A stretch of 60,920 nt of DNA from Prevotella sp. Lineage in GTDB: Bacteria > Bacteroidota > Bacteroidia > Bacteroidales > Bacteroidaceae. The stretch is from NCBI GenBank assembly GCA_017470345.1, contig JAFUEP010000007.1:1-60920 (forward strand), read 5' to 3'. Positions 1-60,920 of this stretch are shown one piece after another. The notes beneath the pieces were generated by a model that worked only from the letters and a program-made list of their open reading frames with translations, had not been told where the DNA came from and ran no database searches. The position numbers and the translations under genes were made by a program. Positions within the stretch are counted from its first letter, which is position 1; every line of letters begins with the position of its first letter.

Positions 1-2
1 TC

Positions 3-134
3 AGGAACAAGCTCATCCACCTCGTGGTATCACTGGTCACCAACAACACGGACTACGAACAGGAACATGAGCTGCTCAGGATGAAAAGAAAGAGCGAACA
101 GAAAATGTCCGCTCCATTAGAATTTATTAACTAA
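3..134 (+). CDS. C-terminal fragment, possible IS110-like transposase
   Basis: An open frame runs from the window edge to a TAA at 132-134 and gives 43 residues that begin RNKLIHLVVSLV and end APLEFIN. The pattern of a basic residue, KLI, a hydrophobic stretch and then a Tyr/Glu-rich end resembles the C-terminus of IS110-family transposases, but the fragment is too short to be sure. The rest of the gene lies outside the window. It could equally be the tail of another protein. Confidence 0.35.
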   Translation, partial: RNKLIHLVVSLVTNNTDYEQEHELLRMKRKSEQKMSAPLEFIN

Positions 135-255
135 ATGCACTTGCAAATTTCCATAGGAAGCAAGGGGAGGGGTCGGTGGTGGGGTCTGTAACTTCTTCTT
201 CTTCTTCGCCCTGATCCCCGGGTCTGAAAAATCCTGACATTTGGCAAAATAGACA

Positions 256-340
256 AGGAAAAGCGGTGCTTCTCGGACAGAAAAGCACCGCTTCTTGATC
301 GAAAAAGCGGCACTTCTCGACGAAAGAAGTGCCGCTTTGC
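256..340. repeat. Type G palindromic repeat, copy 1
   Basis: Two consecutive hairpins are seen. The first pairs AAGCGGTGCTT (from 261) with AAGCACCGCTT. The second pairs AAAGCGGCACTTC (from 304) with GAAGTGCCGCTTT. The same half-sites recur near 12.6, 33.1 and 49.5 kb. The repeat lies between the 3' ends of two converging genes and may also end transcription. The rest of 135-410 shows no gene. Confidence 0.85.
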
Positions 341-410
341 TTTGAATTGAACTATAATCGTCTGATTATGAATCGCTTGTAATTTTAATTCAAAAGATTC
401 GGAAATAACT

Positions 411-1790
411 TTACATTTCTGACTTAAACTCTATCGCCAGCGACTGCGGAGCGAGGCGCTTGGGAAGGTGGACCGTCAGGCGCCCGTCGGCATCGGTGTG
501 ATACTTCAGCCGCTGACCTGTCGAGACGAGGCGCAGCGTGACGCCGCGGGTGGGCAGGTTGTGCGTCCACGTGAGCGATGTGGGCATGGGCTGGCCCTCC
601 GTGTGGCGGTAGAGGGCGTAGACGACGTGGCCGTCGGCGCTGCGGGTGAAGAAGATGTCGCCCTCCTGATAGTGGGGCGTGGGGCGCGTCTGATAGATGG
701 CGCGGCCGTTGGCCGTCAGCCACTGGCCGATCGAGTCGAGGCGCGCCGTGACCTCCGGCTGCAGCAGTCCCTCGGGCGTGGGCCCCACGCCGAGCACCAT
801 GTTGCCGCCCTTGGCCACGATCTCGATGAGCGTGCCGACGACGCGCGCGGCCGACTTCCAGCGGGGCCGCGCGACGTAGCCCCAGTCGTCGCTCAGGGGG
901 ATGCAGCTCTCCCAGGGGTGCGTGAGCTGGCGCTCGGGGATGGTGCGCTCGGGCGTCTGATAGTTCTCGTAGGGGCCGCGGATGGTGCGGTCGACGATGA
1001 GCAGTCCGGGCTGCAGCGAGCGGGCCATGCGGGCCAGTCCGGGCATGTCGATGTCCTGATGGTTCTCGGGATAGACCCATCCGCCGTCGAGCCAGAGGAT
1101 GTCGAGCGGACCGTAGCCCGACATGAGCTCGCGCACCTGGCGGTGGGTGAACTGCGTGAACTGCTGCCAGCGCCAGGGATACTGGCGGGTGTCGTAGGTC
1201 GTGTTGCGCCCGCGGTTGGGATAGACGTCCCACCAGTAGAGCTGCGAGTGCCAGTCGGGCTTCGAGAAGTAGGCGCCGGTCATGAAGCCGCGGTCGCGGA
1301 AGGCCGTGAAGACGTGGCGGGCGACGTCGCGGCGCGCATCGTCGCGGAAGGCATGGCGGGCGATGGTGAAGTCGGTCTCGCGGCTGTCCCAGAGGCAGAA
1401 GCCGTCGTGGTGCTTGGTGGTGAACAGCACGTAGCGCATGCCTGCGCGACGGCAGGCCTCGGCCCACTGCGAGGGGTCGAAGCGGGTGGGGCGGAACGTG
1501 TCGCAGAGGCCCCAGTACCACTGCTTATACTGCTCGTAGGTCTGCGTGGTGTCGCGCCGGATCCAGTTCTCGCAGGCGATGGACCACGACTCGACGATGC
1601 CGGCCTGGGCGTAGAGGCCCCAGTGGATGAGCACCCCGAACTTGAGGTCCTGCCACGTGCGGAGCTTCTGGAGGACAGCCTCGTCCGTCGGCCACACGTA
1701 GCCGTCGGCCTGCTCGACGACGTCGTCACGCTGGGCCGTGGCTGCCGTGGCAATCATGAGCGCGGCAATAATCATCAGTCTCCTGTTCAT
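411..1790 (-). CDS. Alpha-L-fucosidase, GH29, secreted
   Basis: This is a 459-residue glycoside hydrolase predicted to remove terminal alpha-L-fucose from glycans in the periplasm or outside the cell. The start at 1790 gives a clean signal peptide (MNRRLMIIAALMIATAATA). GH29 marks are HWG near 56-58, KHHDGF near 126-131 and the nucleophile region LWLDGGW with Asp about 235. No C-terminal carbohydrate-binding domain is evident. No SusC/SusD genes lie beside it, so the glycan target is unknown. An upstream in-frame extension runs through a palindromic repeat and is unlikely to be translated. The reading frame is intact. Confidence 0.93.
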   Translation of the reverse strand: MNRRLMIIAALMIATAATAQRDDVVEQADGYVWPTDEAVLQKLRTWQDLKFGVLIHWGLYAQAGIVESWSIACENWIRRDTTQTYEQYKQWYWGLCDTFRPTRFDPSQWAEACRRAGMRYVLFTTKHHDGFCLWDSRETDFTIARHAFRDDARRDVARHVFTAFRDRGFMTGAYFSKPDWHSQLYWWDVYPNRGRNTTYDTRQYPWRWQQFTQFTHRQVRELMSGYGPLDILWLDGGWVYPENHQDIDMPGLARMARSLQPGLLIVDRTIRGPYENYQTPERTIPERQLTHPWESCIPLSDDWGYVARPRWKSAARVVGTLIEIVAKGGNMVLGVGPTPEGLLQPEVTARLDSIGQWLTANGRAIYQTRPTPHYQEGDIFFTRSADGHVVYALYRHTEGQPMPTSLTWTHNLPTRGVTLRLVSTGQRLKYHTDADGRLTVHLPKRLAPQSLAIEFKSEM

Positions 1791-1823
1791 TTTTCTTATT
1801 AAGAATGAGAGGGTTATTATTCT

Positions 1824-1907
1824 ATCACGAATTAGAGAATTAGAGAATTTGCTGCGCACAGGGGCTTCTGCGGCGTGAGACAATTCTCTAATTCTCAAAT
1901 TCGTGAT
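1824..1907. repeat. Palindromic mini-element (GAATTA arms)
   Basis: The arm at 1824-1849 is a tandem of GAGAATTA-like units and is matched by its inverse at 1882-1907 (25 of 26 positions). The 32-base loop holds TGCTGCGCA and TGCGGCG. It fills the gap between the fucosidase start and the lutC stop. The CTGCGCA core is shared with the solo arm at 11955-12000. Confidence 0.85.
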
Positions 1908-1917
1908 AATAACAATG

Positions 1918-2499
1918 TCAGTCGGTCAGGACGACGGTGACGCTCCGGGCCGCTTGGGCACCCATGACGAGCACCTGGGCGATGTCGGCCGTCTTCGAGG
2001 GACCGCTGATGAACGTGCCGTAGCCGTAGTCGTTGAACTCCACGCGGCGGTAGGCCTCGTGCATGTTGTTGACAATCTCGGACTTAGGCAGCAGGATGAT
2101 CAGGTTCTCGGAGATGAACATGACGGCCTTCTCCTTCATCGTCTGCGGTATCCAGATGCAGCCGTTCTCAGCCACGCCGAAGACGCCGCGGATGACGCCC
2201 ACGTCGGTGCCGTTGAGGTCGCGGGCGCGCCCTACGGTGTCGGGGTTGCGCGTGGCGATGGTCACCTCCGGCAGGTTCGTGGCTATCTCCTTGGCCTCGG
2301 GGTAGAGGTCGCGGATGAGCGTGTTGATGTCGCGGTCGCCCATCTCGATGACCTTTCCGCCTACGTTCTGGCTCATGGTGATAAACTGTGCCAGCGGGTC
2401 TTGATAGGTGATGGCGCGTATGTCGCTCAGGTCGGGCATGTCGTACTTCTCGCGCACGTTAGCCCGGTATCTTTTCAGTATATCTTCCTTGTTGCTCAT
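1918..2499 (-). CDS. lutC: LUD-domain lactate utilization protein C
   Basis: This is a 193-residue LUD-family protein, the third subunit of the LutABC complex that oxidises L-lactate to pyruvate in the cytoplasm. The family pattern is visible in the GVIRGVFGVAENG segment followed by WIPQT. The start at 2499 (MSNKEDILKRYR) is preferred; the in-frame extension upstream reads through repeat sequence. It is transcribed after lutA and lutB but separated from lutB by an inserted four-helix-bundle gene and its flanking inverted repeats. Confidence 0.88.
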   Translation of the reverse strand: MSNKEDILKRYRANVREKYDMPDLSDIRAITYQDPLAQFITMSQNVGGKVIEMGDRDINTLIRDLYPEAKEIATNLPEVTIATRNPDTVGRARDLNGTDVGVIRGVFGVAENGCIWIPQTMKEKAVMFISENLIILLPKSEIVNNMHEAYRRVEFNDYGYGTFISGPSKTADIAQVLVMGAQAARSVTVVLTD

Positions 2500-2510
2500 A
2501 ATAATTAAGG

Positions 2511-2980
2511 TAAGAGTGAATAGTGAAAAGTGAAAAATTTGCTTCCGCTTTTCCTTCTTCACTACTTTTCGTTATTCTTCTTTGTCGTTTTTATTGAGGC
2601 AATCAGCAGAGCAAGTATCTCTTGACAATCATTTGTCATGCTCTCGAATTCCTGTTCATTGATATATTCAGTATCTTTAAGAATACTGAGCCAGTAGAGG
2701 GTCTCGTTGCATTCTTTCAGTGAAACATGAAGCTTGTTGATAAAATCTGCCGGGCTCTGCGCGAATGTCGCTTCACTGACCAATGCGCCTATTGCTGTTC
2801 CTGAGCGGAACACCTGATTGAGCATGCCATATTCTTTAGGACTGCATTTGATGAACTTCACCATTCGTACAATCCTAACGGCGAAAAGATAGCTCTTCCT
2901 CGTTAATGGCGAACTGTTTTGTTGTAGATAGGACATCGCGGCGGTAGCAAATTTTTCACTTTTCACTTTTCACTATTCCC
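2511..2980. mobile_element. Inverted-repeat element carrying a four-helix-bundle gene
   Basis: The left arm (2520-2547) is made of AGTGAAA-type units ending in TTTGCTTCCGC. The right arm (2941-2975) is its inverse, ending GCGGTAGCAAA on the outer side of the cargo. The cargo is a gene of the S23/IVP four-helix family. The element sits inside the lut operon; its right arm supplies the last codons and stop of lutB. Calling it mobile is an inference from the structure and from similar arms elsewhere in the window. Confidence 0.6.
2562..2936 (-). CDS. Four-helix-bundle protein (S23/IVP family)
   Basis: This is a 124-residue helical protein of the family known from 23S rRNA intervening sequences and from the Avd accessory protein of diversity-generating retroelements. 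The conserved core is visible: FAVRIV, then QVFRSGTAIGALVSEA, then FINKLHVSLKECNETLYWL. An in-frame start at 2966 would add ten residues encoded by the right repeat arm; the ATG at 2936 just inside the core is preferred. It lies within the lut operon in the same direction and is probably co-transcribed. It is roughly half identical to the frameshifted copy at 55.4 kb. Its molecular role is unknown; nucleic acid binding is the usual suggestion for the family. Confidence 0.85.
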   Translation of the reverse strand: MSYLQQNSSPLTRKSYLFAVRIVRMVKFIKCSPKEYGMLNQVFRSGTAIGALVSEATFAQSPADFINKLHVSLKECNETLYWLSILKDTEYINEQEFESMTNDCQEILALLIASIKTTKKNNEK

Positions 2981-4335
2981 TTAACTACCTCATGGAACGG
3001 TTTTTGGGGGAACTTGAACATCTCGTGGCCCTCCGCCCAGGGGTTCATCTTCATGTTCATCAGGAACGGCGGGATGATGTTGGCCAGGGGCGAGACGGCC
3101 GTGGCAGCCTTGTAGACGGCGGGCGAGCCGAAGAGCACCGACATGCCGCGGCACATCAGCTTCTTCTCGGGGTTGGCCGTGCCGAAGGAGTCGAGCTGCT
3201 GGCGCCACTTGTAGACCTGTTCGCCGAGGTCGATCTTGACGGGGCAGACCGTCTGGCAGCTCAGGCAGAGCGTGCAGGCCGAGACGTTGCCCGAATGGGC
3301 TTGGGGCGAGCGCAGCATGCCCAGGTTGATGCCCACGGGGCCGGGGATGAAGTAGCTGTAGGAGTAGCCGCCCGAACGGCGGTAGACGGGACACGTGTTC
3401 ATGCACGAGCCGCAGCGGATGCACTTGAGCACCTCCCAGTGGTCTGCGTTGCCGATCCACTCGGAGCGGCCGTTGTCGACGAGGACGATGTGCATCTCGT
3501 GGGCTGTGGGGCGCGCCTTGCGGAAGTGCGAGGTATAGGTCGTCGTGGGCTGGCCCGTGCCGGCGCGGCAGAGCATGCGCTGGAAGACGGCCAGACAGTC
3601 GTAGTTGGGTATGACCTTCTCCAGTCCGATGGCGGCGATGTGGAGCTTGGGACACGAGGTCGACATGTCGGCATTGCCCTCGTTGGTGCATACGACGATG
3701 TCGCCCGTCTCGGCGATGCCGAAGTTGACGCCCGTCATGCCGGCGTCGGCCGTGAGAAACTCGTTGCGCAGCGACAGTCGGGCACGGTAGGTCAGGAAGG
3801 TGGGGTCGTGGTTGCCCTTCTCGTTGGAGATGCCCTTCTCCTCGAAGAGCTCGCCGACGTCATCGTGGTTGAGGTGGATGGCGGGCATGACGATATGGCT
3901 GGGCTTCTGGCCCTTCAGCTGGATGATGCGCTCGCCGAGGTCGGTCTCGACGACCTCGATGCCGCGCTCCTCGAGGTAGGGGTTCATCTCGCACTCCTCG
4001 GTGAGCATCGACTTCGACTTCACCATCTTCTTCACGCCGTGCTGGCGGAGGATGCCGTAGACAATCTCGTTGAACTCCAGGGCGTCCTTGGCCCAGTGGA
4101 CGATGACGCCGTTCTTCTCGGCGTTGGCAGCAAACTGCTCGAGGTATTCGTCCAGGTGGGTGATGGTGTGGCGCTTGATGGCCGAGGCCTTCTCGCGCAG
4201 TTGTTCCCACTCGTCGAGCCCCATGGCCATGTTGTCGCGCTTGGTGCGGACGGCCCAGAACGTGGCGTCGTGCCACTTGGCGTAGGTCTGGTTCTTCAGA
4301 AACTCCTTCGCCGCTTTGCTATGCTGTGTACTCAT
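2956..4335 (-). CDS. lutB: Lactate oxidation iron-sulfur protein LutB
   Basis: This is a 459-residue subunit of the LutABC L-lactate dehydrogenase complex. An N-terminal LUD domain is followed by two 4Fe-4S motifs, CIRCGSCMNTCP and CTLCLSCQTVCP. The start overlaps the lutA stop by four bases (ATGA), indicating translational coupling. The last residues (VKSEK) and the stop codon lie inside the AGTGAAA-type repeat arm, so the native C-terminus was probably replaced when the repeat arrived. The catalytic part is unaffected. Confidence 0.93.
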   Translation of the reverse strand: MSTQHSKAAKEFLKNQTYAKWHDATFWAVRTKRDNMAMGLDEWEQLREKASAIKRHTITHLDEYLEQFAANAEKNGVIVHWAKDALEFNEIVYGILRQHGVKKMVKSKSMLTEECEMNPYLEERGIEVVETDLGERIIQLKGQKPSHIVMPAIHLNHDDVGELFEEKGISNEKGNHDPTFLTYRARLSLRNEFLTADAGMTGVNFGIAETGDIVVCTNEGNADMSTSCPKLHIAAIGLEKVIPNYDCLAVFQRMLCRAGTGQPTTTYTSHFRKARPTAHEMHIVLVDNGRSEWIGNADHWEVLKCIRCGSCMNTCPVYRRSGGYSYSYFIPGPVGINLGMLRSPQAHSGNVSACTLCLSCQTVCPVKIDLGEQVYKWRQQLDSFGTANPEKKLMCRGMSVLFGSPAVYKAATAVSPLANIIPPFLMNMKMNPWAEGHEMFKFPQKPFHEVVKGIVKSEK

Positions 4336-5069
4336 AATCCTGCTGCTAATATTTCTACAACGTGCTTAAACTCAATCTTCAGGCCTTGCTTGCGGGCCAC
4401 GCCGGCCATGTGCATCAGGCATGAGCAGTCAGGGCCGGTGACGTATTCGGCACCCGTCTGGATGTGGCGCTCCACCTTGTCGCGACCCATCTGGGCCGAG
4501 ACGGCGGTCTCCTCGACGGCGAACATGCCGCCGAAGCCGCAGCACTCGTCGGGCCGCTCGGGCTCGACGACCTCGCAGCCGTCGACCAGGCTGAGCAGGT
4601 CCTTGATCTTGTTGAACTTGTCGACGTGCTGCTCCGAGGGCGACGACAGGCCCAGCTCGCGCACGCCGTGGCACGAGTTGTGCAGGCTCACCTTGTGGGG
4701 GAACGTGCCCAGCGGATGGTCGACGCGGACCACGTCGTGGAGGAACTCGACGACGTCCATGCACTTCGCGGCCGTCTCGCAGCGCATCTTGCCCTTGAGT
4801 AGCCGCGGATAGTTGACGCGGACGAAGGCCGTGCAGCTCACTGACGGCGCCACGACATAGTCGAAGCCCTTGAACTTCTCCTCGAACTTCTCGGCCAGGG
4901 GCACGGCCTGGCTCTCGAAGCCGGCGTTGCCCATGGGCTGTCCGCAGCACGTCTGGTTCTCTGGATAGGTCACGTCGATGCCCAGATGGCGCAGCAGCTT
5001 ATACGTGGCCACGCCGACCTCCGGGAAGACAGCATCGACATAACAGGGAATGAACAGTCCTACTTTCAT
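4332..5069 (-). CDS. lutA: Lactate oxidation protein LutA (CCG domains)
   Basis: This is a 245-residue cytoplasmic protein with two cysteine-rich CCG modules, seen as CCGQPMGN near 35 and CCGFGGMF near 195, typical of LutA/GlcF-type subunits that bind iron-sulfur or heterodisulfide-like centres. It is the first gene of lutABC and is divergent from the lactate permease, so uptake and oxidation are probably co-regulated. The start at 5069 (MKVGLFIPC) matches the family; a long upstream in-frame extension is antisense to the permease and is not real. Confidence 0.93.
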   Translation of the reverse strand: MKVGLFIPCYVDAVFPEVGVATYKLLRHLGIDVTYPENQTCCGQPMGNAGFESQAVPLAEKFEEKFKGFDYVVAPSVSCTAFVRVNYPRLLKGKMRCETAAKCMDVVEFLHDVVRVDHPLGTFPHKVSLHNSCHGVRELGLSSPSEQHVDKFNKIKDLLSLVDGCEVVEPERPDECCGFGGMFAVEETAVSAQMGRDKVERHIQTGAEYVTGPDCSCLMHMAGVARKQGLKIEFKHVVEILAAGL

Positions 5070-5130
5070 AAGTATTCTTTTTAGATTAGTAATAATGTCA
5101 AATGTTTCAGGTCTTAGGCTTTTTGCCTTG

Positions 5131-5138
5131 CAAATATA
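5131..5138 (-). promoter_or_regulatory. Likely -7 box of lutABC
   Basis: On the minus strand this reads TATATTTG, a match to the Bacteroidetes TAnnTTTG box, 62 bases ahead of the lutA start. A -33 TTG at the normal distance is not clear. Confidence 0.5.
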
Positions 5139-5213
5139 AAAAAAAACTGTTACAGAGAGCCGCAATGGCGGTTTTAATTCTTCGGAATTATGTTTTTTTA
5201 ATACTGCAAGCAC

Positions 5214-5242
5214 TTGTGTGTCGCTTATTTGTCGTATATTTG
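5214..5242 (+). promoter_or_regulatory. Promoter of the lactate permease
   Basis: TTG at 5214-5216 and TATATTTG at 5235-5242 are separated by 18 bases, matching the -33/-7 pattern. The ATG follows at 5280. The divergent lutABC box lies about 75 bases away, leaving a shared regulatory space with no obvious operator that I can name. Confidence 0.6.
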
Positions 5243-5279
5243 CAAGCAAATTACTAACCTCAAAATCTTTTAGCAATCT

Positions 5280-6836
5280 ATGACTGTCATCGTATCCGTC
5301 ATTCCTATCCTCCTGCTTTTCGTGTTGATGCTCGGACTGAAGATGCCCGGCCACAAGAGTGCGCTCATCTCGCTCGTCGTCACGGCCCTGCTGGCCCTTT
5401 TCGCGGCTCCGGCGCTGCACATGCTGCCTGAGCAGCTGGCCGGGGCTCCGATAGCGGGCGTGGTGGGCTGGTCGTTCGTCGAAGGAGCTCTGAAGGCCGT
5501 CTTTCCTATCCTTATTATTATATTGATGGCCATCTACAGCTATAACATCCTGGTGGAGTCGAAGCAGATTGAGGTCATCAAGCAGCAGTTCACCTCGTTC
5601 ACCGACGACCGCGGCGTGCTGGTCCTGATGCTCGTCTGGGGTTTTGGCGGACTGCTCGAGGGCATGGCCGGCTTCGGCACGGCCGTGGCCATCCCGGCCG
5701 CCATCCTCATCGGCCTGGGCTTCAAGCCGATGTTCTCGGCTTTGGTGGCCCTCATCGGCAACACCGTGGCCACGGGCTTCGGAGCTGTCGGCGTGCCCGT
5801 GACGACGCTGTGCAACGAGGTGGCGCCGGGCGGTGCGGCCTCGCCCGAGGCTATCCGCGAGATCTCGGCCTTCGCCGTGATCCAGCTGTCGCCCCTCTTC
5901 GTGCTGCTGCCCTTCATCATCCTGTGGCTGACCGACAAGAAGGCCTGGCGCAAGAACATCACGCTCGCCCTCTGGGTCGGATTGGTCAGCGTGGGCGTGC
6001 AGTATGTCTGCGCCCGCTATCTGGGAGCCGAGACGCCGGCCATCATCGGGTCGGTGGCGGCCATCGTGGCCATCATCATCTACACCAAGCTCTTCGTGCG
6101 CCGCAAGCAGAAAGATGAGCATGCGCGCCACTACACGATGAGCGAGACCTTCCGCGCCTGGAGCGTATACCTCTTCATCCTCATCTTCATCCTGGTCAGC
6201 GGTGCACTGTGCCCGCCCGTCAACCAGTTCCTCAAGAGTCATCTCGTCTCGCAGGTCCCCCTGCCCGTCATCGGCACGACGTTCAAGTTCGGGTGGATAT
6301 CGAATGCCGGACTGATGCTCTTCCTCGGCGCGACGATCGGCGGACTGATCCAGGGGCTGTCGCTGCGCCGGCTCATGGTCGTGCTGGCCCGCACGGTGGT
6401 CAATCTGAAGAACACGGTGGTCACGATCATCTCGCTCATTGCCATGGCCTCCATCATGAACTACTGCGGCATGATCGGCGCCATCGCCACCGGGCTGGTG
6501 GCCGTCACGGGCCAGTTCTATCCCTTCTTTGCACCGCTCATCGGCGCCATCGGCACCTTCGTGACGGGCAGCGACACGTCGTCGAACATCCTCTTTGCCA
6601 AGTTGCAGGCCAACGTGGCCGGACAGCTGGGCTATGCGCCCGGTTCGGAGACCAACTGGCTCGTGGCGGCCAATACGACGGGCGCCACCGGCGGCAAGAT
6701 GATCTCGCCGCAGTCGATAGCCATTGCCACCGCCTCGTGCGACATGCAGGGCAAGGACGGCGAGATCCTGCGCTCGGCCCTGCCGTATGCCGTGCTCTAC
6801 ATCGTCCTGGGCGGCCTGATGGTGCTGCTTGGATAA
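5280..6836 (+). CDS. lctP: L-lactate permease (LctP/LutP family)
   Basis: This is a 518-residue inner-membrane carrier with about 12-14 hydrophobic segments. It belongs to the lactate permease family that imports L-lactate (and often glycolate) with protons. Conserved segments such as GGLLEGMAGFGTAVAIPA (near 122) and the C-terminal TGATGGKMISPQS region are present. It is divergent from lutABC, which supports lactate as the substrate. Length is close to the usual 530-550. A strong hairpin terminator follows directly. Confidence 0.93.
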   Translation: MTVIVSVIPILLLFVLMLGLKMPGHKSALISLVVTALLALFAAPALHMLPEQLAGAPIAGVVGWSFVEGALKAVFPILIIILMAIYSYNILVESKQIEVIKQQFTSFTDDRGVLVLMLVWGFGGLLEGMAGFGTAVAIPAAILIGLGFKPMFSALVALIGNTVATGFGAVGVPVTTLCNEVAPGGAASPEAIREISAFAVIQLSPLFVLLPFIILWLTDKKAWRKNITLALWVGLVSVGVQYVCARYLGAETPAIIGSVAAIVAIIIYTKLFVRRKQKDEHARHYTMSETFRAWSVYLFILIFILVSGALCPPVNQFLKSHLVSQVPLPVIGTTFKFGWISNAGLMLFLGATIGGLIQGLSLRRLMVVLARTVVNLKNTVVTIISLIAMASIMNYCGMIGAIATGLVAVTGQFYPFFAPLIGAIGTFVTGSDTSSNILFAKLQANVAGQLGYAPGSETNWLVAANTTGATGGKMISPQSIAIATASCDMQGKDGEILRSALPYAVLYIVLGGLMVLLG

Positions 6837-6855
6837 CCCCCAATGCCATAAAGCA

Positions 6856-6900
6856 AAAGCGCCGGCGGAGCGAATCCTGCCGGCGCTTTATTCATTTTTT
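6856..6900 (+). terminator. Rho-independent terminator after lctP
   Basis: The perfect 11 bp stem AAAGCGCCGGC (6856-6866) pairs with GCCGGCGCTTT (6879-6889) and is followed by a T-rich run to 6900. Confidence 0.88.
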
Positions 6901-6972
6901 GCTGGTTTGTTAGTCTTTATTCGTAATTTTTGCTTATCTTTGTGGCGACATTCATTATAATCACAAAGTATC

Positions 6973-8013
6973 ATGACACTGAAAGAACGTTACAGGGCGA
7001 TTCAGGCGTGGCAGCGGGAGACACCGATCAACTACAGCCTGAAGTCCACGGAGACCTTCCATTGCGCCAACTGCGGCCATGACTTCACAGGCAACTTCTG
7101 TCCCTACTGCTCGCAGAAGGCGGGCACGGGGCGAATGACATGGCAGAGCGTCTGGCGGGGCGTCATGGACATCTGGGCCATGGGCGGCCGGTCGATGCCA
7201 TACTCCATCTTCCAGCTGATGGCCCGCCCGGGCTACTTCATCGCCGACTACATCCGCGGCAAGCACATGACCAGCTTCCCGCCGGTGAAGATGCTGTTCG
7301 TGATGGCCGTCATCGTGGGCATCATCGAGCATTGGTGCTTCCCCGAGACTGCCACGCCGCAAGTCTCGGCGGTCGTTTCAAACACTGATGACGACGTCCT
7401 GACAAGTGTCGTCCGGTCGTGTGCAGATTGGTTGGATCAGAACAAGGGATGGGGTATGCTGATGCGCGGCGTGCTGTTCATCCTGCCGACGTGGCTGCTC
7501 TTCCGCCATGCCCCGCGGCTGCCTTACCATACGTTGCCCGAGGGCTTCTTCATCCAGGTGTTCCTGGGCATTCAGATTCTTTTGCTCACTTTTCTCTCCA
7601 ACTTCACAGGGATTTTCTCGACCCTCTCGCTCCTCTACATTGTCTATACCTACAGCCAGCTGTTCGGCTATGGCCTCTGGGGCACGCTGTGGCGGTTGGG
7701 CGTTCTGGGAGCGGTCTCAGTGCTGGCTGTGATTGCGGTCCTCGTCTTGGCAATCGTCACCTTCATTCCTGATAAGATATTTACTGAAGAAAAAAACATT
7801 TCAGAGACGTTGTGGATCGTCGTGGCGATGGCGGCCGGCATAGTCGTGCTGCTCGTCGGAAGCTATTACATAGGGCGGCATGGCATGCATATGCGCCAGC
7901 TGATGGAGCAGGCGGCGCAGCGGAAAGCGGCGAGTGATGCTGGCGCATCTTCAGATGCTCAGGTTAATCAGCCGGAGGAAACGCTCAGCGACTCAGCCAT
8001 GAGCGCGGATTGA
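6973..8013 (+). CDS. DUF3667 zinc-ribbon membrane protein
   Basis: This is a 346-residue protein with an N-terminal zinc ribbon (CANCGHDF, then CPYCSQK, residues about 31-50) followed by four or five membrane segments and a polar tail. The arrangement matches DUF3667, a common Bacteroidetes family without an assigned function. A TATCTTTG box at 6935-6942 is a possible -7 element. The 3' end overlaps the convergent EnvC-like gene by 29 bases. Confidence 0.8.
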   Translation: MTLKERYRAIQAWQRETPINYSLKSTETFHCANCGHDFTGNFCPYCSQKAGTGRMTWQSVWRGVMDIWAMGGRSMPYSIFQLMARPGYFIADYIRGKHMTSFPPVKMLFVMAVIVGIIEHWCFPETATPQVSAVVSNTDDDVLTSVVRSCADWLDQNKGWGMLMRGVLFILPTWLLFRHAPRLPYHTLPEGFFIQVFLGIQILLLTFLSNFTGIFSTLSLLYIVYTYSQLFGYGLWGTLWRLGVLGAVSVLAVIAVLVLAIVTFIPDKIFTEEKNISETLWIVVAMAAGIVVLLVGSYYIGRHGMHMRQLMEQAAQRKAASDAGASSDAQVNQPEETLSDSAMSAD

Positions 8014-9481
8014 GCAGCTCGGTCCAGTTGCGTAGCTGGAACTGCAGGGTGCAGTCAGAGCCGAGCGAGCCGAGCGTCTGGTAGGCCTTCACCTTCTGGC
8101 CGGCCCCGACGCTGACAGCCGTCAGGTTGCAGTAGACGGAGATGTAGCGTCCGTGGCGCACCATGATGATATAGCGGTCGCCCTTGGCGAAGATGCGGCT
8201 CACCTCGCCGTCGAAGATGCAGCGGGCGGTGGCGCCGGGCTGTCCCTTGAGATGGATGCCCTTGCTGTCGAGACGGATGGCGCTGAGGCCGTCGGGCACG
8301 TAGCTGCCGAAGCCGCGCACAATCTTGTAAGGTCCCGTGATGGGCACGGGCAGCCGGCCCTTGTTGCTGGCGAAGCTGCCGCTGAGCTGGCGGTCGACGG
8401 CCGGCTCCTTGTATTTCGCGGCCTTGCGCTCCTCCTTCTTGGCCTGTGCCTCCTCGCGCTCGGCCTGCTTGCGCTGCTGCTCGGCCTGGCGGGCACGCTC
8501 CTGGGCGGCTTCTTTCTCCTGCTTCGACTTGGCAGCCTTGGCCTCGGCACGGGCCTTGCGCTCAGCCTCCTTGGCGGCGGCCAGCCGGCGCTCGCGCTCC
8601 AGCCGGGCCTGCTCCTTCTGCTTCTTGCGGGCAGCCTCGGCCTCGGCTTTCTTCTTCCTTTCAGCCTCCAGACGGGCTTTCTCGCGGGCTATCTCCTCGG
8701 CGATCATGCGCTCGATACGGGCGTTGAGGTCGGCCTCCTCCTTCTGCTGCTGGGCCAGCAGGGCCTCCGTCGTCTTCTGTTCCTTCTTCAGGGCGTCGAC
8801 CATGCGCTGTTGGTCGGCCTGCTGGGTTTCCAGCTTCTGCTGCTCTTCCTGTCCACGGGTGAGCAGGGCGGCCTGTTGCTCGCGCGAGGCCTGCAGCTCC
8901 TGCTGCTTTTGTGCCACCTGAGCCTGCTTCGACTTGACGGCCTCGCCCTGTGCCTTCTGATACGTGGCATATTGGTCGACGAAGCGCGTGCGGCGATACA
9001 TCTGGTTGAAGTTGTCGGCACTGAAGATGAACATCAGCCGGTTCTGGATCTTGCGGTTGCGGTGCATGTAGCGGATGGAGCGCACGTAGCGCTGCCGGCG
9101 CTCGTCGAGTTCGTGGTTCAGCACGACGAGCTGCGAGTCGAGCACGGCGATGGTCGTGTCGAGGGCGGCGATGCTCTGGCGGATGGTGTCGATGGTGCGG
9201 CGCTTGTCGTCGATCTCGTTGTTGAGCACCATCACGTCCTGCAGACCTTTTTTCACGCGTGTCTGTATCTCAGCCAGCCGCCTCTTCTTCTGCTGGATCT
9301 CCTGCTGCTTCTTCTTCTGTTCGGCCTGCAGCTTCTCGCGCTGGGTGGGCTGCCGCTTCTTGACCGTAGTGGTCTTGGTGGTAGCGGGCTTCTTGGCCGT
9401 CGCCTTCGATTTCGACTTTTGGGCCGGCGCCGTGAGGCACGTGCCGGCAATGAGGCAGAGCAGTAGCAGGAGACGTTTCAT
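7985..9481 (-). CDS. EnvC-like coiled-coil protein, degenerate LytM domain
   Basis: This is a 498-residue secreted protein (signal peptide MKRLLLLLCLIAGTCLTAPA). A long Glu/Lys/Ala-rich coiled coil spans about 45-370 and a C-terminal M23/LytM fold spans about 380-495. The zinc ligands of active M23 enzymes are not seen: the first site reads GIHLKG and the HxH site reads LQFQL. Like EnvC, it therefore probably activates amidases at the division site instead of cutting peptidoglycan itself. It is last in the dut-TPR-DUF4292-EnvC block. Confidence 0.85.
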   Translation of the reverse strand: MKRLLLLLCLIAGTCLTAPAQKSKSKATAKKPATTKTTTVKKRQPTQREKLQAEQKKKQQEIQQKKRRLAEIQTRVKKGLQDVMVLNNEIDDKRRTIDTIRQSIAALDTTIAVLDSQLVVLNHELDERRQRYVRSIRYMHRNRKIQNRLMFIFSADNFNQMYRRTRFVDQYATYQKAQGEAVKSKQAQVAQKQQELQASREQQAALLTRGQEEQQKLETQQADQQRMVDALKKEQKTTEALLAQQQKEEADLNARIERMIAEEIAREKARLEAERKKKAEAEAARKKQKEQARLERERRLAAAKEAERKARAEAKAAKSKQEKEAAQERARQAEQQRKQAEREEAQAKKEERKAAKYKEPAVDRQLSGSFASNKGRLPVPITGPYKIVRGFGSYVPDGLSAIRLDSKGIHLKGQPGATARCIFDGEVSRIFAKGDRYIIMVRHGRYISVYCNLTAVSVGAGQKVKAYQTLGSLGSDCTLQFQLRNWTELLNPRSWLSR

Positions 9482-9493
9482 GACGGATGATGA

Positions 9494-10318
9494 TTATAGG
9501 GACATGAGGCGGCGCACGATGTCGTCGACCGATACTTGCTTATACTTCGACGAGACGTTGGTGCGCGGCTCCCAGTCGTCGTCGGTGGAGAACTGGCTGA
9601 GCTGGAAGCCCACCTTGATCTGCTTCTTGGCGGTCTTCACGCTGACCTCCATGTCGCTGGGCAGCAGGCGCTTCTCGACGTTCTTGAAGTCGCGGTAGTC
9701 CCACGTCAGCTGGGCGTCGTGGTGGTCGACGGCAGTCTGGCGGATGCGGGCCGTCAGGGGGTCGGCCTGCCACTGATAGGACAGCTTGTCGGCCTCGAGG
9801 CTGATGACTACGCCGTCGGCATTGCGGTCGATGCGGAAGTCGCCCAGGTCGGGCTGCTGCCGGCCGGGCTCAAAGAGCTCGTTGAGGAAGAGGGCCTGCA
9901 GCGTGTAGAAGTTGATGCCGCTCTGGCGGAGGAAGTCGACCTGGTCGTAGGGCACCTTGACGTACTGCTTGTTGATGCGGTCCATCATCAGCACATAGTC
10001 AGGCGTGAACTCCAGCCGGCCGGCCTCGACGATGCCGAGGGCCATGAGCTGGATGCGAATGACGTCGTCGCGCTTCATCTTCAGCTGGCCGCCGACGGAG
10101 ATGTCCTGCGAGCCCACCTGAGCCGAGAACTTGAGCTTCGACGAGAGGTAAGGCAGCGACGCTCCGACGTGTGCCGCCACCTGTTTCAGGAACTTTTGGG
10201 GCTGAAAATCGGCGGTTTCATCGGTGCCGACCGCTTTTTTCTGTGTGCCGCACGCGGCCGTCATGGCGATGACGGCGATGGCGATGAGGCCGAGGATATA
10301 ATTGCGATGTTGCTTCAT
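9494..10318 (-). CDS. DUF4292 lipoprotein
   Basis: This is a 274-residue lipoprotein: the signal peptide ends in the lipobox TAAC about residue 23. The remainder matches DUF4292, a Bacteroidetes family thought to bind lipid or lipoprotein in the periplasm, somewhat like LolA/LolB folds; the function is unproven. The start overlaps the TPR gene stop by four bases (ATGA). The segment DETADF just after the signal region is encoded by a short sequence also found at 29.04 kb in an unrelated gene. Confidence 0.8.
   Translation of the reverse strand: MKQHRNYILGLIAIAVIAMTAACGTQKKAVGTDETADFQPQKFLKQVAAHVGASLPYLSSKLKFSAQVGSQDISVGGQLKMKRDDVIRIQLMALGIVEAGRLEFTPDYVLMMDRINKQYVKVPYDQVDFLRQSGINFYTLQALFLNELFEPGRQQPDLGDFRIDRNADGVVISLEADKLSYQWQADPLTARIRQTAVDHHDAQLTWDYRDFKNVEKRLLPSDMEVSVKTAKKQIKVGFQLSQFSTDDDWEPRTNVSSKYKQVSVDDIVRRLMSL
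10212..10224 (+). repeat. Dispersed 13-mer GCGGTTTCATCGG, copy 1
   Basis: Exact copies occur at 29047-29059 and 31341-31353, and a near copy at 19991-20002, all on the plus strand. Here and at 29.04 kb the similarity extends over about 24 bases and encodes DETADF on the minus strand. Confidence 0.6.
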
Positions 10319-12051
10319 TGCTTGATGTATTTCTTGCGTTTTATTTTTCTTGCCAGCAGCTTGTTCTGCGGGTCGGCGGCCAGCGCCTGCTGCCAGTAGC
10401 CGAGGGCGGCCTCGACGTCGCCGCACATGAAGTAGATGTCGCCGGCATGCTCCAGCTCGACGCTGCTGGCCGCTGAGTCGTTCTGCAGTGTCTGGTCGAT
10501 GTAGATGCGGGCCTCGGCGTAGCGCTGCTGCATGAAGAGGATCCAGGCGTAGGTGTCGAGGTAGGTGGGGTTCTTCGGCTCGGCCTTCACCGTCTTCTGG
10601 CTCATCTGTTCGGCCTCGTCGAGGCGCTGGTTCTTCAGGCTGAGGAAGTAGGCGTAGTTGTTCAGGCAGCCGATGTTGTCGGGCTTCCACTGCAGGCACG
10701 AGTCGTAGGCGGCGAAGGCCTCGCGCTCGCGCCCTTTCTGATGGAGCAGGTCGCCCATGACGGCGTAGAAGTCGCTGACGATCTCGGGCGAGCTGTCGTC
10801 GTTGATGACGCTGATGCCGTTCTGGAAGGCCTCCAGGGCGTGGTCGGTGTCGTCGCGGCGATAGTAGGCCATGCCCTGATAGTAGTAGAAGGCCATCTCC
10901 TCGGGGTTATACTGGCGGGCCTGCTGGCAGAGGTCGATGATGCGCTCGTCGTCGTTGTCCTCCCAGGCCATCTGCACCAGGTGGAGGCGTGCCGAGGCGC
11001 GGTCGGGCGCCAGCTGCAGGACGTAGGCGAGCGTCGCCGCCACCGTGTCGCGCGGCATCTTCTTCAGGTCTTGATAGGCGGCCATCAGCTCAGCGATGTC
11101 GGCGTCGGGCGACGGCTGGTTGAGGATCTGGCGGAACAGTGCGAGCACCTGGGTGCTGTCGCCCCCTTGCTGCTCGTTCTCGCCGATGACCTGGCGCAGC
11201 TGATAGATCTTGTCCTCGGCCGTGGCGTGCGGGTTGAGCAGCACGCAGCGCGTCAGCGAGTCGGCCCTGACGAAGTCCTCGTCGCCGATGTAATAGTTGC
11301 GCAGGGTCAGCTGGGCGCGCAGGTTCTGCGGGTCCTCATTCAGTATCTGTCTGAGCAGGGCGAAGGCTTCGGGGCGGTTGTCGTTGAGCATCAGCGTGTT
11401 GGCGTAGATCGTGCGGTAGTTCAGGTCGTTGGGATAGCGCTCTGACAGCGCCTTCACCTCGTCGACGGCCCGCTGCTGCTGGTCCATCTGGATGTAGAGG
11501 CCGCTCTTGGCCAGCGACGTGCGCTCGCTCTTGCCGTCGATGAGCTCCATGCGGTCGAGCACGTCGACGGCCTTGGCGTAGTCCTTCTCCTGCACGTAGA
11601 GGCGATAGAGCGTCTCGAGCAGTTCCTGGCGGCTCTTGTCGGCATCGTACATGCGCTCGACGACGCCGATGGCATCGCCGTAGCGTCCTTTCTGGATGTA
11701 GGCCTGGGCCAGCGTCTCCATGTAGGTCATGTTGTCGGGCTGCAGCTCGGCCGCCCGCTGATAGTCGGCCAGTGCGCGGTCGGCCTGCTGCATCTCGCTG
11801 TAGTATTGGGCGCGGAAGAAATAGGCCTCCGATGCGTCGGGGCGTAGCTCGATGCATCGGCAGAGCAGGTCGAATGTGGCGTCGTGGTGCGACTTCTGGC
11901 GCTCGAGCATGGCCTCGTGGAAGAGGATGTCGTAGGACCTTAGTTGAGAGCCTTCGAATTGAGAGTTGAGAACTGAGAATTGAGAATTAGGCTGCGCATG
12001 GAGAGCCAGCGCAGAGACTAAAAATGCGAGCATGTAAGCTAGTCTTTTCAT
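10315..12051 (-). CDS. TPR repeat protein, secreted
   Basis: This is a 578-residue protein with a signal peptide (MKRLAYMLAFLVSALALHAQ) and tandem tetratricopeptide repeats over most of its length, for example ASEAYFFRAQYYSEMQQADRA near 65. It probably acts as a periplasmic or outer-membrane scaffold. It is operonic with dut upstream and DUF4292 downstream. Right after the signal peptide, residues about 18-32 (NSQFSVLNSQFEGSQ) are encoded by a repeat arm inserted in frame. The start at 12051 is chosen because it begins the signal peptide. Confidence 0.83.
   Translation of the reverse strand: MKRLAYMLAFLVSALALHAQPNSQFSVLNSQFEGSQLRSYDILFHEAMLERQKSHHDATFDLLCRCIELRPDASEAYFFRAQYYSEMQQADRALADYQRAAELQPDNMTYMETLAQAYIQKGRYGDAIGVVERMYDADKSRQELLETLYRLYVQEKDYAKAVDVLDRMELIDGKSERTSLAKSGLYIQMDQQQRAVDEVKALSERYPNDLNYRTIYANTLMLNDNRPEAFALLRQILNEDPQNLRAQLTLRNYYIGDEDFVRADSLTRCVLLNPHATAEDKIYQLRQVIGENEQQGGDSTQVLALFRQILNQPSPDADIAELMAAYQDLKKMPRDTVAATLAYVLQLAPDRASARLHLVQMAWEDNDDERIIDLCQQARQYNPEEMAFYYYQGMAYYRRDDTDHALEAFQNGISVINDDSSPEIVSDFYAVMGDLLHQKGREREAFAAYDSCLQWKPDNIGCLNNYAYFLSLKNQRLDEAEQMSQKTVKAEPKNPTYLDTYAWILFMQQRYAEARIYIDQTLQNDSAASSVELEHAGDIYFMCGDVEAALGYWQQALAADPQNKLLARKIKRKKYIKQ
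11955..12000. repeat. Solo repeat arm inside TPR gene
   Basis: GAATTGAGA-type units run into GGCTGCGCA, the same arm-plus-core order as in the palindromic element at 1824-1907. It is read in frame within the TPR gene just after the signal peptide. Confidence 0.65.
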
Positions 12052-12090
12052 CGTTCTCAGTTTAATGAATAATCTCCGCCCAGAAATAAT

Positions 12091-12119
12091 TTTCAATTTT
12101 CAATTCTCAATTTTCAATT
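12091..12119. repeat. Repeat arm abutting the dut stop codon
   Basis: TTTTCAATTCTCAATTTTC-type units, inverse in sense to the arm at 11955, end exactly at the dut stop (12119-12121). It fills the dut-TPR gap. Confidence 0.65.
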
Positions 12120-12553
12120 CACTTCACTCCCGTGTGCCCATAGCCGCCCTCGCCGCGCTCCGTCTCGTCGAGCGACGCGACTTCGATGAAATCGGCCTTT
12201 TCGTAACTTGAAATCACCATTTGTGCGATGCGCTCGCCGTCGTTGACCGTGAAGTCCTCCTGGCCGAGGTTGATGAGCACCACGCCCACCTCACCCCGAT
12301 AGTCGGCGTCGATCGTGCCGGGGGCGTTGAGCACGGTGATGCCGCGCTTCAGGGCCAGCCCCGAGCGTGGGCGCACCTGTGCCTCGTAGCCTTCGGGCAG
12401 GGCGATGTGGAGGCCCGTTGGGATGAGGCGCCGCTCCATGGGGCGGAGCACGACGGGTTCGCTCAGGTTGGCACGCAGGTCCATGCCTGCACTCTGCTCG
12501 GTGGCATAGGTCGGGAGGGGCTGATGACCCCGGTTGACGACTTCAATCTTCAT
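12119..12553 (-). CDS. dut: dUTP diphosphatase
   Basis: This 144-residue trimeric dUTPase hydrolyses dUTP to dUMP and diphosphate, keeping uracil out of DNA and supplying thymidylate synthesis. Visible motifs are AGMDLRA (1), RSGLALKRG (2), [13 protein letters not shown] (3), ERIAQMV (4) and the C-terminal [10 protein letters not shown] (5), all intact. The start at 12553 (MKIEVVN) fits the family. It heads the block of TPR, DUF4292 and EnvC-like genes, an order also found in other Bacteroidales. Confidence 0.96.
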
Positions 12554-12596
12554 TGTCGGTGGCTTTTTGGGACATATTGACTGCAAAGTTACAAAA

Positions 12597-12710
12597 AAAG
12601 CACCGAACGCGTGCTTCTCGTAGTGTTAAAAAGGCTTACCCGATATAAGAAATGCCGCTTCTCGATAGTAATATACCCCTATATTACCTTCGAGAAGCGG
12701 CACTTTTGCA
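12597..12710. repeat. Type G palindromic repeat, copy 2
   Basis: A long imperfect hairpin pairs 12650-12675 (contains TGCCGCTTCTCGA and TAATATA) with 12680-12706, loop CCCC. A diverged half-site, GTGCTTCTCG, lies at 12611-12620. It lies upstream of dut. Confidence 0.85.
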
Positions 12711-12729
12711 GTTTTTACGGGTTTCTATA

Positions 12730-12871
12730 GAAGGAGTGAGGGGGAAGTGAAAAGGAGTGAGGGGGGAGTGAAGAGGACGTTAGTTTTGTCGCTACCATCA
12801 AGGCTTAAACTAACGTCCTCTTCACTCCCCCCTCACTCCTCTTCACTCCCCCCTCACTCCTTCCTACTCCC
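12730..12871. repeat. Large palindrome with GGAGTGAGGGG arms
   Basis: The left arm (12730-12786) and the right arm (from 12807) are built of GGAGTGAGGGGGGAGTGAA-type units. The inner 33 bp pair perfectly, ending in GAGGACGTTAGTTT next to a 20-base loop (12787-12806). It fills the space between the tolC-like 3' end and dut and could act as a terminator. Confidence 0.88.
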
Positions 12872-12886
12872 TTTTCACTCCCCTTT

Positions 12887-14263
12887 TTATGGCCTCCCCG
12901 TCGCCTGGCGCAGATCGAGCAGGCGGTTCTGCAGCTCGGCCCAGGCGTCGACGCGCTTGTCGAGCGTCTGCTGATAGAGCAGCTGCGCCTCGAGCAGGTC
13001 GCTCATGCTGCAGACGCCCGCCTTATATTGGTTGCGGACGATGCGCAGGTTCTCCTCGGCCTGCTCGATGGCGCGTCGGGCGATGTCGAGCTGCTGGCGG
13101 GCCTCGCCGACGTCGTTGGCCGCCTTCTGCATGCGAATGTTGAGCAGCTGGGCGTTGTCGCTGAGTTGGTCGAGGGCTTTCTGGTGCTCCAGCTTCTTGC
13201 GCTTGACGGCGTGCGAGCCGCCCCACCAGTCGCTGATAGGGATGCTGACGGTGGCGAAGAGCATGGCGAAGGTGCGGTCGTTCTCCAGCAGGTTGTGGTA
13301 GTTGTAGCCGGCACCGATGGCCACCGACGGCAGCAGCCCTCCGACGGCCATCTTCTTCTGCAGGGCCGTCGCTTCTACTTGTTTCTCAAGGAGTTGGTAC
13401 TCGGGAAGTGATTGAAGTGAAGAGTGAAAAGTGAAGAGTGAAGAATTTGCTTCCGCACTAGTTTCTGGTGACGAATCTACAGCGGAAGCAAATTCTTCAC
13501 TCTTCACTCTTAACTCTTCACTTTCATGTAGTCCGCAATACTGCGCCAGCAGCAACCGCACGATGCTGATGCCATTCTTGAGCTTGAGGCGCTGGCTCTC
13601 GATGTCGCCGCGGCGCAGCTCCACCTGCAGCAGGTCGTTGCGCATGGCCACGCCGGCCTGCACGGCCACCTCGACGTCCTTGTGGATGTTGGCGAGGAGC
13701 GAGTCGACGGCGTCGATCGTCTTCTGCTTCTCCTCGAGCGTGACCAGCTGCCAGTAGTATTGCTCCACCTGGCGCTCCACGTCCTTCTGCTTCAGCTGTC
13801 GCTGCAGAAGGCTGGCCTCCTCGCCGACGCGCGCCAGTCGGTTGCCGTTGACGATCTGTCCGCCGGCAAAGACGGGCTGCATGGCCGTGAGGGCGCCGAT
13901 GGTGCCGTTCTTCATCATCGTCATGCTCATCGGAGCGCCCACCGTGGCCAGTATCTCCGGGGGCAGCGACTGGGCCATCATCATGCCCAGCTCGGGCGAG
14001 ATGAACTCCTTCGGGTCGATGTCCATGCGGGCCATGCCGCGGTTGGCGTTGAACCAGGCGCCGGTGGCGCTGACCTGCGGGAAGTATTTCGTCAGGGCCT
14101 CGCGGCGCTGCTCGCGGGCGGCGTCGATGTCGAGCTGCGACTGGCGCATGGCGATGTTGCGGCTGAGGGCCGAGTCCTTCAGCTGCTGGAGGGTGAGCAC
14201 CTGCTGGGCTGCGATGACATCGCAGCATACCAGACAGACGACGGTTGCTATGATCTTCTTCAT
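12887..14263 (-). CDS. TolC-family outer membrane efflux channel
   Basis: This is a 458-residue outer-membrane channel with a signal peptide (MKKIIATVVCLVCCDVIAAQ) and the two long helical hairpin repeats typical of TolC/OprM proteins. It completes a tripartite RND system with the adaptor and pump upstream and overlaps the pump stop by four bases. Residues about 247-283 are encoded by a 112-base palindrome of the AGTGAA type read in frame; they are Ser/Glu-rich (EFASAVDSSPETSAEAN) and foreign to the family. The insertion lies between the two halves, where a loop could tolerate it. Confidence 0.9.
   Translation of the reverse strand: MKKIIATVVCLVCCDVIAAQQVLTLQQLKDSALSRNIAMRQSQLDIDAAREQRREALTKYFPQVSATGAWFNANRGMARMDIDPKEFISPELGMMMAQSLPPEILATVGAPMSMTMMKNGTIGALTAMQPVFAGGQIVNGNRLARVGEEASLLQRQLKQKDVERQVEQYYWQLVTLEEKQKTIDAVDSLLANIHKDVEVAVQAGVAMRNDLLQVELRRGDIESQRLKLKNGISIVRLLLAQYCGLHESEELRVKSEEFASAVDSSPETSAEANSSLFTFHSSLQSLPEYQLLEKQVEATALQKKMAVGGLLPSVAIGAGYNYHNLLENDRTFAMLFATVSIPISDWWGGSHAVKRKKLEHQKALDQLSDNAQLLNIRMQKAANDVGEARQQLDIARRAIEQAEENLRIVRNQYKAGVCSMSDLLEAQLLYQQTLDKRVDAWAELQNRLLDLRQATGRP
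13414..13525. repeat. Palindromic mini-element inserted in tolC-like gene
   Basis: The left arm (13414-13456) and right arm (13482-13525) pair over about 43 bp with roughly three differences; the loop is 25 bases. The arms are AGTGAAG-type tandem units and both end in the core TTTGCTTCCGC, the same core as in the element around the four-helix gene at 2.5-3.0 kb. The element is open in the host reading frame. Confidence 0.93.
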
Positions 14264-17200
14264 TGTTTCCTTAGTTTGCTGATTTTCCAATAGATGACGG
14301 GCAGCATCGTCACCACCATGATGAGCGAGCCGATGCCTCCGGCGAAGATGGTGACGCCGACGGGCATCCAGAACGACGAGCCGGCAATGATCATCGGCAC
14401 CACGCCGACAGCCGTCGTGGCCGTGGTCAGGAAGATGGGCACCATGCGGCGCCGCCCGGCCTCGTAGGCCGCCTGCTTCACGATCAGGTCTTCATCCTCG
14501 GCGGCAGCCAATTTTTCACCCTCATCCGCGGCGGCAGCAAATTTTTCACTTTTCACTTTTCCTTTTTCCCTTATTATCCCGTCGGCGTGCTCGAAGATGA
14601 GAATCTCGTTGCGCATGATCATACCCATGAGCGTGATGACACCCATGATCGACGTCAGGCCCAGCATGCGGTTCATCAGGGCCAGGCCGATGAGGCCGCC
14701 GGGCAGCATCAGCCCGAGGGCGGCGATGCAGAGGGTGCTGATGCCGAAGCGCTTGAAATTGAACAGCAGGAAGAAGAAAATGATGACCATCGCGATGGCC
14801 ACGCCGCCGAAGATCTGCGGCAGGGCCTCGGCGTTGTATTCCGTCTCGCCGCCCACCTCGGCGCGGACGCCCTCGGGCAGCGTGAGCTCATGGAGCATGA
14901 TGTCGGCAATGCGGCGCTCCACGGGGGCGGCATAGACCCCCTGCGCAAACTGGGCCGTCACGGTCAGACAGCGCTCGCCGCCGCGATGCATGATGCGCCC
15001 CTCGCTCCACTGCGGCGTCACCCGCGCCACCTGGCGCAGCGGCACGGTCGTGTTGCGTGCTGAGAACTGAGAACTCAGAGTTGAGAGTTGGGCGGCAGCC
15101 ATGGTCAGGGGCGTCGCCACGCCGATGTTCTCGATGTCGGAGAAGGTCAGCCGGCTGGCATCGCGCACGACGATGGGCACCTCGTAGTCGCCCTCCCACA
15201 GCTGGCCCACGCGCAGGTCGCCCGTGGTGGCGCTCAGGGCCATGGCGGCCGTGGCGCGGCTGATGCCCATCTGAGCCGAGGCGACGGGGTCGAGCGCGAC
15301 GTCGACGATGGGGTAGGGCTGCAGGAAGTCGGTGTGGACCCACTCCACTTCGGGCATCTCGCGCATCCGCTCCATCAGCTGCTCGGCCACGGCGTGGAGC
15401 GAGTCGAGGTCGTCGCCGTAGAAGCGGTATTCCAGTTCAGGCACCTCCAGGTAGTCGAGCCGCTTGAAGCGCACGTAGGCCTCGGGGAAGGCCTCGCTCC
15501 ACCGCGGCTGCAGGTCGGCCAGCAGGTCGAGGGTTGCCTGCTGCGACGTGGTGTTGACGATGAACTGTGCGTAGTTCTTGCCAGCCATCTGAGGGGCGTA
15601 GCAGGTCATGAAGCGCGGCGACGAACAGCCGATGAACGACGTGATACACCTGACGCGCTCGTCCTGCTGCATGACGCGCCGGAGCGAGTCGGCCACGGCG
15701 CGCGTGTCGTTGAGTCCCTTGCCTTCGGGCATGAAGATCTCGACGGCCAGCTGGTCGCGGTCGGCATAGGGGAAGAGTCGGATCTTCAGCGTCGGCACGA
15801 TGAGCATCGACAGCAGCACCACGCCGAGGCCGCCCCAGATGGTGAGCCAGGGGTGGGCGAAGGTCCAGTCGAGCACCTTGTTATAGGTCGTCTGCACCCA
15901 TCGCGTGATGGCATTGCCCGTAGACGTCACCTTTCCGGGCTTGATGATGAGCACCTCGAGGAAGGGTATGACGGTGACGGCCAGCAGGAGCGACACCACC
16001 AGGTTGACCGTGATCGTCACGGGGAAGTCGCGCAGGGCGTCGTTGAAGGCCCCTTTCATCGTCAGCAGCAAGGGATAGAAGATGACGCAGATGCAGAGCG
16101 TCGCCAGCATCATCGGCATGAAGTACTGAACGGACGAGCGGATGGCGGCCTGGCGCGGCTCGTAGCCCTTGCCGATGTATTCCAGATAGCCGTCGATGAC
16201 GACGATGGAGTTGTCGACCACCATGCCCAGCACCACGATGAGGGCGGCCAGCGTGACGATGTTGAGCTCGATGCCCAGCAGATACATGATGGCGACGGAG
16301 ATGAAGGTGCTCAGGGGGATGGTGATGGCAGCCACGATGGCCGACCTGAGGGGAAAGAGCACCATCATGACCAGGATGATGATAGCCATCGAGATGAGCA
16401 GGTCGCGCAGGAAGTCGCTGACGCTCAGGCTGACCACCTTGGGCTGGTCGGCAATGCGCGTGATGGTGACGTCGGCGGGCAGCTCCGTCGCGCGGAAGTC
16501 GTCGAGCACGCGGTCGACGTCGCGGCCGTACTGCACGATGTTGTTGCCGGCGGTCATCTCGAGAGATAGGAGCACGCAGGGGTGACCGTCCTGCTCGATA
16601 TAGCTGGCCTCGCGGTCGTATTCGCGCACCACGCGGGCCACGTCGCCCACGCGGACCACCTTGCCCGTCGCTGCGTCGCTGTAGAGGATCATCGACGCCA
16701 CCTCGGCCTCCGTGTTCTCCGTCGGCGAGAGGTGGATGGGCGTCTGCTGGGCGGCGTTGCTGATGCTGCCGCTCATGGTGGTCAGACTCTGTTGCTGCAA
16801 CTTGGAGAACAGCATCTGCTGGCCGATGCCATAGGCCTCCAGCCGCTGGCGGTCGACGTAGAGGCTCAGCTGCTCCTTCTGCTCGCCGTAGATGCGCACG
16901 TTGGCCACCGACGGCACGCGGCGCAGACGGTCGCTCAGGCGATCGGTGTAGTGCTGCAGCTCGCGATAGCTGCGCTCCGGACTCTCGATGGCGATGAGCA
17001 GGGCGCTGGTGTTGCCGAAGTCGTCGTTGGCCACGAGGGCCAGCACGCCCTGCGGCAGCTGCTGCTTGAAGAGGGCGAGGCCGTGCTTCATCTTGCTCCA
17101 CACCTCGTCCTTGTTGTTGACGTCGTCGTTCAGCCTGACCATGACCATGCACATGCCGTTCTGGGCCGTTGTCGTGGTCTTCTCGCGATTGACTTCCTTA

Positions 17201-17433
17201 TAGGTGAACAGATAGCGCTCCAGCGGACGGGCCACCTGTTGCTCCACTTCCTCTGTCGTGGCTCCGGGATAGACGGCCACTACCACGCCCTGGCGGATGG
17301 TGAAGGCGGGGAATTCGTCCTTGGGCATGACATACATGCCATAGATGCCCATCAGGAACAGCAGTACGGTGAGCAGCAGCGTGATGGGGTAGTGGTCGAG
17401 CGGCCACCGCAGCCACTTCATTCTCTCTTCCAT
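14260..17433 (-). CDS. RND efflux pump, inner membrane subunit
   Basis: This is a 1057-residue AcrB/HAE-type proton-driven transporter with 12 expected membrane helices and two large periplasmic domains. Conserved parts include the opening PLDHYPITLLLTVLLFLMG, the VVLGMVVDNSIVVIDGY segment of TM4 and the MGVITLMGMIMRNEILIFE segment of TM10-11. It works with the adaptor upstream and the TolC-like protein downstream. Two in-frame repeat insertions are visible: residues about 958-982 (VKSEKFAAAADEGEK and so on) in a cytosolic loop, and a Ser/Leu/Thr-rich stretch from DNA 15060-15100. Substrate unknown. Confidence 0.92.
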   Translation of the reverse strand: MEERMKWLRWPLDHYPITLLLTVLLFLMGIYGMYVMPKDEFPAFTIRQGVVVAVYPGATTEEVEQQVARPLERYLFTYKEVNREKTTTTAQNGMCMVMVRLNDDVNNKDEVWSKMKHGLALFKQQLPQGVLALVANDDFGNTSALLIAIESPERSYRELQHYTDRLSDRLRRVPSVANVRIYGEQKEQLSLYVDRQRLEAYGIGQQMLFSKLQQQSLTTMSGSISNAAQQTPIHLSPTENTEAEVASMILYSDAATGKVVRVGDVARVVREYDREASYIEQDGHPCVLLSLEMTAGNNIVQYGRDVDRVLDDFRATELPADVTITRIADQPKVVSLSVSDFLRDLLISMAIIILVMMVLFPLRSAIVAAITIPLSTFISVAIMYLLGIELNIVTLAALIVVLGMVVDNSIVVIDGYLEYIGKGYEPRQAAIRSSVQYFMPMMLATLCICVIFYPLLLTMKGAFNDALRDFPVTITVNLVVSLLLAVTVIPFLEVLIIKPGKVTSTGNAITRWVQTTYNKVLDWTFAHPWLTIWGGLGVVLLSMLIVPTLKIRLFPYADRDQLAVEIFMPEGKGLNDTRAVADSLRRVMQQDERVRCITSFIGCSSPRFMTCYAPQMAGKNYAQFIVNTTSQQATLDLLADLQPRWSEAFPEAYVRFKRLDYLEVPELEYRFYGDDLDSLHAVAEQLMERMREMPEVEWVHTDFLQPYPIVDVALDPVASAQMGISRATAAMALSATTGDLRVGQLWEGDYEVPIVVRDASRLTFSDIENIGVATPLTMAAAQLSTLSSQFSARNTTVPLRQVARVTPQWSEGRIMHRGGERCLTVTAQFAQGVYAAPVERRIADIMLHELTLPEGVRAEVGGETEYNAEALPQIFGGVAIAMVIIFFFLLFNFKRFGISTLCIAALGLMLPGGLIGLALMNRMLGLTSIMGVITLMGMIMRNEILIFEHADGIIREKGKVKSEKFAAAADEGEKLAAAEDEDLIVKQAAYEAGRRRMVPIFLTTATTAVGVVPMIIAGSSFWMPVGVTIFAGGIGSLIMVVTMLPVIYWKISKLRKQ
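14498..14567. repeat. Duplicated right arm in RND pump gene
   Basis: Two tandem copies of GGCGGCAGC followed by AATTTTTCAC occur, the second continuing into TTTTCACTTTTC. This is the right arm of the AGTGAAA-type element, internally duplicated, with no left arm seen nearby. It is read in frame. Confidence 0.75.
15060..15100. repeat. GAGAACT-type repeat arm in RND pump gene
   Basis: Units of GAGAACTGAGAACTCAGAG run into GGCGGCAGCC, again arm plus GC-rich core. They are read in frame as AQLSTLSSQFSARN in a periplasmic segment. Confidence 0.6.
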
Positions 17434-17472
17434 AGTCGTCTTTGAATTAGAATGTGAACGTCGGCTCTGCTT

Positions 17473-18582
17473 TTAGAATATGACGCGGGTGCCCTCGCTG
17501 AGCTTCTGATAACCCTCGGTGACGATGCGCTCGCCGCCCTTCAGCCCCTCAGTGATGCTCACGCGGTTGCCGCTGGTGGGGCCGATGCTGACGGGCGTGC
17601 GGTGGGCGGTGCTGTCGGCCGCGACGGTCCATACGAACAGCTGGCCCGCAGCCCGCTGCTGCACCGCCGTGACGGGCAGCGTCATCGCCTGCTGGCCCGT
17701 CCTGCCGTCCAGTCCGGTCTCGCTGTCCTCTCCCGTCCTGCCGTCCAGTCCGGCCTCGCTGCCCTGTCCCGTCCCCGTGTGTTGCGGCATTGCCGCAACA
17801 AACCTGACAGCTGCCACCATCCCCGGCAGCAGCCTCCGCTCGCGGTTGTCGACGGCGATGCGCACGTCGTAGGTATGGGTCATGGCGTCGGCCACGATGC
17901 CCTTCTCGATCCGTCCGCCCTCGAAGGTCCGCCCGACGGCTTCCACCTTAATATATGTAGGGGTGCCGGCGTCAATATGGCTGATCTCTGCCTCCGGCAC
18001 AGCCACCCGCACCTTCACCTGCGAGATGTCGAGAATCGTCACCACGGCCTGCGAGGGCAGGGCCGTCTCGCCGGCGCCAACCAGCTTGCGGCCGATGATG
18101 CCGCTGACAGGGGCCGTCAGCCGGCAGTCGGCTACGTTCTTGCGGGCCACCTCCAGCGACGAGCGGGCCTGAGCCACCTTGCTCTGCACCTCCACCCATT
18201 GTGCCTCAGTCATCGAGCCGGCCTCGTGCAGCTGGCTGTAGCGCGCCAGGGCGTCCTCAGCCTGCGCCACCTGAGCCTCGGCACCGGCCAGCAGGTTGCG
18301 GGCTTGCGTGTCGTCCATCTCGGCCAACAGCTGGCCGCGGCCCACATGCTGGCCCTCGCTCACCAGCACGCGCCGCACCACGCCCATGCCAGTGAAGCTG
18401 ACGGCCGTGGCCTCGCGTTCCTCCACGGTGCCGACGAATGTCCGCGCATCGCTGTTGCCACGCTCGTGAGCAGCAACTTCGGTTTTCACTCTGATAGGGG
18501 CCTTCACCCTCGATTCTTCTTTTTTGCCACAGCTGGCGATGGCCAAAACGGCCAGTAGTCCTATGATTGTTTTCGTATTCAT
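17473..18582 (-). CDS. RND periplasmic adaptor lipoprotein (MFP family)
   Basis: This is a 369-residue membrane fusion protein joining the pump to the outer-membrane channel. The start at 18582 gives a lipoprotein signal ending LAIASC. Barrel-sandwich and alpha-hairpin parts are visible (EGQHVGRGQLLAEMD near 75, AEAQVAQAEDALARY near 105). Near the C-terminal third, a 12-residue unit TGxxSExGLDGR is repeated in tandem (DNA 17696-17775), unusual for this family. It is the first gene of the efflux operon, divergent from an AraC regulator. Confidence 0.92.
   Translation of the reverse strand: MNTKTIIGLLAVLAIASCGKKEESRVKAPIRVKTEVAAHERGNSDARTFVGTVEEREATAVSFTGMGVVRRVLVSEGQHVGRGQLLAEMDDTQARNLLAGAEAQVAQAEDALARYSQLHEAGSMTEAQWVEVQSKVAQARSSLEVARKNVADCRLTAPVSGIIGRKLVGAGETALPSQAVVTILDISQVKVRVAVPEAEISHIDAGTPTYIKVEAVGRTFEGGRIEKGIVADAMTHTYDVRIAVDNRERRLLPGMVAAVRFVAAMPQHTGTGQGSEAGLDGRTGEDSETGLDGRTGQQAMTLPVTAVQQRAAGQLFVWTVAADSTAHRTPVSIGPTSGNRVSITEGLKGGERIVTEGYQKLSEGTRVIF
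17696..17775. repeat. 36-bp tandem repeat in adaptor gene
   Basis: A unit of 36 bases is repeated about twice, beginning CCCGTCCTGCCGTCCAGTCC in each copy, and encodes TGxxSExGLDGR. The in-frame length allows copy number to change without breaking the gene. Confidence 0.8.
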
Positions 18583-18769
18583 AACGTGTGATTGAGCGAA
18601 ATCGGTTGCAAAGTTGGTAATTTTTTCTCTAAACGTGTTGTTCTTTTTGGCGCAAATAATTGTCAATAAGGACTTAAATAGTCAAAAAGGACATAGAAAT
18701 ATTCCATTTAGCTATCGTTTCTCACAAATTATTGCCACCTTTGCAACTGAAAACGTAAATTGAACGACT

Positions 18770-19651
18770 ATGAAAGTTGAAGATATCACCCTCAGACAAC
18801 TGGCCGAGAGCCAAGATGTGTCAGTAGGCTATTCCGACGACGATATTGTCATCATCGACAATGTCAAGACGCTCGTGGAGCCCACGATGGCCCATCTGAA
18901 GATGAACCTGCTGGTCATCTGCATAGCCGGCAAGGCGCAGGGGACGGTCAACGGGCAGCTCTGCGTCATGGAGCGGGGCAATGTGTTCATCTGTCCGCCG
19001 AATGTCACCTTCTCGGATTTCATGATGAGCACCGACTTCGAGTTCAAGGCCATGTTCTTCACCTCGCACATCCTGCAGACCTTCCTGCGCGAGAAGATCA
19101 GCATCTGGAATGAAGTGATGTATATCCATCGCAGGCATGTCGTGCCGATGAGCGACCACGACGCCGCCTACTTCGGCCATTTCTACGACCTCCTGCGGGT
19201 GTGCATCAACGACGACCCGCAGGCGCCCTTCCGCACGGAGGTCATCCAGTCGCTGCTCCGCGCCGCCTTCGTGGCCGTTTGCGGGCGGATGAAGCTGATG
19301 CTGGCTGACCGCCCCGAACAGCCGCAGATGCGTCAGGCCGGCAACTTGTTCCAGCGCTTCCTCTTCCTCCTGGAGAAGGCTCCGGTGAAGCATCGCAGCG
19401 TCGAGTCGTTTGCGGCCGAGCTGTGCATCACGCCCAAGTATCTCTCGGCGGTCTGCAAGAAGCAGTCGGGCAAGACGGCCAACGAGTGGATCACCCAGCA
19501 GGTGCTGGGCGATATCCGCTATTACCTGAAGCATACTGACCTGAGCATCAAGCAGATCTGCGTGCGGCTGGGTTTCCCCAACCCGTCTTTCTTTGGGAAG
19601 TACGTCAAGGAGCATTTCGGCATGACGCCGACGCAGCTCCGCAATAGTTAA
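18770..19651 (+). CDS. AraC-family transcriptional regulator
   Basis: This is a 293-residue regulator with an N-terminal cupin-like sensing domain (about 20-170) and a C-terminal AraC double helix-turn-helix (about 200-293), the second helix pair reading LSIKQICVRLGFPNPSFFGKY. It is divergent from the adaptor-pump-channel operon across about 190 bases, so it probably controls efflux. The inducer is unknown. No frame damage. Confidence 0.9.
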   Translation: MKVEDITLRQLAESQDVSVGYSDDDIVIIDNVKTLVEPTMAHLKMNLLVICIAGKAQGTVNGQLCVMERGNVFICPPNVTFSDFMMSTDFEFKAMFFTSHILQTFLREKISIWNEVMYIHRRHVVPMSDHDAAYFGHFYDLLRVCINDDPQAPFRTEVIQSLLRAAFVAVCGRMKLMLADRPEQPQMRQAGNLFQRFLFLLEKAPVKHRSVESFAAELCITPKYLSAVCKKQSGKTANEWITQQVLGDIRYYLKHTDLSIKQICVRLGFPNPSFFGKYVKEHFGMTPTQLRNS

Positions 19652-19656
19652 TAAAT

Positions 19657-19718
19657 AGTGTGTGTTGCGATTCCGTCGCAACAATAAAGTGTGTGTTGCG
19701 ATTCCGTCGCAATAATAA
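19657..19718. repeat. Two tandem 31-bp REP-like repeats
   Basis: The copies 19657-19687 and 19688-19718 differ at one position. Each contains the perfect palindrome TTGCGA-TTCCG-TCGCAA. They sit in the 8-70 base gap between the AraC stop and the dGTPase start, so they would lie in the dgt leader. Confidence 0.9.
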
Positions 19719-19725
19719 AAACTCT

Positions 19726-21051
19726 ATGAACTGGAAACAACTCATCTCCAACTGCCGGCTCGGACAGGAGCACCGCCACCCCGAGCGCCACGACGACCGC
19801 ACGGAGTTCAAGCGCGACTACGACCGGCTCATCTTCTCGGCCCCGTTCCGCCGGCTGCAGAACAAGACGCAGGTGTTCCCCCTGCCGGGCAGCATCTTCG
19901 TCCACAACCGACTGACACATTCCCTCGAGGTGGCCTCCGTAGGGATGTCGCTCGGCAACGACGTTTTTCGTATTCTGTCTTCAAAAAACGGCGGTTTCAT
20001 CGATACGCTTGCCTCTGAGATGGGGCAGATCGTGGCCACTGCCTGTCTGGCTCATGACATGGGCAATCCGCCCTTCGGCCACTCCGGCGAGAAGGCCATC
20101 CAGACCTTCTTCACCGAGGGCAAGGGCCGCCATCTGGAGCACGAGGTCAGCAAGGACTTCTGGGCCGACATCACCCATTTCGACGGTAATGCCAATGCCT
20201 TCCGACTGCTCACGCACAGTTTCAAGGGGCGTCGGCAGGGTGGCTTCGCGATGACCTACTCGACGCTGGCCTCGATAGTCAAGTATCCCTTCCCCTCCAC
20301 GCAATGCGGCAAGAAGAACAAGTTCGGATTCTTTGCCTCCGAGCGCCCTGCCTATGAGGCACTGGCCGACAAGCTCGGCATCCCCCAGATCGCTCCTGAC
20401 CGATGGGCCCGCTATCCGCTGGTCTACCTCGTCGAGGCGGCTGACGACATCTGCTATGAGATCATGGACCTCGAGGATGCCTACAAACTGAAGATCCTCA
20501 CGTTCGACGAGACGCGCCGACTGATGCTCGACTTCTTCGATGAAACCGACCAGAATCGCATACTTGACCGCATCTCCGACGAGGAGGTGAGCGACCCCAA
20601 CGAGAAGATCCAGTATCTGCGGGCCTGCGTCATCAATAAGCTCGAGCATGAGTGTGTCGACGTCTTCGTCGGCCATGAGGCGGAGATTCTCGCCGGCGCC
20701 TTCAGCGGCTCGCTCGTCGATCATATCAGTGCCGTGCCCTGTCAGGCCTATCAGCGCTGCGCCGAGCTGTCGCGCCAGCGCATCTATAAGAGCCGGCCTG
20801 TCCTCGACGTCGAGCTGTCCGGTTATCGCATCATGGCCACCCTCATGGAGCTCATGGTCGAGGCTGTTGAGCATCCTGACCGCTACTACTCGCAGCAGCT
20901 CATCGGCCGCGTCTCCTCGCAGTACGACATCGACAGCCCCGACCTCGAGACGCGCCTCATGGCCGTCGTCGACTACATCAGCGGCATGACCGACGTCTAT
21001 GCCCTCGACGTCTACCAGAAGATTTGCGGCATCTCGCTGCCCATCGTCTGA
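19726..21051 (+). CDS. dgt: dGTP triphosphohydrolase
   Basis: This 441-residue HD-domain enzyme hydrolyses dGTP (and perhaps other dNTPs) to the nucleoside and triphosphate, balancing dNTP pools. Metal-binding parts are visible: HNRLTHSLEV near 61-70 and CLAHDMGNPPFGHSGE near 106-121. The start at 19726 (MNWKQLISNCRLGQEHRHP) fits family members. A dUTPase also lies in this window but far away. The gene is intact and has the GC-rich codon use of its upstream neighbours. Confidence 0.93.
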   Translation: MNWKQLISNCRLGQEHRHPERHDDRTEFKRDYDRLIFSAPFRRLQNKTQVFPLPGSIFVHNRLTHSLEVASVGMSLGNDVFRILSSKNGGFIDTLASEMGQIVATACLAHDMGNPPFGHSGEKAIQTFFTEGKGRHLEHEVSKDFWADITHFDGNANAFRLLTHSFKGRRQGGFAMTYSTLASIVKYPFPSTQCGKKNKFGFFASERPAYEALADKLGIPQIAPDRWARYPLVYLVEAADDICYEIMDLEDAYKLKILTFDETRRLMLDFFDETDQNRILDRISDEEVSDPNEKIQYLRACVINKLEHECVDVFVGHEAEILAGAFSGSLVDHISAVPCQAYQRCAELSRQRIYKSRPVLDVELSGYRIMATLMELMVEAVEHPDRYYSQQLIGRVSSQYDIDSPDLETRLMAVVDYISGMTDVYALDVYQKICGISLPIV

Positions 21052-21078
21052 CAGGACGTCTTTTAGTCACTTTCCCCT

Positions 21079-21109
21079 TTGGCCGTTTCACAAAAATTGT
21101 GTAACTTTG
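21079..21109 (+). promoter_or_regulatory. Promoter of TPR/LuxR regulator, very short leader
   Basis: TTG at 21079-21081 and TAACTTTG at 21102-21109 with 20 bases between them match the consensus. Only eight bases separate the -7 box from the ATG at 21118, so the transcript would have almost no leader. Confidence 0.7.
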
Positions 21110-21117
21110 CCCTTGCA

Positions 21118-22737
21118 ATGAAGCGCAGTCTATGCTTGTGTGCGTTCCTCCTCACCCTGCTGACCGCCTGCTACGACGGACAGCGGCGCGAGATGCTCGC
21201 CCTCCTCGACGAGGCCGACAGTCTCAATCGTGCCTACGCCCAGCTGCCCTCCGACTCCCTCCTGCTTGAGGCCGCCGACTTCTTCGACCGCCACGGCTCC
21301 CGCAATGAGCAAGTCCGCGCCCACTATCTCCTCGGCTGCGCCTACCGCGACCAAGGCCAGGCACCAGAAGCTCTACAGGCCTGGCAAGACGCCATCGACC
21401 GGGCCGACACCACGTCAAGAGATGATAATACATTACAGCGCCTCATGGCAGTCTACGGGCAGATGGCAGAAATGTATCATAAACAATATCTTCCGTTTGA
21501 TGAGCTGACAGCCTTACAGAAATACAGCTTTTATGCATTGGCCGCCAAAGACACATTTAAATATATTCGCAATATCGAATTGATGGCAAAGCCCTATTTT
21601 CTGTTAAGAGATACTTCTAGCATGAAATTTTGCCTTGAAACAGCCCAACGGCTATATAAAAAGAACGGACTTCATCGTGAGGCTATCAGTATTTACGGCC
21701 TTACAATTCATTTATGTGTAGAAAAGGGACTTTTGAATGAAGCAAAGCGTCAGATAGATATTTTTGAATCTCAATCAGGTTTGTTTGATTTAGACGGTAA
21801 CATTTGCAATGGCCGTCAGTCATACTACTATACAAAAGGACTTTACTATATTAAATGCAGACAGTTGGACTCAGCTGAGTATTTTATGAGACGTTTGATT
21901 CCCTTTGAGAGGCATTCTGCATTCAAGGGATTGATGGCAATATACAATGAAAGAGGACAGACAGACTCCATTGTCAGGTTTTCAAAAGCCTATGAAGAGG
22001 CGATTGACAGTCTGAATGAACTTAAAAGTATAGAAACCGTTCATCAGGCATCATCTCTCTATAATTACCATCTTATAACGAACAAGGCCCATCGCGATGC
22101 TCTGCTTGCTTCGAAAAAGATAAGAATACTGTCTTTCGTGTTGATGGTTGCATTGCTGACGGCACTCATCTCTATATATTTATATAGGTCGTACAAAAAG
22201 AGCCGAGACCGTGCCCTAGCAGACTATCTTTCTAATTTGGAAACATTGCGCCAGATGCAGTTGGAAATCGCTATGTACCAAAAACACGAGCAGGAGTATA
22301 AAGAACTCATCGAGCTAAAGAAACTGCAGGTACATGAAATGGAAAATCGTATTTCACAATACGAGGTACAACATGACAACTGTGGCCTCGCAGAAATAAA
22401 GTTCATGAAATCAAAGGAGTATACGCGCTTCAAGAATGAGATGATGTCAAAAGGGTATTCATTTGGGGAAGAAGAACAAACGTTTCTTAAAGAAATACTC
22501 TTTTCCTTCTTCCCTGATTTTGGACGTTTAATGAACGACCATGTGCATGATCTCTCAGAAACAGAAAAGAAAGTTTGCCTGCTCGTCAGGGCGCATGTGA
22601 AGGTTAAAAACATTGCAATACTATTGGACGTGTCAGAGTCTTATATCTCCCATCTTAGAAGCGATCTTCTCCAGAAACTTTTTTTCAGAACAGGCAGTTC
22701 ACGCGATTTTGATAAGGAAATTATGCGGCTTAACTGA
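21118..22737 (+). CDS. TPR membrane regulator with LuxR-like C-terminal HTH
   Basis: This is a 539-residue protein. It has a lipoprotein-like signal (MKRSLCLCAFLLTLLTAC), a TPR-like periplasmic region (about 30-330), one membrane segment (ILSFVLMVALLTALISIYLY, about 345-365), a cytoplasmic coiled coil, and a LuxR/GerE-like helix-turn-helix at about 480-535 (LSETEKKVCLLVRAHVKVKN). It could pass an envelope signal directly to DNA. It probably controls the DUF3244 and large secreted genes that follow. Base composition drops from GC-rich to AT-rich near 21420, inside the gene. Confidence 0.82.
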   Translation: MKRSLCLCAFLLTLLTACYDGQRREMLALLDEADSLNRAYAQLPSDSLLLEAADFFDRHGSRNEQVRAHYLLGCAYRDQGQAPEALQAWQDAIDRADTTSRDDNTLQRLMAVYGQMAEMYHKQYLPFDELTALQKYSFYALAAKDTFKYIRNIELMAKPYFLLRDTSSMKFCLETAQRLYKKNGLHREAISIYGLTIHLCVEKGLLNEAKRQIDIFESQSGLFDLDGNICNGRQSYYYTKGLYYIKCRQLDSAEYFMRRLIPFERHSAFKGLMAIYNERGQTDSIVRFSKAYEEAIDSLNELKSIETVHQASSLYNYHLITNKAHRDALLASKKIRILSFVLMVALLTALISIYLYRSYKKSRDRALADYLSNLETLRQMQLEIAMYQKHEQEYKELIELKKLQVHEMENRISQYEVQHDNCGLAEIKFMKSKEYTRFKNEMMSKGYSFGEEEQTFLKEILFSFFPDFGRLMNDHVHDLSETEKKVCLLVRAHVKVKNIAILLDVSESYISHLRSDLLQKLFFRTGSSRDFDKEIMRLN

Positions 22738-22801
22738 TATTTCCGTTATCAACAATTTACTCAACTTTTTCCTAAGATATATGTAAAGAGCGACTTAACT
22801 G

Positions 22802-22832
22802 TTGGTCAACTTTTTGGTCAACTCTTTTGGTC
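22802..22832. promoter_or_regulatory. Direct repeats, candidate operator
   Basis: TTGGTCAAC occurs at 22802-22810 and 22814-22822, and TTGGTC at 22827-22832, with 12 and 13 base spacing. TCAACTTTTT also occurs at 22761 and 22806. They lie just upstream of the DUF3244 gene and downstream of the LuxR-like regulator, which could bind them (inference). Confidence 0.5.
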
Positions 22833-22864
22833 GTTATAGTTCTGCATGTTTTAGTAAAAGTGTG

Positions 22865-22872
22865 TACTTTTG
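22865..22872 (+). promoter_or_regulatory. Likely -7 box of the DUF3244 gene
   Basis: TACTTTTG matches TAnnTTTG, 36 bases before the ATG at 22908. The -33 region has no good TTG, fitting a promoter that needs an activator. Confidence 0.5.
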
Positions 22873-22907
22873 CATCGGAATATAGTTTAATGATAAAGAA
22901 CAAAAAC

Positions 22908-23291
22908 ATGAAGAAGAAATCATTATTATTCTGCTGCCTAATGACAGTGGGGGCGGTACTTTCAAATGCGAAAGCGTTTGGCGGAAATGAATTGTTTGAA
23001 GTTGAGTTTGATGTCAGATTTTCAGACCCTACTGGTAATCTTGGTGGACATCCCCGCACACCCGTTAGCATACCTAGCGTCACTCAGGACGGCCACGCCT
23101 TTTATTTTAATAATGTGGGCTACGACCTGGAACTGGTGCTCCTTGACGAGGACGGCGACGAGGTTTACTATGTGCCTGTGCCAGTCGGCACGTCTGCTGT
23201 GGTTCTTCCTTCAACGCTTTCTGGCGAGTACGAGCTTCAGCTCTATCCGACTGACAGTATCTATTATTTCTATGGCTATGTTACACTTTAA
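22908..23291 (+). CDS. DUF3244 small secreted protein
   Basis: This is a 127-residue protein with a signal peptide (MKKKSLLFCCLMTVGAVLSNAKA) and a beta-rich domain resembling DUF3244, seen at VGYDLELVLLDEDGDEVYY and LSGEYELQLYPTD. In Bacteroidetes, DUF3244 proteins are often secreted and encoded next to larger secreted proteins, some of them proteases. It is the first gene after the regulator and is AT-rich like the next two. An alternative ATG lies at 22890, in frame, but gives a poorer signal peptide. Confidence 0.75.
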   Translation: MKKKSLLFCCLMTVGAVLSNAKAFGGNELFEVEFDVRFSDPTGNLGGHPRTPVSIPSVTQDGHAFYFNNVGYDLELVLLDEDGDEVYYVPVPVGTSAVVLPSTLSGEYELQLYPTDSIYYFYGYVTL

Positions 23292-23359
23292 TTTCTGCAA
23301 CCACTTACTCCTATCCAATACTTGATAGCTCTTTTGGGCAAGATCACATAAATAAAACT

Positions 23360-25347
23360 ATGAGACATAAATATACTACTTGCGTCGCTATGGCAATGCT
23401 AATAGCGAATATAAATACGCTAGGGCAAGTATCCTTGCCGACTTATAACTCCAGTGATGTGCTGAATATCACACAAAGCCTTCCCGCCGTTCGTCAGGTC
23501 AGAGGCGTTTCCAAAATTATAGTCGATTATGAAGGTGAGTGGACAGCTAGTCAGCGACAGGCTTTTGCTTATGCTTGCGAAATATGGGAAGAAGCGATGC
23601 CGACCACTTTTCCTATAAGAGTCCAGGCAATTATGGATGACACTTATGCAGATGAAGATGCAACGGATGAATCATTGCTATTCGAAGTGCGTCCGACACT
23701 GAGACCTTATGGGAGTGAAAGTACAGAATGGACGAGCCAAACCTATCAAGTCCAACCCAAGGGCTATGCTTTTCATGGTATGGAGAACAGAACTACAATG
23801 TACCATTTTGATTTAGACATGTCCTATTTTAATACACCAGACATGACAATCGTCTATTATCTATACCAAAATATGGACGATATCTATTCTTTTTCGAGAG
23901 ATGAGACTCATGTTGGGACAAAATATGATTTTGTGACTTCAGCATTGCGTAACATTGCAAGGGACTCGGATTCACATGGAGCTACTATCGGGCAAGGAAC
24001 AACAAATTGTGGGTCGACGGGAGTAATCTTAGTCCGTTCGAATATTTTATTTATCAGAAGTTAAAAATGGGAGGGAGTTCAAACGACAGCATCAATTGTT
24101 ATCAAAATGCTGTCAGCAACAATTTCTCGTTTACAGACAATTCAGACAATCTCTATCAGCTTTACACCCCCTCACAATGGGATCCGACGATGTCTTTGAA
24201 CTACTTTGTCGCTGATGAAGACAATAAACTGACTCAACTTCTGAGATGGGACTTCGGGCGTGGCATGGTTTTTCGAGACATTATTGACTCTTCTGTGCAT
24301 GATGCCTTTAAAGATCTGCTCGTATGGGAACCGATATGGCTAGCAATAGGAACGGGACAGCCAGTTGAACCTCTGATCAGTTTACCATCGGTTTATGATA
24401 CTGAGAATTCTATACCACAAGCAGGACATTTATCTATTAATGTTCCTGGTGTTTCTAACCTGTCATCTATGCAAAGAGCCTATTCGGCGGAAATAAATAA
24501 TATGATGGATATCTCACCCTTGGATAGTGTTCAGCAATATATGCAGCAATTCCACCCATGCTATTATAATGGAAGTATCAACACTCCAGGATGGATCGTA
24601 TCGCTCCAAAAGACTGATGGGACATGGGATGCCGTTTACTATACTAACGATGCGGATGAGCCCCTTCAGGTTGACGTGTCAGACTTTACGCGCCATGAAT
24701 CCCTTAGCAGCTATGCCCGCTCTTATGATGGCCATCTGAGATGCCGAGTGACATACGTGCCATATCCTGCAATGAACTTGAAGCGGTGCTCATATTATTA
24801 TGTTCTCAATGCCCAGCCCCTTGAGGTAGATGTTGAACCACAGAAGAGCCGAACGGTGGCTTATAATGAGGACGATGAGTATTGTAAGTGGATTAAGGTG
24901 GAAATCGGTAACCTGGAGGGGGTGACAAATGTTATGGTCGCTCAATATGACGATGGAGATACAGTCCCATATCTCTATAGTGTTCCAAACTTCAAGGATG
25001 GTTACTTTATAGCGTCTGTCGACGTTGAATTTCCAACGGTGTTCACCATCTATACCTACAATTCTGATGGATATTCAACACGGACAGTGACCTATTATCC
25101 AGAAAATCCTGCATCCAATAGCTTATCGTTTGAGCGTGCAGGAAACTGTATCCTCATCTCTTCTAGTGATTCAACTTTCCATGGGGAATATGCCTCAATT
25201 AGGAGCGTGTTGCCTGTATTTTCTGCTCCGTTGTCGGTTAAAATCGAGGACAATAAGGTTGATATTAGTTCTCTACCTAATGGGGCCTATATGCTTAACG
25301 TTGTCGACAAAAGAGGACATGTGCAAAGCTATAAATTTGTGAAATAG
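23360..25347 (+). pseudogene. Secreted metalloprotease-like protein, frameshifted
   Basis: Two overlapping frames join into one protein of about 662 residues if one base is restored near 23961-23967, where RD is followed in the second frame by LGFTWSYYR. A signal peptide opens the protein. The N-terminal part (VDYEGEWTASQRQAFAYA) resembles secreted reprolysin-like metalloproteases. The zinc motif position reads RNIARDLGF where HExxHxxGF is expected, so the active site is absent even apart from the frameshift. A C-terminal sorting-like tail (GAYMLNVVDKRG) is present. It is paralogous to the next gene. A sequencing error cannot be excluded. Confidence 0.72.
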
Positions 25348-25355
25348 AATACTTT

Positions 25356-27878
25356 ATGAATAACTATATTGAAGCGATGAACAAAGAAAGGAAATGGTTG
25401 GGCAGGTTACTGTTGTGTATGTCTGCGCTATTAGCGTGTAGCGGTAATGTTTATGCTTCTGTCATTGACACCGTCACGTTTGTCGACAATAACGTGCCGA
25501 CAGCTACGTTTAAGACACCGACGGCCGCATCTCGGAGCCGACGTCCGATGGTTGGGCGTGGAGGATTTGTGAATGTTGAGGTTGCTGCGTGGCCGTCAGA
25601 AAAGTCTCTTTCATGGCAGTCCATGGTAGAGACGAGCATCAAATTGGCATGTGATTTATGGGCAAATTATCTTGAATATGGTGATAGTATAAAGCTTTTA
25701 CTAAGATTTGACTCCGCTCAGACAGATGATATAAAAACTACTGTCTTTTATACTAATTCTGATGGTTCGGATATCTGCTATCCTTATTCTCTTCAACGTA
25801 AGCTTTATCCTTCGGATGTTGACTCTTCCATCCAGTACGATGCCGAAGTGGCGGTCAATCCAAATGCTACATGGCACTTGGGGATGGGGGATGCCAATGG
25901 TGGCAAGAATCTCACGTTAGCCGTCATGCGCTCGATATCAGCAGCTATGGGCTTTGGCAGTAGTTTCAGGATTGACAGCCGCAACAGAATAGTTCGGAAG
26001 TGTATAGCATATGTAATCTTTGATCATTATGTAAGGAACGCTTTGGGTGAGTATCTCAAAGACATTCCTCTGTCTTCCGGAAACGCGACATCGCAAGCAA
26101 TCAGTGATTTTGTGCAGTCGCGTCGTGGCTCCTTGTGTTTCGATACGGGCAGTGCGACCTATAGTTTGTATGCACCTGATCCTTTTGAGAACGATAAGTC
26201 CCTTCGATATATTGATGTGCCAAATTCCCTCATGTCGGTAGCTATGCCAGATTCCATTGATTTAGAGGTTGATCCTGCTACAATTGACATCCTCGAAACG
26301 CTTGGATGGAATCTTACGACGACGGCATCCTTGGAAATCGTTTGTGAGGATGCCGATTCCACGGGCACAGCTTCTGCTTACCAGCCACATAGATGCTATC
26401 TTTCGTCTACTAATCTGCAGTTCTCTTCACAAGAATGGACATGTCTGTTCCCAGATACCAATGGTATATATCAAACCGTTGCAACATCCGACTCTGCGGA
26501 AATCTATACACCCATCATTGCTGATGCCAACCAATATGACATAACCGCCGATGGTGAGGTCAAGGCTATCATCTTGTTTGAGGGAACGGCAGGTAGCGAG
26601 CACTATCAGGCAAAACGCCAGGTGTGGCTTCAGTTGAAGCCACAGATCAGCTATATCTCTGCCCCTGTGTTCACGCCCAGCGTAATGACAGAAGGTGACT
26701 ATTCTGTCGATTTAGACGTGAAGTATGAAGGATGCTATTACCTGTATGTGACTGTAAGGCCGCAGTATGCGCCCTATCAGACTATTTATTATTCCGAATC
26801 TCCATATTTTACTCATTTTCATTTTGATGATGTCGACTTCTGGGGCAACGTAAGAATAACATTTACTGGCGTCAATGCCTACGGCAACACGACAAGAACA
26901 ATTGTACTGAATGCTCCGGCGGGGAGCCGTCGCAGTGCCGATCATCCCAGTATTGTAGCCGAGAAATCGTCGCTATATCCAGAGCTTGCCGCCACTGACA
27001 CGCTCCGTGTCCACGATGTCTGCACGTTTTGTTTGTCGGATGGCCTGAAGGCTGACTGGCAACTGATGATGGAGGGACGGGAGTCGTGGATGGTGGTCCG
27101 CGAAGCAAACGATTCGGAGGAACTGACGGTCGCGTTCGAGAAAGGGTTGACTGATTTCTTTGCCTTGGAATCAATGTATGACCGTCTCGGGCGACGTATC
27201 TGCAGCGGCCGGGTGTATGCCGTTCGGGGCGACCGGCGCGACTCTATGGACGTCGTCTTCCAGCTCAGTCCTGACCGTCCTATCATAAAGGACGTGCAGC
27301 TGCTTTATGACTATTTCGACTACGATCAAGCCGAATTTATCAATACAAGCATACGCGTCAGTATGGTGCTGTCGCCCGACACGAAGGGAATTTCCTGCCT
27401 ACAGTCGTATATGGATCAGGAAGGGCATACCCATGCTTTCGGCTCATATCATAGTGCGCTGGATTCTGAGAGCAACACGTGGACGTCGCCGTCGTACGTT
27501 CATTGGGACTTTGACCATTTCTTCGATTTGTGCGCATCGGGGGAATTCCATCAGAGTGCTCCCGTCAGGATCTATGTGAATGAATATATCGACCCCTACT
27601 ATATAGACCTGTTCCGCCAGTGGGAGACGACCCTGGACATCGCAGACGTCTCTGGGGCTGACGGCATTGAAGTCAAGGTCAGGTGTCCGGGCGAGATAGA
27701 GGTCATATCGCCTCGGGCTCCTGTCATGTCTGTCTCGCTGGTCGATATGTGTGGCCGCACCATAGCCCGGAGCAGTCGTTCGGGCATACTTTCCTATCCC
27801 CCAAGCTTCAAGGGCGCAGCCGTCATTGTAGTACAGACAAAGGAGGGCGTCTGCAATCTCAAGAGAAGATTGCCATAG
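25356..27878 (+). CDS. Large secreted metalloprotease-like protein without active site
   Basis: This is an 840-residue protein with a signal peptide that contains a possible lipobox (LLAC, Cys about 28). Residues about 90-320 resemble a reprolysin-like protease domain: AVMRSISAAMGFGSS takes the place of HExxHxxGF (His/Glu/His replaced by R192, S193, A196), and SLRYID, NSLM and DILETLGW match the usual elements after the active site. Beta-sandwich repeats follow, ending in a tail like Bacteroidetes sorting domains. It may bind ligand instead of cutting. An alternative start is the ATG at 25377. Composition is AT-rich at first and GC-richer after about 27000. Confidence 0.72.
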   Translation: MNNYIEAMNKERKWLGRLLLCMSALLACSGNVYASVIDTVTFVDNNVPTATFKTPTAASRSRRPMVGRGGFVNVEVAAWPSEKSLSWQSMVETSIKLACDLWANYLEYGDSIKLLLRFDSAQTDDIKTTVFYTNSDGSDICYPYSLQRKLYPSDVDSSIQYDAEVAVNPNATWHLGMGDANGGKNLTLAVMRSISAAMGFGSSFRIDSRNRIVRKCIAYVIFDHYVRNALGEYLKDIPLSSGNATSQAISDFVQSRRGSLCFDTGSATYSLYAPDPFENDKSLRYIDVPNSLMSVAMPDSIDLEVDPATIDILETLGWNLTTTASLEIVCEDADSTGTASAYQPHRCYLSSTNLQFSSQEWTCLFPDTNGIYQTVATSDSAEIYTPIIADANQYDITADGEVKAIILFEGTAGSEHYQAKRQVWLQLKPQISYISAPVFTPSVMTEGDYSVDLDVKYEGCYYLYVTVRPQYAPYQTIYYSESPYFTHFHFDDVDFWGNVRITFTGVNAYGNTTRTIVLNAPAGSRRSADHPSIVAEKSSLYPELAATDTLRVHDVCTFCLSDGLKADWQLMMEGRESWMVVREANDSEELTVAFEKGLTDFFALESMYDRLGRRICSGRVYAVRGDRRDSMDVVFQLSPDRPIIKDVQLLYDYFDYDQAEFINTSIRVSMVLSPDTKGISCLQSYMDQEGHTHAFGSYHSALDSESNTWTSPSYVHWDFDHFFDLCASGEFHQSAPVRIYVNEYIDPYYIDLFRQWETTLDIADVSGADGIEVKVRCPGEIEVISPRAPVMSVSLVDMCGRTIARSSRSGILSYPPSFKGAAVIVVQTKEGVCNLKRRLP

Positions 27879-27983
27879 TCACCCGCCCAATGGGAAAGAC
27901 GGCTCTGATGATGAAATGATGGTCTGCAAGAGGCGCTGACCAGCCATGCTGAAAACAACAAGGAATGCCGCTTCCCGACTTTC

Positions 27984-30218
27984 TTACCAGCCGATTTTCA
28001 GGCGGTGGAGCATGGTTGTGCTCTCGCCGCAGCTGCCCGTGTGCTGGATGTGGATGCCGCCGAAGCGGTTCTTCCTGACCTTGGCTGACAGGTGCACCTC
28101 GTGAGGCAGCGGGCTGTCGGCGGGGCGGGGCGTCGCAGTCGTGACGTCGGCCGTGAGGCGGCCCTTGCTGTAATTGAGAAGGATGGTGCAGCCCGTGCGG
28201 TAGCAGGTGGCGGAGACGGGTTCGGTCAGCGGTCGCACCTCACCATTATTGTATTCCACGAGCAGGAAGTCGACGGCCTTGGCATGCTTCGTTGTGCGGA
28301 TGATGCGCAAGCCGTAGCCCGAGAGCGAGCGCGTGTCGAACTTCAGGCAGACGTCCATGTATTGTCCCGTGGCGGAGCCGAAGCCCTGTCCGGCCGTCTT
28401 GGTCGGGTCGACGTCGAGCTGCAGCGACATGTCGCCATAGGAGCGACGGACGGGCGTGTACATCAGTCGGGCGCCACGCTGCGCCTGCACCAGACCCTTG
28501 CCGACGGCCCCGTTGAATCCCTCGGCGTAGGCCCACATGTCGCGCTGCGGGTCGAATGTCCACCCGTAGGCCGCGGTGTCCTTCGGTTTATAGCCGTCGA
28601 CGGTCCAGTAACCCTCCTTGACGAGGGGTTGCCACTGGCAGGGGAAGTCGCGGAAATCAGTTAAATAATTAACTAATAATTTACTTCTTTCCACAGAAAC
28701 CGACGATTTCATCGGAGCGGTATCGGCGCCAATCGCGCTGCGTTGCGTTTTCGGCATGATTGTTGCTGTCAGCCGGCACCCCTGGTCGGCCTCACTCAGT
28801 CGGTAGGTCAGTTGCGGGGCGTCATGAGAGGTGCTGACGACGATGCCGTCGCGCAGCCAGCTGACGACCGACTCGTCACGCAGTCCCTCGCGCAGCGACA
28901 GCTCATAGTCGAGTCGGGCCGTGTCGCCGTCGACGATGATGCTCGGCTGGCGAAGGAATCGCGGTGGGGGCAGCGGGGTAGGGTGCAGACGGACGTGGCA
29001 GGCAGCCTCGCGTCCGTCTTTTGCTTTAGCCAATATGCAGAAATCAGCGGTTTCATCGGTGTCGTTGTTCAGCCACACATCAGCTTCTCCGTCAGCCTGC
29101 GGCGACAGCAGGGCACGGTCCTCGAAACCTTTCTCAACAAACCATTCGGCCGGCTCGCTGCTCGTCAGGGTGAACACCGCGGGCGACGTCAGCTCCACTT
29201 CGTGTTCTGACAAGCCAAGATAAGGCGTTCTGTCGCCGATGGAATCGATTAAAATCGTGTTTTCGGGCTGTCGGTTGCCGATGATATAGGGCTCACCGTT
29301 GAGCGTAAAACCGCTCTGATAGCAGCGCAGCCACGGCTGCGGGTAGGCCGTCCATCCGACGTAGCTGTCCTGCGGGGCATGATAACGGCAGTTGACCACC
29401 GTGACCGGTCCCCCCTGCTTGCAGAAGAAAGTCTCGCGGTTGGCGCTGCGGACGTAGAAGTCGCAGTCCTCGAAGCGCGGTCCGCTGCCGAAGGTGCTCC
29501 ACAGCGGCTTGGCACCGTAGAGGTCGAAGTCGCAGTGGCGGTAGACGGCGTTGCCGCCGTTCAGGGCGTCGTCGGTGCACTCAAAATGACACCGCTCGTA
29601 GAGACTCTCCCTGGCCCCGTTGAGCGGGTTCAGGTTGAGCCGGCTGACGAAGCGCACGTTGCGGGCCGTCAGCCGTCGCCCGTGGACATAGCCGACGTGG
29701 GCCTGCGTGATGGCGTCGCTGCGGCGCTTGATTGACAGCTCCGGACGTAGCCGATAGTCAAGGTCGACGTTGCAATAGTTGCCCATGGTGAGGTTCTCCA
29801 CGTGGAGCTCGTCGACGTGGAAGTCGAACATAGTGAAATTGCCGATGGCCCCCTGCGTCTGTCCTCGTTGTGAGGCGAAGACGACGTCGCGGGCATCCTC
29901 GCAAAGCCCGATGAAATCGAGCTTTTTGGCCGTTATCTCCATTCCGAACGGCTCGCGCCCGTTCTTCCCGACAGCCACCTCTGGCACGTCAGGATCGTCG
30001 GCCCAGTAGACCCAGGGCCGCACGTAGATGGTCGCCGTGTCGCCGATGGCCGCGATGGCCTCCTGCAGCGAGTTGAACACGTAGGGTCTGGCGGCCGCCT
30101 CACTGTCCGTGAGCGATCCGTCGAGAAGGATGTGCCGGCTGTCGAGCGTCGGCATCGTCTGGGCATGCGCCGTGAGTCCAAGAATGAAAAAGATGATAGT
30201 CAGGTCAAGTCTTGTCAT
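27984..30218 (-). CDS. Pectinesterase-like right-handed beta-helix protein
   Basis: This is a 744-residue secreted protein (signal peptide MTRLDLTIIFFILGLTAHA). Residues about 45-330 match the pectinesterase beta-helix pattern (FNSLQEAIAAIGDTATIYVRP, DELHVENLTMGNYC, CTDDALNGGNAVYRHCDFDL). The central part looks Ig-like and the last 220 residues look like a jelly-roll. The true substrate is uncertain; an esterase or lyase acting on pectin-like glycans is likely. Segment DETADF (DNA 29047) and another near 28.70 kb are encoded by the dispersed GCGGTTTCATCGG-type sequence. Convergent with the secreted protein gene before it. Confidence 0.7.
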   Translation of the reverse strand: MTRLDLTIIFFILGLTAHAQTMPTLDSRHILLDGSLTDSEAAARPYVFNSLQEAIAAIGDTATIYVRPWVYWADDPDVPEVAVGKNGREPFGMEITAKKLDFIGLCEDARDVVFASQRGQTQGAIGNFTMFDFHVDELHVENLTMGNYCNVDLDYRLRPELSIKRRSDAITQAHVGYVHGRRLTARNVRFVSRLNLNPLNGARESLYERCHFECTDDALNGGNAVYRHCDFDLYGAKPLWSTFGSGPRFEDCDFYVRSANRETFFCKQGGPVTVVNCRYHAPQDSYVGWTAYPQPWLRCYQSGFTLNGEPYIIGNRQPENTILIDSIGDRTPYLGLSEHEVELTSPAVFTLTSSEPAEWFVEKGFEDRALLSPQADGEADVWLNNDTDETADFCILAKAKDGREAACHVRLHPTPLPPPRFLRQPSIIVDGDTARLDYELSLREGLRDESVVSWLRDGIVVSTSHDAPQLTYRLSEADQGCRLTATIMPKTQRSAIGADTAPMKSSVSVERSKLLVNYLTDFRDFPCQWQPLVKEGYWTVDGYKPKDTAAYGWTFDPQRDMWAYAEGFNGAVGKGLVQAQRGARLMYTPVRRSYGDMSLQLDVDPTKTAGQGFGSATGQYMDVCLKFDTRSLSGYGLRIIRTTKHAKAVDFLLVEYNNGEVRPLTEPVSATCYRTGCTILLNYSKGRLTADVTTATPRPADSPLPHEVHLSAKVRKNRFGGIHIQHTGSCGESTTMLHRLKIGW
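29047..29059 (+). repeat. Dispersed 13-mer GCGGTTTCATCGG, copy 2
   Basis: Exact copy of the sequence at 10212-10224, with flanks also similar (AAATC before, GTGTCG after). It encodes DETADF on the minus strand. Confidence 0.6.
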
Positions 30219-30225
30219 ACGACTG

Positions 30226-30233
30226 CAAAGTTA
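30226..30233 (-). promoter_or_regulatory. Likely -7 box of the beta-helix gene
   Basis: On the minus strand it reads TAACTTTG, eight bases ahead of the start at 30218. No clear -33 TTG is seen. Confidence 0.45.
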
Positions 30234-30283
30234 CGAAAAAGTTTGCATAATGTCTTGATTTCCGACGTTTTTTATTCTTTTAT

Positions 30284-30314
30284 TTGGTGTATTGTCAGAT
30301 TCTTCGTAACTTTG
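30284..30314 (+). promoter_or_regulatory. Promoter of the 199-residue secreted protein
   Basis: TTG at 30284-30286 and TAACTTTG at 30307-30314 have 20 bases between them, an excellent match. The ATG follows at 30340. Confidence 0.75.
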
Positions 30315-30339
30315 CGGAGCATAATTTAAGGTGTTGGAA

Positions 30340-30939
30340 ATGAAAAAGAGAATGAAACTACTCGTCGCAGCCCTGCTGCTGACCATGAACTGTCTGGGCC
30401 AGACCAACCTGACCGGCCGGGTCTATCACAATCCGAACATCATGAAGGACATGATCAAACAGGAGGTGAAAGACTTCGACAAGAAGATGGCTGAGGGAAT
30501 GGCCGAAGCCAAGAAGAAGGCCTTTGAAAAGTTTGAGAAGGAGAAGGGCCGCAAGCCCAATGCCCAGGAGATGGCCGACATCGACAAGGCCGTGAACGAG
30601 GCACTCACTAAGGCCAACGATATGATGGAAAATGCGATGAAGACTGCCGTGACGGTAGAGTTCACCGATGCCACTCATCTGGTGGTGAAGATGGACATGT
30701 CGGTCGACGATGCCATTCTGAAGGCCGCCGGTGTGTCATGGCTGAAGCGCAAGGCCATGAAGGCGGGCCTGGCGCTTGCTCCTAAGTCGCAGAAGGGCAC
30801 CTATGTCGTCAAGGGCAATCAGTTGTATATTGATGACGGAAGTGACGAGAAGGACACGATGACCGTCAGTGCCGACGGCAAATATCTGTACGGCAAGATG
30901 GACAAGAAGACCAAGTTCACCCTGACGCGTTCGAAATAA
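30340..30939 (+). CDS. Secreted protein of unknown function
   Basis: This is a 199-residue protein with a signal peptide (MKKRMKLLVAALLLTMNCLG). A charged helical part rich in Lys, Glu and Met (about 35-110) is followed by a C-terminal beta-strand-like region (TYVVKGNQLYIDDGSDEKDT). I do not recognise the family. The gene has its own promoter and a strong terminator and stands alone. The ATG at 30340 is chosen over an in-frame GTG at 30331. Confidence 0.75.
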   Translation: MKKRMKLLVAALLLTMNCLGQTNLTGRVYHNPNIMKDMIKQEVKDFDKKMAEGMAEAKKKAFEKFEKEKGRKPNAQEMADIDKAVNEALTKANDMMENAMKTAVTVEFTDATHLVVKMDMSVDDAILKAAGVSWLKRKAMKAGLALAPKSQKGTYVVKGNQLYIDDGSDEKDTMTVSADGKYLYGKMDKKTKFTLTRSK

Positions 30940-30945
30940 GAAAGT

Positions 30946-30979
30946 AAGGGGCAGTAGCATGTCGATGCTATTGCCCCTT
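30946..30979. terminator. Bidirectional terminator
   Basis: The 15-base stem from 30946 (AAGGGGCA, TAGCAT) pairs with 30965-30979 around a four-base loop GTCG. It separates the convergent secreted protein and glsB genes. Confidence 0.85.
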
Positions 30980-31002
30980 AATGTGTCGTTCAGCCTCGCC
31001 CC

Positions 31003-31995
31003 TCAATAGTTTGTGCGGTAGATGACCTTGCCGGCGCCGCTGGTGATCTTGAGGGCCTCGGGGTGCTCGTGGATGAAGGAGTCGATGTGGCGCTGGCGCT
31101 TCTCCTCGAGGATCTCGTCGACGGCGATGAGGATGCCCGTCTCCTCGACGTCGCCGAAGCCGTAGTTGATGGCTGTGCCGAAGAGGCGCATGGTGGGCGA
31201 CAGACTCATGTAGGCGTTGACCAGCGGGGGAATGTTGTAGCCCAGGGCGCGCACCTCGCGGTTGAGTATGCGATAGTCGTCCTTGAAGTTGCCGCCGGTG
31301 AAGACAGCTTCCATTTCCTCGGTCGTGGCTTCAATTTTCAGCGGTTTCATCGGAATGACGAGCCCGTCCTTGTCAGCAAAATACTTGTTGAGGAAGTAGA
31401 GGATCATGTCGCGCCCCTTGCGGATGTAGGAGGGATACATGGTCATCTTGCCGAAGTAATACTTCACGTCGGGCATGACGACGGTCAGTGCGCCGAGTCC
31501 GTCCCAGAGGTTGTCGAGGGCGAAGAGACTCTTGGCCCCCATGCGGCTCGACTGGTAGGGCAGCGAGACGAACGATCGTCCGAGCTCAACGGTGTAAGGC
31601 ATGTAGTCGCGCAGGAATCGCTCGCTGAAATGGAACATGTGGCTTGTGGCCAGGACGGGCTGTCCGTCGGGTCCGATGTCCCACTTGGTGCCCTCCAGGT
31701 ATCGGTAGCCGCCGATAATCTCCTCGGCCTCGGGGTTCCATACGATGAGCTGCTTGTAGCAGTTGTCGCAGGTGTCGAACTCGTCGATGTCGGTTTCCTT
31801 GCCCGTTCCTCCGCCAGCCTCGCGGAAGGCAATCTCGCGCAGTCGTCCTATCTCCAGCATCACGTTGGGGGCATTGTGGGCGGTCACGATGTAGATCTCG
31901 TTGTTACTCTTGTTGGTCATGCGAAGCTGTCTGTCGGGTGTCAGCTCGGCTTTCAGTTTTTCTTTCGCAATGGGCTGGATGATAGGCTGTTCCAT
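31003..31995 (-). CDS. glsB: N-acyltransferase for glycine lipids (GNAT family)
   Basis: This is a 330-residue OlsB/GlsB-type GNAT enzyme, expected to transfer a 3-hydroxy fatty acid from acyl-ACP to the amino group of glycine, the first step of glycine lipid synthesis in Bacteroides. Family segments include RLREIAFREAGGGTG and ELGRSFVSLPYQ. The start at 31995 overlaps the stop of the O-acyltransferase by one base (TAATG). The assignment to glycine instead of ornithine rests on the known Bacteroides pair. The 13-mer GCGGTTTCATCGG lies within it at 31341. Confidence 0.78.
   Translation of the reverse strand: MEQPIIQPIAKEKLKAELTPDRQLRMTNKSNNEIYIVTAHNAPNVMLEIGRLREIAFREAGGGTGKETDIDEFDTCDNCYKQLIVWNPEAEEIIGGYRYLEGTKWDIGPDGQPVLATSHMFHFSERFLRDYMPYTVELGRSFVSLPYQSSRMGAKSLFALDNLWDGLGALTVVMPDVKYYFGKMTMYPSYIRKGRDMILYFLNKYFADKDGLVIPMKPLKIEATTEEMEAVFTGGNFKDDYRILNREVRALGYNIPPLVNAYMSLSPTMRLFGTAINYGFGDVEETGILIAVDEILEEKRQRHIDSFIHEHPEALKITSGAGKVIYRTNY
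31341..31353 (+). repeat. Dispersed 13-mer GCGGTTTCATCGG, copy 3
   Basis: Exact match to the copies at 10212 and 29047, within glsB; flanks are less similar, preceded by AATTTTCA. Confidence 0.55.
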
Positions 31996-32825
31996 TATTT
32001 CAGTTTGTAGACTTGTTCTTTGACGGTTTCGGCCCATTCGGCCGGTGTCTTCGACTTGTCGAAGGTCTGCCAGGGGATGGGGCGTCCGATGGTGACGTGG
32101 AAGGTCTGGCCGGTATTCTTGAACATCTCGTCGGCCAGGAAGAGCATGGCCACGTTGACCTTCTTGATATACTTGTCGCTGAAGTTCGACAGGCGGTAGA
32201 AGAAGTTGCTGTTGTGGCCGTCGAAGTGGATGGGCACGACGTCGCGCCTCGTCTCGACGCTCTTGGTGATGAACGTCTTTTTCCACGGCAGGTCGCGAAT
32301 GACGCCGTCACGTCGGCGCGAGCACAGGCCCGCGGGGAACATCAGGATGTGGGTGTCGCCCTGGAATCCGGCCTCGACGATGGCGGGGAACGAGCGGCTC
32401 TGCTTGCCCGTCTTGTTGATCGGTATGCAGAGGGGAGCCAGTCCGGGCAGGTTCATCAGCAGGTCGTTGACTAGATAGCGGAAGCGCCCGTCGTACTGCT
32501 GTCCGAGCACCGAGCCGAGGGCCACGCCGTCGATGCCGCCCAGGGGGTGGTTGGAGACGAAGGTGTAGAGCCGTCCGTCGTCCTTCGGTGGCAGGTTCTC
32601 GGCGCCGCTGACCTCGATCTTCACCTTCAGGAAGTCGAGGCACGCCAGTAGCCAGGGCGTTCCCGTGAGGTTGCGTGCCTGCCAGAGGAAGTCGTTCACC
32701 TGGTCTTCGTGGGCGATGCGCTTGAGCCAGTTGACGGCAAAACCGGGCACCCATCGTGCCTTCGGGCCCATCTTCGATCGCAACACCTTCTCGATGTCGA
32801 CAGTCTTTTCCGTAATTGTTTCCAT
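31995..32825 (-). CDS. glsA: O-acyltransferase for glycine lipids (PlsC-like)
   Basis: This is a 276-residue acyltransferase of the PlsC superfamily, expected to add the second acyl chain to N-acyl-3-hydroxy-acyl-glycine. The catalytic site reads NHPLGGID (His93, Asp99), the variant spacing of the hemolysin-like branch; the second acyl-binding block is near INKTGKQSR. It is the first gene of the pair with glsB. A TAACTTTG box on the minus strand at 32851-32858 is a likely -7 element. Confidence 0.78.
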   Translation of the reverse strand: METITEKTVDIEKVLRSKMGPKARWVPGFAVNWLKRIAHEDQVNDFLWQARNLTGTPWLLACLDFLKVKIEVSGAENLPPKDDGRLYTFVSNHPLGGIDGVALGSVLGQQYDGRFRYLVNDLLMNLPGLAPLCIPINKTGKQSRSFPAIVEAGFQGDTHILMFPAGLCSRRRDGVIRDLPWKKTFITKSVETRRDVVPIHFDGHNSNFFYRLSNFSDKYIKKVNVAMLFLADEMFKNTGQTFHVTIGRPIPWQTFDKSKTPAEWAETVKEQVYKLK

Positions 32826-32850
32826 CGTTTGTTTTAGACGTTACGAGATG

Positions 32851-32858
32851 CAAAGTTA
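32851..32858 (-). promoter_or_regulatory. Likely -7 box of glsA-glsB
   Basis: On the minus strand it reads TAACTTTG, 26 bases ahead of the glsA start. The -33 region is A/T-rich without a clear TTG. Confidence 0.5.
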
Positions 32859-33032
32859 CTATAAATCTTTTAGTTTTAGAAAATTTTTCCACGAAAGTGC
32901 TCATTTTTATAATATTTTGACGTTTCCAGACGTCTTTTTCTTATATTATCGTAGTTTTCGGGCGGTTCATCCTGCGCTTTATGTTGTCTCATCGTCAGGG
33001 GCCTCAGTCCTATTGCAGAAAGCGATCTTGCG

Positions 33033-33227
33033 ATTGCGAATTTATTTTACATATTGCGAGTTTTTTGAAGAGAAGCGGTGCTTCTCGGTCAGAGAAGTGC
33101 CGCTTTTCACCTCGAGAAGCGGTCCTTTTCCTCACGAGAAGCACCGCTTCTTTTTGGGAATATGTGTATAATGTTGTAAATCAATGTCTTGTATTTTCTT
33201 GACAATATATTGCGAATTTTATTTACA
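33033..33227. repeat. Type G palindromic repeat, copy 3, with direct repeats at its ends
   Basis: Four half-sites lie at 33066-33152: AAGCGGTGCTTCTCG, GAGAAGTGCCGCTT, CGAGAAGCGGTCC and CGAGAAGCACCGCTT. The first pairs perfectly with the fourth, and by wobble with the second. Imperfect 19-base direct repeats (ATTGCGAATTT plus ATTTACA-like, 17 of 19 equal) lie at 33033-33051 and 33209-33227. The tail (TTGTATTTTCTTGACAAT at about 33189) is shared with copy 4. The remainder of the 720-base gap 32826-33545 holds no gene that I can support; 33241-33420 is unassigned. Confidence 0.8.
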
Positions 33228-33467
33228 AAATGCTGCTATTTTGCATCGAATGACCGCGCGGATTTTTGTGTGAGGGCATCCTCCCTGACGCTCGTCGCTA
33301 TGAGGCGGGCGTAGGGTGGGGCCAGTAAGTCGCCGTCGGTGGCGTCGAGCCGGACATTCGCCTGCTATAGATTGTCAACGATGGTTGCACAAAACTGACA
33401 TTTTGTGTAAAAACGGCCTCCTCTTTGTTCGAAAATCAAAAAAAATGGGGGGCGGAGTGAAAAAATG

Positions 33468-33509
33468 TGGGGAAAAGTGGAGGATTGTGGGGGAATTTTA
33501 TTACTTTTG
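33468..33509 (+). promoter_or_regulatory. MraZ-type boxes and -7 element before mraZ
   Basis: TGGGG (33468-33472), TGGAG (33478-33482) and TGGGG (33488-33492) are spaced exactly 10 bases apart, like the TGGGN repeats bound by E. coli MraZ. TACTTTTG at 33502-33509 is the likely -7 box. The boxes cover the -33 region, so binding should block RNA polymerase. Confidence 0.7.
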
Positions 33510-33545
33510 CAACCAAATCCCACAAATTAAAAAAAGAGAACTCAA

Positions 33546-33995
33546 ATGCGTTTCTTGGGAAACATCGAAGCAAAGGTCGACGCCAAAGGTCGCGTCTTCC
33601 TGCCCGCCGCCTTCCGCAAAGTGCTGCAGACGGCCGGTGAGGAGACGCTCGTGATGCGCAAGGATGTGCATCAGCGCTGCCTCGTGCTCTATCCCGAGAG
33701 CGCCTGGAACCGCAAGATGGACGCGCTGCTTGCCAAGGTGAACGAGTGGGACGACGTCGGGCAGCAGGTGGTGCGTCAGTACGTGTCGGAGGCCGAGGTG
33801 CTGACGCTCGACGGCAACGGCCGCTTCCTCATCCAGAAGCGCTATCTGCAGATGGCCGACATCGAGCAGTCGGTGCGCTTCATCGGCATGAACGACGTCA
33901 TCGAGATATGGGCCCAGGAGAAGACCACGGAGCCCTTCCTCAGTCAGGAGGACTTCGCGGCCAAGCTGAAAGCCATCATGACAGCCAACACATGA
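33546..33995 (+). CDS. mraZ: Transcriptional regulator MraZ
   Basis: This is a 149-residue protein with two SpoVT/AbrB-like swapped-hairpin repeats (DAKGRVFLPAAFR near 12-24, LDGNGRFLIQKRY near 87-99). MraZ forms a ring that binds TGGGN repeats in its own promoter and represses the dcw cluster. It is the first gene of the division and cell wall cluster and lies eight bases before rsmH. The matching boxes are visible just upstream, supporting autoregulation. Confidence 0.95.
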   Translation: MRFLGNIEAKVDAKGRVFLPAAFRKVLQTAGEETLVMRKDVHQRCLVLYPESAWNRKMDALLAKVNEWDDVGQQVVRQYVSEAEVLTLDGNGRFLIQKRYLQMADIEQSVRFIGMNDVIEIWAQEKTTEPFLSQEDFAAKLKAIMTANT

Positions 33996-34002
33996 ATAGG
34001 AA

Positions 34003-34923
34003 ATGATTAAGACGGCAGAAACATATCACGTATCTGTTCTACTGAACGAGAGTGTTGGCGGGCTGGACATCCAGCCCGACGGCATTTACGTAGACGTGAC
34101 CTTCGGCGGCGGCGGCCACTCGCGCGAGATCCTGCGGCGGCTGGGCCCCGGGGGCCGGCTGTTCGGCTTCGACCAGGACGAAGATGCCGAGAAGAACATC
34201 GTCGGCGACGCGCGCTTCACGTTCGTGCGCAGCAATTTCCGCTACCTGAAGCAGTGGATGCGCTACTACGGCGTGGAGCAGATCGACGGTTTGCTGGCCG
34301 ACCTGGGCGTCTCGTCGCACCACTTCGACGACCCCGAGCGGGGCTTCTCGTTCCGCTTCGACGACGCGGCGCTCGACATGCGCATGAACAAGCGGGCCGG
34401 CATGACGGCCGCCGACGTGGTCAATGGCTACACGGAGGAGCAGCTGGCCGACGTGTTCTATCTCTACGGCGAGCTGAAGCAGGCCCGCCGCATCGCCTCG
34501 GCCGTGGTGAAGGCCCGCCAGCAGGCGCCCATCCTGACCATCGGCCAGCTGCTGCGGGCCACGGAGCAGATCTTTGCCCGCGAACGCGAGAAGAAGGAGG
34601 TGACCAAGCTCTTCCAGGCCCTGCGCATCGAGGTGAACCACGAGATGGCGGCCCTGCGCGAGATGCTGCTCGGCGCCTGCCGTCTGCTGCGCCCGGGCGG
34701 CCGCCTGAGCGTCATCACCTACCACTCGCTCGAGGACCGCATCGTGAAGAACGTCATGCGCTCGGGCAACGCCGAGGGCAGGGTGGAGCAGGACTTCTAC
34801 GGCCGCATCCAGTCGCCCCTACACCTTATATATAATAGGGTGATCACGCCGTCGGCCGAGGAGCTCGAGCAGAACCCGCGCAGCCGCAGCGCCAAGCTGC
34901 GAATAGCCGAGAAGACAGAATAG
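34003..34923 (+). CDS. rsmH: 16S rRNA (cytosine-1402-N4) methyltransferase
   Basis: This is a 306-residue SAM-dependent enzyme (RsmH/MraW) that methylates C1402 of 16S rRNA at the P site. The SAM-binding site is seen at DVTFGGGGHSREIL near 30; further family marks are LADLGVSSHHFDDPERGFSF and SYHSLED-like TYHSLEDRIVK. Usual length. It follows mraZ closely in the division cluster. Confidence 0.96.
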   Translation: MIKTAETYHVSVLLNESVGGLDIQPDGIYVDVTFGGGGHSREILRRLGPGGRLFGFDQDEDAEKNIVGDARFTFVRSNFRYLKQWMRYYGVEQIDGLLADLGVSSHHFDDPERGFSFRFDDAALDMRMNKRAGMTAADVVNGYTEEQLADVFYLYGELKQARRIASAVVKARQQAPILTIGQLLRATEQIFAREREKKEVTKLFQALRIEVNHEMAALREMLLGACRLLRPGGRLSVITYHSLEDRIVKNVMRSGNAEGRVEQDFYGRIQSPLHLIYNRVITPSAEELEQNPRSRSAKLRIAEKTE

Positions 34924-34956
34924 GAAGAAGATTTTCATCGCAGACCATAACCGATT

Positions 34957-35424
34957 ATGAAGGAAGACGAGAAGACCATAGACCCGCAGGCCGCTGAGCC
35001 GGCAGCCCAGCCCGACGCCACCCCTCAGGAGGAGAAAGAGGAGGGGCAGCCCACCGCCCTGGAGCAGATGCGGCAGCAGGCCCGCGAGAGCGACGACGCT
35101 CCCATCGGGTCGCTGACGCTGAAGCAGATCGTGGGCGGCGACTATCTGTTGCTGCTCGTGCGCAACCACATCTGGCTCATCGTGCTCATCGTCATGATCA
35201 CGACCGTCTACGTTGGATTCCGCTATCAGTGTCAGCAGGACATGATCGAGATCGACCGCCTGGAGAAGGAGCTGACCGACGCCAAGTATAAGGCCATGTC
35301 GAGCTCCAGCAACCTGACGGAGCTCTGCCGACAGAGCCACGTGCTGCAGGTGCTCCGGGCCAACCAGGACTCGCTGCTGCGCATCAGCGACCAGCCGCCC
35401 TACAAGATCGAGGTGAAGGAGTAG
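34957..35424 (+). CDS. ftsL: Cell division protein FtsL
   Basis: This is a 155-residue bitopic protein. A long acidic N-terminal cytoplasmic part (1-70) is followed by one membrane helix (HIWLIVLIVMITTVYVGF near 72-89) and a periplasmic coiled coil. Position between rsmH and ftsI and the topology identify it as the FtsL of the FtsQLB complex. A repeat arm starts directly at its stop codon, and its last codons (EVKE) blend into the same GAAGGA pattern. Confidence 0.85.
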   Translation: MKEDEKTIDPQAAEPAAQPDATPQEEKEEGQPTALEQMRQQARESDDAPIGSLTLKQIVGGDYLLLLVRNHIWLIVLIVMITTVYVGFRYQCQQDMIEIDRLEKELTDAKYKAMSSSSNLTELCRQSHVLQVLRANQDSLLRISDQPPYKIEVKE

Positions 35425-35494
35425 AGGGGTTGAAGGAGGAAGGATGAAGGTTGATGGGTCGGCTTCGCCGAGGATGAAGGTGGAAGGATGACGG
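35425..35494. repeat. Type C repeat arm between ftsL and ftsI
   Basis: GGTTGATGGGT, then the mini-hairpin TCGGCTTCGCCGA, then GGATGAAGGTGGAAGG. It shares its order and most bases with the left half of the element at 46467-46622. Only one arm is seen. Confidence 0.75.
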
Positions 35495-35546
35495 ACATCG
35501 GCCTTGAAGCATTAAGATTAAACATCATAATTCAGATATAAGAGAA

Positions 35547-37679
35547 GTGAGTAAGTTCGAGAAGACAAAGGTGATGAAGCGCTACATGGTGATCGTCGTG
35601 GTGCTGACCCTGCTGGGACTGGCAGTCATCGGCAAGGCAGGCTATACGATGACCGCCAAGAAGGAATACTGGACGCAGGTGGCCGACAGGCTGAAGAGCG
35701 ACAGCGACAGCGTGCGCCCCAACCGCGGCAACATCTTCAGCTGCGACGGTCAGCTGCTGGCCAGCAGTATTCCCGAATACAAGATCTTCATGGACTATCA
35801 GGCCGGCGGAGGCGAGGACACGGCGTGGGTGCGCCAGCGCGACAGCATCTGGGCGGCCGACCTCGACAGCCTCTGCCGCGGACTTCACGAGATATTCCCC
35901 GACAAGTCGGCCGCCGAATTCCGCCAGCGCCTCGTCGAGGGCAAGCAGAAACGGCTGCAGAACGGCACCGTCGGCGCCCGCCACTGGCCCGTCTGGCGCC
36001 GTAAGATCAGCTACAACACGTTCTGCGAGGTGCGCCAGCTGCCCTACTTCAACCTGCCGCCGAACAAGGGTGGCTTCCACTGGGAGAAGTTCGAGGCCCG
36101 TCGCCGCCCCTTCGGCACGCTGGCCGAGCGCACCATTGGCGACATCCGCTCCTTCGAGGGCGGCAAGGACACGGCCCGCTTCGGCATCGAGCTGAGCTAT
36201 GACTCGATCCTGCGCGGCCATCACGGACTGGAGCGCAAGCAGAAAGTGCTCAACAAGTTTGTCAACATCACCCTCGCACCGCCCGTCGACGGTGCCGACG
36301 TCATCACCACCATCGACGTGGGCATGCAGGACCTGGCCGAACAGGCGCTGCTCGAGGAGCTCCACAAGGACAACGCCTCGATGGGCGTGGCCATCCTGAT
36401 GGAGGTGCAGACGGGCGACGTGAAGGCCATCGTCAACATGCGCAAGGGCGAGGACGGCATCTATCGCGAGATCTACAACGACGCCATCAGCTATCGCTGC
36501 GAGCCCGGCTCGGTGTTCAAGACGGCCTCGATGCTCGTCGCACTGGACGACGGCGTGGTCGACACCAGCTACGTCATCCACACCGGAAGCGGCATCATGC
36601 GCATGCACGGCGCCAACATGAAGGACCACAACTGGCACCGCGGCGGCTACGGCGACATCAACGTCGCCCGCGCACTGGAGGTCAGCTCGAACATCGGCGT
36701 CAGCTATGTCATCGACAACTTCTACGGCAAGGACCCCACGCGCTATGTCAACGGTCTCTATCGCGTCGGCATCGGCCAGGACCTGGGGCTGGCCATCAAG
36801 GGCTATCTGCCCCCGAAGATCCGCATGCCGGACACGAAGACGACCAACAAGGCGCTCTACTGGAGCAAGACGACGCTGCCCTGGATGTCAATCGGTTACG
36901 AGACGCAGATCGCGCCCATCAACACCGTGACGTTCTACAACGCCATCGCCAACAACGGCCGCATGATGCGCCCCCGATTCGTCAAGCGCATCGAGAAGGA
37001 CGGCGAGGTGATCCTCGAGACGCAGCCCGAGGTCATCAAGGAGCAGATTGCCAAGCCCTCGTCGATCGCGACGATGCAGACCATCCTGCGCCACGTCGTC
37101 AGCCAGGGACTAGGCCGCAAGGCCGGCAGTCATTCGTTCCAGGTCAGCGGCAAGACGGGCACGGCCCAGGTGTCGCAGGGCGGCGCCGGCTATCGCTCGG
37201 GCCAGATGTGGTACTGGCTGTCGTTCTGCGGCTATTTCCCCAGCGATGCGCCCCGCTATTCGTGCATCGTCTGCCTGAAGAAGCCCGGACTGCCCGCCTC
37301 GGGCGGCGGCATGGCCGGTGCCGTCTTCCATCACATCTCGGAGGGCGTCATGGCCAAGAACCTGAAGCTCAGCGTCGAGGATGCCCGCGACTCGCTCTCC
37401 TCGTTCACCCCCGACGTGAAGCAGGGCAACCGCCGCGCCACTGACTACGTGCTCCGTGAGCTGGGCGTCAAGGGCAGCGAGGCGACGCTCCTGCAGGCCG
37501 AGCAGCCAGAGAAGGGCGTGCCCAACCTCGTCGGCATGGGTGCGCGCGACGCCGTCTACACGCTCGAGCGTCATGGCCTGCGGGCTCATCTGTCGGGCAC
37601 GGGTCGTGTGCGCCATCAGAGCATGGCGCCCGGCAGCCCGGTCGTGAAGGGTGCCACCTGCGATCTCGCGCTGGAGTGA
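35547..37679 (+). CDS. ftsI: Peptidoglycan D,D-transpeptidase FtsI (PBP3) with PASTA domain
   Basis: This is a 710-residue septal transpeptidase: membrane anchor (14-32), pedestal domain, transpeptidase with SVFK (Ser322), SSN (380-382) and KTG (536-538), and one PASTA domain at about 650-709 (GVPNLVGMGARDAVYTLERHG). The PASTA domain is usual in Bacteroidetes but absent in E. coli FtsI. It crosslinks septal peptidoglycan with FtsW. The start is a GTG at 35547; an ATG at 35574 is possible. Confidence 0.95.
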   Translation: MSKFEKTKVMKRYMVIVVVLTLLGLAVIGKAGYTMTAKKEYWTQVADRLKSDSDSVRPNRGNIFSCDGQLLASSIPEYKIFMDYQAGGGEDTAWVRQRDSIWAADLDSLCRGLHEIFPDKSAAEFRQRLVEGKQKRLQNGTVGARHWPVWRRKISYNTFCEVRQLPYFNLPPNKGGFHWEKFEARRRPFGTLAERTIGDIRSFEGGKDTARFGIELSYDSILRGHHGLERKQKVLNKFVNITLAPPVDGADVITTIDVGMQDLAEQALLEELHKDNASMGVAILMEVQTGDVKAIVNMRKGEDGIYREIYNDAISYRCEPGSVFKTASMLVALDDGVVDTSYVIHTGSGIMRMHGANMKDHNWHRGGYGDINVARALEVSSNIGVSYVIDNFYGKDPTRYVNGLYRVGIGQDLGLAIKGYLPPKIRMPDTKTTNKALYWSKTTLPWMSIGYETQIAPINTVTFYNAIANNGRMMRPRFVKRIEKDGEVILETQPEVIKEQIAKPSSIATMQTILRHVVSQGLGRKAGSHSFQVSGKTGTAQVSQGGAGYRSGQMWYWLSFCGYFPSDAPRYSCIVCLKKPGLPASGGGMAGAVFHHISEGVMAKNLKLSVEDARDSLSSFTPDVKQGNRRATDYVLRELGVKGSEATLLQAEQPEKGVPNLVGMGARDAVYTLERHGLRAHLSGTGRVRHQSMAPGSPVVKGATCDLALE

Positions 37680-37689
37680 TCATCCCGAA

Positions 37690-37765
37690 GCTCGGAATAT
37701 CGAAATAACGTAATAACGAAATATCGTTAAATCGAATCTTGAAATAATAGAATAAAAGATCAAGA
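37690..37765. repeat. AATAACG-type repeat between ftsI and murE
   Basis: Degenerate units of CGAAATAACG recur, with the palindrome TAACGA-AATA-TCGTTA at 37714-37729. A similar stretch follows murE. Confidence 0.6.
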
Positions 37766-37768
37766 AAT

Positions 37769-39223
37769 ATGAATCTGAGTGAAATCATTAAGAATGTGGC
37801 GGTGAAGACCATCGTGGGCCCGGCGGATGTCGACATCAACGACGTCGACATCGACTCGCGACGCGTGGCCGCTGGCCATCTCTTCGTGGCCATCAAGGGC
37901 ACGCAGACCGACGGCCATCAGTATATCGGCAAAGCCATTGAGCAGGGGGCTGCCGCCGTCCTGTGCGAGGAGCTGCCCGAGGAGCGGACGGAGGGCGTCG
38001 CCTTCGTCCAGGTGGACTCGACGGAGGCTGCCGTCGGCCCCGTGGCTACGGCCTTCCAGGGCTATCCCTCGGAGCAGCTGAAACTGGTCGGCGTCACCGG
38101 CACCAACGGCAAGACCACCATCGCCACCTTATTATATAATATGTTCCGCCGGCTGGGCTATCGCTGCGGACTGCTCTCCACCGTCTGCAACTACATCGAG
38201 GATGAGGCCGTGCCCGCCTCGCACACCACGCCTGACCCCATCGAGCTCAACCGCCTGCTGCGCCGCATGGTCGACGCCGGCTGCCAGTATGTGTTCATGG
38301 AGTGCTCCAGCCACGCCATTGCCCAGCAGCGCATCGGCGGGCTCCGCTTTGCCGGCGGCATCTTCACCAACCTGACCCGCGACCACCTGGACTATCATAA
38401 GACGGTCGAGAACTATCGCAACGCCAAGAAGGCATTCTTCGACATGCTGCCCAAGGGCTCGTTTGCCATCACTAACGCTGACGACAAGAACGGCCTCTTC
38501 ATGGTGCAGAACACACGGGCCAAGGTGAAGACCTACTCCGTGCGCCAGATGGCCGACTTCCGCGCCCGCATCGTCGAGTGCCACTTCGAGGGCATGTATC
38601 TCGAGATCGACGGTCGCGAGGTGGGCGTCCAGTTCATCGGAAAGTTCAACGTGTCGAATCTGCTGGCCGTCTATGGCGCCGCCGTCATGCTGGGCCAGCA
38701 GCCCGAGGACGTGCTCGTCGTCATGAGCACCCTCAAGAGCGTGGCCGGACGTCTGGAGCCCATCCATTCGCCTGAGGGCTTCACGGCCGTCGTCGACTAT
38801 GCCCACACGCCCGACGCCCTCGAGAATGTGCTCAAGGCTATCCATGAGGTGCTCGACGGCAAGGAGGGCAAGATCATCACCGTCTGCGGCGCTGGCGGCA
38901 ACCGCGACAAGGGCAAGCGCCCCCTGATGGCCCAGGAGGCCGTGCGCCAGAGCGACCGCGTCATCATCACCAGCGACAACCCGCGCTTCGAGGAGCCGCA
39001 GGACATCATCAACGACATGCTCGCCGGCCTCAATGCGCAGCAGATGAAGAAGGTCGTCGCCATCGTCGACCGCCGCGAGGCCATCCGCACCGCCTGCATG
39101 ATGGCCCAGAAGGGCGACGTCATCCTCATCGCCGGCAAGGGCCATGAGGACTATCAGGAGATCAAAGGCGTGAAGCATCACTTCGACGACCGCGAGGTGG
39201 TGCGCGAAATCTTCGCGCAATGA
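37769..39223 (+). CDS. murE: UDP-MurNAc-L-Ala-D-Glu:meso-DAP ligase
   Basis: This 484-residue Mur ligase adds the third residue of the peptidoglycan stem peptide. The ATP site reads GTNGKTT (111-117). DNPR at 403-406 is the signature of meso-diaminopimelate-specific enzymes, so the wall is of the DAP type. The three-domain length is normal. It follows ftsI and precedes mraY in the cluster; repeats occupy both gaps. Confidence 0.96.
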
Positions 39224-39275
39224 ATGACATCGAAATAAAGAAAATCCCGCAATAACGAGATAACGAAAAAATAGG
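39224..39275. repeat. AATAACG-type repeat between murE and mraY
   Basis: CGAAATAAAG, CGCAATAACG and AGATAACG form degenerate units of the same type as after ftsI, beginning right after the murE stop codon. Confidence 0.55.
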
Positions 39276-39280
39276 AAACA

Positions 39281-40558
39281 ATGCTATATTATCTCTTCCG
39301 ATTCTTAGAGCAATTCAACATCCCGGGCGCACACCTCTGGAGCTACATCTCGTTCCGGGCGCTGCTGGCCCTCATCCTGTCGCTCATCATCTCTGCATGG
39401 TTCGGCGAATACTTCATCAAGTGGATGCGCCGCCGCAAGATCTTCGAGACCGAGCGCGACCCATCCATCGACCCCTTCGGCGTCGAGAAGAAGGGTGTGC
39501 CCACCATGGGCGGCATCATCATCATCGTCTCCATCCTGGTGCCGGTGCTGCTGCTGGGGCGCATGCGCAATGTCTATCTGTTGCTCATGATCGCCACCAC
39601 CGTATGGCTCGGATTCCTGGGATTCCTCGACGACTACATCAAGATCTTCCGCCGCAACAAGGAGGGCCTGAAGGGAAAATACAAGATCGTGGGCCAGGTT
39701 TCCATCGGTTTCATCGTCGGACTGACGCTATGGCTCAGTCCGGACGTGGTGATGCGTGAGAACATCTCCTACACCTCGCAGCCCAACCAGACCGAGGTCG
39801 TCGTGAAGCATGAGCAGGAGGCCCATAAGTCGCTGAAGACCACCGTGCCCTTCTTCAAGCATCACAACCTGAGCTACTCGGAGATTATGTCGTTCGTGGG
39901 CCGCCATAAGGTGGCTGCCGGATGGGTGCTCTTCGTGCTGATGACCATCCTCGTCGTCACGGCTGTCTCGAACGGCGCCAACCTCAACGACGGCATGGAC
40001 GGCATGGCCGCCGGCAATTCGGCCATCATCGGCGTGGCGCTCGGCATCCTGGCCTACGTGTCGAGCCACATCGGCTATGCCAGCTATTTCGACATCATGT
40101 ACATCCCCCACAGCGAGGAGCTCGTCGTGTTCCTCTCGGCTTTCGTCGGAGCCATGATCGGCTTCCTATGGTATAATGCCTATCCGGCCCAGATCTTCAT
40201 GGGCGACACGGGGTCGCTCGCCGTCGGAGGCATCATCGGCGTCTGTGCCATCATCATCCACAAGGAGCTGCTGCTGCCCATCCTCTGCGGCATTTTCTTC
40301 GTCGAGAGCCTGAGCGTCATCATCCAGACGCAGTGGTTCAAGTGGATGAAGCGCAAGGGACAGCGCGTGCGCGTCTTCCGGGCCACGCCCATCCACGACA
40401 ACTTCCGCCGCCTCGACTCGCAGCTCGACCCCACGTCGCGCTACATCCTGAAGGGCTGGCCCCACCGCCCCTTCCATGAGTCGAAGATCACGATCCGTTT
40501 CTGGATCACCACCATTATATTAGCAGCAATCACCATTATAACATTGAAGATACGATGA
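39281..40558 (+). CDS. mraY: Phospho-MurNAc-pentapeptide transferase
   Basis: This 425-residue inner-membrane enzyme makes lipid I from UDP-MurNAc-pentapeptide and undecaprenyl phosphate. Catalytic parts are visible: GFLDDYIKI near 112, NLNDGMDGMAAG near 235 and the MGDTGSLAVGG block near 307. Ten membrane helices are expected. It has a longer loop (about 155-205) than E. coli MraY, common in Bacteroidetes. It overlaps murD by four bases. Confidence 0.96.
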   Translation: MLYYLFRFLEQFNIPGAHLWSYISFRALLALILSLIISAWFGEYFIKWMRRRKIFETERDPSIDPFGVEKKGVPTMGGIIIIVSILVPVLLLGRMRNVYLLLMIATTVWLGFLGFLDDYIKIFRRNKEGLKGKYKIVGQVSIGFIVGLTLWLSPDVVMRENISYTSQPNQTEVVVKHEQEAHKSLKTTVPFFKHHNLSYSEIMSFVGRHKVAAGWVLFVLMTILVVTAVSNGANLNDGMDGMAAGNSAIIGVALGILAYVSSHIGYASYFDIMYIPHSEELVVFLSAFVGAMIGFLWYNAYPAQIFMGDTGSLAVGGIIGVCAIIIHKELLLPILCGIFFVESLSVIIQTQWFKWMKRKGQRVRVFRATPIHDNFRRLDSQLDPTSRYILKGWPHRPFHESKITIRFWITTIILAAITIITLKIR

Positions 40559-41886
40559 AGAGAATAGTCATACTGGGCGCCGGTGAGAGTGGCGCCGGAG
40601 CAGCCGTGCTGGCCAAGAAGGAGGGCTTCGACGTGTTCGTGAGCGACATGTCGAAGATTGCCCCTCGTTATAAGGAGATGCTCGACCAGCGCCATATCCT
40701 CTGGGAGGAGGGACAACACACGGAGGACCTCATCCTCTCGGCCGACGAGATCGTCAAGTCGCCCGGCATACCCGACACGGCACCCATGGTCAGCAAGGCC
40801 ATCAAGGCCGGCATACCCATCATCAGCGAGATTGAGTTCGCCGGACGCTACACCACGTCGAAGATGGTCTGCATCACCGGCTCCAACGGCAAGACGACGA
40901 CGACCTCGCTCATCTACCACATCTTCCGTGCCGCTGGCTACGACGCCGGACTGGCTGGCAACATCGGGCGTTCGCTGGCCCTGCAGGTGGCTGAGGATCC
41001 GCACGAGTACTACATCATCGAGCTGTCGTCATTCCAGCTCGACAACATGTACGACTTCCGTGCCAACATCGCCGTGCTGCTCAACATCACGCCCGACCAT
41101 CTCGACCGCTACGACTTCAAGATGCAGAACTACGTCGACGCCAAGATGCGCATCCTGCAGAACCAGACCCGCGACGACGCCTTCATCTACTGGAACGACG
41201 ACCCGATCATCAAGCGCGAACTGGAGAAGTATGACATCAAGGCTGTCCAGTATCCCTTCTCGGAGCTGAAGGAGCGGGGCTCCATCGGCTACATCGAGCA
41301 GGGACAGTATGTCATTGAGCAGCCCGAGCCGTTCAACATGGAGCAGGAGTCGCTCAGCCTGACCGGCCGTCACAACATCTACAACTCGCTGGCCGCCGGC
41401 ATCGCCTCGCGCGTGGCAGGCATCAAGAGCGACGTCATCCGCCAGAGCCTGAGCGACTTCCCCGGCGTGGAGCATCGGCTGGAGCGCGTGGCCACCGTGC
41501 GGGGCGTCCACTACGTCAACGACTCAAAGGCAACGAACGTCGACGCCTGCTGGTATGCCCTCGACTCGATGAAGACGCCGGTGGTGCTCATCGTCGGCGG
41601 CAAGGACAAGGGCAACGACTACGCCCCCATCATGCCGCTCGTCAAGGAGAAATGCCGGGCCATCGTCTATCTCGGTGCCGACAACGCTAAGCTGCATGCC
41701 AACTTCGACAGCCTCGGCCTGCCCGTCCGCGACACCCACTCGATGGCCGACTGCGTCAAGGCCTGCTATGAGCTGGCTGAACCCGGCGACACGGTGCTGC
41801 TGTCACCCTGCTGCGCCTCCTTCGACCTCTTCAAGAACATGGAGGACCGCGGCGAACAATTCAAGACGTTAGTAAGAAATCTCTAA
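40555..41886 (+). CDS. murD: UDP-MurNAc-L-Ala:D-Glu ligase
   Basis: This is a 443-residue cytoplasmic Mur ligase adding D-glutamate. ATP site GSNGKTT (109-115), then NITPDHLDRYDF and the DSKATN motif near 323. The start overlaps the mraY stop (ATGA). Usual length, intact. Confidence 0.96.
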   Translation: MKRIVILGAGESGAGAAVLAKKEGFDVFVSDMSKIAPRYKEMLDQRHILWEEGQHTEDLILSADEIVKSPGIPDTAPMVSKAIKAGIPIISEIEFAGRYTTSKMVCITGSNGKTTTTSLIYHIFRAAGYDAGLAGNIGRSLALQVAEDPHEYYIIELSSFQLDNMYDFRANIAVLLNITPDHLDRYDFKMQNYVDAKMRILQNQTRDDAFIYWNDDPIIKRELEKYDIKAVQYPFSELKERGSIGYIEQGQYVIEQPEPFNMEQESLSLTGRHNIYNSLAAGIASRVAGIKSDVIRQSLSDFPGVEHRLERVATVRGVHYVNDSKATNVDACWYALDSMKTPVVLIVGGKDKGNDYAPIMPLVKEKCRAIVYLGADNAKLHANFDSLGLPVRDTHSMADCVKACYELAEPGDTVLLSPCCASFDLFKNMEDRGEQFKTLVRNL

Positions 41887-41906
41887 ACCATCCAGAGCGA
41901 CGCGCA

Positions 41907-43163
41907 ATGAAAATAGCCAATCTCTTCAAAGGCGACAAGGCCATTTGGGCAGTCTTTCTGTTCCTCTGCCTGATCAGCATCGTCGAGGTCTTTTCGGCTT
42001 CGAGCACGCTGACCTATAAGACGCAGAACTACCTACGGCCGCTCATCTACCACTCAGGCACTATCCTGGTGGGTGTCGTCGTGGCCATCATCACGCTCAA
42101 CATTCCCTGCCGCTACTTCAAGCTCATCACCCCCGTGATGCTCTTCGTCACTTATGCCACGCTGCTCGGCGTGCTCATATGGGGACAGAGCATCAACGGC
42201 GCCAACCGCGTCATCCAGCTGCCGGGCTTCACCTTCCAGCCCTCCGAGCTGGCCAAGGGCACGATGGTGCTGGCGACGGCGCAGATATTGAGTGCCATGC
42301 AGCGGCCCGACGGCAGCGGAGCCGACCCGAAGGCGATGAAGTATGTGCTCGTCGTCACCGTCCCGGCCGTCCTGCTCATTGCCATCGAAAACCTCTCGAC
42401 GGGCGTGCTTCTCTTCGGCGTGATCTACATCATGATGTTCATCGGCCGCGTGCCGACCATCCAGATGGGCAAGCTGACCGGCGTGCTCGTCCTGCTGGCC
42501 GGCCTGTTCATGGCCCTCGTGTTCTCCATGGCCAGCCTCGACAAGGAAGGCCAGGAAATCGACGCCGCCCAGCAGGAGGGCGTCGAGCTGGTGGCCAAGC
42601 AGAAGAATGAAGACAAGAGCGCCTTCGAGAAGGTCACCCATCGCTTCTGGACATGGAAGAACCGACTGACCAAGCGGTCGACCACCAAGGGCGTCAGTCC
42701 CGAGGAATACGACATCAAGGGCAACTACCAGGTGGCCCACGCCAACTTCGCCATCGCCTCGTCGAACATCATCGGCAAGGGCCCCGGCAACTCCGTCGAG
42801 CGCGACTACCTGCCGCAGGCCTTCAGCGACTTCATCTTCGCCATCATCATCGAGGAGATGGGGCTCATCGGCGCCATCGCCGTCGTCCTGCTCTATGTCA
42901 TCCTGCTCTTCCGCGTGGCCCGCATCGCCGGGCGCTGTGAGAACAATTTCCCGGCCTTCCTCATCATGGGCCTGGCCCTGCTGCTGGTCTGCCAGGCCGT
43001 CATCAACATGATGGTGGCCACCGACTTCGGCATCGTTACCGGCCAGCCCCTGCCGCTCGTCTCGAAGGGCGGCACGTCGACCATCGTCAACTGCGCCTAC
43101 ATCGGGGCCATCCTCAGCGTCAGCCGCAGTGCAAAGAAAACATTAACAAAAACAGCGATATGA
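41907..43163 (+). CDS. ftsW: Septal peptidoglycan polymerase FtsW
   Basis: This is a 418-residue SEDS-family glycosyltransferase that polymerises septal glycan from lipid II together with FtsI. About ten membrane helices are expected. Conserved parts: NGANRVIQLPGFTFQPSELAK near 97 and TGQPLPLVSKGGTS near 378. A large polar loop lies at about 210-280 (KEGQEIDAAQQEGVELVAKQ). Overlaps murG by four bases. Confidence 0.95.
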   Translation: MKIANLFKGDKAIWAVFLFLCLISIVEVFSASSTLTYKTQNYLRPLIYHSGTILVGVVVAIITLNIPCRYFKLITPVMLFVTYATLLGVLIWGQSINGANRVIQLPGFTFQPSELAKGTMVLATAQILSAMQRPDGSGADPKAMKYVLVVTVPAVLLIAIENLSTGVLLFGVIYIMMFIGRVPTIQMGKLTGVLVLLAGLFMALVFSMASLDKEGQEIDAAQQEGVELVAKQKNEDKSAFEKVTHRFWTWKNRLTKRSTTKGVSPEEYDIKGNYQVAHANFAIASSNIIGKGPGNSVERDYLPQAFSDFIFAIIIEEMGLIGAIAVVLLYVILLFRVARIAGRCENNFPAFLIMGLALLLVCQAVINMMVATDFGIVTGQPLPLVSKGGTSTIVNCAYIGAILSVSRSAKKTLTKTAI

Positions 43164-44272
43164 GTAATCTTAGAATCGTCATCAGCGGCGGCGGCACCGG
43201 CGGCCATATCTTCCCGGCCGTATCCATTGCCAACGCCATTCGCGAAATAGAGCCCGGCGCCAAGATCCTGTTCGTTGGCGCCAACGGACGTATGGAGATG
43301 CAGCGCGTGCCTCAGGCCGGCTACGAGATCAAGGGCCTGCCCATCCGCGGATTCCTCCGCCCGCTGTGGAAGCCCGGCAATATCGGCGTGGCCCTCGACT
43401 ATCTCAAGAGCAAGCGCATGGCCAAGAAGATCCTGCAGGAGTTCCGCCCGCAGGTGGCCGTCGGCGTCGGCGGCTATGCCAGCAGTGCAGCCCTCGGGGC
43501 AGCCAACGCGATGGGCATCCCCACCTTGCTGCAAGAGCAGAACAGCTATGCCGGTCTGGCCAACAAGCAGCTGGCCGGCAAGGCCGCCAAGATCTGCGTG
43601 GCCTATGAGGGCATGGAGCGCTTCTTCCCCAAGGAGAAGATCATGCTCACGGGCAACCCCGTCCGCCAGTCGCTGCTCGAATCGAAGATCACCCGCGAGG
43701 AGGCCCTGCGCTCCTTCGGACTGGCAGCCGACAAGAAGACGGTGCTGCTCGTAGGCGGCAGCCTTGGCGCACGTACCATCAACCAGAGCGTGCTCAACCA
43801 TCTCGACATGATTGCCGCCCACCCCGAGCTGCAGTTCATCCTGCAGACCGGCAAATACTATAGCCAGCAGATTGCCGACGAGCTCCGCGCTAAGGGACAG
43901 CCCGCCAACCTGAAAGTCACGGACTTCATCAGCGACATGGCCGCCGCCTATCGCGCTGCCGACCTCGTCGTCAGCCGTGCCGGCGCCAGCAGCATCTCCG
44001 AGTTCTGCCTCATCGGCAAGCCCGTCATCCTCGTGCCCAGTCCCAACGTGGCCGAGGACCATCAGACCAAGAACGCCATGGCGCTCGTCAACCGCGGCGC
44101 GGCCCTCTATGCCAAGGACAGCGAGGCCCCCGACGTCGTCATCCGTCTGGCCGTCGAGACCGTGACCGACGACGATGCCCTGCGCTCGCTCAGCGCCAAT
44201 ATCCTGAAGATGGCGCTGCCCGACTCGGCCCGCATCATCGCCCAGGAAGTCATTAAATTAGCAAAACAATAA
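43160..44272 (+). CDS. murG: Lipid II synthase MurG
   Basis: This is a 370-residue GT28 glycosyltransferase at the inner face of the membrane that adds GlcNAc to lipid I. The N-terminal glycine-rich loop GGGTGGH is at 10-16; donor-site segments include VSRAGASSISE near 272 and EDHQTKNA. Operonic, overlapping ftsW by four bases and followed by murC eight bases later. Confidence 0.96.
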   Translation: MSNLRIVISGGGTGGHIFPAVSIANAIREIEPGAKILFVGANGRMEMQRVPQAGYEIKGLPIRGFLRPLWKPGNIGVALDYLKSKRMAKKILQEFRPQVAVGVGGYASSAALGAANAMGIPTLLQEQNSYAGLANKQLAGKAAKICVAYEGMERFFPKEKIMLTGNPVRQSLLESKITREEALRSFGLAADKKTVLLVGGSLGARTINQSVLNHLDMIAAHPELQFILQTGKYYSQQIADELRAKGQPANLKVTDFISDMAAAYRAADLVVSRAGASSISEFCLIGKPVILVPSPNVAEDHQTKNAMALVNRGAALYAKDSEAPDVVIRLAVETVTDDDALRSLSANILKMALPDSARIIAQEVIKLAKQ

Positions 44273-44280
44273 CCGAAAGA

Positions 44281-45672
44281 ATGGAAGCAAAGAATATACG
44301 AGCAGTCTACTTCATCGGAGCCGGTGGCATCGGCATGAGCGCCATCGCCCGCTACTTCATCAGCCGTGGCCTCGTCGTGGCCGGCTACGACAAGACCCCC
44401 ACCGAGCTCACCCGCCGGCTGGAGAAGGAAGGCATGCTCATCCACTACGAAGAGAACATCGACGAGATACCCCATACGTGCAAGAACCCCAACCAGTGTC
44501 TGGTGGTCTATACCCCGGCCGTGCCCGACACGCATAAGGAGCTCGTCTACTTCCGCGAGAACGGCTTCGAGGTGCAGAAGCGAGCCCAGGTGCTCGGCAT
44601 CCTCACCCGCCAGATGAAGGCGCTCTGCGTGGCCGGCACGCATGGCAAGACGACGACCAGCTCGATGTGTGCCCACCTGATGCACCAGAGCCACCTGGAC
44701 TGCAACGCCTTCCTTGGGGGCATCACCAAGAACTACGGCACCAACTACATCCTCTCGCCGCAGTCAGATTTCGTGGTCATCGAGGCCGACGAGTTCGACC
44801 GCTCGTTCCACTGGCTGACCCCGTGGATGACCGTCATCACCGCCACCGACCCTGACCACCTCGACATCTACGGCACCAAGGAGGCCTATCTCGAGTCGTT
44901 CCGCCACTACACCGAGCTCATCCAGCCCGGCGGCACGCTCATCATCCACCGCGGACTCGAGATGCAGGAGCACCTGCAGCCCGGCGTCCACCGCTACGAC
45001 TATGCCCTCGACGAGGGCGACTTCCACGCCGAGAACATCCGCATCGACAACGGCGAGATCACGTTCGACTTCATCTCGCCCATCGAGAGCATCAAGAACA
45101 TCGAGCTTGGACAGCCCGTGCCCATCAACATCGAGAACGGCATCGCCGCCATGGCCATGGCCCAGCTGGCCGGATGCACGGCCGAGGAGCTGCGCATCGG
45201 CATGATGACCTTCGGGGGCGTCGACCGCCGCTTCGACTTCAAGATCAAGACCCCCGAGCTTGTCTTCCTCAGCGACTATGCCCACCATCCGATGGAGATC
45301 TACCAGAGTGCGCGCAGCATCCGGCAGCTCTATCGCAACCGCCACATCACGGCCATCTTCCAGCCCCACCTCTACACCCGCACCCGCGACTTCTACCTCG
45401 AGTTTGCCCGTGCGCTCAGCCAGCTCGACGAGGTCATCCTGACCGAGATCTATCCCGCCCGCGAACAGCCCATCGAGGGCGTCACGTCGCAGCTCATCTA
45501 CGACCGGCTGGCCCCTGGGGTGGAGAAGCAGATCATCCGCAAGGACGACGTGCTCAACCTGGTCAAGTCGCGCTCCTTCGACGTGCTCATCGTGCTCGGT
45601 GCCGGCGACCTCGACGCCCTGGTGCCCCAGATGGCAAGCATACTTAAGGGAAAAGTGAAGAGTGAAAAGTGA
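44281..45672 (+). CDS. murC: UDP-MurNAc:L-alanine ligase
   Basis: This is a 463-residue Mur ligase adding the first residue of the stem peptide. Dinucleotide-like fold at the N-terminus (GAGGIGMS), ATP site GTHGKTTT (119-126), and DYAHHPMEI near 333. The last residues (GKVKSEK) and the stop codon are encoded by an AGTGAAA-type repeat arm, so the C-terminus has been changed at a non-catalytic place. Confidence 0.95.
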   Translation: MEAKNIRAVYFIGAGGIGMSAIARYFISRGLVVAGYDKTPTELTRRLEKEGMLIHYEENIDEIPHTCKNPNQCLVVYTPAVPDTHKELVYFRENGFEVQKRAQVLGILTRQMKALCVAGTHGKTTTSSMCAHLMHQSHLDCNAFLGGITKNYGTNYILSPQSDFVVIEADEFDRSFHWLTPWMTVITATDPDHLDIYGTKEAYLESFRHYTELIQPGGTLIIHRGLEMQEHLQPGVHRYDYALDEGDFHAENIRIDNGEITFDFISPIESIKNIELGQPVPINIENGIAAMAMAQLAGCTAEELRIGMMTFGGVDRRFDFKIKTPELVFLSDYAHHPMEIYQSARSIRQLYRNRHITAIFQPHLYTRTRDFYLEFARALSQLDEVILTEIYPAREQPIEGVTSQLIYDRLAPGVEKQIIRKDDVLNLVKSRSFDVLIVLGAGDLDALVPQMASILKGKVKSEK

Positions 45673-45687
45673 ATAATTTGCTGCCGC
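45651..45687. repeat. Solo AGTGAAA-type arm at murC 3' end
   Basis: AAAAGTGAAGAGTGAAAAG continues to AATTTGCTGCCGC, the same arm and core as in the tolC-like gene and lut operon. No inverse arm is seen close by. It supplies the murC stop. Confidence 0.8.
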
Positions 45688-45726
45688 TACAGAACTGTTG
45701 GCGACAACCATTAAACTAACGACAAG

Positions 45727-46464
45727 ATGAATTGGAAAAAGGCATTGCTCATCTTAGCCGACGTGGTGCTCGGTGCCTATCTGGTGGTAGCCGTGACGGC
45801 CTTCAACAAGCCTGAGGATGCCGCCACGGTATGCCAGCAAGTGCGCATCACCATTGCGGGCGATGTGGCTGAGGGATTCCTCACCACGGCCGACGTGGAG
45901 CGCATGCTCAAGGCCGACCACATCGACCCGCGCGGCCTCGCTCTCGGGCAGATCAATACGCGCCAGATTGAGGAGCACCTCCAGGCGAAGGCCCTCATCG
46001 AGGAGGCCCAGTGCTACACCACCCAGAACGGCAATGTCTGCATCAACATCCGGCAGCGCACGCCCGTGGTCCGCGTCATGGCTCAGAACGGCGACGACTA
46101 CTACGTCGACAACAACGGCCAGCCGCTGCCGCGCTCCAGCTACACCGCCAACCTGATGGTGGCTACGGGCTACATCACGCCCCGCTATGCCGAGCAGCGC
46201 CTCGCCCCCATGGCCAACCTCATCCTCAAGGACGAGTTCTGGCGCTCGCAGGTCGTCCAGCTCAACATCCTGCGCGACGGCTCCGTAGAGCTCGTCCCCC
46301 GCGTGGGCGACCACATCGTCTATCTGGGCCAGCCGACCGGCCTCACCCGCAAGCTCTCGCGCCTGCGCAAGTTCTATCTCTACGGACTCAGCCAGGCCGG
46401 ATGGAACAAGTATTCGCGCATCAGCGTCGAGTTCGACAACCAGATCATCTGTAAAAGGAGGTGA
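45727..46464 (+). CDS. ftsQ: Cell division protein FtsQ
   Basis: This is a 245-residue bitopic protein: a very short cytoplasmic N-terminus, a membrane helix (ALLILADVVLGAYLVVAVTAF, about 5-25), then a POTRA-like and a beta domain. It belongs to the FtsQLB complex that licenses septal synthesis. Shorter cytoplasmic part than E. coli FtsQ, typical of Bacteroidetes. Position between murC and ftsA supports the call. Confidence 0.92.
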   Translation: MNWKKALLILADVVLGAYLVVAVTAFNKPEDAATVCQQVRITIAGDVAEGFLTTADVERMLKADHIDPRGLALGQINTRQIEEHLQAKALIEEAQCYTTQNGNVCINIRQRTPVVRVMAQNGDDYYVDNNGQPLPRSSYTANLMVATGYITPRYAEQRLAPMANLILKDEFWRSQVVQLNILRDGSVELVPRVGDHIVYLGQPTGLTRKLSRLRKFYLYGLSQAGWNKYSRISVEFDNQIICKRR

Positions 46465-46466
46465 AT

Positions 46467-46622
46467 GGAGAAAGTAGGAAGGTTGATGGGTTGCCTTTCG
46501 GCAAGGACAAAGGAGTAAGGTGGAAGGTTGATGGGTGCGCTATCCGTTAAACCATCAACCATTAACCTTCAACCTCGGCAAAGCCGACACATCGTCCTTC
46601 AACCCTCATCCTTCAACCTTTG
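46467..46622. repeat. Type C palindromic element between ftsQ and ftsA
   Basis: The left half (46467-46533) and right half (46551-46622) are imperfect inverses built of GGTTGAAGG/GGTTGATGGG units. Each half holds a mini-hairpin: TTGCC-TTTC-GGCAA (46491-46504) and CGGC-AAA-GCCG (46576-46586). The centre is TGCGCTATCCGTTAAA. It begins just after the ftsQ stop and fills most of the 187-base gap. Confidence 0.85.
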
Positions 46623-46651
46623 AAGTAGGTAAAACGTAAAAATTAAGATTT

Positions 46652-48109
46652 ATGGCAACAGAACAGAAGGACTTTATCGTGGCAATAGAGCTCGGCTCAT
46701 CGAAGGTGACGGGCATTGCCGGACAGAAGAAACCCGACGGCAGCATCTCCGTGCTCGCCATGGTCAGGGAGGATTCTTCGTCGTTCATCCGCAAGGGTGT
46801 GGTTTACAACATCGACAAGACTGCCCTCTGCCTGCAGGGCATCGTCAAGAAGCTTGAGGCCCAGCTCAAGCAGCGCATCACCAGAGTCTTCGTCGGCGTC
46901 GGCGGACAATCGATCCGCTCGGTGCGCAATACGCTGGTCAAGGAACTGCCTGCCGACACCATCATCACGCAGGAGATGGTCGTCGAACTGATGGACGCCA
47001 ACTGGAACCTCGACTATCCCGACCAGAAGATTCTCGACGTGGCCGAACAGGAATACCGCGTCGACCAGAACCTGCAGATGGACCCCGTCGGCATCCGGGC
47101 CTCGCGGCTGGAGGGCAACTTCCTCAACATCCTTGAGCGCAAGTCGTTCTTCCAGAACCTCAACAAGTGCTTCGAGGTGGCCGGCATCAAGGTGGCCGAC
47201 ATGTATCTCGCCCCGCTGGTGCTCGCCAACGCCGTGCTCACCGAGACCGAGAAGCGCTCCGGCTGCGCACTCGTCGACATCGGTGCCGACACGACGACCG
47301 TCTCCGTCTTCTCGAAGAACGTGCTGCGCCATCTGGCCGTCATACCCCTCGGCTCCAACAACGTCACCAAGGACATCGCCTCGCTGCAGATGGAGGAGAG
47401 CGACGCCGAGCAGATGAAGCTCAAGCACGCCTCGGCCTACACCGAGAACAGCGAGATCGACATCAACCTCAAGTATAGCATCGACCTGGGCCGCCAGGTG
47501 GAGTCGTCGCGGTTCATCGAGATCGTCGAGGGCCGCATGGAGGAGATCATCGAGAACGTGCGCTATCAGATTCCCACGGAATACTACGACAAGCTCTTGG
47601 GCGGCATCATCATCACCGGCGGCGGCGCCAACATGCGCAACATCGAGAAGGCCTTCGCCACCTACACCCACATCGACAAGATCCGCGTGGCCAAGTTCGT
47701 GACGATGTCGATCAACTCGGGCAACGAGCAGATCAAGAGCCACAACGGCATGTACAACACCGTGCTCGGACTGCTGGCCAAGGGCGACATGAACTGCGCC
47801 GGACCCGTCATCAACCAGAACGGCGACCTCTTTGCCGACGACGGGGACGACAAGCCCGCCACCGCTGCCGACAACCGCAAGCCCCGCCAGGCTCACGAGA
47901 CCGAGCAGGGCGTCATCCGCACGGCCGAGGAGGAAGCCCGTGCCGAGGAGGAAGCCCGCCTGAAGCGTGAGGAAGAGGAGCGCCTGCTTCGCGAGGAGGA
48001 GGAACGCCGCCGCGAGGAGGAGCGCCGTCAGAAGAAGGAGAACTCATGGTTCAACCGTTTCAAGAAGAAGCTGGGCGACATCGGCAAGGAAATGATTTCT
48101 GAAGAATAG
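46652..48109 (+). CDS. ftsA: Cell division protein FtsA
   Basis: This is a 485-residue actin-like ATPase that tethers FtsZ to the membrane. Actin-fold parts: AIELGSSKVTGIAG near 11, VDIGADTTTVSVF near 208, IIITGGGANMRN near 326. A long charged coiled tail (about 410-460) precedes a C-terminal amphipathic helix (WFNRFKKKLGDIGKEM), the likely membrane anchor. It directly precedes ftsZ. Confidence 0.95.
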   Translation: MATEQKDFIVAIELGSSKVTGIAGQKKPDGSISVLAMVREDSSSFIRKGVVYNIDKTALCLQGIVKKLEAQLKQRITRVFVGVGGQSIRSVRNTLVKELPADTIITQEMVVELMDANWNLDYPDQKILDVAEQEYRVDQNLQMDPVGIRASRLEGNFLNILERKSFFQNLNKCFEVAGIKVADMYLAPLVLANAVLTETEKRSGCALVDIGADTTTVSVFSKNVLRHLAVIPLGSNNVTKDIASLQMEESDAEQMKLKHASAYTENSEIDINLKYSIDLGRQVESSRFIEIVEGRMEEIIENVRYQIPTEYYDKLLGGIIITGGGANMRNIEKAFATYTHIDKIRVAKFVTMSINSGNEQIKSHNGMYNTVLGLLAKGDMNCAGPVINQNGDLFADDGDDKPATAADNRKPRQAHETEQGVIRTAEEEARAEEEARLKREEEERLLREEEERRREEERRQKKENSWFNRFKKKLGDIGKEMISEE

Positions 48110-48111
48110 TC

Positions 48112-48139
48112 CACAGTTCATAGTTCACAGTTCATAGTT
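48112..48139. repeat. Two exact 14-bp repeats between ftsA and ftsZ
   Basis: CACAGTTCATAGTT occurs twice in tandem (48112-48125, 48126-48139), immediately after the ftsA stop. It resembles the tandem arms in other gaps but has no core or inverse arm. Confidence 0.75.
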
Positions 48140-48152
48140 TTGAGATAGCATC

Positions 48153-49481
48153 ATGGAAAAAGTAGATATCCTCGACTTCGGAGCTCCCGAAGAGAAGCAC
48201 AGCATCATCAAGGTCATCGGCGTCGGAGGCGGCGGTGGCAACGCTGTCAACCACATGTATAAGGAAGGCATCCACGACGTCACCTTCGTCGTCTGCAACA
48301 CCGACAACCAGGCCCTCAACGACTCGCCCGTGCCCGTCAAGCTGCAGCTCGGCCACGAGGGTCTCGGCGCCGGCAACCGTCCGGCCCGCGCCCGCGCCGC
48401 CGCCGAGGAGAGCCTCGACGAGATCAAGAACATGCTCTCCGACGGCACGCGCATGGCCTTCATCACCGCCGGCATGGGCGGCGGCACCGGCACCGGCGCT
48501 GCCCCCGTCATCGCCCAGGTGTCCAAGGAGATGGGCATCCTGACCGTCGGCATCGTCACCATCCCCTTCCGCTTCGAGGGCAACAAGAAGATCGACCAGG
48601 CCCTCGACGGCGTCGAGGAGATGCACAAGCACGTCGACGCACTGCTCGTCATCAACAACGAGCGGCTGCGCGAGATCTATCCTGACCTCTCCTTCCTCGA
48701 CGCCTTCGGCAAGGCCGACGACACGCTCTCCGTCGCCGCCAAGTCGATCGCCGAGATCATCACCCTGCACGGCAAGATGAACCTCGACTTCAACGACGTC
48801 AAGACCGTGCTGCAGGACGGCGGCGTGGCCATCATGTCGACAGGCTACGGCGAGGGCGAGGACCGCGTCAAGAAAGCCATCGACGACGCCCTCAACTCGC
48901 CCCTCTTGAACGACAACGACATCTTCAACTCGAAGAAGATCCTGCTCAACCTCTCCTTCTCGCACGAGGAGGGCGGCAAGGACAACTTCATGATGGACGA
49001 GATGACCTACGTCCACGAGTTCATGGACAAGTTCGGCTCCGACTTCGAGATCAAGTGGGGCGTCGCCGTCGATCCCTCGCTCGGCAAGAAGGTCAAGGTC
49101 ACCATCCTCGCCACTGGCTTCGGCATGCAGGACGTCGACGGCATGGAGGAGCGCATGCAGCGCCAGCAGACCACCCGCGAGGAGCAGGACCGGCTGGCCG
49201 AGGAGCAGGAGCGCGCCGCCAAGCGCGAGGAGCGTCGCGGCCACTTCTACGGCGACAGCGAGACGAAGCGCCGCTACAAGCGCCGTCCCAACATCTACAT
49301 CTTCGCCCCCGAGGACCTCGACAACGACGACGTCATCTCGGCCGTAGAGCAGACGCCCACCTACAAGCGCACCCGCGAGGTGCTCGCCTCGATCGGCAAT
49401 CCGCAGCCCGTCCCGCAGTCGGCCCAGCGCCCGGACAGCGCCCAGCAGGACGTCGCCCAGGGCGTCATCAGCTTCGTCTGA
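48153..49481 (+). CDS. ftsZ: Cell division protein FtsZ
   Basis: This 442-residue tubulin-like GTPase forms the division ring. The tubulin signature GGGTGTG is at 109-115; the T7 loop and GTPase core are intact. A longer linker rich in Arg, Glu and Gln (about 325-400) precedes a C-terminal end (VISFV) that differs from the proteobacterial FtsA-binding peptide. Last gene of the cluster; a type G palindrome follows. Confidence 0.97.
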   Translation: MEKVDILDFGAPEEKHSIIKVIGVGGGGGNAVNHMYKEGIHDVTFVVCNTDNQALNDSPVPVKLQLGHEGLGAGNRPARARAAAEESLDEIKNMLSDGTRMAFITAGMGGGTGTGAAPVIAQVSKEMGILTVGIVTIPFRFEGNKKIDQALDGVEEMHKHVDALLVINNERLREIYPDLSFLDAFGKADDTLSVAAKSIAEIITLHGKMNLDFNDVKTVLQDGGVAIMSTGYGEGEDRVKKAIDDALNSPLLNDNDIFNSKKILLNLSFSHEEGGKDNFMMDEMTYVHEFMDKFGSDFEIKWGVAVDPSLGKKVKVTILATGFGMQDVDGMEERMQRQQTTREEQDRLAEEQERAAKREERRGHFYGDSETKRRYKRRPNIYIFAPEDLDNDDVISAVEQTPTYKRTREVLASIGNPQPVPQSAQRPDSAQQDVAQGVISFV

Positions 49482-49517
49482 GACTCGGAATTTCCTTTAC
49501 AAACTAACACTCCTTTA

Positions 49518-49690
49518 TAGAAAAAGCGGTGCTTCTCACTCCGAGAAGTGCCGCTTTTCGACTCAAAAAGCACCGCTTCTCGAATCGAAAAGCACCGCTT
49601 CTTTATGGGGGATGTGTAATAGTCTTGATAATCAAGTACTTGTACTTTCTTGACAATTTGGTCGAATAATTCTTTACAATCAGAGGCCTT
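49518..49690. repeat. Type G palindromic repeat, copy 4
   Basis: Half-sites at 49524-49603: AAGCGGTGCTTCTC, GAGAAGTGCCGCTT, AAGCACCGCTTCTCG and AAGCACCGCTTCT. The tail that follows (TACTTTCTTGACAAT near 49645, ending TTTACAA) is shared with copy 3, so the conserved unit is about 170 bases. The rest of the 343-base gap holds only the ligase promoter. Confidence 0.85.
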
Positions 49691-49761
49691 TCCAAACCTC
49701 CCGGACGGGGCGCCCGGCGTCCGCCCCGGCATCCCGCGTCGTCACTTTTTCTCGGATTTAT

Positions 49762-49792
49762 TTGCTATTCCCGCTTTTTTTGCTTAATTTTG
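49762..49792 (+). promoter_or_regulatory. Promoter of acyl-CoA ligase
   Basis: TTG (49762-49764) and TAATTTTG (49785-49792), 20 bases apart, match the consensus; the ATG is at 49825. Confidence 0.75.
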
Positions 49793-49824
49793 CAGCAAAT
49801 AAGGATTAACAGGGAGGGAAAATT

Positions 49825-51639
49825 ATGCAGATCAACAGCCATCTATCACGACTCATCTACGATGTGGCCGACCACTGGGGCGACCGCGAGGCACTCATCT
49901 ACAAGGACTACGGCCGCGGCAACACGCAATGGCACTCGATGTCGTGGCGACAGTTTCTGGAGAAGGTGAAGCTTGTCTCCAACGCGATGCTCAACATGGG
50001 CGTCGGCGTGCAGGAGAACGTGGGCGTCTTCTCGCAGAACTCGGTGGAATATCTGTTCACCGACTTCGGCGCATGGGGCATCCGCGCCGTCACCATCCCG
50101 TTCTATGCGACGAGCTCCGAGCAGCAGATCCAGTACATGGTCAACGACGCCTGCATCCGCTTCCTCTTCGTCGGCGAGCAGGAGCAGTACGACAAGGCCC
50201 GCCGCATCTTCACCACCTGCCACTCGCTGCAGAAGATCATCGTCTTCGACCCGGCCGTCGTCATCCCCAAGGGCGACCCGACAGCCATGTCGTTCGCTGA
50301 CTTCCTGAAGCTGGGCCAGGGGCTGCCCCGCCAGAGCGAGGTAGAGACCCGCCAGCAGGCTGCCACGATGGACGACACGGCCAACATCCTCTACACCAGC
50401 GGCACGACGGGCGACTCCAAGGGTGTCATCCTCTCGATGGGCCAATACCACGCCGCCTTCGAGGCCAACGGCAAGTGCGTGCCCGTGACCGAGGACGACC
50501 GCGTGCTCAACTTCCTGCCCTTCACCCATGTGTTTGAGAAGGGCTGGAAGATCCTGTGCATCACCGTCGGCGCCCGCCTCATCGTCAACACCTATCCGCA
50601 GGAGGTGCAGCAGACGATGCGCGAGACCCACCCGACGTGCATGTCGAGCGTGCCCCGCTTCTGGGAGAAGGTCTACATGGGCGTGATGGAGAAGATCGAG
50701 TCGAGCGGCCCCGTGCAGCGCAAGCTCTTCCGCCACGCCCTGACCGTCGGCCGCCGCCACAACATCGAATACCTGGCGCTGGGCAAGCGGCCCCCGCTGG
50801 CCCTCCATCTGGAATATGAAGCCCTGAACAAGACCGTCTTCTCGCTCGTCCGCAAGGAGCTGGGACTGGAGAATGCCCACTTCTTTCCGACGGCCGGCGC
50901 CACCGTCTCGCCCCACGTCGAGGAGTTCGTCCACGCCATCGGCATCAACATGATCGTCGGCTACGGACTGACCGAGTCGCTCGCCACCGTCTCGTGCGAC
51001 CACCTGGGCAAGCCCTTCACCGTCGGCAGCGTCGGCCACCCCATCGACAGCATATCCGTGCGCATCAGCGACGAGGGCGAGATCCTGCTGAAGGGCCCCA
51101 CCATCACCCGCGGCTACTATCAGCGTGACGAGATCACCCGCCAGTCGTTCACCGACGACGGCTACTTCCGCACGGGCGACTCGGGCTATATGCTCAACGG
51201 CGAGCTCTTCCTCAAGGAGCGCATCAAGGACCTCTTCAAGACCAGCAACGGCAAGTATATCGCCCCGCAGATGGTAGAGTCGAAGCTGCTGGTCGACAAG
51301 TACATCGACCAGGTGGCCGTCATCGCCGACCAGCGCAAGTTTGTCTCGGCCCTCATCGTGCCCGAGTATCATCTGCTCGAGGAATATGCCCGCGAGCACG
51401 GCATCGCCTTCGAAGGCCGCGAGGACCTCTGCCGCAACAAGCAGATCATCGGGATGCTCAAGGACCGCATCGACACGCTGCAGCAGCAGCTGGCCCCCTA
51501 CGAGCAGATCAAGCGCTTCACGCTCCTGCCCCAGGGCTTCTCGCTCGAGCGCGGCGAACTGACCAACACGCTGAAGATCAAGCGCCGCGTGCTCAACGAG
51601 AACTACCGGAAGGAAATCGACGCGATGTACGAAGAATGA
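49825..51639 (+). CDS. Long-chain fatty acid-CoA ligase (AMP-binding)
   Basis: This 604-residue ANL-superfamily enzyme activates fatty acids as acyl-AMP and then acyl-CoA. The phosphate loop reads YTSGTTGDSKG near 192; later motifs are VGYGLTES near 379, RTGDSGYM and KERIKDLFKTSNGKY near 471. Probably a peripheral membrane protein involved in fatty acid salvage or lipid remodelling. The GH31 gene follows after 18 bases, although a functional link is not evident. Confidence 0.92.
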   Translation: MQINSHLSRLIYDVADHWGDREALIYKDYGRGNTQWHSMSWRQFLEKVKLVSNAMLNMGVGVQENVGVFSQNSVEYLFTDFGAWGIRAVTIPFYATSSEQQIQYMVNDACIRFLFVGEQEQYDKARRIFTTCHSLQKIIVFDPAVVIPKGDPTAMSFADFLKLGQGLPRQSEVETRQQAATMDDTANILYTSGTTGDSKGVILSMGQYHAAFEANGKCVPVTEDDRVLNFLPFTHVFEKGWKILCITVGARLIVNTYPQEVQQTMRETHPTCMSSVPRFWEKVYMGVMEKIESSGPVQRKLFRHALTVGRRHNIEYLALGKRPPLALHLEYEALNKTVFSLVRKELGLENAHFFPTAGATVSPHVEEFVHAIGINMIVGYGLTESLATVSCDHLGKPFTVGSVGHPIDSISVRISDEGEILLKGPTITRGYYQRDEITRQSFTDDGYFRTGDSGYMLNGELFLKERIKDLFKTSNGKYIAPQMVESKLLVDKYIDQVAVIADQRKFVSALIVPEYHLLEEYAREHGIAFEGREDLCRNKQIIGMLKDRIDTLQQQLAPYEQIKRFTLLPQGFSLERGELTNTLKIKRRVLNENYRKEIDAMYEE

Positions 51640-51657
51640 CTGACTAAGATTATCTAT

Positions 51658-54102
51658 ATGATGTATCCTAAACTCCTGCTGACGGCCTTGTCGCTCATCC
51701 TTGCCTTGACGGACACGGCGGCAGCTAAGAAACCGGCGTCGAGAGCCGACGTCAGGGTGATTGACGGCACGACCATTCGTGTGACCTATCTGTCGGACGA
51801 TATCGTGCGCGTGGTGAAGTATCCCGGAGAAGGGAGAATGCCTGAGAAGCAGAGCTTTTCGGTCATCCTGGAGGAGAACGGCGCGACTGACCCGAATGTC
51901 AAGGCGAGTATCGACGACGCGACAGGCTGCGTCACCTTCAGAAACCGCGAGGGACAGCTGCTGCTCAGCGAGACAGCCAGTAAGATGGCCCGCCGCGAGG
52001 GTGATGCCGATGCAGGGCGACTGCGCATCTCGCAGACATGGAAACTCGACGCCGACGAGGCTGTCTACGGCCTTGGACAGTTGCGCGATACGGCCATGAC
52101 CTGGCGCAACCGGACCGTCAAGCTGTGGAACAACAACACCTATACGGCCATCCCTTACATCGCATCCGAGAAAGGCTACGGACTCTACTGGGACAATGCC
52201 GGACGAAGCGAGTTCGAGGATAATGCCGGCGGCATGACGTTCACATCGGAGGTCAGCGACTTCATCGACTATTATTTCATTTATCGCGACGGCACAATGG
52301 ACGGCGTCATTGCCGGCGTGAGACAACTCTCAGGACAGGCCACGATGTTCCCCCTCTGGACGATGGGCCACTGGCAGTGCCGCGAGCGCTACAAGACGAG
52401 CGACGAGCTCTGCGAGGTGCTCGACCGCTATCGCCAACTCGAGATACCGCTCGACGGCATCGTCCAGGACTGGCAGTACTGGGGCTGCGACTCCAACTGG
52501 AACGCCATGAGGTTTGAAAACCCTTACTATATCAATAAGGTGGGCGATCCCGCGTGGGAGAAGTATCTGCCAAAAGACTTGCAGCAGATGGCCGCTGAAT
52601 ATAAGGCCAAAGGGATAGAACCGCGCATCAAGAGCCCGGAGGAAATGGCAGAATACGTGCACGACCACCACGCTCACCTCATGATCAGCATCTGGGCCAA
52701 CTTCGGGCCATGGACCGAAGGCTATGCCAAGATGAAGGCGATAAACGCACTGCTGCCTTTCGATACGTGGCCACGCAACAACGGCGTGATGCCCTACGAC
52801 CCCTTTAATCCCAAGGCTCGCGACATCTATTGGCAGCAGCTCACCAACCTGTACAGGATCGGCTTTGACGCCTGGTGGACTGACTCTACTGAGCCTGACC
52901 ACTTCGAGCAGCCGGGCGACGACGAGTATATGACCTATGCCGGCACATGGCGGTCAGTGAAGAATGCCTTCCCCCTGATGACCAATCGGGGCATCTACGA
53001 GCATCAGCGGGCTGCCGAAAACCAGAAAGTCAAAAAGCTGAAGAATTATCGGGGGAAACGCTCGGTGCAGATGACGCGTAGCGGCGCCTTCGGCCTACAG
53101 CATTATGGCACCTTCTCATGGAGCGGCGACATCAATGCGTCATGGAAAGAGATGAAAAACCAGATTCCGTCGGGACTGAACTATACACTCTGCGGCATAC
53201 CTTTCTGGAACACCGACATCGGGGGCTTCTTCTATTGGGACATCGGTAATGACCCCAAGAGCCCGGCCGTGCAGGAGCTGCAGGTGAGATGGATGCAGTG
53301 GGGGACGTTCCTGCCCTTGATGCGCAACCACTGCTCTAGTCCCATGATGAGCGAAATCTATCACTTCGGACAGAAAGGCGACTGGGCCTACGACGCCATG
53401 GTCGACGCCGTCAAGCTGCGCTATCGGCTGCTCCCATACATCTATTCCATGGCGGGCGAGGTGGTGCAGCACAGCGGAATGATGATGCGTCCGCTGGTGA
53501 TGGACTTCGTCAATGACAAGACGGCTATCCGCCTGAACGACGAGTATATGTTTGGCCACGCACTCCTCGTCAAACCCGTCACTGACCCGCTCTTCACATG
53601 GCGTGACCGGAAGAAGCAGGGACATCTCATCTATCCTGACCCACGTCAGGGGGCCGCACCATACGACGTCTATCTGCCACAGGGCAGCGTGTGGTACGAC
53701 TTCTTCACCCTCGAGCGCCACGATGGCGGACAGACCGTTCAGCGCCCGACGTCCATCGCCGACATGCCTGTCTACGTGCGTGGCGGAAGCATCATTCCTT
53801 TCGGACCGGCTGTCCAATACTGCGACGAGAAACCGTGGGACGACCTGGAAATCTGGGTCTACCCTGGTGCTGACGGCGACTTCACGCTCTATGAGGATGA
53901 GGGCGACGGCTATGGCTACGAGCAGGGACTGTTTACTGAGATCACCTTCCATTGGGACGACGCCAAGCGCATGCTGACCGTCGGCCGCCGGCAGGGCAGC
54001 TACCCTGGCATGCTCCGAAGCCGGACGTTCCGTGTTGTCATGCCCGATGGCTCCAGGAAGACCGTCAGTTATGACGGTGTGGCCGTCAGCATGGCCTTCT
54101 GA
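51658..54102 (+). CDS. GH31 glycoside hydrolase, secreted
   Basis: This is an 814-residue alpha-glucosidase/alpha-xylosidase family enzyme. It has a signal peptide (1-22), an N-terminal beta domain, a catalytic barrel with the nucleophile in FDAWWTDSTEPD (Asp409) and acid/base in NTDIGGFF (Asp520), and a C-terminal DUF5110-like domain. The TDSTEP form differs from the DMNEP of classical alpha-glucosidases and resembles the branch containing alpha-xylosidases and transglucosylases. Exact substrate unknown. A second start codon lies at 51661. Confidence 0.9.
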   Translation: MMYPKLLLTALSLILALTDTAAAKKPASRADVRVIDGTTIRVTYLSDDIVRVVKYPGEGRMPEKQSFSVILEENGATDPNVKASIDDATGCVTFRNREGQLLLSETASKMARREGDADAGRLRISQTWKLDADEAVYGLGQLRDTAMTWRNRTVKLWNNNTYTAIPYIASEKGYGLYWDNAGRSEFEDNAGGMTFTSEVSDFIDYYFIYRDGTMDGVIAGVRQLSGQATMFPLWTMGHWQCRERYKTSDELCEVLDRYRQLEIPLDGIVQDWQYWGCDSNWNAMRFENPYYINKVGDPAWEKYLPKDLQQMAAEYKAKGIEPRIKSPEEMAEYVHDHHAHLMISIWANFGPWTEGYAKMKAINALLPFDTWPRNNGVMPYDPFNPKARDIYWQQLTNLYRIGFDAWWTDSTEPDHFEQPGDDEYMTYAGTWRSVKNAFPLMTNRGIYEHQRAAENQKVKKLKNYRGKRSVQMTRSGAFGLQHYGTFSWSGDINASWKEMKNQIPSGLNYTLCGIPFWNTDIGGFFYWDIGNDPKSPAVQELQVRWMQWGTFLPLMRNHCSSPMMSEIYHFGQKGDWAYDAMVDAVKLRYRLLPYIYSMAGEVVQHSGMMMRPLVMDFVNDKTAIRLNDEYMFGHALLVKPVTDPLFTWRDRKKQGHLIYPDPRQGAAPYDVYLPQGSVWYDFFTLERHDGGQTVQRPTSIADMPVYVRGGSIIPFGPAVQYCDEKPWDDLEIWVYPGADGDFTLYEDEGDGYGYEQGLFTEITFHWDDAKRMLTVGRRQGSYPGMLRSRTFRVVMPDGSRKTVSYDGVAVSMAF

Positions 54103-54142
54103 TGCCGCTCTGAGCAGGCTTAATGTGACCATAAAACTAAAA

Positions 54143-54175
54143 AAGCGGGCGAATTGTTTGGCAGTTCGTCCGCTT
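54143..54175 (+). terminator. Hairpin after GH31 gene
   Basis: AAGCGGGCGAAT (54143-54154) pairs with GTTCGTCCGCTT (54164-54175). The loop contains the -33 TTG of the prfB promoter, so termination and initiation share the same DNA. Confidence 0.65.
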
Positions 54176-54188
54176 ATTTGTAACTTTG
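54158..54188 (+). promoter_or_regulatory. Promoter of prfB, leaderless arrangement
   Basis: TTG (54158-54160) and TAACTTTG (54181-54188) are 20 bases apart. The ATG at 54193 is only four bases beyond the -7 box, at or next to the expected transcription start. Confidence 0.75.
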
Positions 54189-54192
54189 CACC

Positions 54193-55314
54193 ATGATAAC
54201 GCAAGACCAGTTAAAAGACATTTTGGACCGGACGGAGAAATTGCACCGATATCTCCGCATCGACGAGAAACAGATGGAATATGAGGAGGAGGAACTGCGC
54301 ACGCAGGCCCCCGACTTCTGGGACGACCCCAAGCGGGCTGAGGAACAGATGAAGAAGGTGAAGTCCATCAAGCGATGGATTGACGGCTATAACGACTGCC
54401 GGCTGAAGGCCGACGAGCTGCAACTGGCCTTCGATTTCTATAAGGACGAGATGGTCACTGAGGAGGAGGTCGACCGCGACTACGAACAGGCCGTCAAGGC
54501 CATCGAGGACCTCGAGCTGATGAACATGCTGCGCCAGAAGGAGGACCCGATGGACTGCGTGCTGAAGATCAACAGCGGCGCGGGCGGCACGGAGGCCCAG
54601 GACTGGGCGCAGATGCTCATGCGAATGTATATGCGCTGGGCTGAGGCTCACGGCTACAAGGTCACCATCTCGAACATCCTCGAGGGCGACGACGCCGGCA
54701 TCAAGAGCGTCACCATGCAGATCGAGGGCGGCGAGTATGCCTACGGCTACCTGAAGTCGGAGAACGGCGTCCACCGTCTGGTGCGCGTCTCGCCCTACAA
54801 CGCTCAGGGCAAGCGCATGACGTCGTTCGCCAGTGTCTTCGTCACGCCCCTCGTCGACGACACCATCGAGGTCTACGTCGATCCCGCCAAGCTCTCATGG
54901 GATACGTTCCGCTCCTCGGGCGCTGGCGGCCAGAATGTCAACAAGGTGGAGTCGGGCGTCCGCCTGCGCTATTGGTACACCGACCCTGACACGGGCGAGG
55001 AGGAGGAAATCCTCATCGAGAACACCGAGACGCGTGACCAGCCTAAGAACAAGGAGCGCGCGCTGAAGCTGCTCAAGTCGCAGCTCTACGACCGCGCCAT
55101 GAAGAAGCGCCTCGAGGCCCAGGCCAAGATTGAGGCCGGCAAGAAGAAGATCGAGTGGGGCAGCCAGATCCGCTCGTACGTCTTCGACGACAAGCGCGTC
55201 AAGGATCACCGCACGAACTATCAGACCTCCGACGTCGACGGCGTGATGAACGGCAAGCTCGACGGATTCATAAAGGCCTACCTCATGGAGTTCCCCTCAG
55301 AGAGTGATGAATGA
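54193..55314 (+). CDS. prfB: Peptide chain release factor 2
   Basis: This 373-residue RF2 ends translation at UGA and UAA. The GGQ motif is at 245-247. The codon-recognition tripeptide reads SPY (200-202) where E. coli has SPF. The frame is continuous: the autoregulatory in-frame UGA near codon 25 of many prfB genes is absent. The last codons (SESDE) and the stop fall in a GATGAATGA-type repeat arm. It has its own promoter with practically no leader. Confidence 0.95.
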   Translation: MITQDQLKDILDRTEKLHRYLRIDEKQMEYEEEELRTQAPDFWDDPKRAEEQMKKVKSIKRWIDGYNDCRLKADELQLAFDFYKDEMVTEEEVDRDYEQAVKAIEDLELMNMLRQKEDPMDCVLKINSGAGGTEAQDWAQMLMRMYMRWAEAHGYKVTISNILEGDDAGIKSVTMQIEGGEYAYGYLKSENGVHRLVRVSPYNAQGKRMTSFASVFVTPLVDDTIEVYVDPAKLSWDTFRSSGAGGQNVNKVESGVRLRYWYTDPDTGEEEEILIENTETRDQPKNKERALKLLKSQLYDRAMKKRLEAQAKIEAGKKKIEWGSQIRSYVFDDKRVKDHRTNYQTSDVDGVMNGKLDGFIKAYLMEFPSESDE

Positions 55315-55815
55315 TGGGTGATGAGTGATGAATGGTCGCTGACGCGATGGGAAATGAACTATTTATGATTTGGAGACATGAGCGATTTCGGAAAAGTAAT
55401 TGAAGAAAAGTGCATGAATTTTTGCCGTTCGAATTGTGAATCTGCATCATTTCCTTGTCGAAGAGAAGCGTGAATACAAAATCTCCGACCAGCTGTTCAG
55501 AAGTGGGACAAGTATAGGAGCAAATGTTTCTGAGGCACAGTTCGCTATCAGCAAGAATGATTTCATCGCAAAAATCTTTATATCACTCAAGGAGTGTAAT
55601 GAAAGCCTGTATTGGCTTGAATTGCTGAAAAGAACGGGGTATATCAACCATAGACAGTATGAGTCGATCAATGATGACTGCGTAGAATTAAAAAAAATAT
55701 TGATAAGTATAACAAAGAAAGTGAAGGGGGATGGTGAAAATTCATCATTATCTCAATCTTCATCGCAAAGCGACAATTCATAAATCATAAATTATAATTT
55801 ATAATTATTTATCAC
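55302..55815. mobile_element. Inverted-repeat element carrying second four-helix-bundle gene
   Basis: The left arm (about 55302-55365) has GATGAATGATGGGTGATGAG units followed by GTCGC-TGAC-GCGATG. The right arm (about 55735-55812) has CATCGC-AAA-GCGAC followed by AATTCATAAATCATAAATTA-type units. The cores are inverse to each other over about 16 bp, and the outer units are A/T-rich repeats. The cargo is a four-helix-bundle gene. Same plan as at 2511-2980 with a different arm sequence. Confidence 0.6.
55378..55783 (+). pseudogene. Four-helix-bundle protein (S23/IVP family), frameshifted
   Basis: The ATG at 55378 opens MSDFGKVIEEKCMNF; the frame is then broken at a run of five T (55419-55423). 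Removing one T joins it to AVRIVNLHHFLVEEKREYK and the rest (SDQLFRSGTSIGANVSEAQF, SLKECNESLYWLELLKRTGY), giving 134 residues, the normal family length. Without correction only a shortened protein from an internal GTG at 55436 is possible. Slippage at the T run could also restore some full-length product. It is about half identical to the copy at 2.6-2.9 kb. Confidence 0.75.
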
Positions 55816-55971
55816 ATGGCAAAGAAAGACGAAAAACATCTCAATGCTAAGCAGAAAGCTTACGAGAAGAAACAAGAGGCCCAGGGCCGCAAAGTGGTGA
55901 ACTGGATTTTCGGCGCGCTCATCGTCGCTGCACTGTGCTACCTCGTGTGGGTGGCCACCATGATGGGCTGA
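55816..55971 (+). CDS. Small 51-residue membrane protein
   Basis: The frame begins MAKKDEKHLNAKQKAYEKKQ and ends in a hydrophobic helix (VNWIFGALIVAALCYLVWVA, about 28-47). A basic, helical N-terminus plus a single C-terminal membrane segment suggests a tail-anchored inner-membrane protein. It ends five bases before the CYTH gene, so the two are probably co-transcribed. No family recognised. Confidence 0.7.
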   Translation: MAKKDEKHLNAKQKAYEKKQEAQGRKVVNWIFGALIVAALCYLVWVATMMG

Positions 55972-55976
55972 GACGC

Positions 55977-56465
55977 ATGAGCGGAATGGAAATCGAGCGG
56001 AAGTTCCTGGTGCGCGATGCCAGTTTCAAGCAGATGGCGCATCGGAGCTATCGCATCCGTCAGGGCTACCTCTACAGCGGAGGCGGACGGCCGTCAGTAC
56101 GCGTCCGCCGACGCGACGACCTGGCTTTCCTCACCATCAAGGGCCCCTCAATGGACGGGGGGCTGAGCCGCTATGAGTTCGAGAAGGAGATTACGCTTGA
56201 CGAGGCCGACCACCTCTTCCAACTCTGTGAGGCAGGCATCATCGACAAGCGGCGCTACCTCGTCGACTACGAGGGCCACACCTTTGAGGTGGACGAGTTC
56301 TATGGCGACAACGAGGGCCTGGTGATGGCCGAGGTGGAACTGAAATCGACGGAAGAGGACGCAAAAATCCCCGATTTCGTCGGAGTTGAGGTCACGGGCG
56401 ACCGCCGCTTCTATAATTCCCGCCTTCGCCTGTTTCCCTACAAAATGTGGAAGGACACGCTTTAG
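55977..56465 (+). CDS. CYTH domain protein (triphosphate tunnel enzyme)
   Basis: This is a 162-residue CYTH protein. The ExExK signature is at the start (MEIERKFLV), and the Arg/Lys-rich strands (SVRVRRRD, LTIKG) and Glu-rich strands (FEVDEF, MAEVEL) of the tunnel are visible. Such enzymes hydrolyse inorganic triphosphate or similar compounds; the substrate here is not known. Start at 55977, or at 55986 (MEIERK). Its stop overlaps the convergent VanZ-like gene by four bases. Confidence 0.85.
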   Translation: MSGMEIERKFLVRDASFKQMAHRSYRIRQGYLYSGGGRPSVRVRRRDDLAFLTIKGPSMDGGLSRYEFEKEITLDEADHLFQLCEAGIIDKRRYLVDYEGHTFEVDEFYGDNEGLVMAEVELKSTEEDAKIPDFVGVEVTGDRRFYNSRLRLFPYKMWKDTL

Positions 56466-56851
56466 TGCTCCTTCCACATTATTTTTTTCATCATCATCCC
56501 AATGCCTGCGCCAAGCAGGACGCCGACGGCGTCGGCCACGAAGTCGAGCCACTCGCCCGAGCGCCCGACGTAAGGCTGCAGAATCTCTATCACGCCGCCA
56601 AGCACAATCATGCCAATAATCGCGTAGAGCCACATCTTCGGCCAGTTCATCCGCTGATGGCAGCGCAGATATTCCCACCACATCACCGCGCATGAGCCGC
56701 CATACATGACGAAGTGGGTCCACTTGTCGATGAGGGCGACGTTGTCGAGCGGCGTCTCAGGGATGTCGATGACCAGCGACAGGTAGACGATGAGGGCCAG
56801 ACAGAGCAGTGTCAGGGGGAATTTCCTTAATAAATAGCGTGCTATTTTCAT
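56462..56851 (-). CDS. VanZ-like membrane protein
   Basis: This is a 129-residue protein with four membrane segments and the VanZ-family pattern (DKWTHFVMYGGSCAV near 40, GGVIEILQPYVGRSGEWLDF near 83). The family includes the teicoplanin-resistance protein VanZ, but most members have no known role; resistance should not be inferred. The start at 56851 lies just downstream of its promoter, which interlocks with that of the symporter gene. Confidence 0.82.
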   Translation of the reverse strand: MKIARYLLRKFPLTLLCLALIVYLSLVIDIPETPLDNVALIDKWTHFVMYGGSCAVMWWEYLRCHQRMNWPKMWLYAIIGMIVLGGVIEILQPYVGRSGEWLDFVADAVGVLLGAGIGMMMKKIMWKEH

Positions 56852-56868
56852 ATTTCGTTTCAATTTGG

Positions 56869-56902
56869 TTGCAAAGTTAAGAATAATTTTATAATTTTGC
56901 AA
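56869..56902. promoter_or_regulatory. Interlocked divergent promoters (VanZ / symporter)
   Basis: Plus strand: TTG (56869-56871) and TAATTTTG (56892-56899). Minus strand: TTG (CAA at 56900-56902) and TAACTTTG (CAAAGTTA at 56872-56879). Both have 20 bases between boxes, and each -33 box abuts the other promoter's -7 box, so the two occupy the same 34 bp and cannot be bound together. Confidence 0.8.
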
Positions 56903-56927
56903 GCGAAATTCTAATATTCTCGAGAAA

Positions 56928-58286
56928 ATGAAACAGACGAAACGCGCAAACTTCGGCAGCCGCCTCGGCATCATCCTCGCCACGGCCGGCTCGGCAGTGG
57001 GGTTAGGCAATGTGTGGCGATTCCCATATATGACGGGCCAAAACGGCGGTGCCGTCTTTATCCTTATTTATATAGGGTGCGTGCTTTTGCTGGGCATCCC
57101 CTGCATGCTCAATGAGTTTATCATCGGGCGGCGGGCCCAGACCAACATGGTGCGGGCCTATTCGAGCCTGTCGAACGGCGGACCGTGGCGGCTGATCGGC
57201 CTCCTGGGCGTGCTGACCGGATTCCTCATCACGAGCTATTATGCCGTCGTCTCTGGCTGGTGCCTGCAGTATGTCTATGCGTCGCTGGCCGGCAAGCTCA
57301 AGGGCGACCCGCAATACATTCAGCAGTTCTTCACCGACTTCAGCCAAAATCCGTGGAAGCCGATCGTATGGATGCTCATCTTCTTCCTCATCACCCACTT
57401 CATCATCGTGCGCGGTGTCGAGAAAGGCATCGAGCGCGCCTCGAAGCTGATGATGCCGACCCTCTTCGTCCTCTTGCTCATCATTGTCGTAGCCTCATGC
57501 ATGCTGCCTGGGGCCGGCAAGGGCATCAGCTTCCTCTTCTCGCCCGACTGGAGCAAACTCAACGGCGAGGTGTTCCTCGGAGCCATGGGCCAGGCCTTCT
57601 ATTCGCTTTCCGTGGGCATGGGGTGCCTCTGCACCTACGCCAGCTACTTCAGTCGCGACACCCACCTCGTCCACTCTGCCTCGCAGATAGCCGTCATCGA
57701 CTGCGTCGTCGCCATCCTGGCCGGCCTCATGATCTTTCCTGCGGCCTTCTCCGTCGGCGTCAGTCCCGACAGCGGTGCCTCGCTCGTCTTCATCACCCTG
57801 CCCAATGTCTTCCAGCAGGCTTTCGGGTCCATGCCGCTCGTAGGCTACGTGGTGGGCCTCCTCTTCTATGCCCTCCTCTCCCTTGCGGCCCTGACGTCGC
57901 TCATGTCGCTCCATGAGGTCAGCACGGCCTTCTTCCATGAGGAGCTCCATATCTCGCGGCGGGCCGGGGCATGGATCGTCACGTCCTGCTGTGCCGTCAT
58001 CGGCGCCTTCTGCAGCCTGTCCTTGGGCGATGTCCATATCGAGCTGTTTGGCAAGTCGCTCTTCGATCTGTTCGACTTCGTCACTGGCCAGCTGTTCCTG
58101 CCCATCGGCGGATTCCTGACCTGCATCTTCTTGGGGTGGTTTGTGCCTAAACATATCATCCATGAGGAGTTCACCAACCACGGACGGCTGCGCGGTCGCC
58201 TCTTCGGCATCTATCTCTTTGCCGTGCGCTTCGTCTGTCCCGTGGGCATCCTGCTCATCTTCCTCAATCAGTTGGAAGTGATATGA
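56928..58286 (+). CDS. Sodium-dependent transporter, NSS (SNF) family
   Basis: This is a 452-residue inner-membrane symporter of the LeuT/NSS family, expected to import an amino acid or tryptophan-like compound with sodium. Family marks: GSAVGLGNVWRFPYMTGQNGG near 22-42 and the YASYFSRDT region of TM6-7. Length matches the 11-helix bacterial members. It overlaps the HhH gene by four bases. Confidence 0.93.
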   Translation: MKQTKRANFGSRLGIILATAGSAVGLGNVWRFPYMTGQNGGAVFILIYIGCVLLLGIPCMLNEFIIGRRAQTNMVRAYSSLSNGGPWRLIGLLGVLTGFLITSYYAVVSGWCLQYVYASLAGKLKGDPQYIQQFFTDFSQNPWKPIVWMLIFFLITHFIIVRGVEKGIERASKLMMPTLFVLLLIIVVASCMLPGAGKGISFLFSPDWSKLNGEVFLGAMGQAFYSLSVGMGCLCTYASYFSRDTHLVHSASQIAVIDCVVAILAGLMIFPAAFSVGVSPDSGASLVFITLPNVFQQAFGSMPLVGYVVGLLFYALLSLAALTSLMSLHEVSTAFFHEELHISRRAGAWIVTSCCAVIGAFCSLSLGDVHIELFGKSLFDLFDFVTGQLFLPIGGFLTCIFLGWFVPKHIIHEEFTNHGRLRGRLFGIYLFAVRFVCPVGILLIFLNQLEVI

Positions 58287-59218
58287 CGTGGCGCGATCTG
58301 GTCTATCTGAACAAGAGCGACCGCCAGGTGCTGCTCGCACTCCTCGTCGTGGGCGTCATTGCCCTTGCTGCCTTCTTCTTTGCCGGCGGCAAGGACGATG
58401 CGGCAAAGGACCGCTTTGATGCCGTCGAAGTGCCCCTTCAGCATGGTCAAAGGACCGCTTCGTCTGCACCGAAGTACTACTACGTCGAGGGACGGCGCGT
58501 GGAGCGCTTCGCCTTCGACCCCAATACGGCCGACTCCACCCAGCTGCTCCGCCTCGGCCTGCAGCCCTGGCAGGTGCGCAACATCTATAAATACCGTGCT
58601 GCGGGTGGCATCTATCGCGAGAAGGCCGACTTCGCCAATCTCTATGGGCTCACCGTCAAGCAGTATCGCGAGCTGGAACCATACATTCAGATCTCGCCCG
58701 ACTATCTGCCCGCCTCGACCCTCCGTCTCCCTCGCCAGCACGCACGTTCAGAGGCCTCGCCCTCGTCTGGCGTCGCTGATAGTGCCCATGCCGCGGCTCC
58801 CGTCGCCTATTCGCCAAAGATAAAGGCCGGCGAGACCGTCGACCTCAATGCCCTCGACACGACTGTATATAAGACCGTCCCAGGCATCGGCAGTTTCTTC
58901 GCCCGACGCATCCTCGACTATGGCCGTCGCCTGGGCGGCTACGTCTCTGTCGACCAGCTGCGCGAGATCGATGATTTTCCGATGGAATCGGCGATTTTCT
59001 TCATCGTTTCTGCAAAAATTGAGCCCTCGCTCCGGATCAACCGTCTCTCGCTCAACGAACTTAAGCGCCATCCCTACATCAATTATTACATGGCTCGCGC
59101 CATCGTCGACTACCGTCGCCAGCAAGGTCCCATCCACGACCTCCACGACCTGTCCCTCCTCCCCGAGTTCCCTGAGGACGTCATCGCCCGCCTGCGCCCC
59201 TACGTCAGTTACGAATAA
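58283..59218 (+). CDS. Membrane-anchored helix-hairpin-helix protein (ComEA-like)
   Basis: This is a 311-residue protein with an N-terminal membrane segment (about 17-35) and three helix-hairpin-helix modules (near 75-120: ADSTQLLRLGLQPWQ; near 185-225: VPGIGSFFARRILDYGRRLG; near 255-300). ComEA-type proteins bind DNA outside the inner membrane during uptake; the multiple HhH form is common in Bacteroidetes and its role is unproven. Its start overlaps the symporter stop. Confidence 0.82.
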   Translation: MTWRDLVYLNKSDRQVLLALLVVGVIALAAFFFAGGKDDAAKDRFDAVEVPLQHGQRTASSAPKYYYVEGRRVERFAFDPNTADSTQLLRLGLQPWQVRNIYKYRAAGGIYREKADFANLYGLTVKQYRELEPYIQISPDYLPASTLRLPRQHARSEASPSSGVADSAHAAAPVAYSPKIKAGETVDLNALDTTVYKTVPGIGSFFARRILDYGRRLGGYVSVDQLREIDDFPMESAIFFIVSAKIEPSLRINRLSLNELKRHPYINYYMARAIVDYRRQQGPIHDLHDLSLLPEFPEDVIARLRPYVSYE

Positions 59219-59236
59219 GATTTGAAAGTGCACAAT

Positions 59237-59279
59237 AAAAAAGCGACAACCGAAGAACCTCGGTTGTCGCTTTTTTTTT
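59237..59279 (+). terminator. Rho-independent terminator after HhH gene
   Basis: A 16-base stem from 59237 (AAAAAGCGACAACCGA) pairs with 59260-59275, followed by a run of T to 59279. One of the clearest terminators in the window. Confidence 0.92.
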
Positions 59280-59448
59280 GGTCGGGATGAGGCGCCGACT
59301 TTGTATTATATCGCAATATACCAAAATTGATAATTATTTACTTAACACTCTAAATTTCAATAGTTTAACAAACTAATCAATATAGGTATAAGTATAAATC
59401 AATAATGCTATATAAAAAATAAACCGCCAAAAACCCGCCAAAAATTAT

Positions 59449-59558
59449 TTGGGTATTTGCGGTAATTTTCTTACCTTTGCACCCGACTTAAGCGTTTCAT
59501 AATGTTAATGATCTCTTTATTTTCCTGCAAAGGTAGGGATTTCCTGTGAGATAAACAA
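59449..59558. promoter_or_regulatory. Facing promoters before recombinase gene
   Basis: Plus strand: TTG (59449-59451) and TACCTTTG (59472-59479), 20 bases apart. Minus strand: CAA (59556-59558) and CAAAGGTA (59528-59535), 20 bases apart. The -7 boxes are part of a perfect 10 bp inverted repeat (TACCTTTGCA at 59472, TGCAAAGGTA at 59526). CCGCCAAAAA occurs twice near 59424-59444. The 360-base gap otherwise shows no gene. Confidence 0.6.
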
Positions 59559-59578
59559 ACAATTAAAAGAAAAATGAT

Positions 59579-60796
59579 ATGGCACAAGTTGAATTAAGGT
59601 TATCAAGTAAGGTTCAGAAAGAAACGGGTATGAGTGAAATCTTGATTCGTTTCTTCCTGGGGAGAAAGTTCAGCGCAAGAGCTAAAAGCCACATCTTTGT
59701 CTCGCCTGAATACTTTGAATACAATATAGACAGGGCAAAAACCGAGAAGCTGGGCATTAGGTTGCCGAATAATGTTATTACGGCGACTCAAGAAAAGGCA
59801 GAAAAGAACAACTATGTTCTCCGTCCAAATGGTTCAGTTGTTATAAAGCAACGTTTGGAAACTCCAGAAGTAAAGTTCCATCGAGAACAAGCACATAAGC
59901 TCGAGGAACTGAAAAAGATCATTATAGATACGTTTGAAAGTAACCGGGATGTAGATGTGTCAAGTGATTGGTTGCAACTTGTGTGCGACAAATTCTCCAA
60001 TCCTGACAAGTTCCTCATTAAGAAGGAAGGACAAAAATCTTTTTATGAACTTGCTGAAGAGTATATTGCTAAGCGGAAGATCTCCTACTCACATGCCAAA
60101 GTTTTCAGGGTGTTGATGCGAGAGGTAGCCAGGTTTGAGGGCTTTATTCGTGCTACAGAACCAACTCGTCAGAAGTTTGTATTCAATATAGATACTGTTT
60201 CCAAAGAAGACATTGAAGACTTTATAGAGTACCTACGCCATGAATACAGTTTATCCAAAGAACACCCTGATTTATATAAGAAGTTGCTTACAGAGTATCC
60301 GGCCAGTGTTACAAAAGGTAATTGTAAGCTGGAGGACAGGGGCGAAAACACTGTTATCAAAGGCGCCAAGCGTTTGAAATCACTGTTCATGTGGTTCTAT
60401 GAAGAGGGCTTTACAAAGAATCGTCCTTTCGATGGTATCAACATCGGCACGGAGAAAGTTGGTACACCTTATTATATTACTATAGACGAAAGAAACATCA
60501 TTGCTGAGACAGATCTGGCCACAGCCTATGATAAGATGACGGATGAGGAACGAAAGGGAATAAGTAAGCTTCACCTTCCTGAGTATGGCGTCCAGAGAGA
60601 CATTTTCATTTTCCAGTGCTTTGTTGGTTGTAGGGTGGGCGACCTTTTAAAACTTAGGCCAGGGAATATCGTTGATGGGATTCTCGTCTACACACCTCAC
60701 AAAACTAAAGACAACGGTGAACAGGCTGTGCAGGCCCGTATACCACTTCATCCCAAAGCAATGGAGTTGGTGAAGAATCCATGTGGAAGTGTTTGA
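59579..60796 (+). CDS. Tyrosine recombinase, C-terminal catalytic part missing
   Basis: This is a 405-residue site-specific integrase of the Bacteroidetes type: an Arm/SAM-like N-terminal DNA-binding part (about 1-300) and the start of the catalytic domain with the first active Arg in CFVGCRVGDLLKL (about 347). The frame stops after KAMELVKNPCGSV, before the expected HxxR and Tyr. The +1 frame after about 60775 continues (FENFISICNTGRNEYALKL), which resembles the next family segment, so a frameshift is likely; the end lies outside the window. Gene and surroundings are AT-rich, as expected of an acquired element. Confidence 0.8.
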   Translation: MAQVELRLSSKVQKETGMSEILIRFFLGRKFSARAKSHIFVSPEYFEYNIDRAKTEKLGIRLPNNVITATQEKAEKNNYVLRPNGSVVIKQRLETPEVKFHREQAHKLEELKKIIIDTFESNRDVDVSSDWLQLVCDKFSNPDKFLIKKEGQKSFYELAEEYIAKRKISYSHAKVFRVLMREVARFEGFIRATEPTRQKFVFNIDTVSKEDIEDFIEYLRHEYSLSKEHPDLYKKLLTEYPASVTKGNCKLEDRGENTVIKGAKRLKSLFMWFYEEGFTKNRPFDGINIGTEKVGTPYYITIDERNIIAETDLATAYDKMTDEERKGISKLHLPEYGVQRDIFIFQCFVGCRVGDLLKLRPGNIVDGILVYTPHKTKDNGEQAVQARIPLHPKAMELVKNPCGSV

Positions 60797-60920
60797 GAAC
60801 TTTATAAGTATCTGTAACACAGGTAGAAACGAATATGCCCTGAAGTTGAAAGGTACAAAAAAGTGCAATTTACAATTTGCCGTTTTTGGTGCCAAAGCAA
60901 GCAGTTTTTCTATCATTAGA

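Follow-up and report, generated by a model that had tools for sequence, protein, structure and literature searches.

The window, i.e., the whole stretch of 60,920 nucleotides analyzed here, carries at 2562..2936 (−) a 124-aa gene of the S23/IVP four-helix-bundle family (PF05635, E=5.1e-24). The gene lies between an upstream lutB (2956..4335, −; LUD domain and 4Fe-4S, Fer4) and a downstream lutC (1918..2499, −; LUD domain), names that follow these LUD and Fer4 domains and the label used in a preliminary description of this DNA. It is enclosed by two inverted-repeat arms of 47 nt each, 89% complementary and 392 nt apart. In the S23 sense, the left arm, on the lutB side (2941..2987, −), combines AAGGGAA/AGTGAAA-type heptads with a core TTTGCTACCGC and contains the lutB stop codon (the lutB ORF ends at 2956); the right arm, on the lutC side (2502..2548, −), is the inverse of the left, has the core GCGGAAGCAAA, and stops just short of the lutC start. 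The preliminary description had placed the arms at 2520-2547 and 2941-2975, enclosing only an S23/IVP gene: they are real and longer than that, the S23 ORF is the sole gene between them, and no nuclease or transposase is encoded by the element. When the 60.9-kb window was scanned for inverted repeats (score ≥36), no pair at gene-sized spacing other than these arms came up. The same scan over 119 kb of G320, a genome mostly 96–98% identical to the window (blocks 92–98%), returned six clusters, four at S23 genes (paired by manual position matching) and two elsewhere, i.e., one GC-rich palindrome region and one tandem array of the arm itself. A second S23 element of the window (L007, 55315..55782, +), located after prfB, has a gene broken by a stop and weak arms (score 25–26).

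The S23 protein itself is conserved. Its profile match and four-helix-bundle fold place it in PF05635; the closest solved relative is 2RLD (E=1.2e-32), and the AF2 model (pLDDT 95) matches the folds of the S23 proteins solved in 2006 and 2007 (2GSC, 2RLD) and, more weakly, that of Avd of diversity-generating retroelements (4DWL, TM about 0.75–0.77, 10–12% identity). The median dN/dS of 0.057 (68 of 210 pairs with usable dS) indicates that the gene evolves under purifying selection. PADLOC gave no match for the three S23 proteins submitted.

We also evaluated how regularly PF05635 genes are accompanied by arms. G000, the 61.6%-complete draft genome from which the window comes, holds ten of these genes, with arms scoring 34 or more at nine and 26 at the broken L007. 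We measured 127 of 129 fetched loci (L158 and L192 being too short), of which 97 came from hit lists for PF05635 (the full ten of G000 and, for relatives, mostly top-scoring entries, not a random draw) and 30 were the best matches of the window protein, its own locus counted. Arms scoring ≥30 were found at 109 of the 127 S23 loci, including 79 of the 97 hit-list loci, versus 1 of 627 random places in the same loci, and 18 loci fell under the threshold; the association beyond chance that the preliminary description anticipated is therefore borne out. Cross-pairs of arms reached this score in 122 of 1500 cases, a figure probably inflated since it includes same-family pairs, which should raise it. 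The arms are stacks of 7–8-nt units, the unit varying between elements: tandem repetition at ≥83% identity was detected in 87 of 109 armed loci (~80%) versus 5 of 475 controls (~1%), with a period of 7 nt in 48, 8 nt in 16, 14 nt in 16, and other values in 7. At least 2.5 unit copies were present in 60 of 72 non-redundant left arms, the median of those 60 being 4.9. Three-frame stop cassettes were considered as a role for the heptads (left arms 42/72 versus 34% of dinucleotide shuffles, right arms 25/72 versus 16%) and set aside, the signal being weak because right arms are raised too. Copying of the outer arm end from lutB codons (TTAAGG/CCTTAA) was likewise rejected as a rule, an identical end being found at unrelated sites.

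The same plan extends well beyond Prevotella. Among the best 80 of at least 584 named loci, 72 were armed, versus 0 of 207 controls; by phylum, which was taken from record titles and for the many MAGs may reflect mis-binning, arms were found in 51 of 59 Bacteroidota and in all 21 others, the latter spanning Campylobacterota, Gammaproteobacteria, a cyanobacterium, Clostridia, Acidobacteria, and Lentisphaeria. Nine plasmid regions and one phage contig were fetched out of 28 matches. All nine plasmid regions (seven from cyanobacterial species or strains of Nostoc, Gloeocapsa, and Planktothrix, one from Anabaena, one from Treponema) passed the arm test, the repeat lying >120 nt from the S23 gene in the Anabaena and Treponema plasmids, and the AATCCCC arms of the Planktothrix plasmid gene are the complement of the Nostoc GGGGATT unit. 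Two phage records had an S23 match, and the one fetched was without arms. On the Anabaena cylindrica plasmid (L422), the S23 gene is flanked by cas2 and cas1, which run on the other strand.

These elements occupy many stop/start junctions of protein operons, for the most part running in the direction of both neighbors. Based on codon usage, S23 was co-directional with both neighbors in 94 of 106 loci (three with short flanks were dropped), opposed to one in 10, and opposed to both in 2, each of which had low codon scores on at least one side. A length-based call (79/109 co-directional) was set aside in favor of the codon-based one: it was misled by antisense ORFs in GC-rich genes and makes the window lutB antisense. 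Upstream, the left arm directly adjoins the stop (median distance −0.5 nt, 90 loci); downstream, a median of 12 nt separates the right arm from the following ATG (96 loci). None of the 127 loci contained any of four exact 23S rRNA motifs, and the window copy, between lutB and lutC, is likewise outside a 23S rRNA gene.

Across elements, the repeat unit tracks the protein. Shared arms (similarity ≥0.6) characterized 242 of 252 pairs at ≥70% protein identity, a count that leans on homologues selected by similarity to the window protein, and 8 of 4939 pairs below 50%; in the 97-locus group (79 armed), the corresponding figures were 8 of 12 and 3 of 2681. Arm similarity correlated with protein identity (Mantel r 0.71 for 109 loci, 0.37 for the 79 not chosen by similarity to the window protein), and 0 of 999 permutations reached the observed r in either set. 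Within the close clade (L110–L132; 63–98% protein identity), AGTGAA-type heptads, nearly always with a TTTGCT[A/T]CCGC core, recur at 11 different stop/start junctions of protein operons: lutB|lutC, lctP|lutA-like, mlaE|ABC ATPase, PuuR-like|acyl-CoA ligase, ctlX|P5C dehydrogenase, OAH sulfhydrylase|PuuR-like, proC|PuuR-like, nusA|infB, argG|argC, dxr|rseP, and argC|argD (several gene names score under the curated cut-offs, and the locus ends within infB). The neighbors across these junctions have no evident common function. The inner core is asymmetric, A on the left and T on the right, in 17 of 19 elements readable by eye (exceptions L115 and L124); a regular-expression count resolved the two ends in just 11 of 24 loci, every one of them A/T. 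On this comparative evidence, the arms are part of the element, not a property of the site.

Many sites in relatives are unoccupied. The preliminary description had looked to the lutB-lutC junctions of related genomes, and most were indeed empty: the S23 gene was present in 3 of 70 loci, the window's own genome counted (lutC alone was located in two of these loci). Outside the 70, the loci found via the S23 gene include L111, L112, and L125, where the lut junction is likewise occupied. Other lut loci of the 70 carry a single heptad stack or a gene-less palindrome (L048), and the L043 lut locus reads like an S23 gene 3′ end fused to lutB. At nusA|infB and dxr|rseP, the S23 gene was absent from 29 of 29 other loci each; downstream of prfB it was found in 1 of 29 (L322), with different arms, and in six further loci it was on the other side of prfB. 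Most sampled relatives are without the element at each of the four junctions examined, and tandem stacks without S23, with many units, are common at these same junctions.

Comparison of G000 with G320 gave a closer view. Of nine elements compared (L001, cut by a contig end, stays outside), G320 has the S23 gene at six (lut, L002, L003, L005, L008, L010) and none at L004, L006, and L007. At L006, a 39-nt spacer replaces the 482-bp element, and the last codons before it differ synonymously between the two genomes; at L007, after prfB, 7 nt differ. The L004 junction (G320 contig 5, 180657–181283) holds a different small gene instead, whose product looks like an ORF6N-type protein. Between-species comparisons at lut, prfB, and L006 revealed no target duplication, and loss is not always separable from gain, since all comparisons are between species with no strain-level insertion seen.

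Short hairpins without the gene share the element's ends. The end motif (≤2 mismatches) occurs 43+47 times in G000 (90 sites) and 59+57 times in G320, with 0 matches for the reversed control in both (1 match in two of 11 genomes). Four other carrier genomes have 12–47 copies and five genomes without a close relative of the window gene have 0, a contrast confounded because the latter may also be more distant. In G000, 19 motif pairs in + then − order within 120 bp are gene-less hairpins, and one pair is gene-sized. One such hairpin lies in the window at 13415..13523 (no strand assigned), with AGTGAAG/AGTGAAA heptads and, at both ends, the TTTGCTTCCGC core common with the S23 element. These short gene-less palindromes bearing the element's ends are MITE-like derivatives. 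The idea that the element is the parent of the window's short palindromes would fit the hairpin at 13415..13523; other palindromes of the window, e.g., those of AGAAGCGG or GGAGTGAGG type, are without the end motif.

We also searched for enzymes that might act in trans. RVT_1 had no match in six S23-rich genus members (G000, G320, G384, G028, G008, G004; drafts G000 and G384 are 62% and 76% complete), and a reverse transcriptase acting in trans was rejected on this sample; matches occurred in S23-bearing G161 and G059 and in S23-less G010, G024, and G003. A Y1 transposase had no match in the S23-rich drafts G320 (93% complete) and G008 (90%), whereas five further S23-rich members of the genus gave one (only a partial, weak match in G000), as did G059. 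Neither enzyme consistently accompanies S23 elements. The one Rfam match obtained, with a human lncRNA family, was below threshold and is regarded as fortuitous.

Taken together, these patterns make it probable that the unit of interest is a ~480-bp mobile element composed of a left arm (about five tandem heptads plus core), the S23 gene, and an inverse right arm. The mobile-element interpretation of the preliminary description is supported: the element sits in ordinary protein operons with no need for rRNA, relatives do not uniformly carry the gene here without arms, and arms accompany other members of the gene family. How it would work is a more tentative matter. With no G-U excess among arm mismatches, no RVT_1 in six genomes, and no Y1 in two, we favor recognition of the heptads by an S23 ring together with movement by host enzymes. 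The S23 protein, one of whose solved relatives is a pentameric ring, would bind heptad stacks, perhaps with about one unit per protomer, and would also serve gene-less hairpins in trans, a proposal we hold at slightly under an even chance. Such recognition could explain why unit and protein change together, and the 4–6 unit copies per arm fit a pentamer only loosely. TRAP-like ring proteins, which bind tandem RNA triplets, offer a likeness to the proposed S23 ring. Movement may proceed by host DNA enzymes with replacement of the old spacer, a weaker suggestion in which replacement is read from the lack of a visible target duplication and the host enzymes are a guess. The stem may also be cut by RNase III in the mRNA, by analogy with rRNA intervening sequences. 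At a stop/start junction the element would be tolerated, since its left arm can provide a stop codon and its right arm leaves only a short distance to the following ATG.

An alternative, which we consider unlikely, is that selection acts at the RNA level on an RNase III-cut hairpin in operon mRNA, the S23 gene being a passenger and mobility rare and incidental. The sense orientation of 94 of 106 loci fits this, as does the cutting of the Coxiella rRNA element stem by RNase III (PMC4990558), and the computed fold of the whole element is a single long hairpin (−152.9 kcal/mol, z −6.5), although such a fold follows from the inverted repeat itself. However, an RNA stem should tolerate G.U, and G.U mismatches are not in excess, which leaves selection on an RNA stem unsupported: A.C and G.U numbered 181 and 129 (163 versus 118 in the 97-locus sample; 37 versus 39 per element). 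The S23 protein is, moreover, conserved and co-varies with the arms, against expectation for a passenger.

Still less probable, in our view, is that the host makes the repeats, i.e., that slippage and fold-back copying build heptad palindromes and the only route of S23 between species is homologous exchange of entire junctions. Solo many-unit stacks at the same junctions in S23-less loci would be expected from such a process, and the spacer at 48112 is wholly replaced between two close genomes; yet identical arms recur at 11 unrelated junctions, and the fixed A-left/T-right difference, kept by 17 of 19 readable elements, would be erased by arm copying. A gene that is not selfish, i.e., an ordinary regulator or a toxin-antitoxin-like gene with the arms as operator repeats, would fit the purifying selection and unit-protein co-variation described above, but the patchy presence at each junction examined, the lack of any evident function shared by the neighbors, and the missing PADLOC match for three S23 proteins make this a very improbable account.

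Among known systems, the intervening sequences of 23S rRNA, the inserts from which the S23 gene is mainly known, are one of the nearest. S23 ORFs in such sequences are described for Coxiella and, as cited, for Leptospira, Xanthomonas, and Brucella; this source gives tandem GACAGAT heptamers directly before the Coxiella ORF, calls the origin of rRNA intervening sequences unclear, and describes the S23 protein without a known function (PMC4990558). Both share a sense S23 ORF within a long terminal inverted repeat, whereas the present elements lie in protein operons, with many copies per genome, many units, and gene-less derivatives; the Coxiella ORF is reported to be decaying (PMC4990558), in contrast to the window gene, which is under purifying selection. 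Our best reading is that S23 elements form a widespread mobile family of which rRNA intervening sequences are a special case. Avd resembles S23 in fold and differs in its RVT_1 partner, without match in the six S23-rich genus members. MITEs and insertion sequences similarly have terminal inverted repeats and short gene-less forms with the same ends, but the S23 element has no transposase, its ends are tandem heptads, and no target duplication was seen at the three sites noted above.

Heptameric intergenic repeats have been reported in Xanthomonas and Nostoc, with 70 and 75 inverted pairs, most often of four units, in two xanthomonads; these resemble S23 arms as tandem heptamers in intergenic places, but a link to S23 is not made in the available sections (PMC4692102). 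Stacks of TAACTGA close to start codons have been reported for Beggiatoaceae (PMC4679880), and for Flavobacterium columnare a table lists a four helix bundle gene flanked by the genes for guanylate kinase and a nicotinate-nucleotide adenylyltransferase (PMC5524665). The open-access literature searched yielded no description of S23 elements at genome scale. We suggest, with somewhat less than even confidence, that S23 elements may constitute their own mobile class, in at least seven phyla, whose sole protein would be a small heptamer-recognizing four-helix ring; they would enter operon stop/start junctions in sense and spawn gene-less hairpins and solo stacks, and both rRNA intervening sequences and the unexplained intergenic heptamer repeats of Bacteroidota, cyanobacteria, and perhaps Xanthomonas would derive from them. 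The multi-copy non-rRNA form, in which protein and unit change together, offers a testable substrate for the S23 protein, i.e., its own heptads, and S23 elements offer a source both for heptameric intergenic repeats and for rapid spacer rewriting between operon genes.

Several further features were noted in the window and G320. A segment of ~6.9 kb (21049–27997), with open frames 21079–22737 and 23360–27878, is absent from G320. On contig 5, G320 has GC-rich palindromes (gagacccc...ggggtctc type) at places corresponding to window 12565–12581 and 1736–1911, which the window is without, the latter region having its own 8-mer palindrome (1823–1908) instead. The same contig carries, at 13238–13610, eight tandem copies of the inner arm motif at 46-bp spacing followed by one inverted copy. 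Before an ATG, at window 48112–48153, ACAGTTC/ATAGTTC heptads stand where G320 has CCAAACGA-type octads between nearly identical flanks, and these octads resemble the right end of the L001, L011, and L018 elements. Another palindrome family, with AGAAGCGGTGCTTCTC-like units, occurs in the window at 260–340, 12650–12705, 33068–33154, and 49521–49603.
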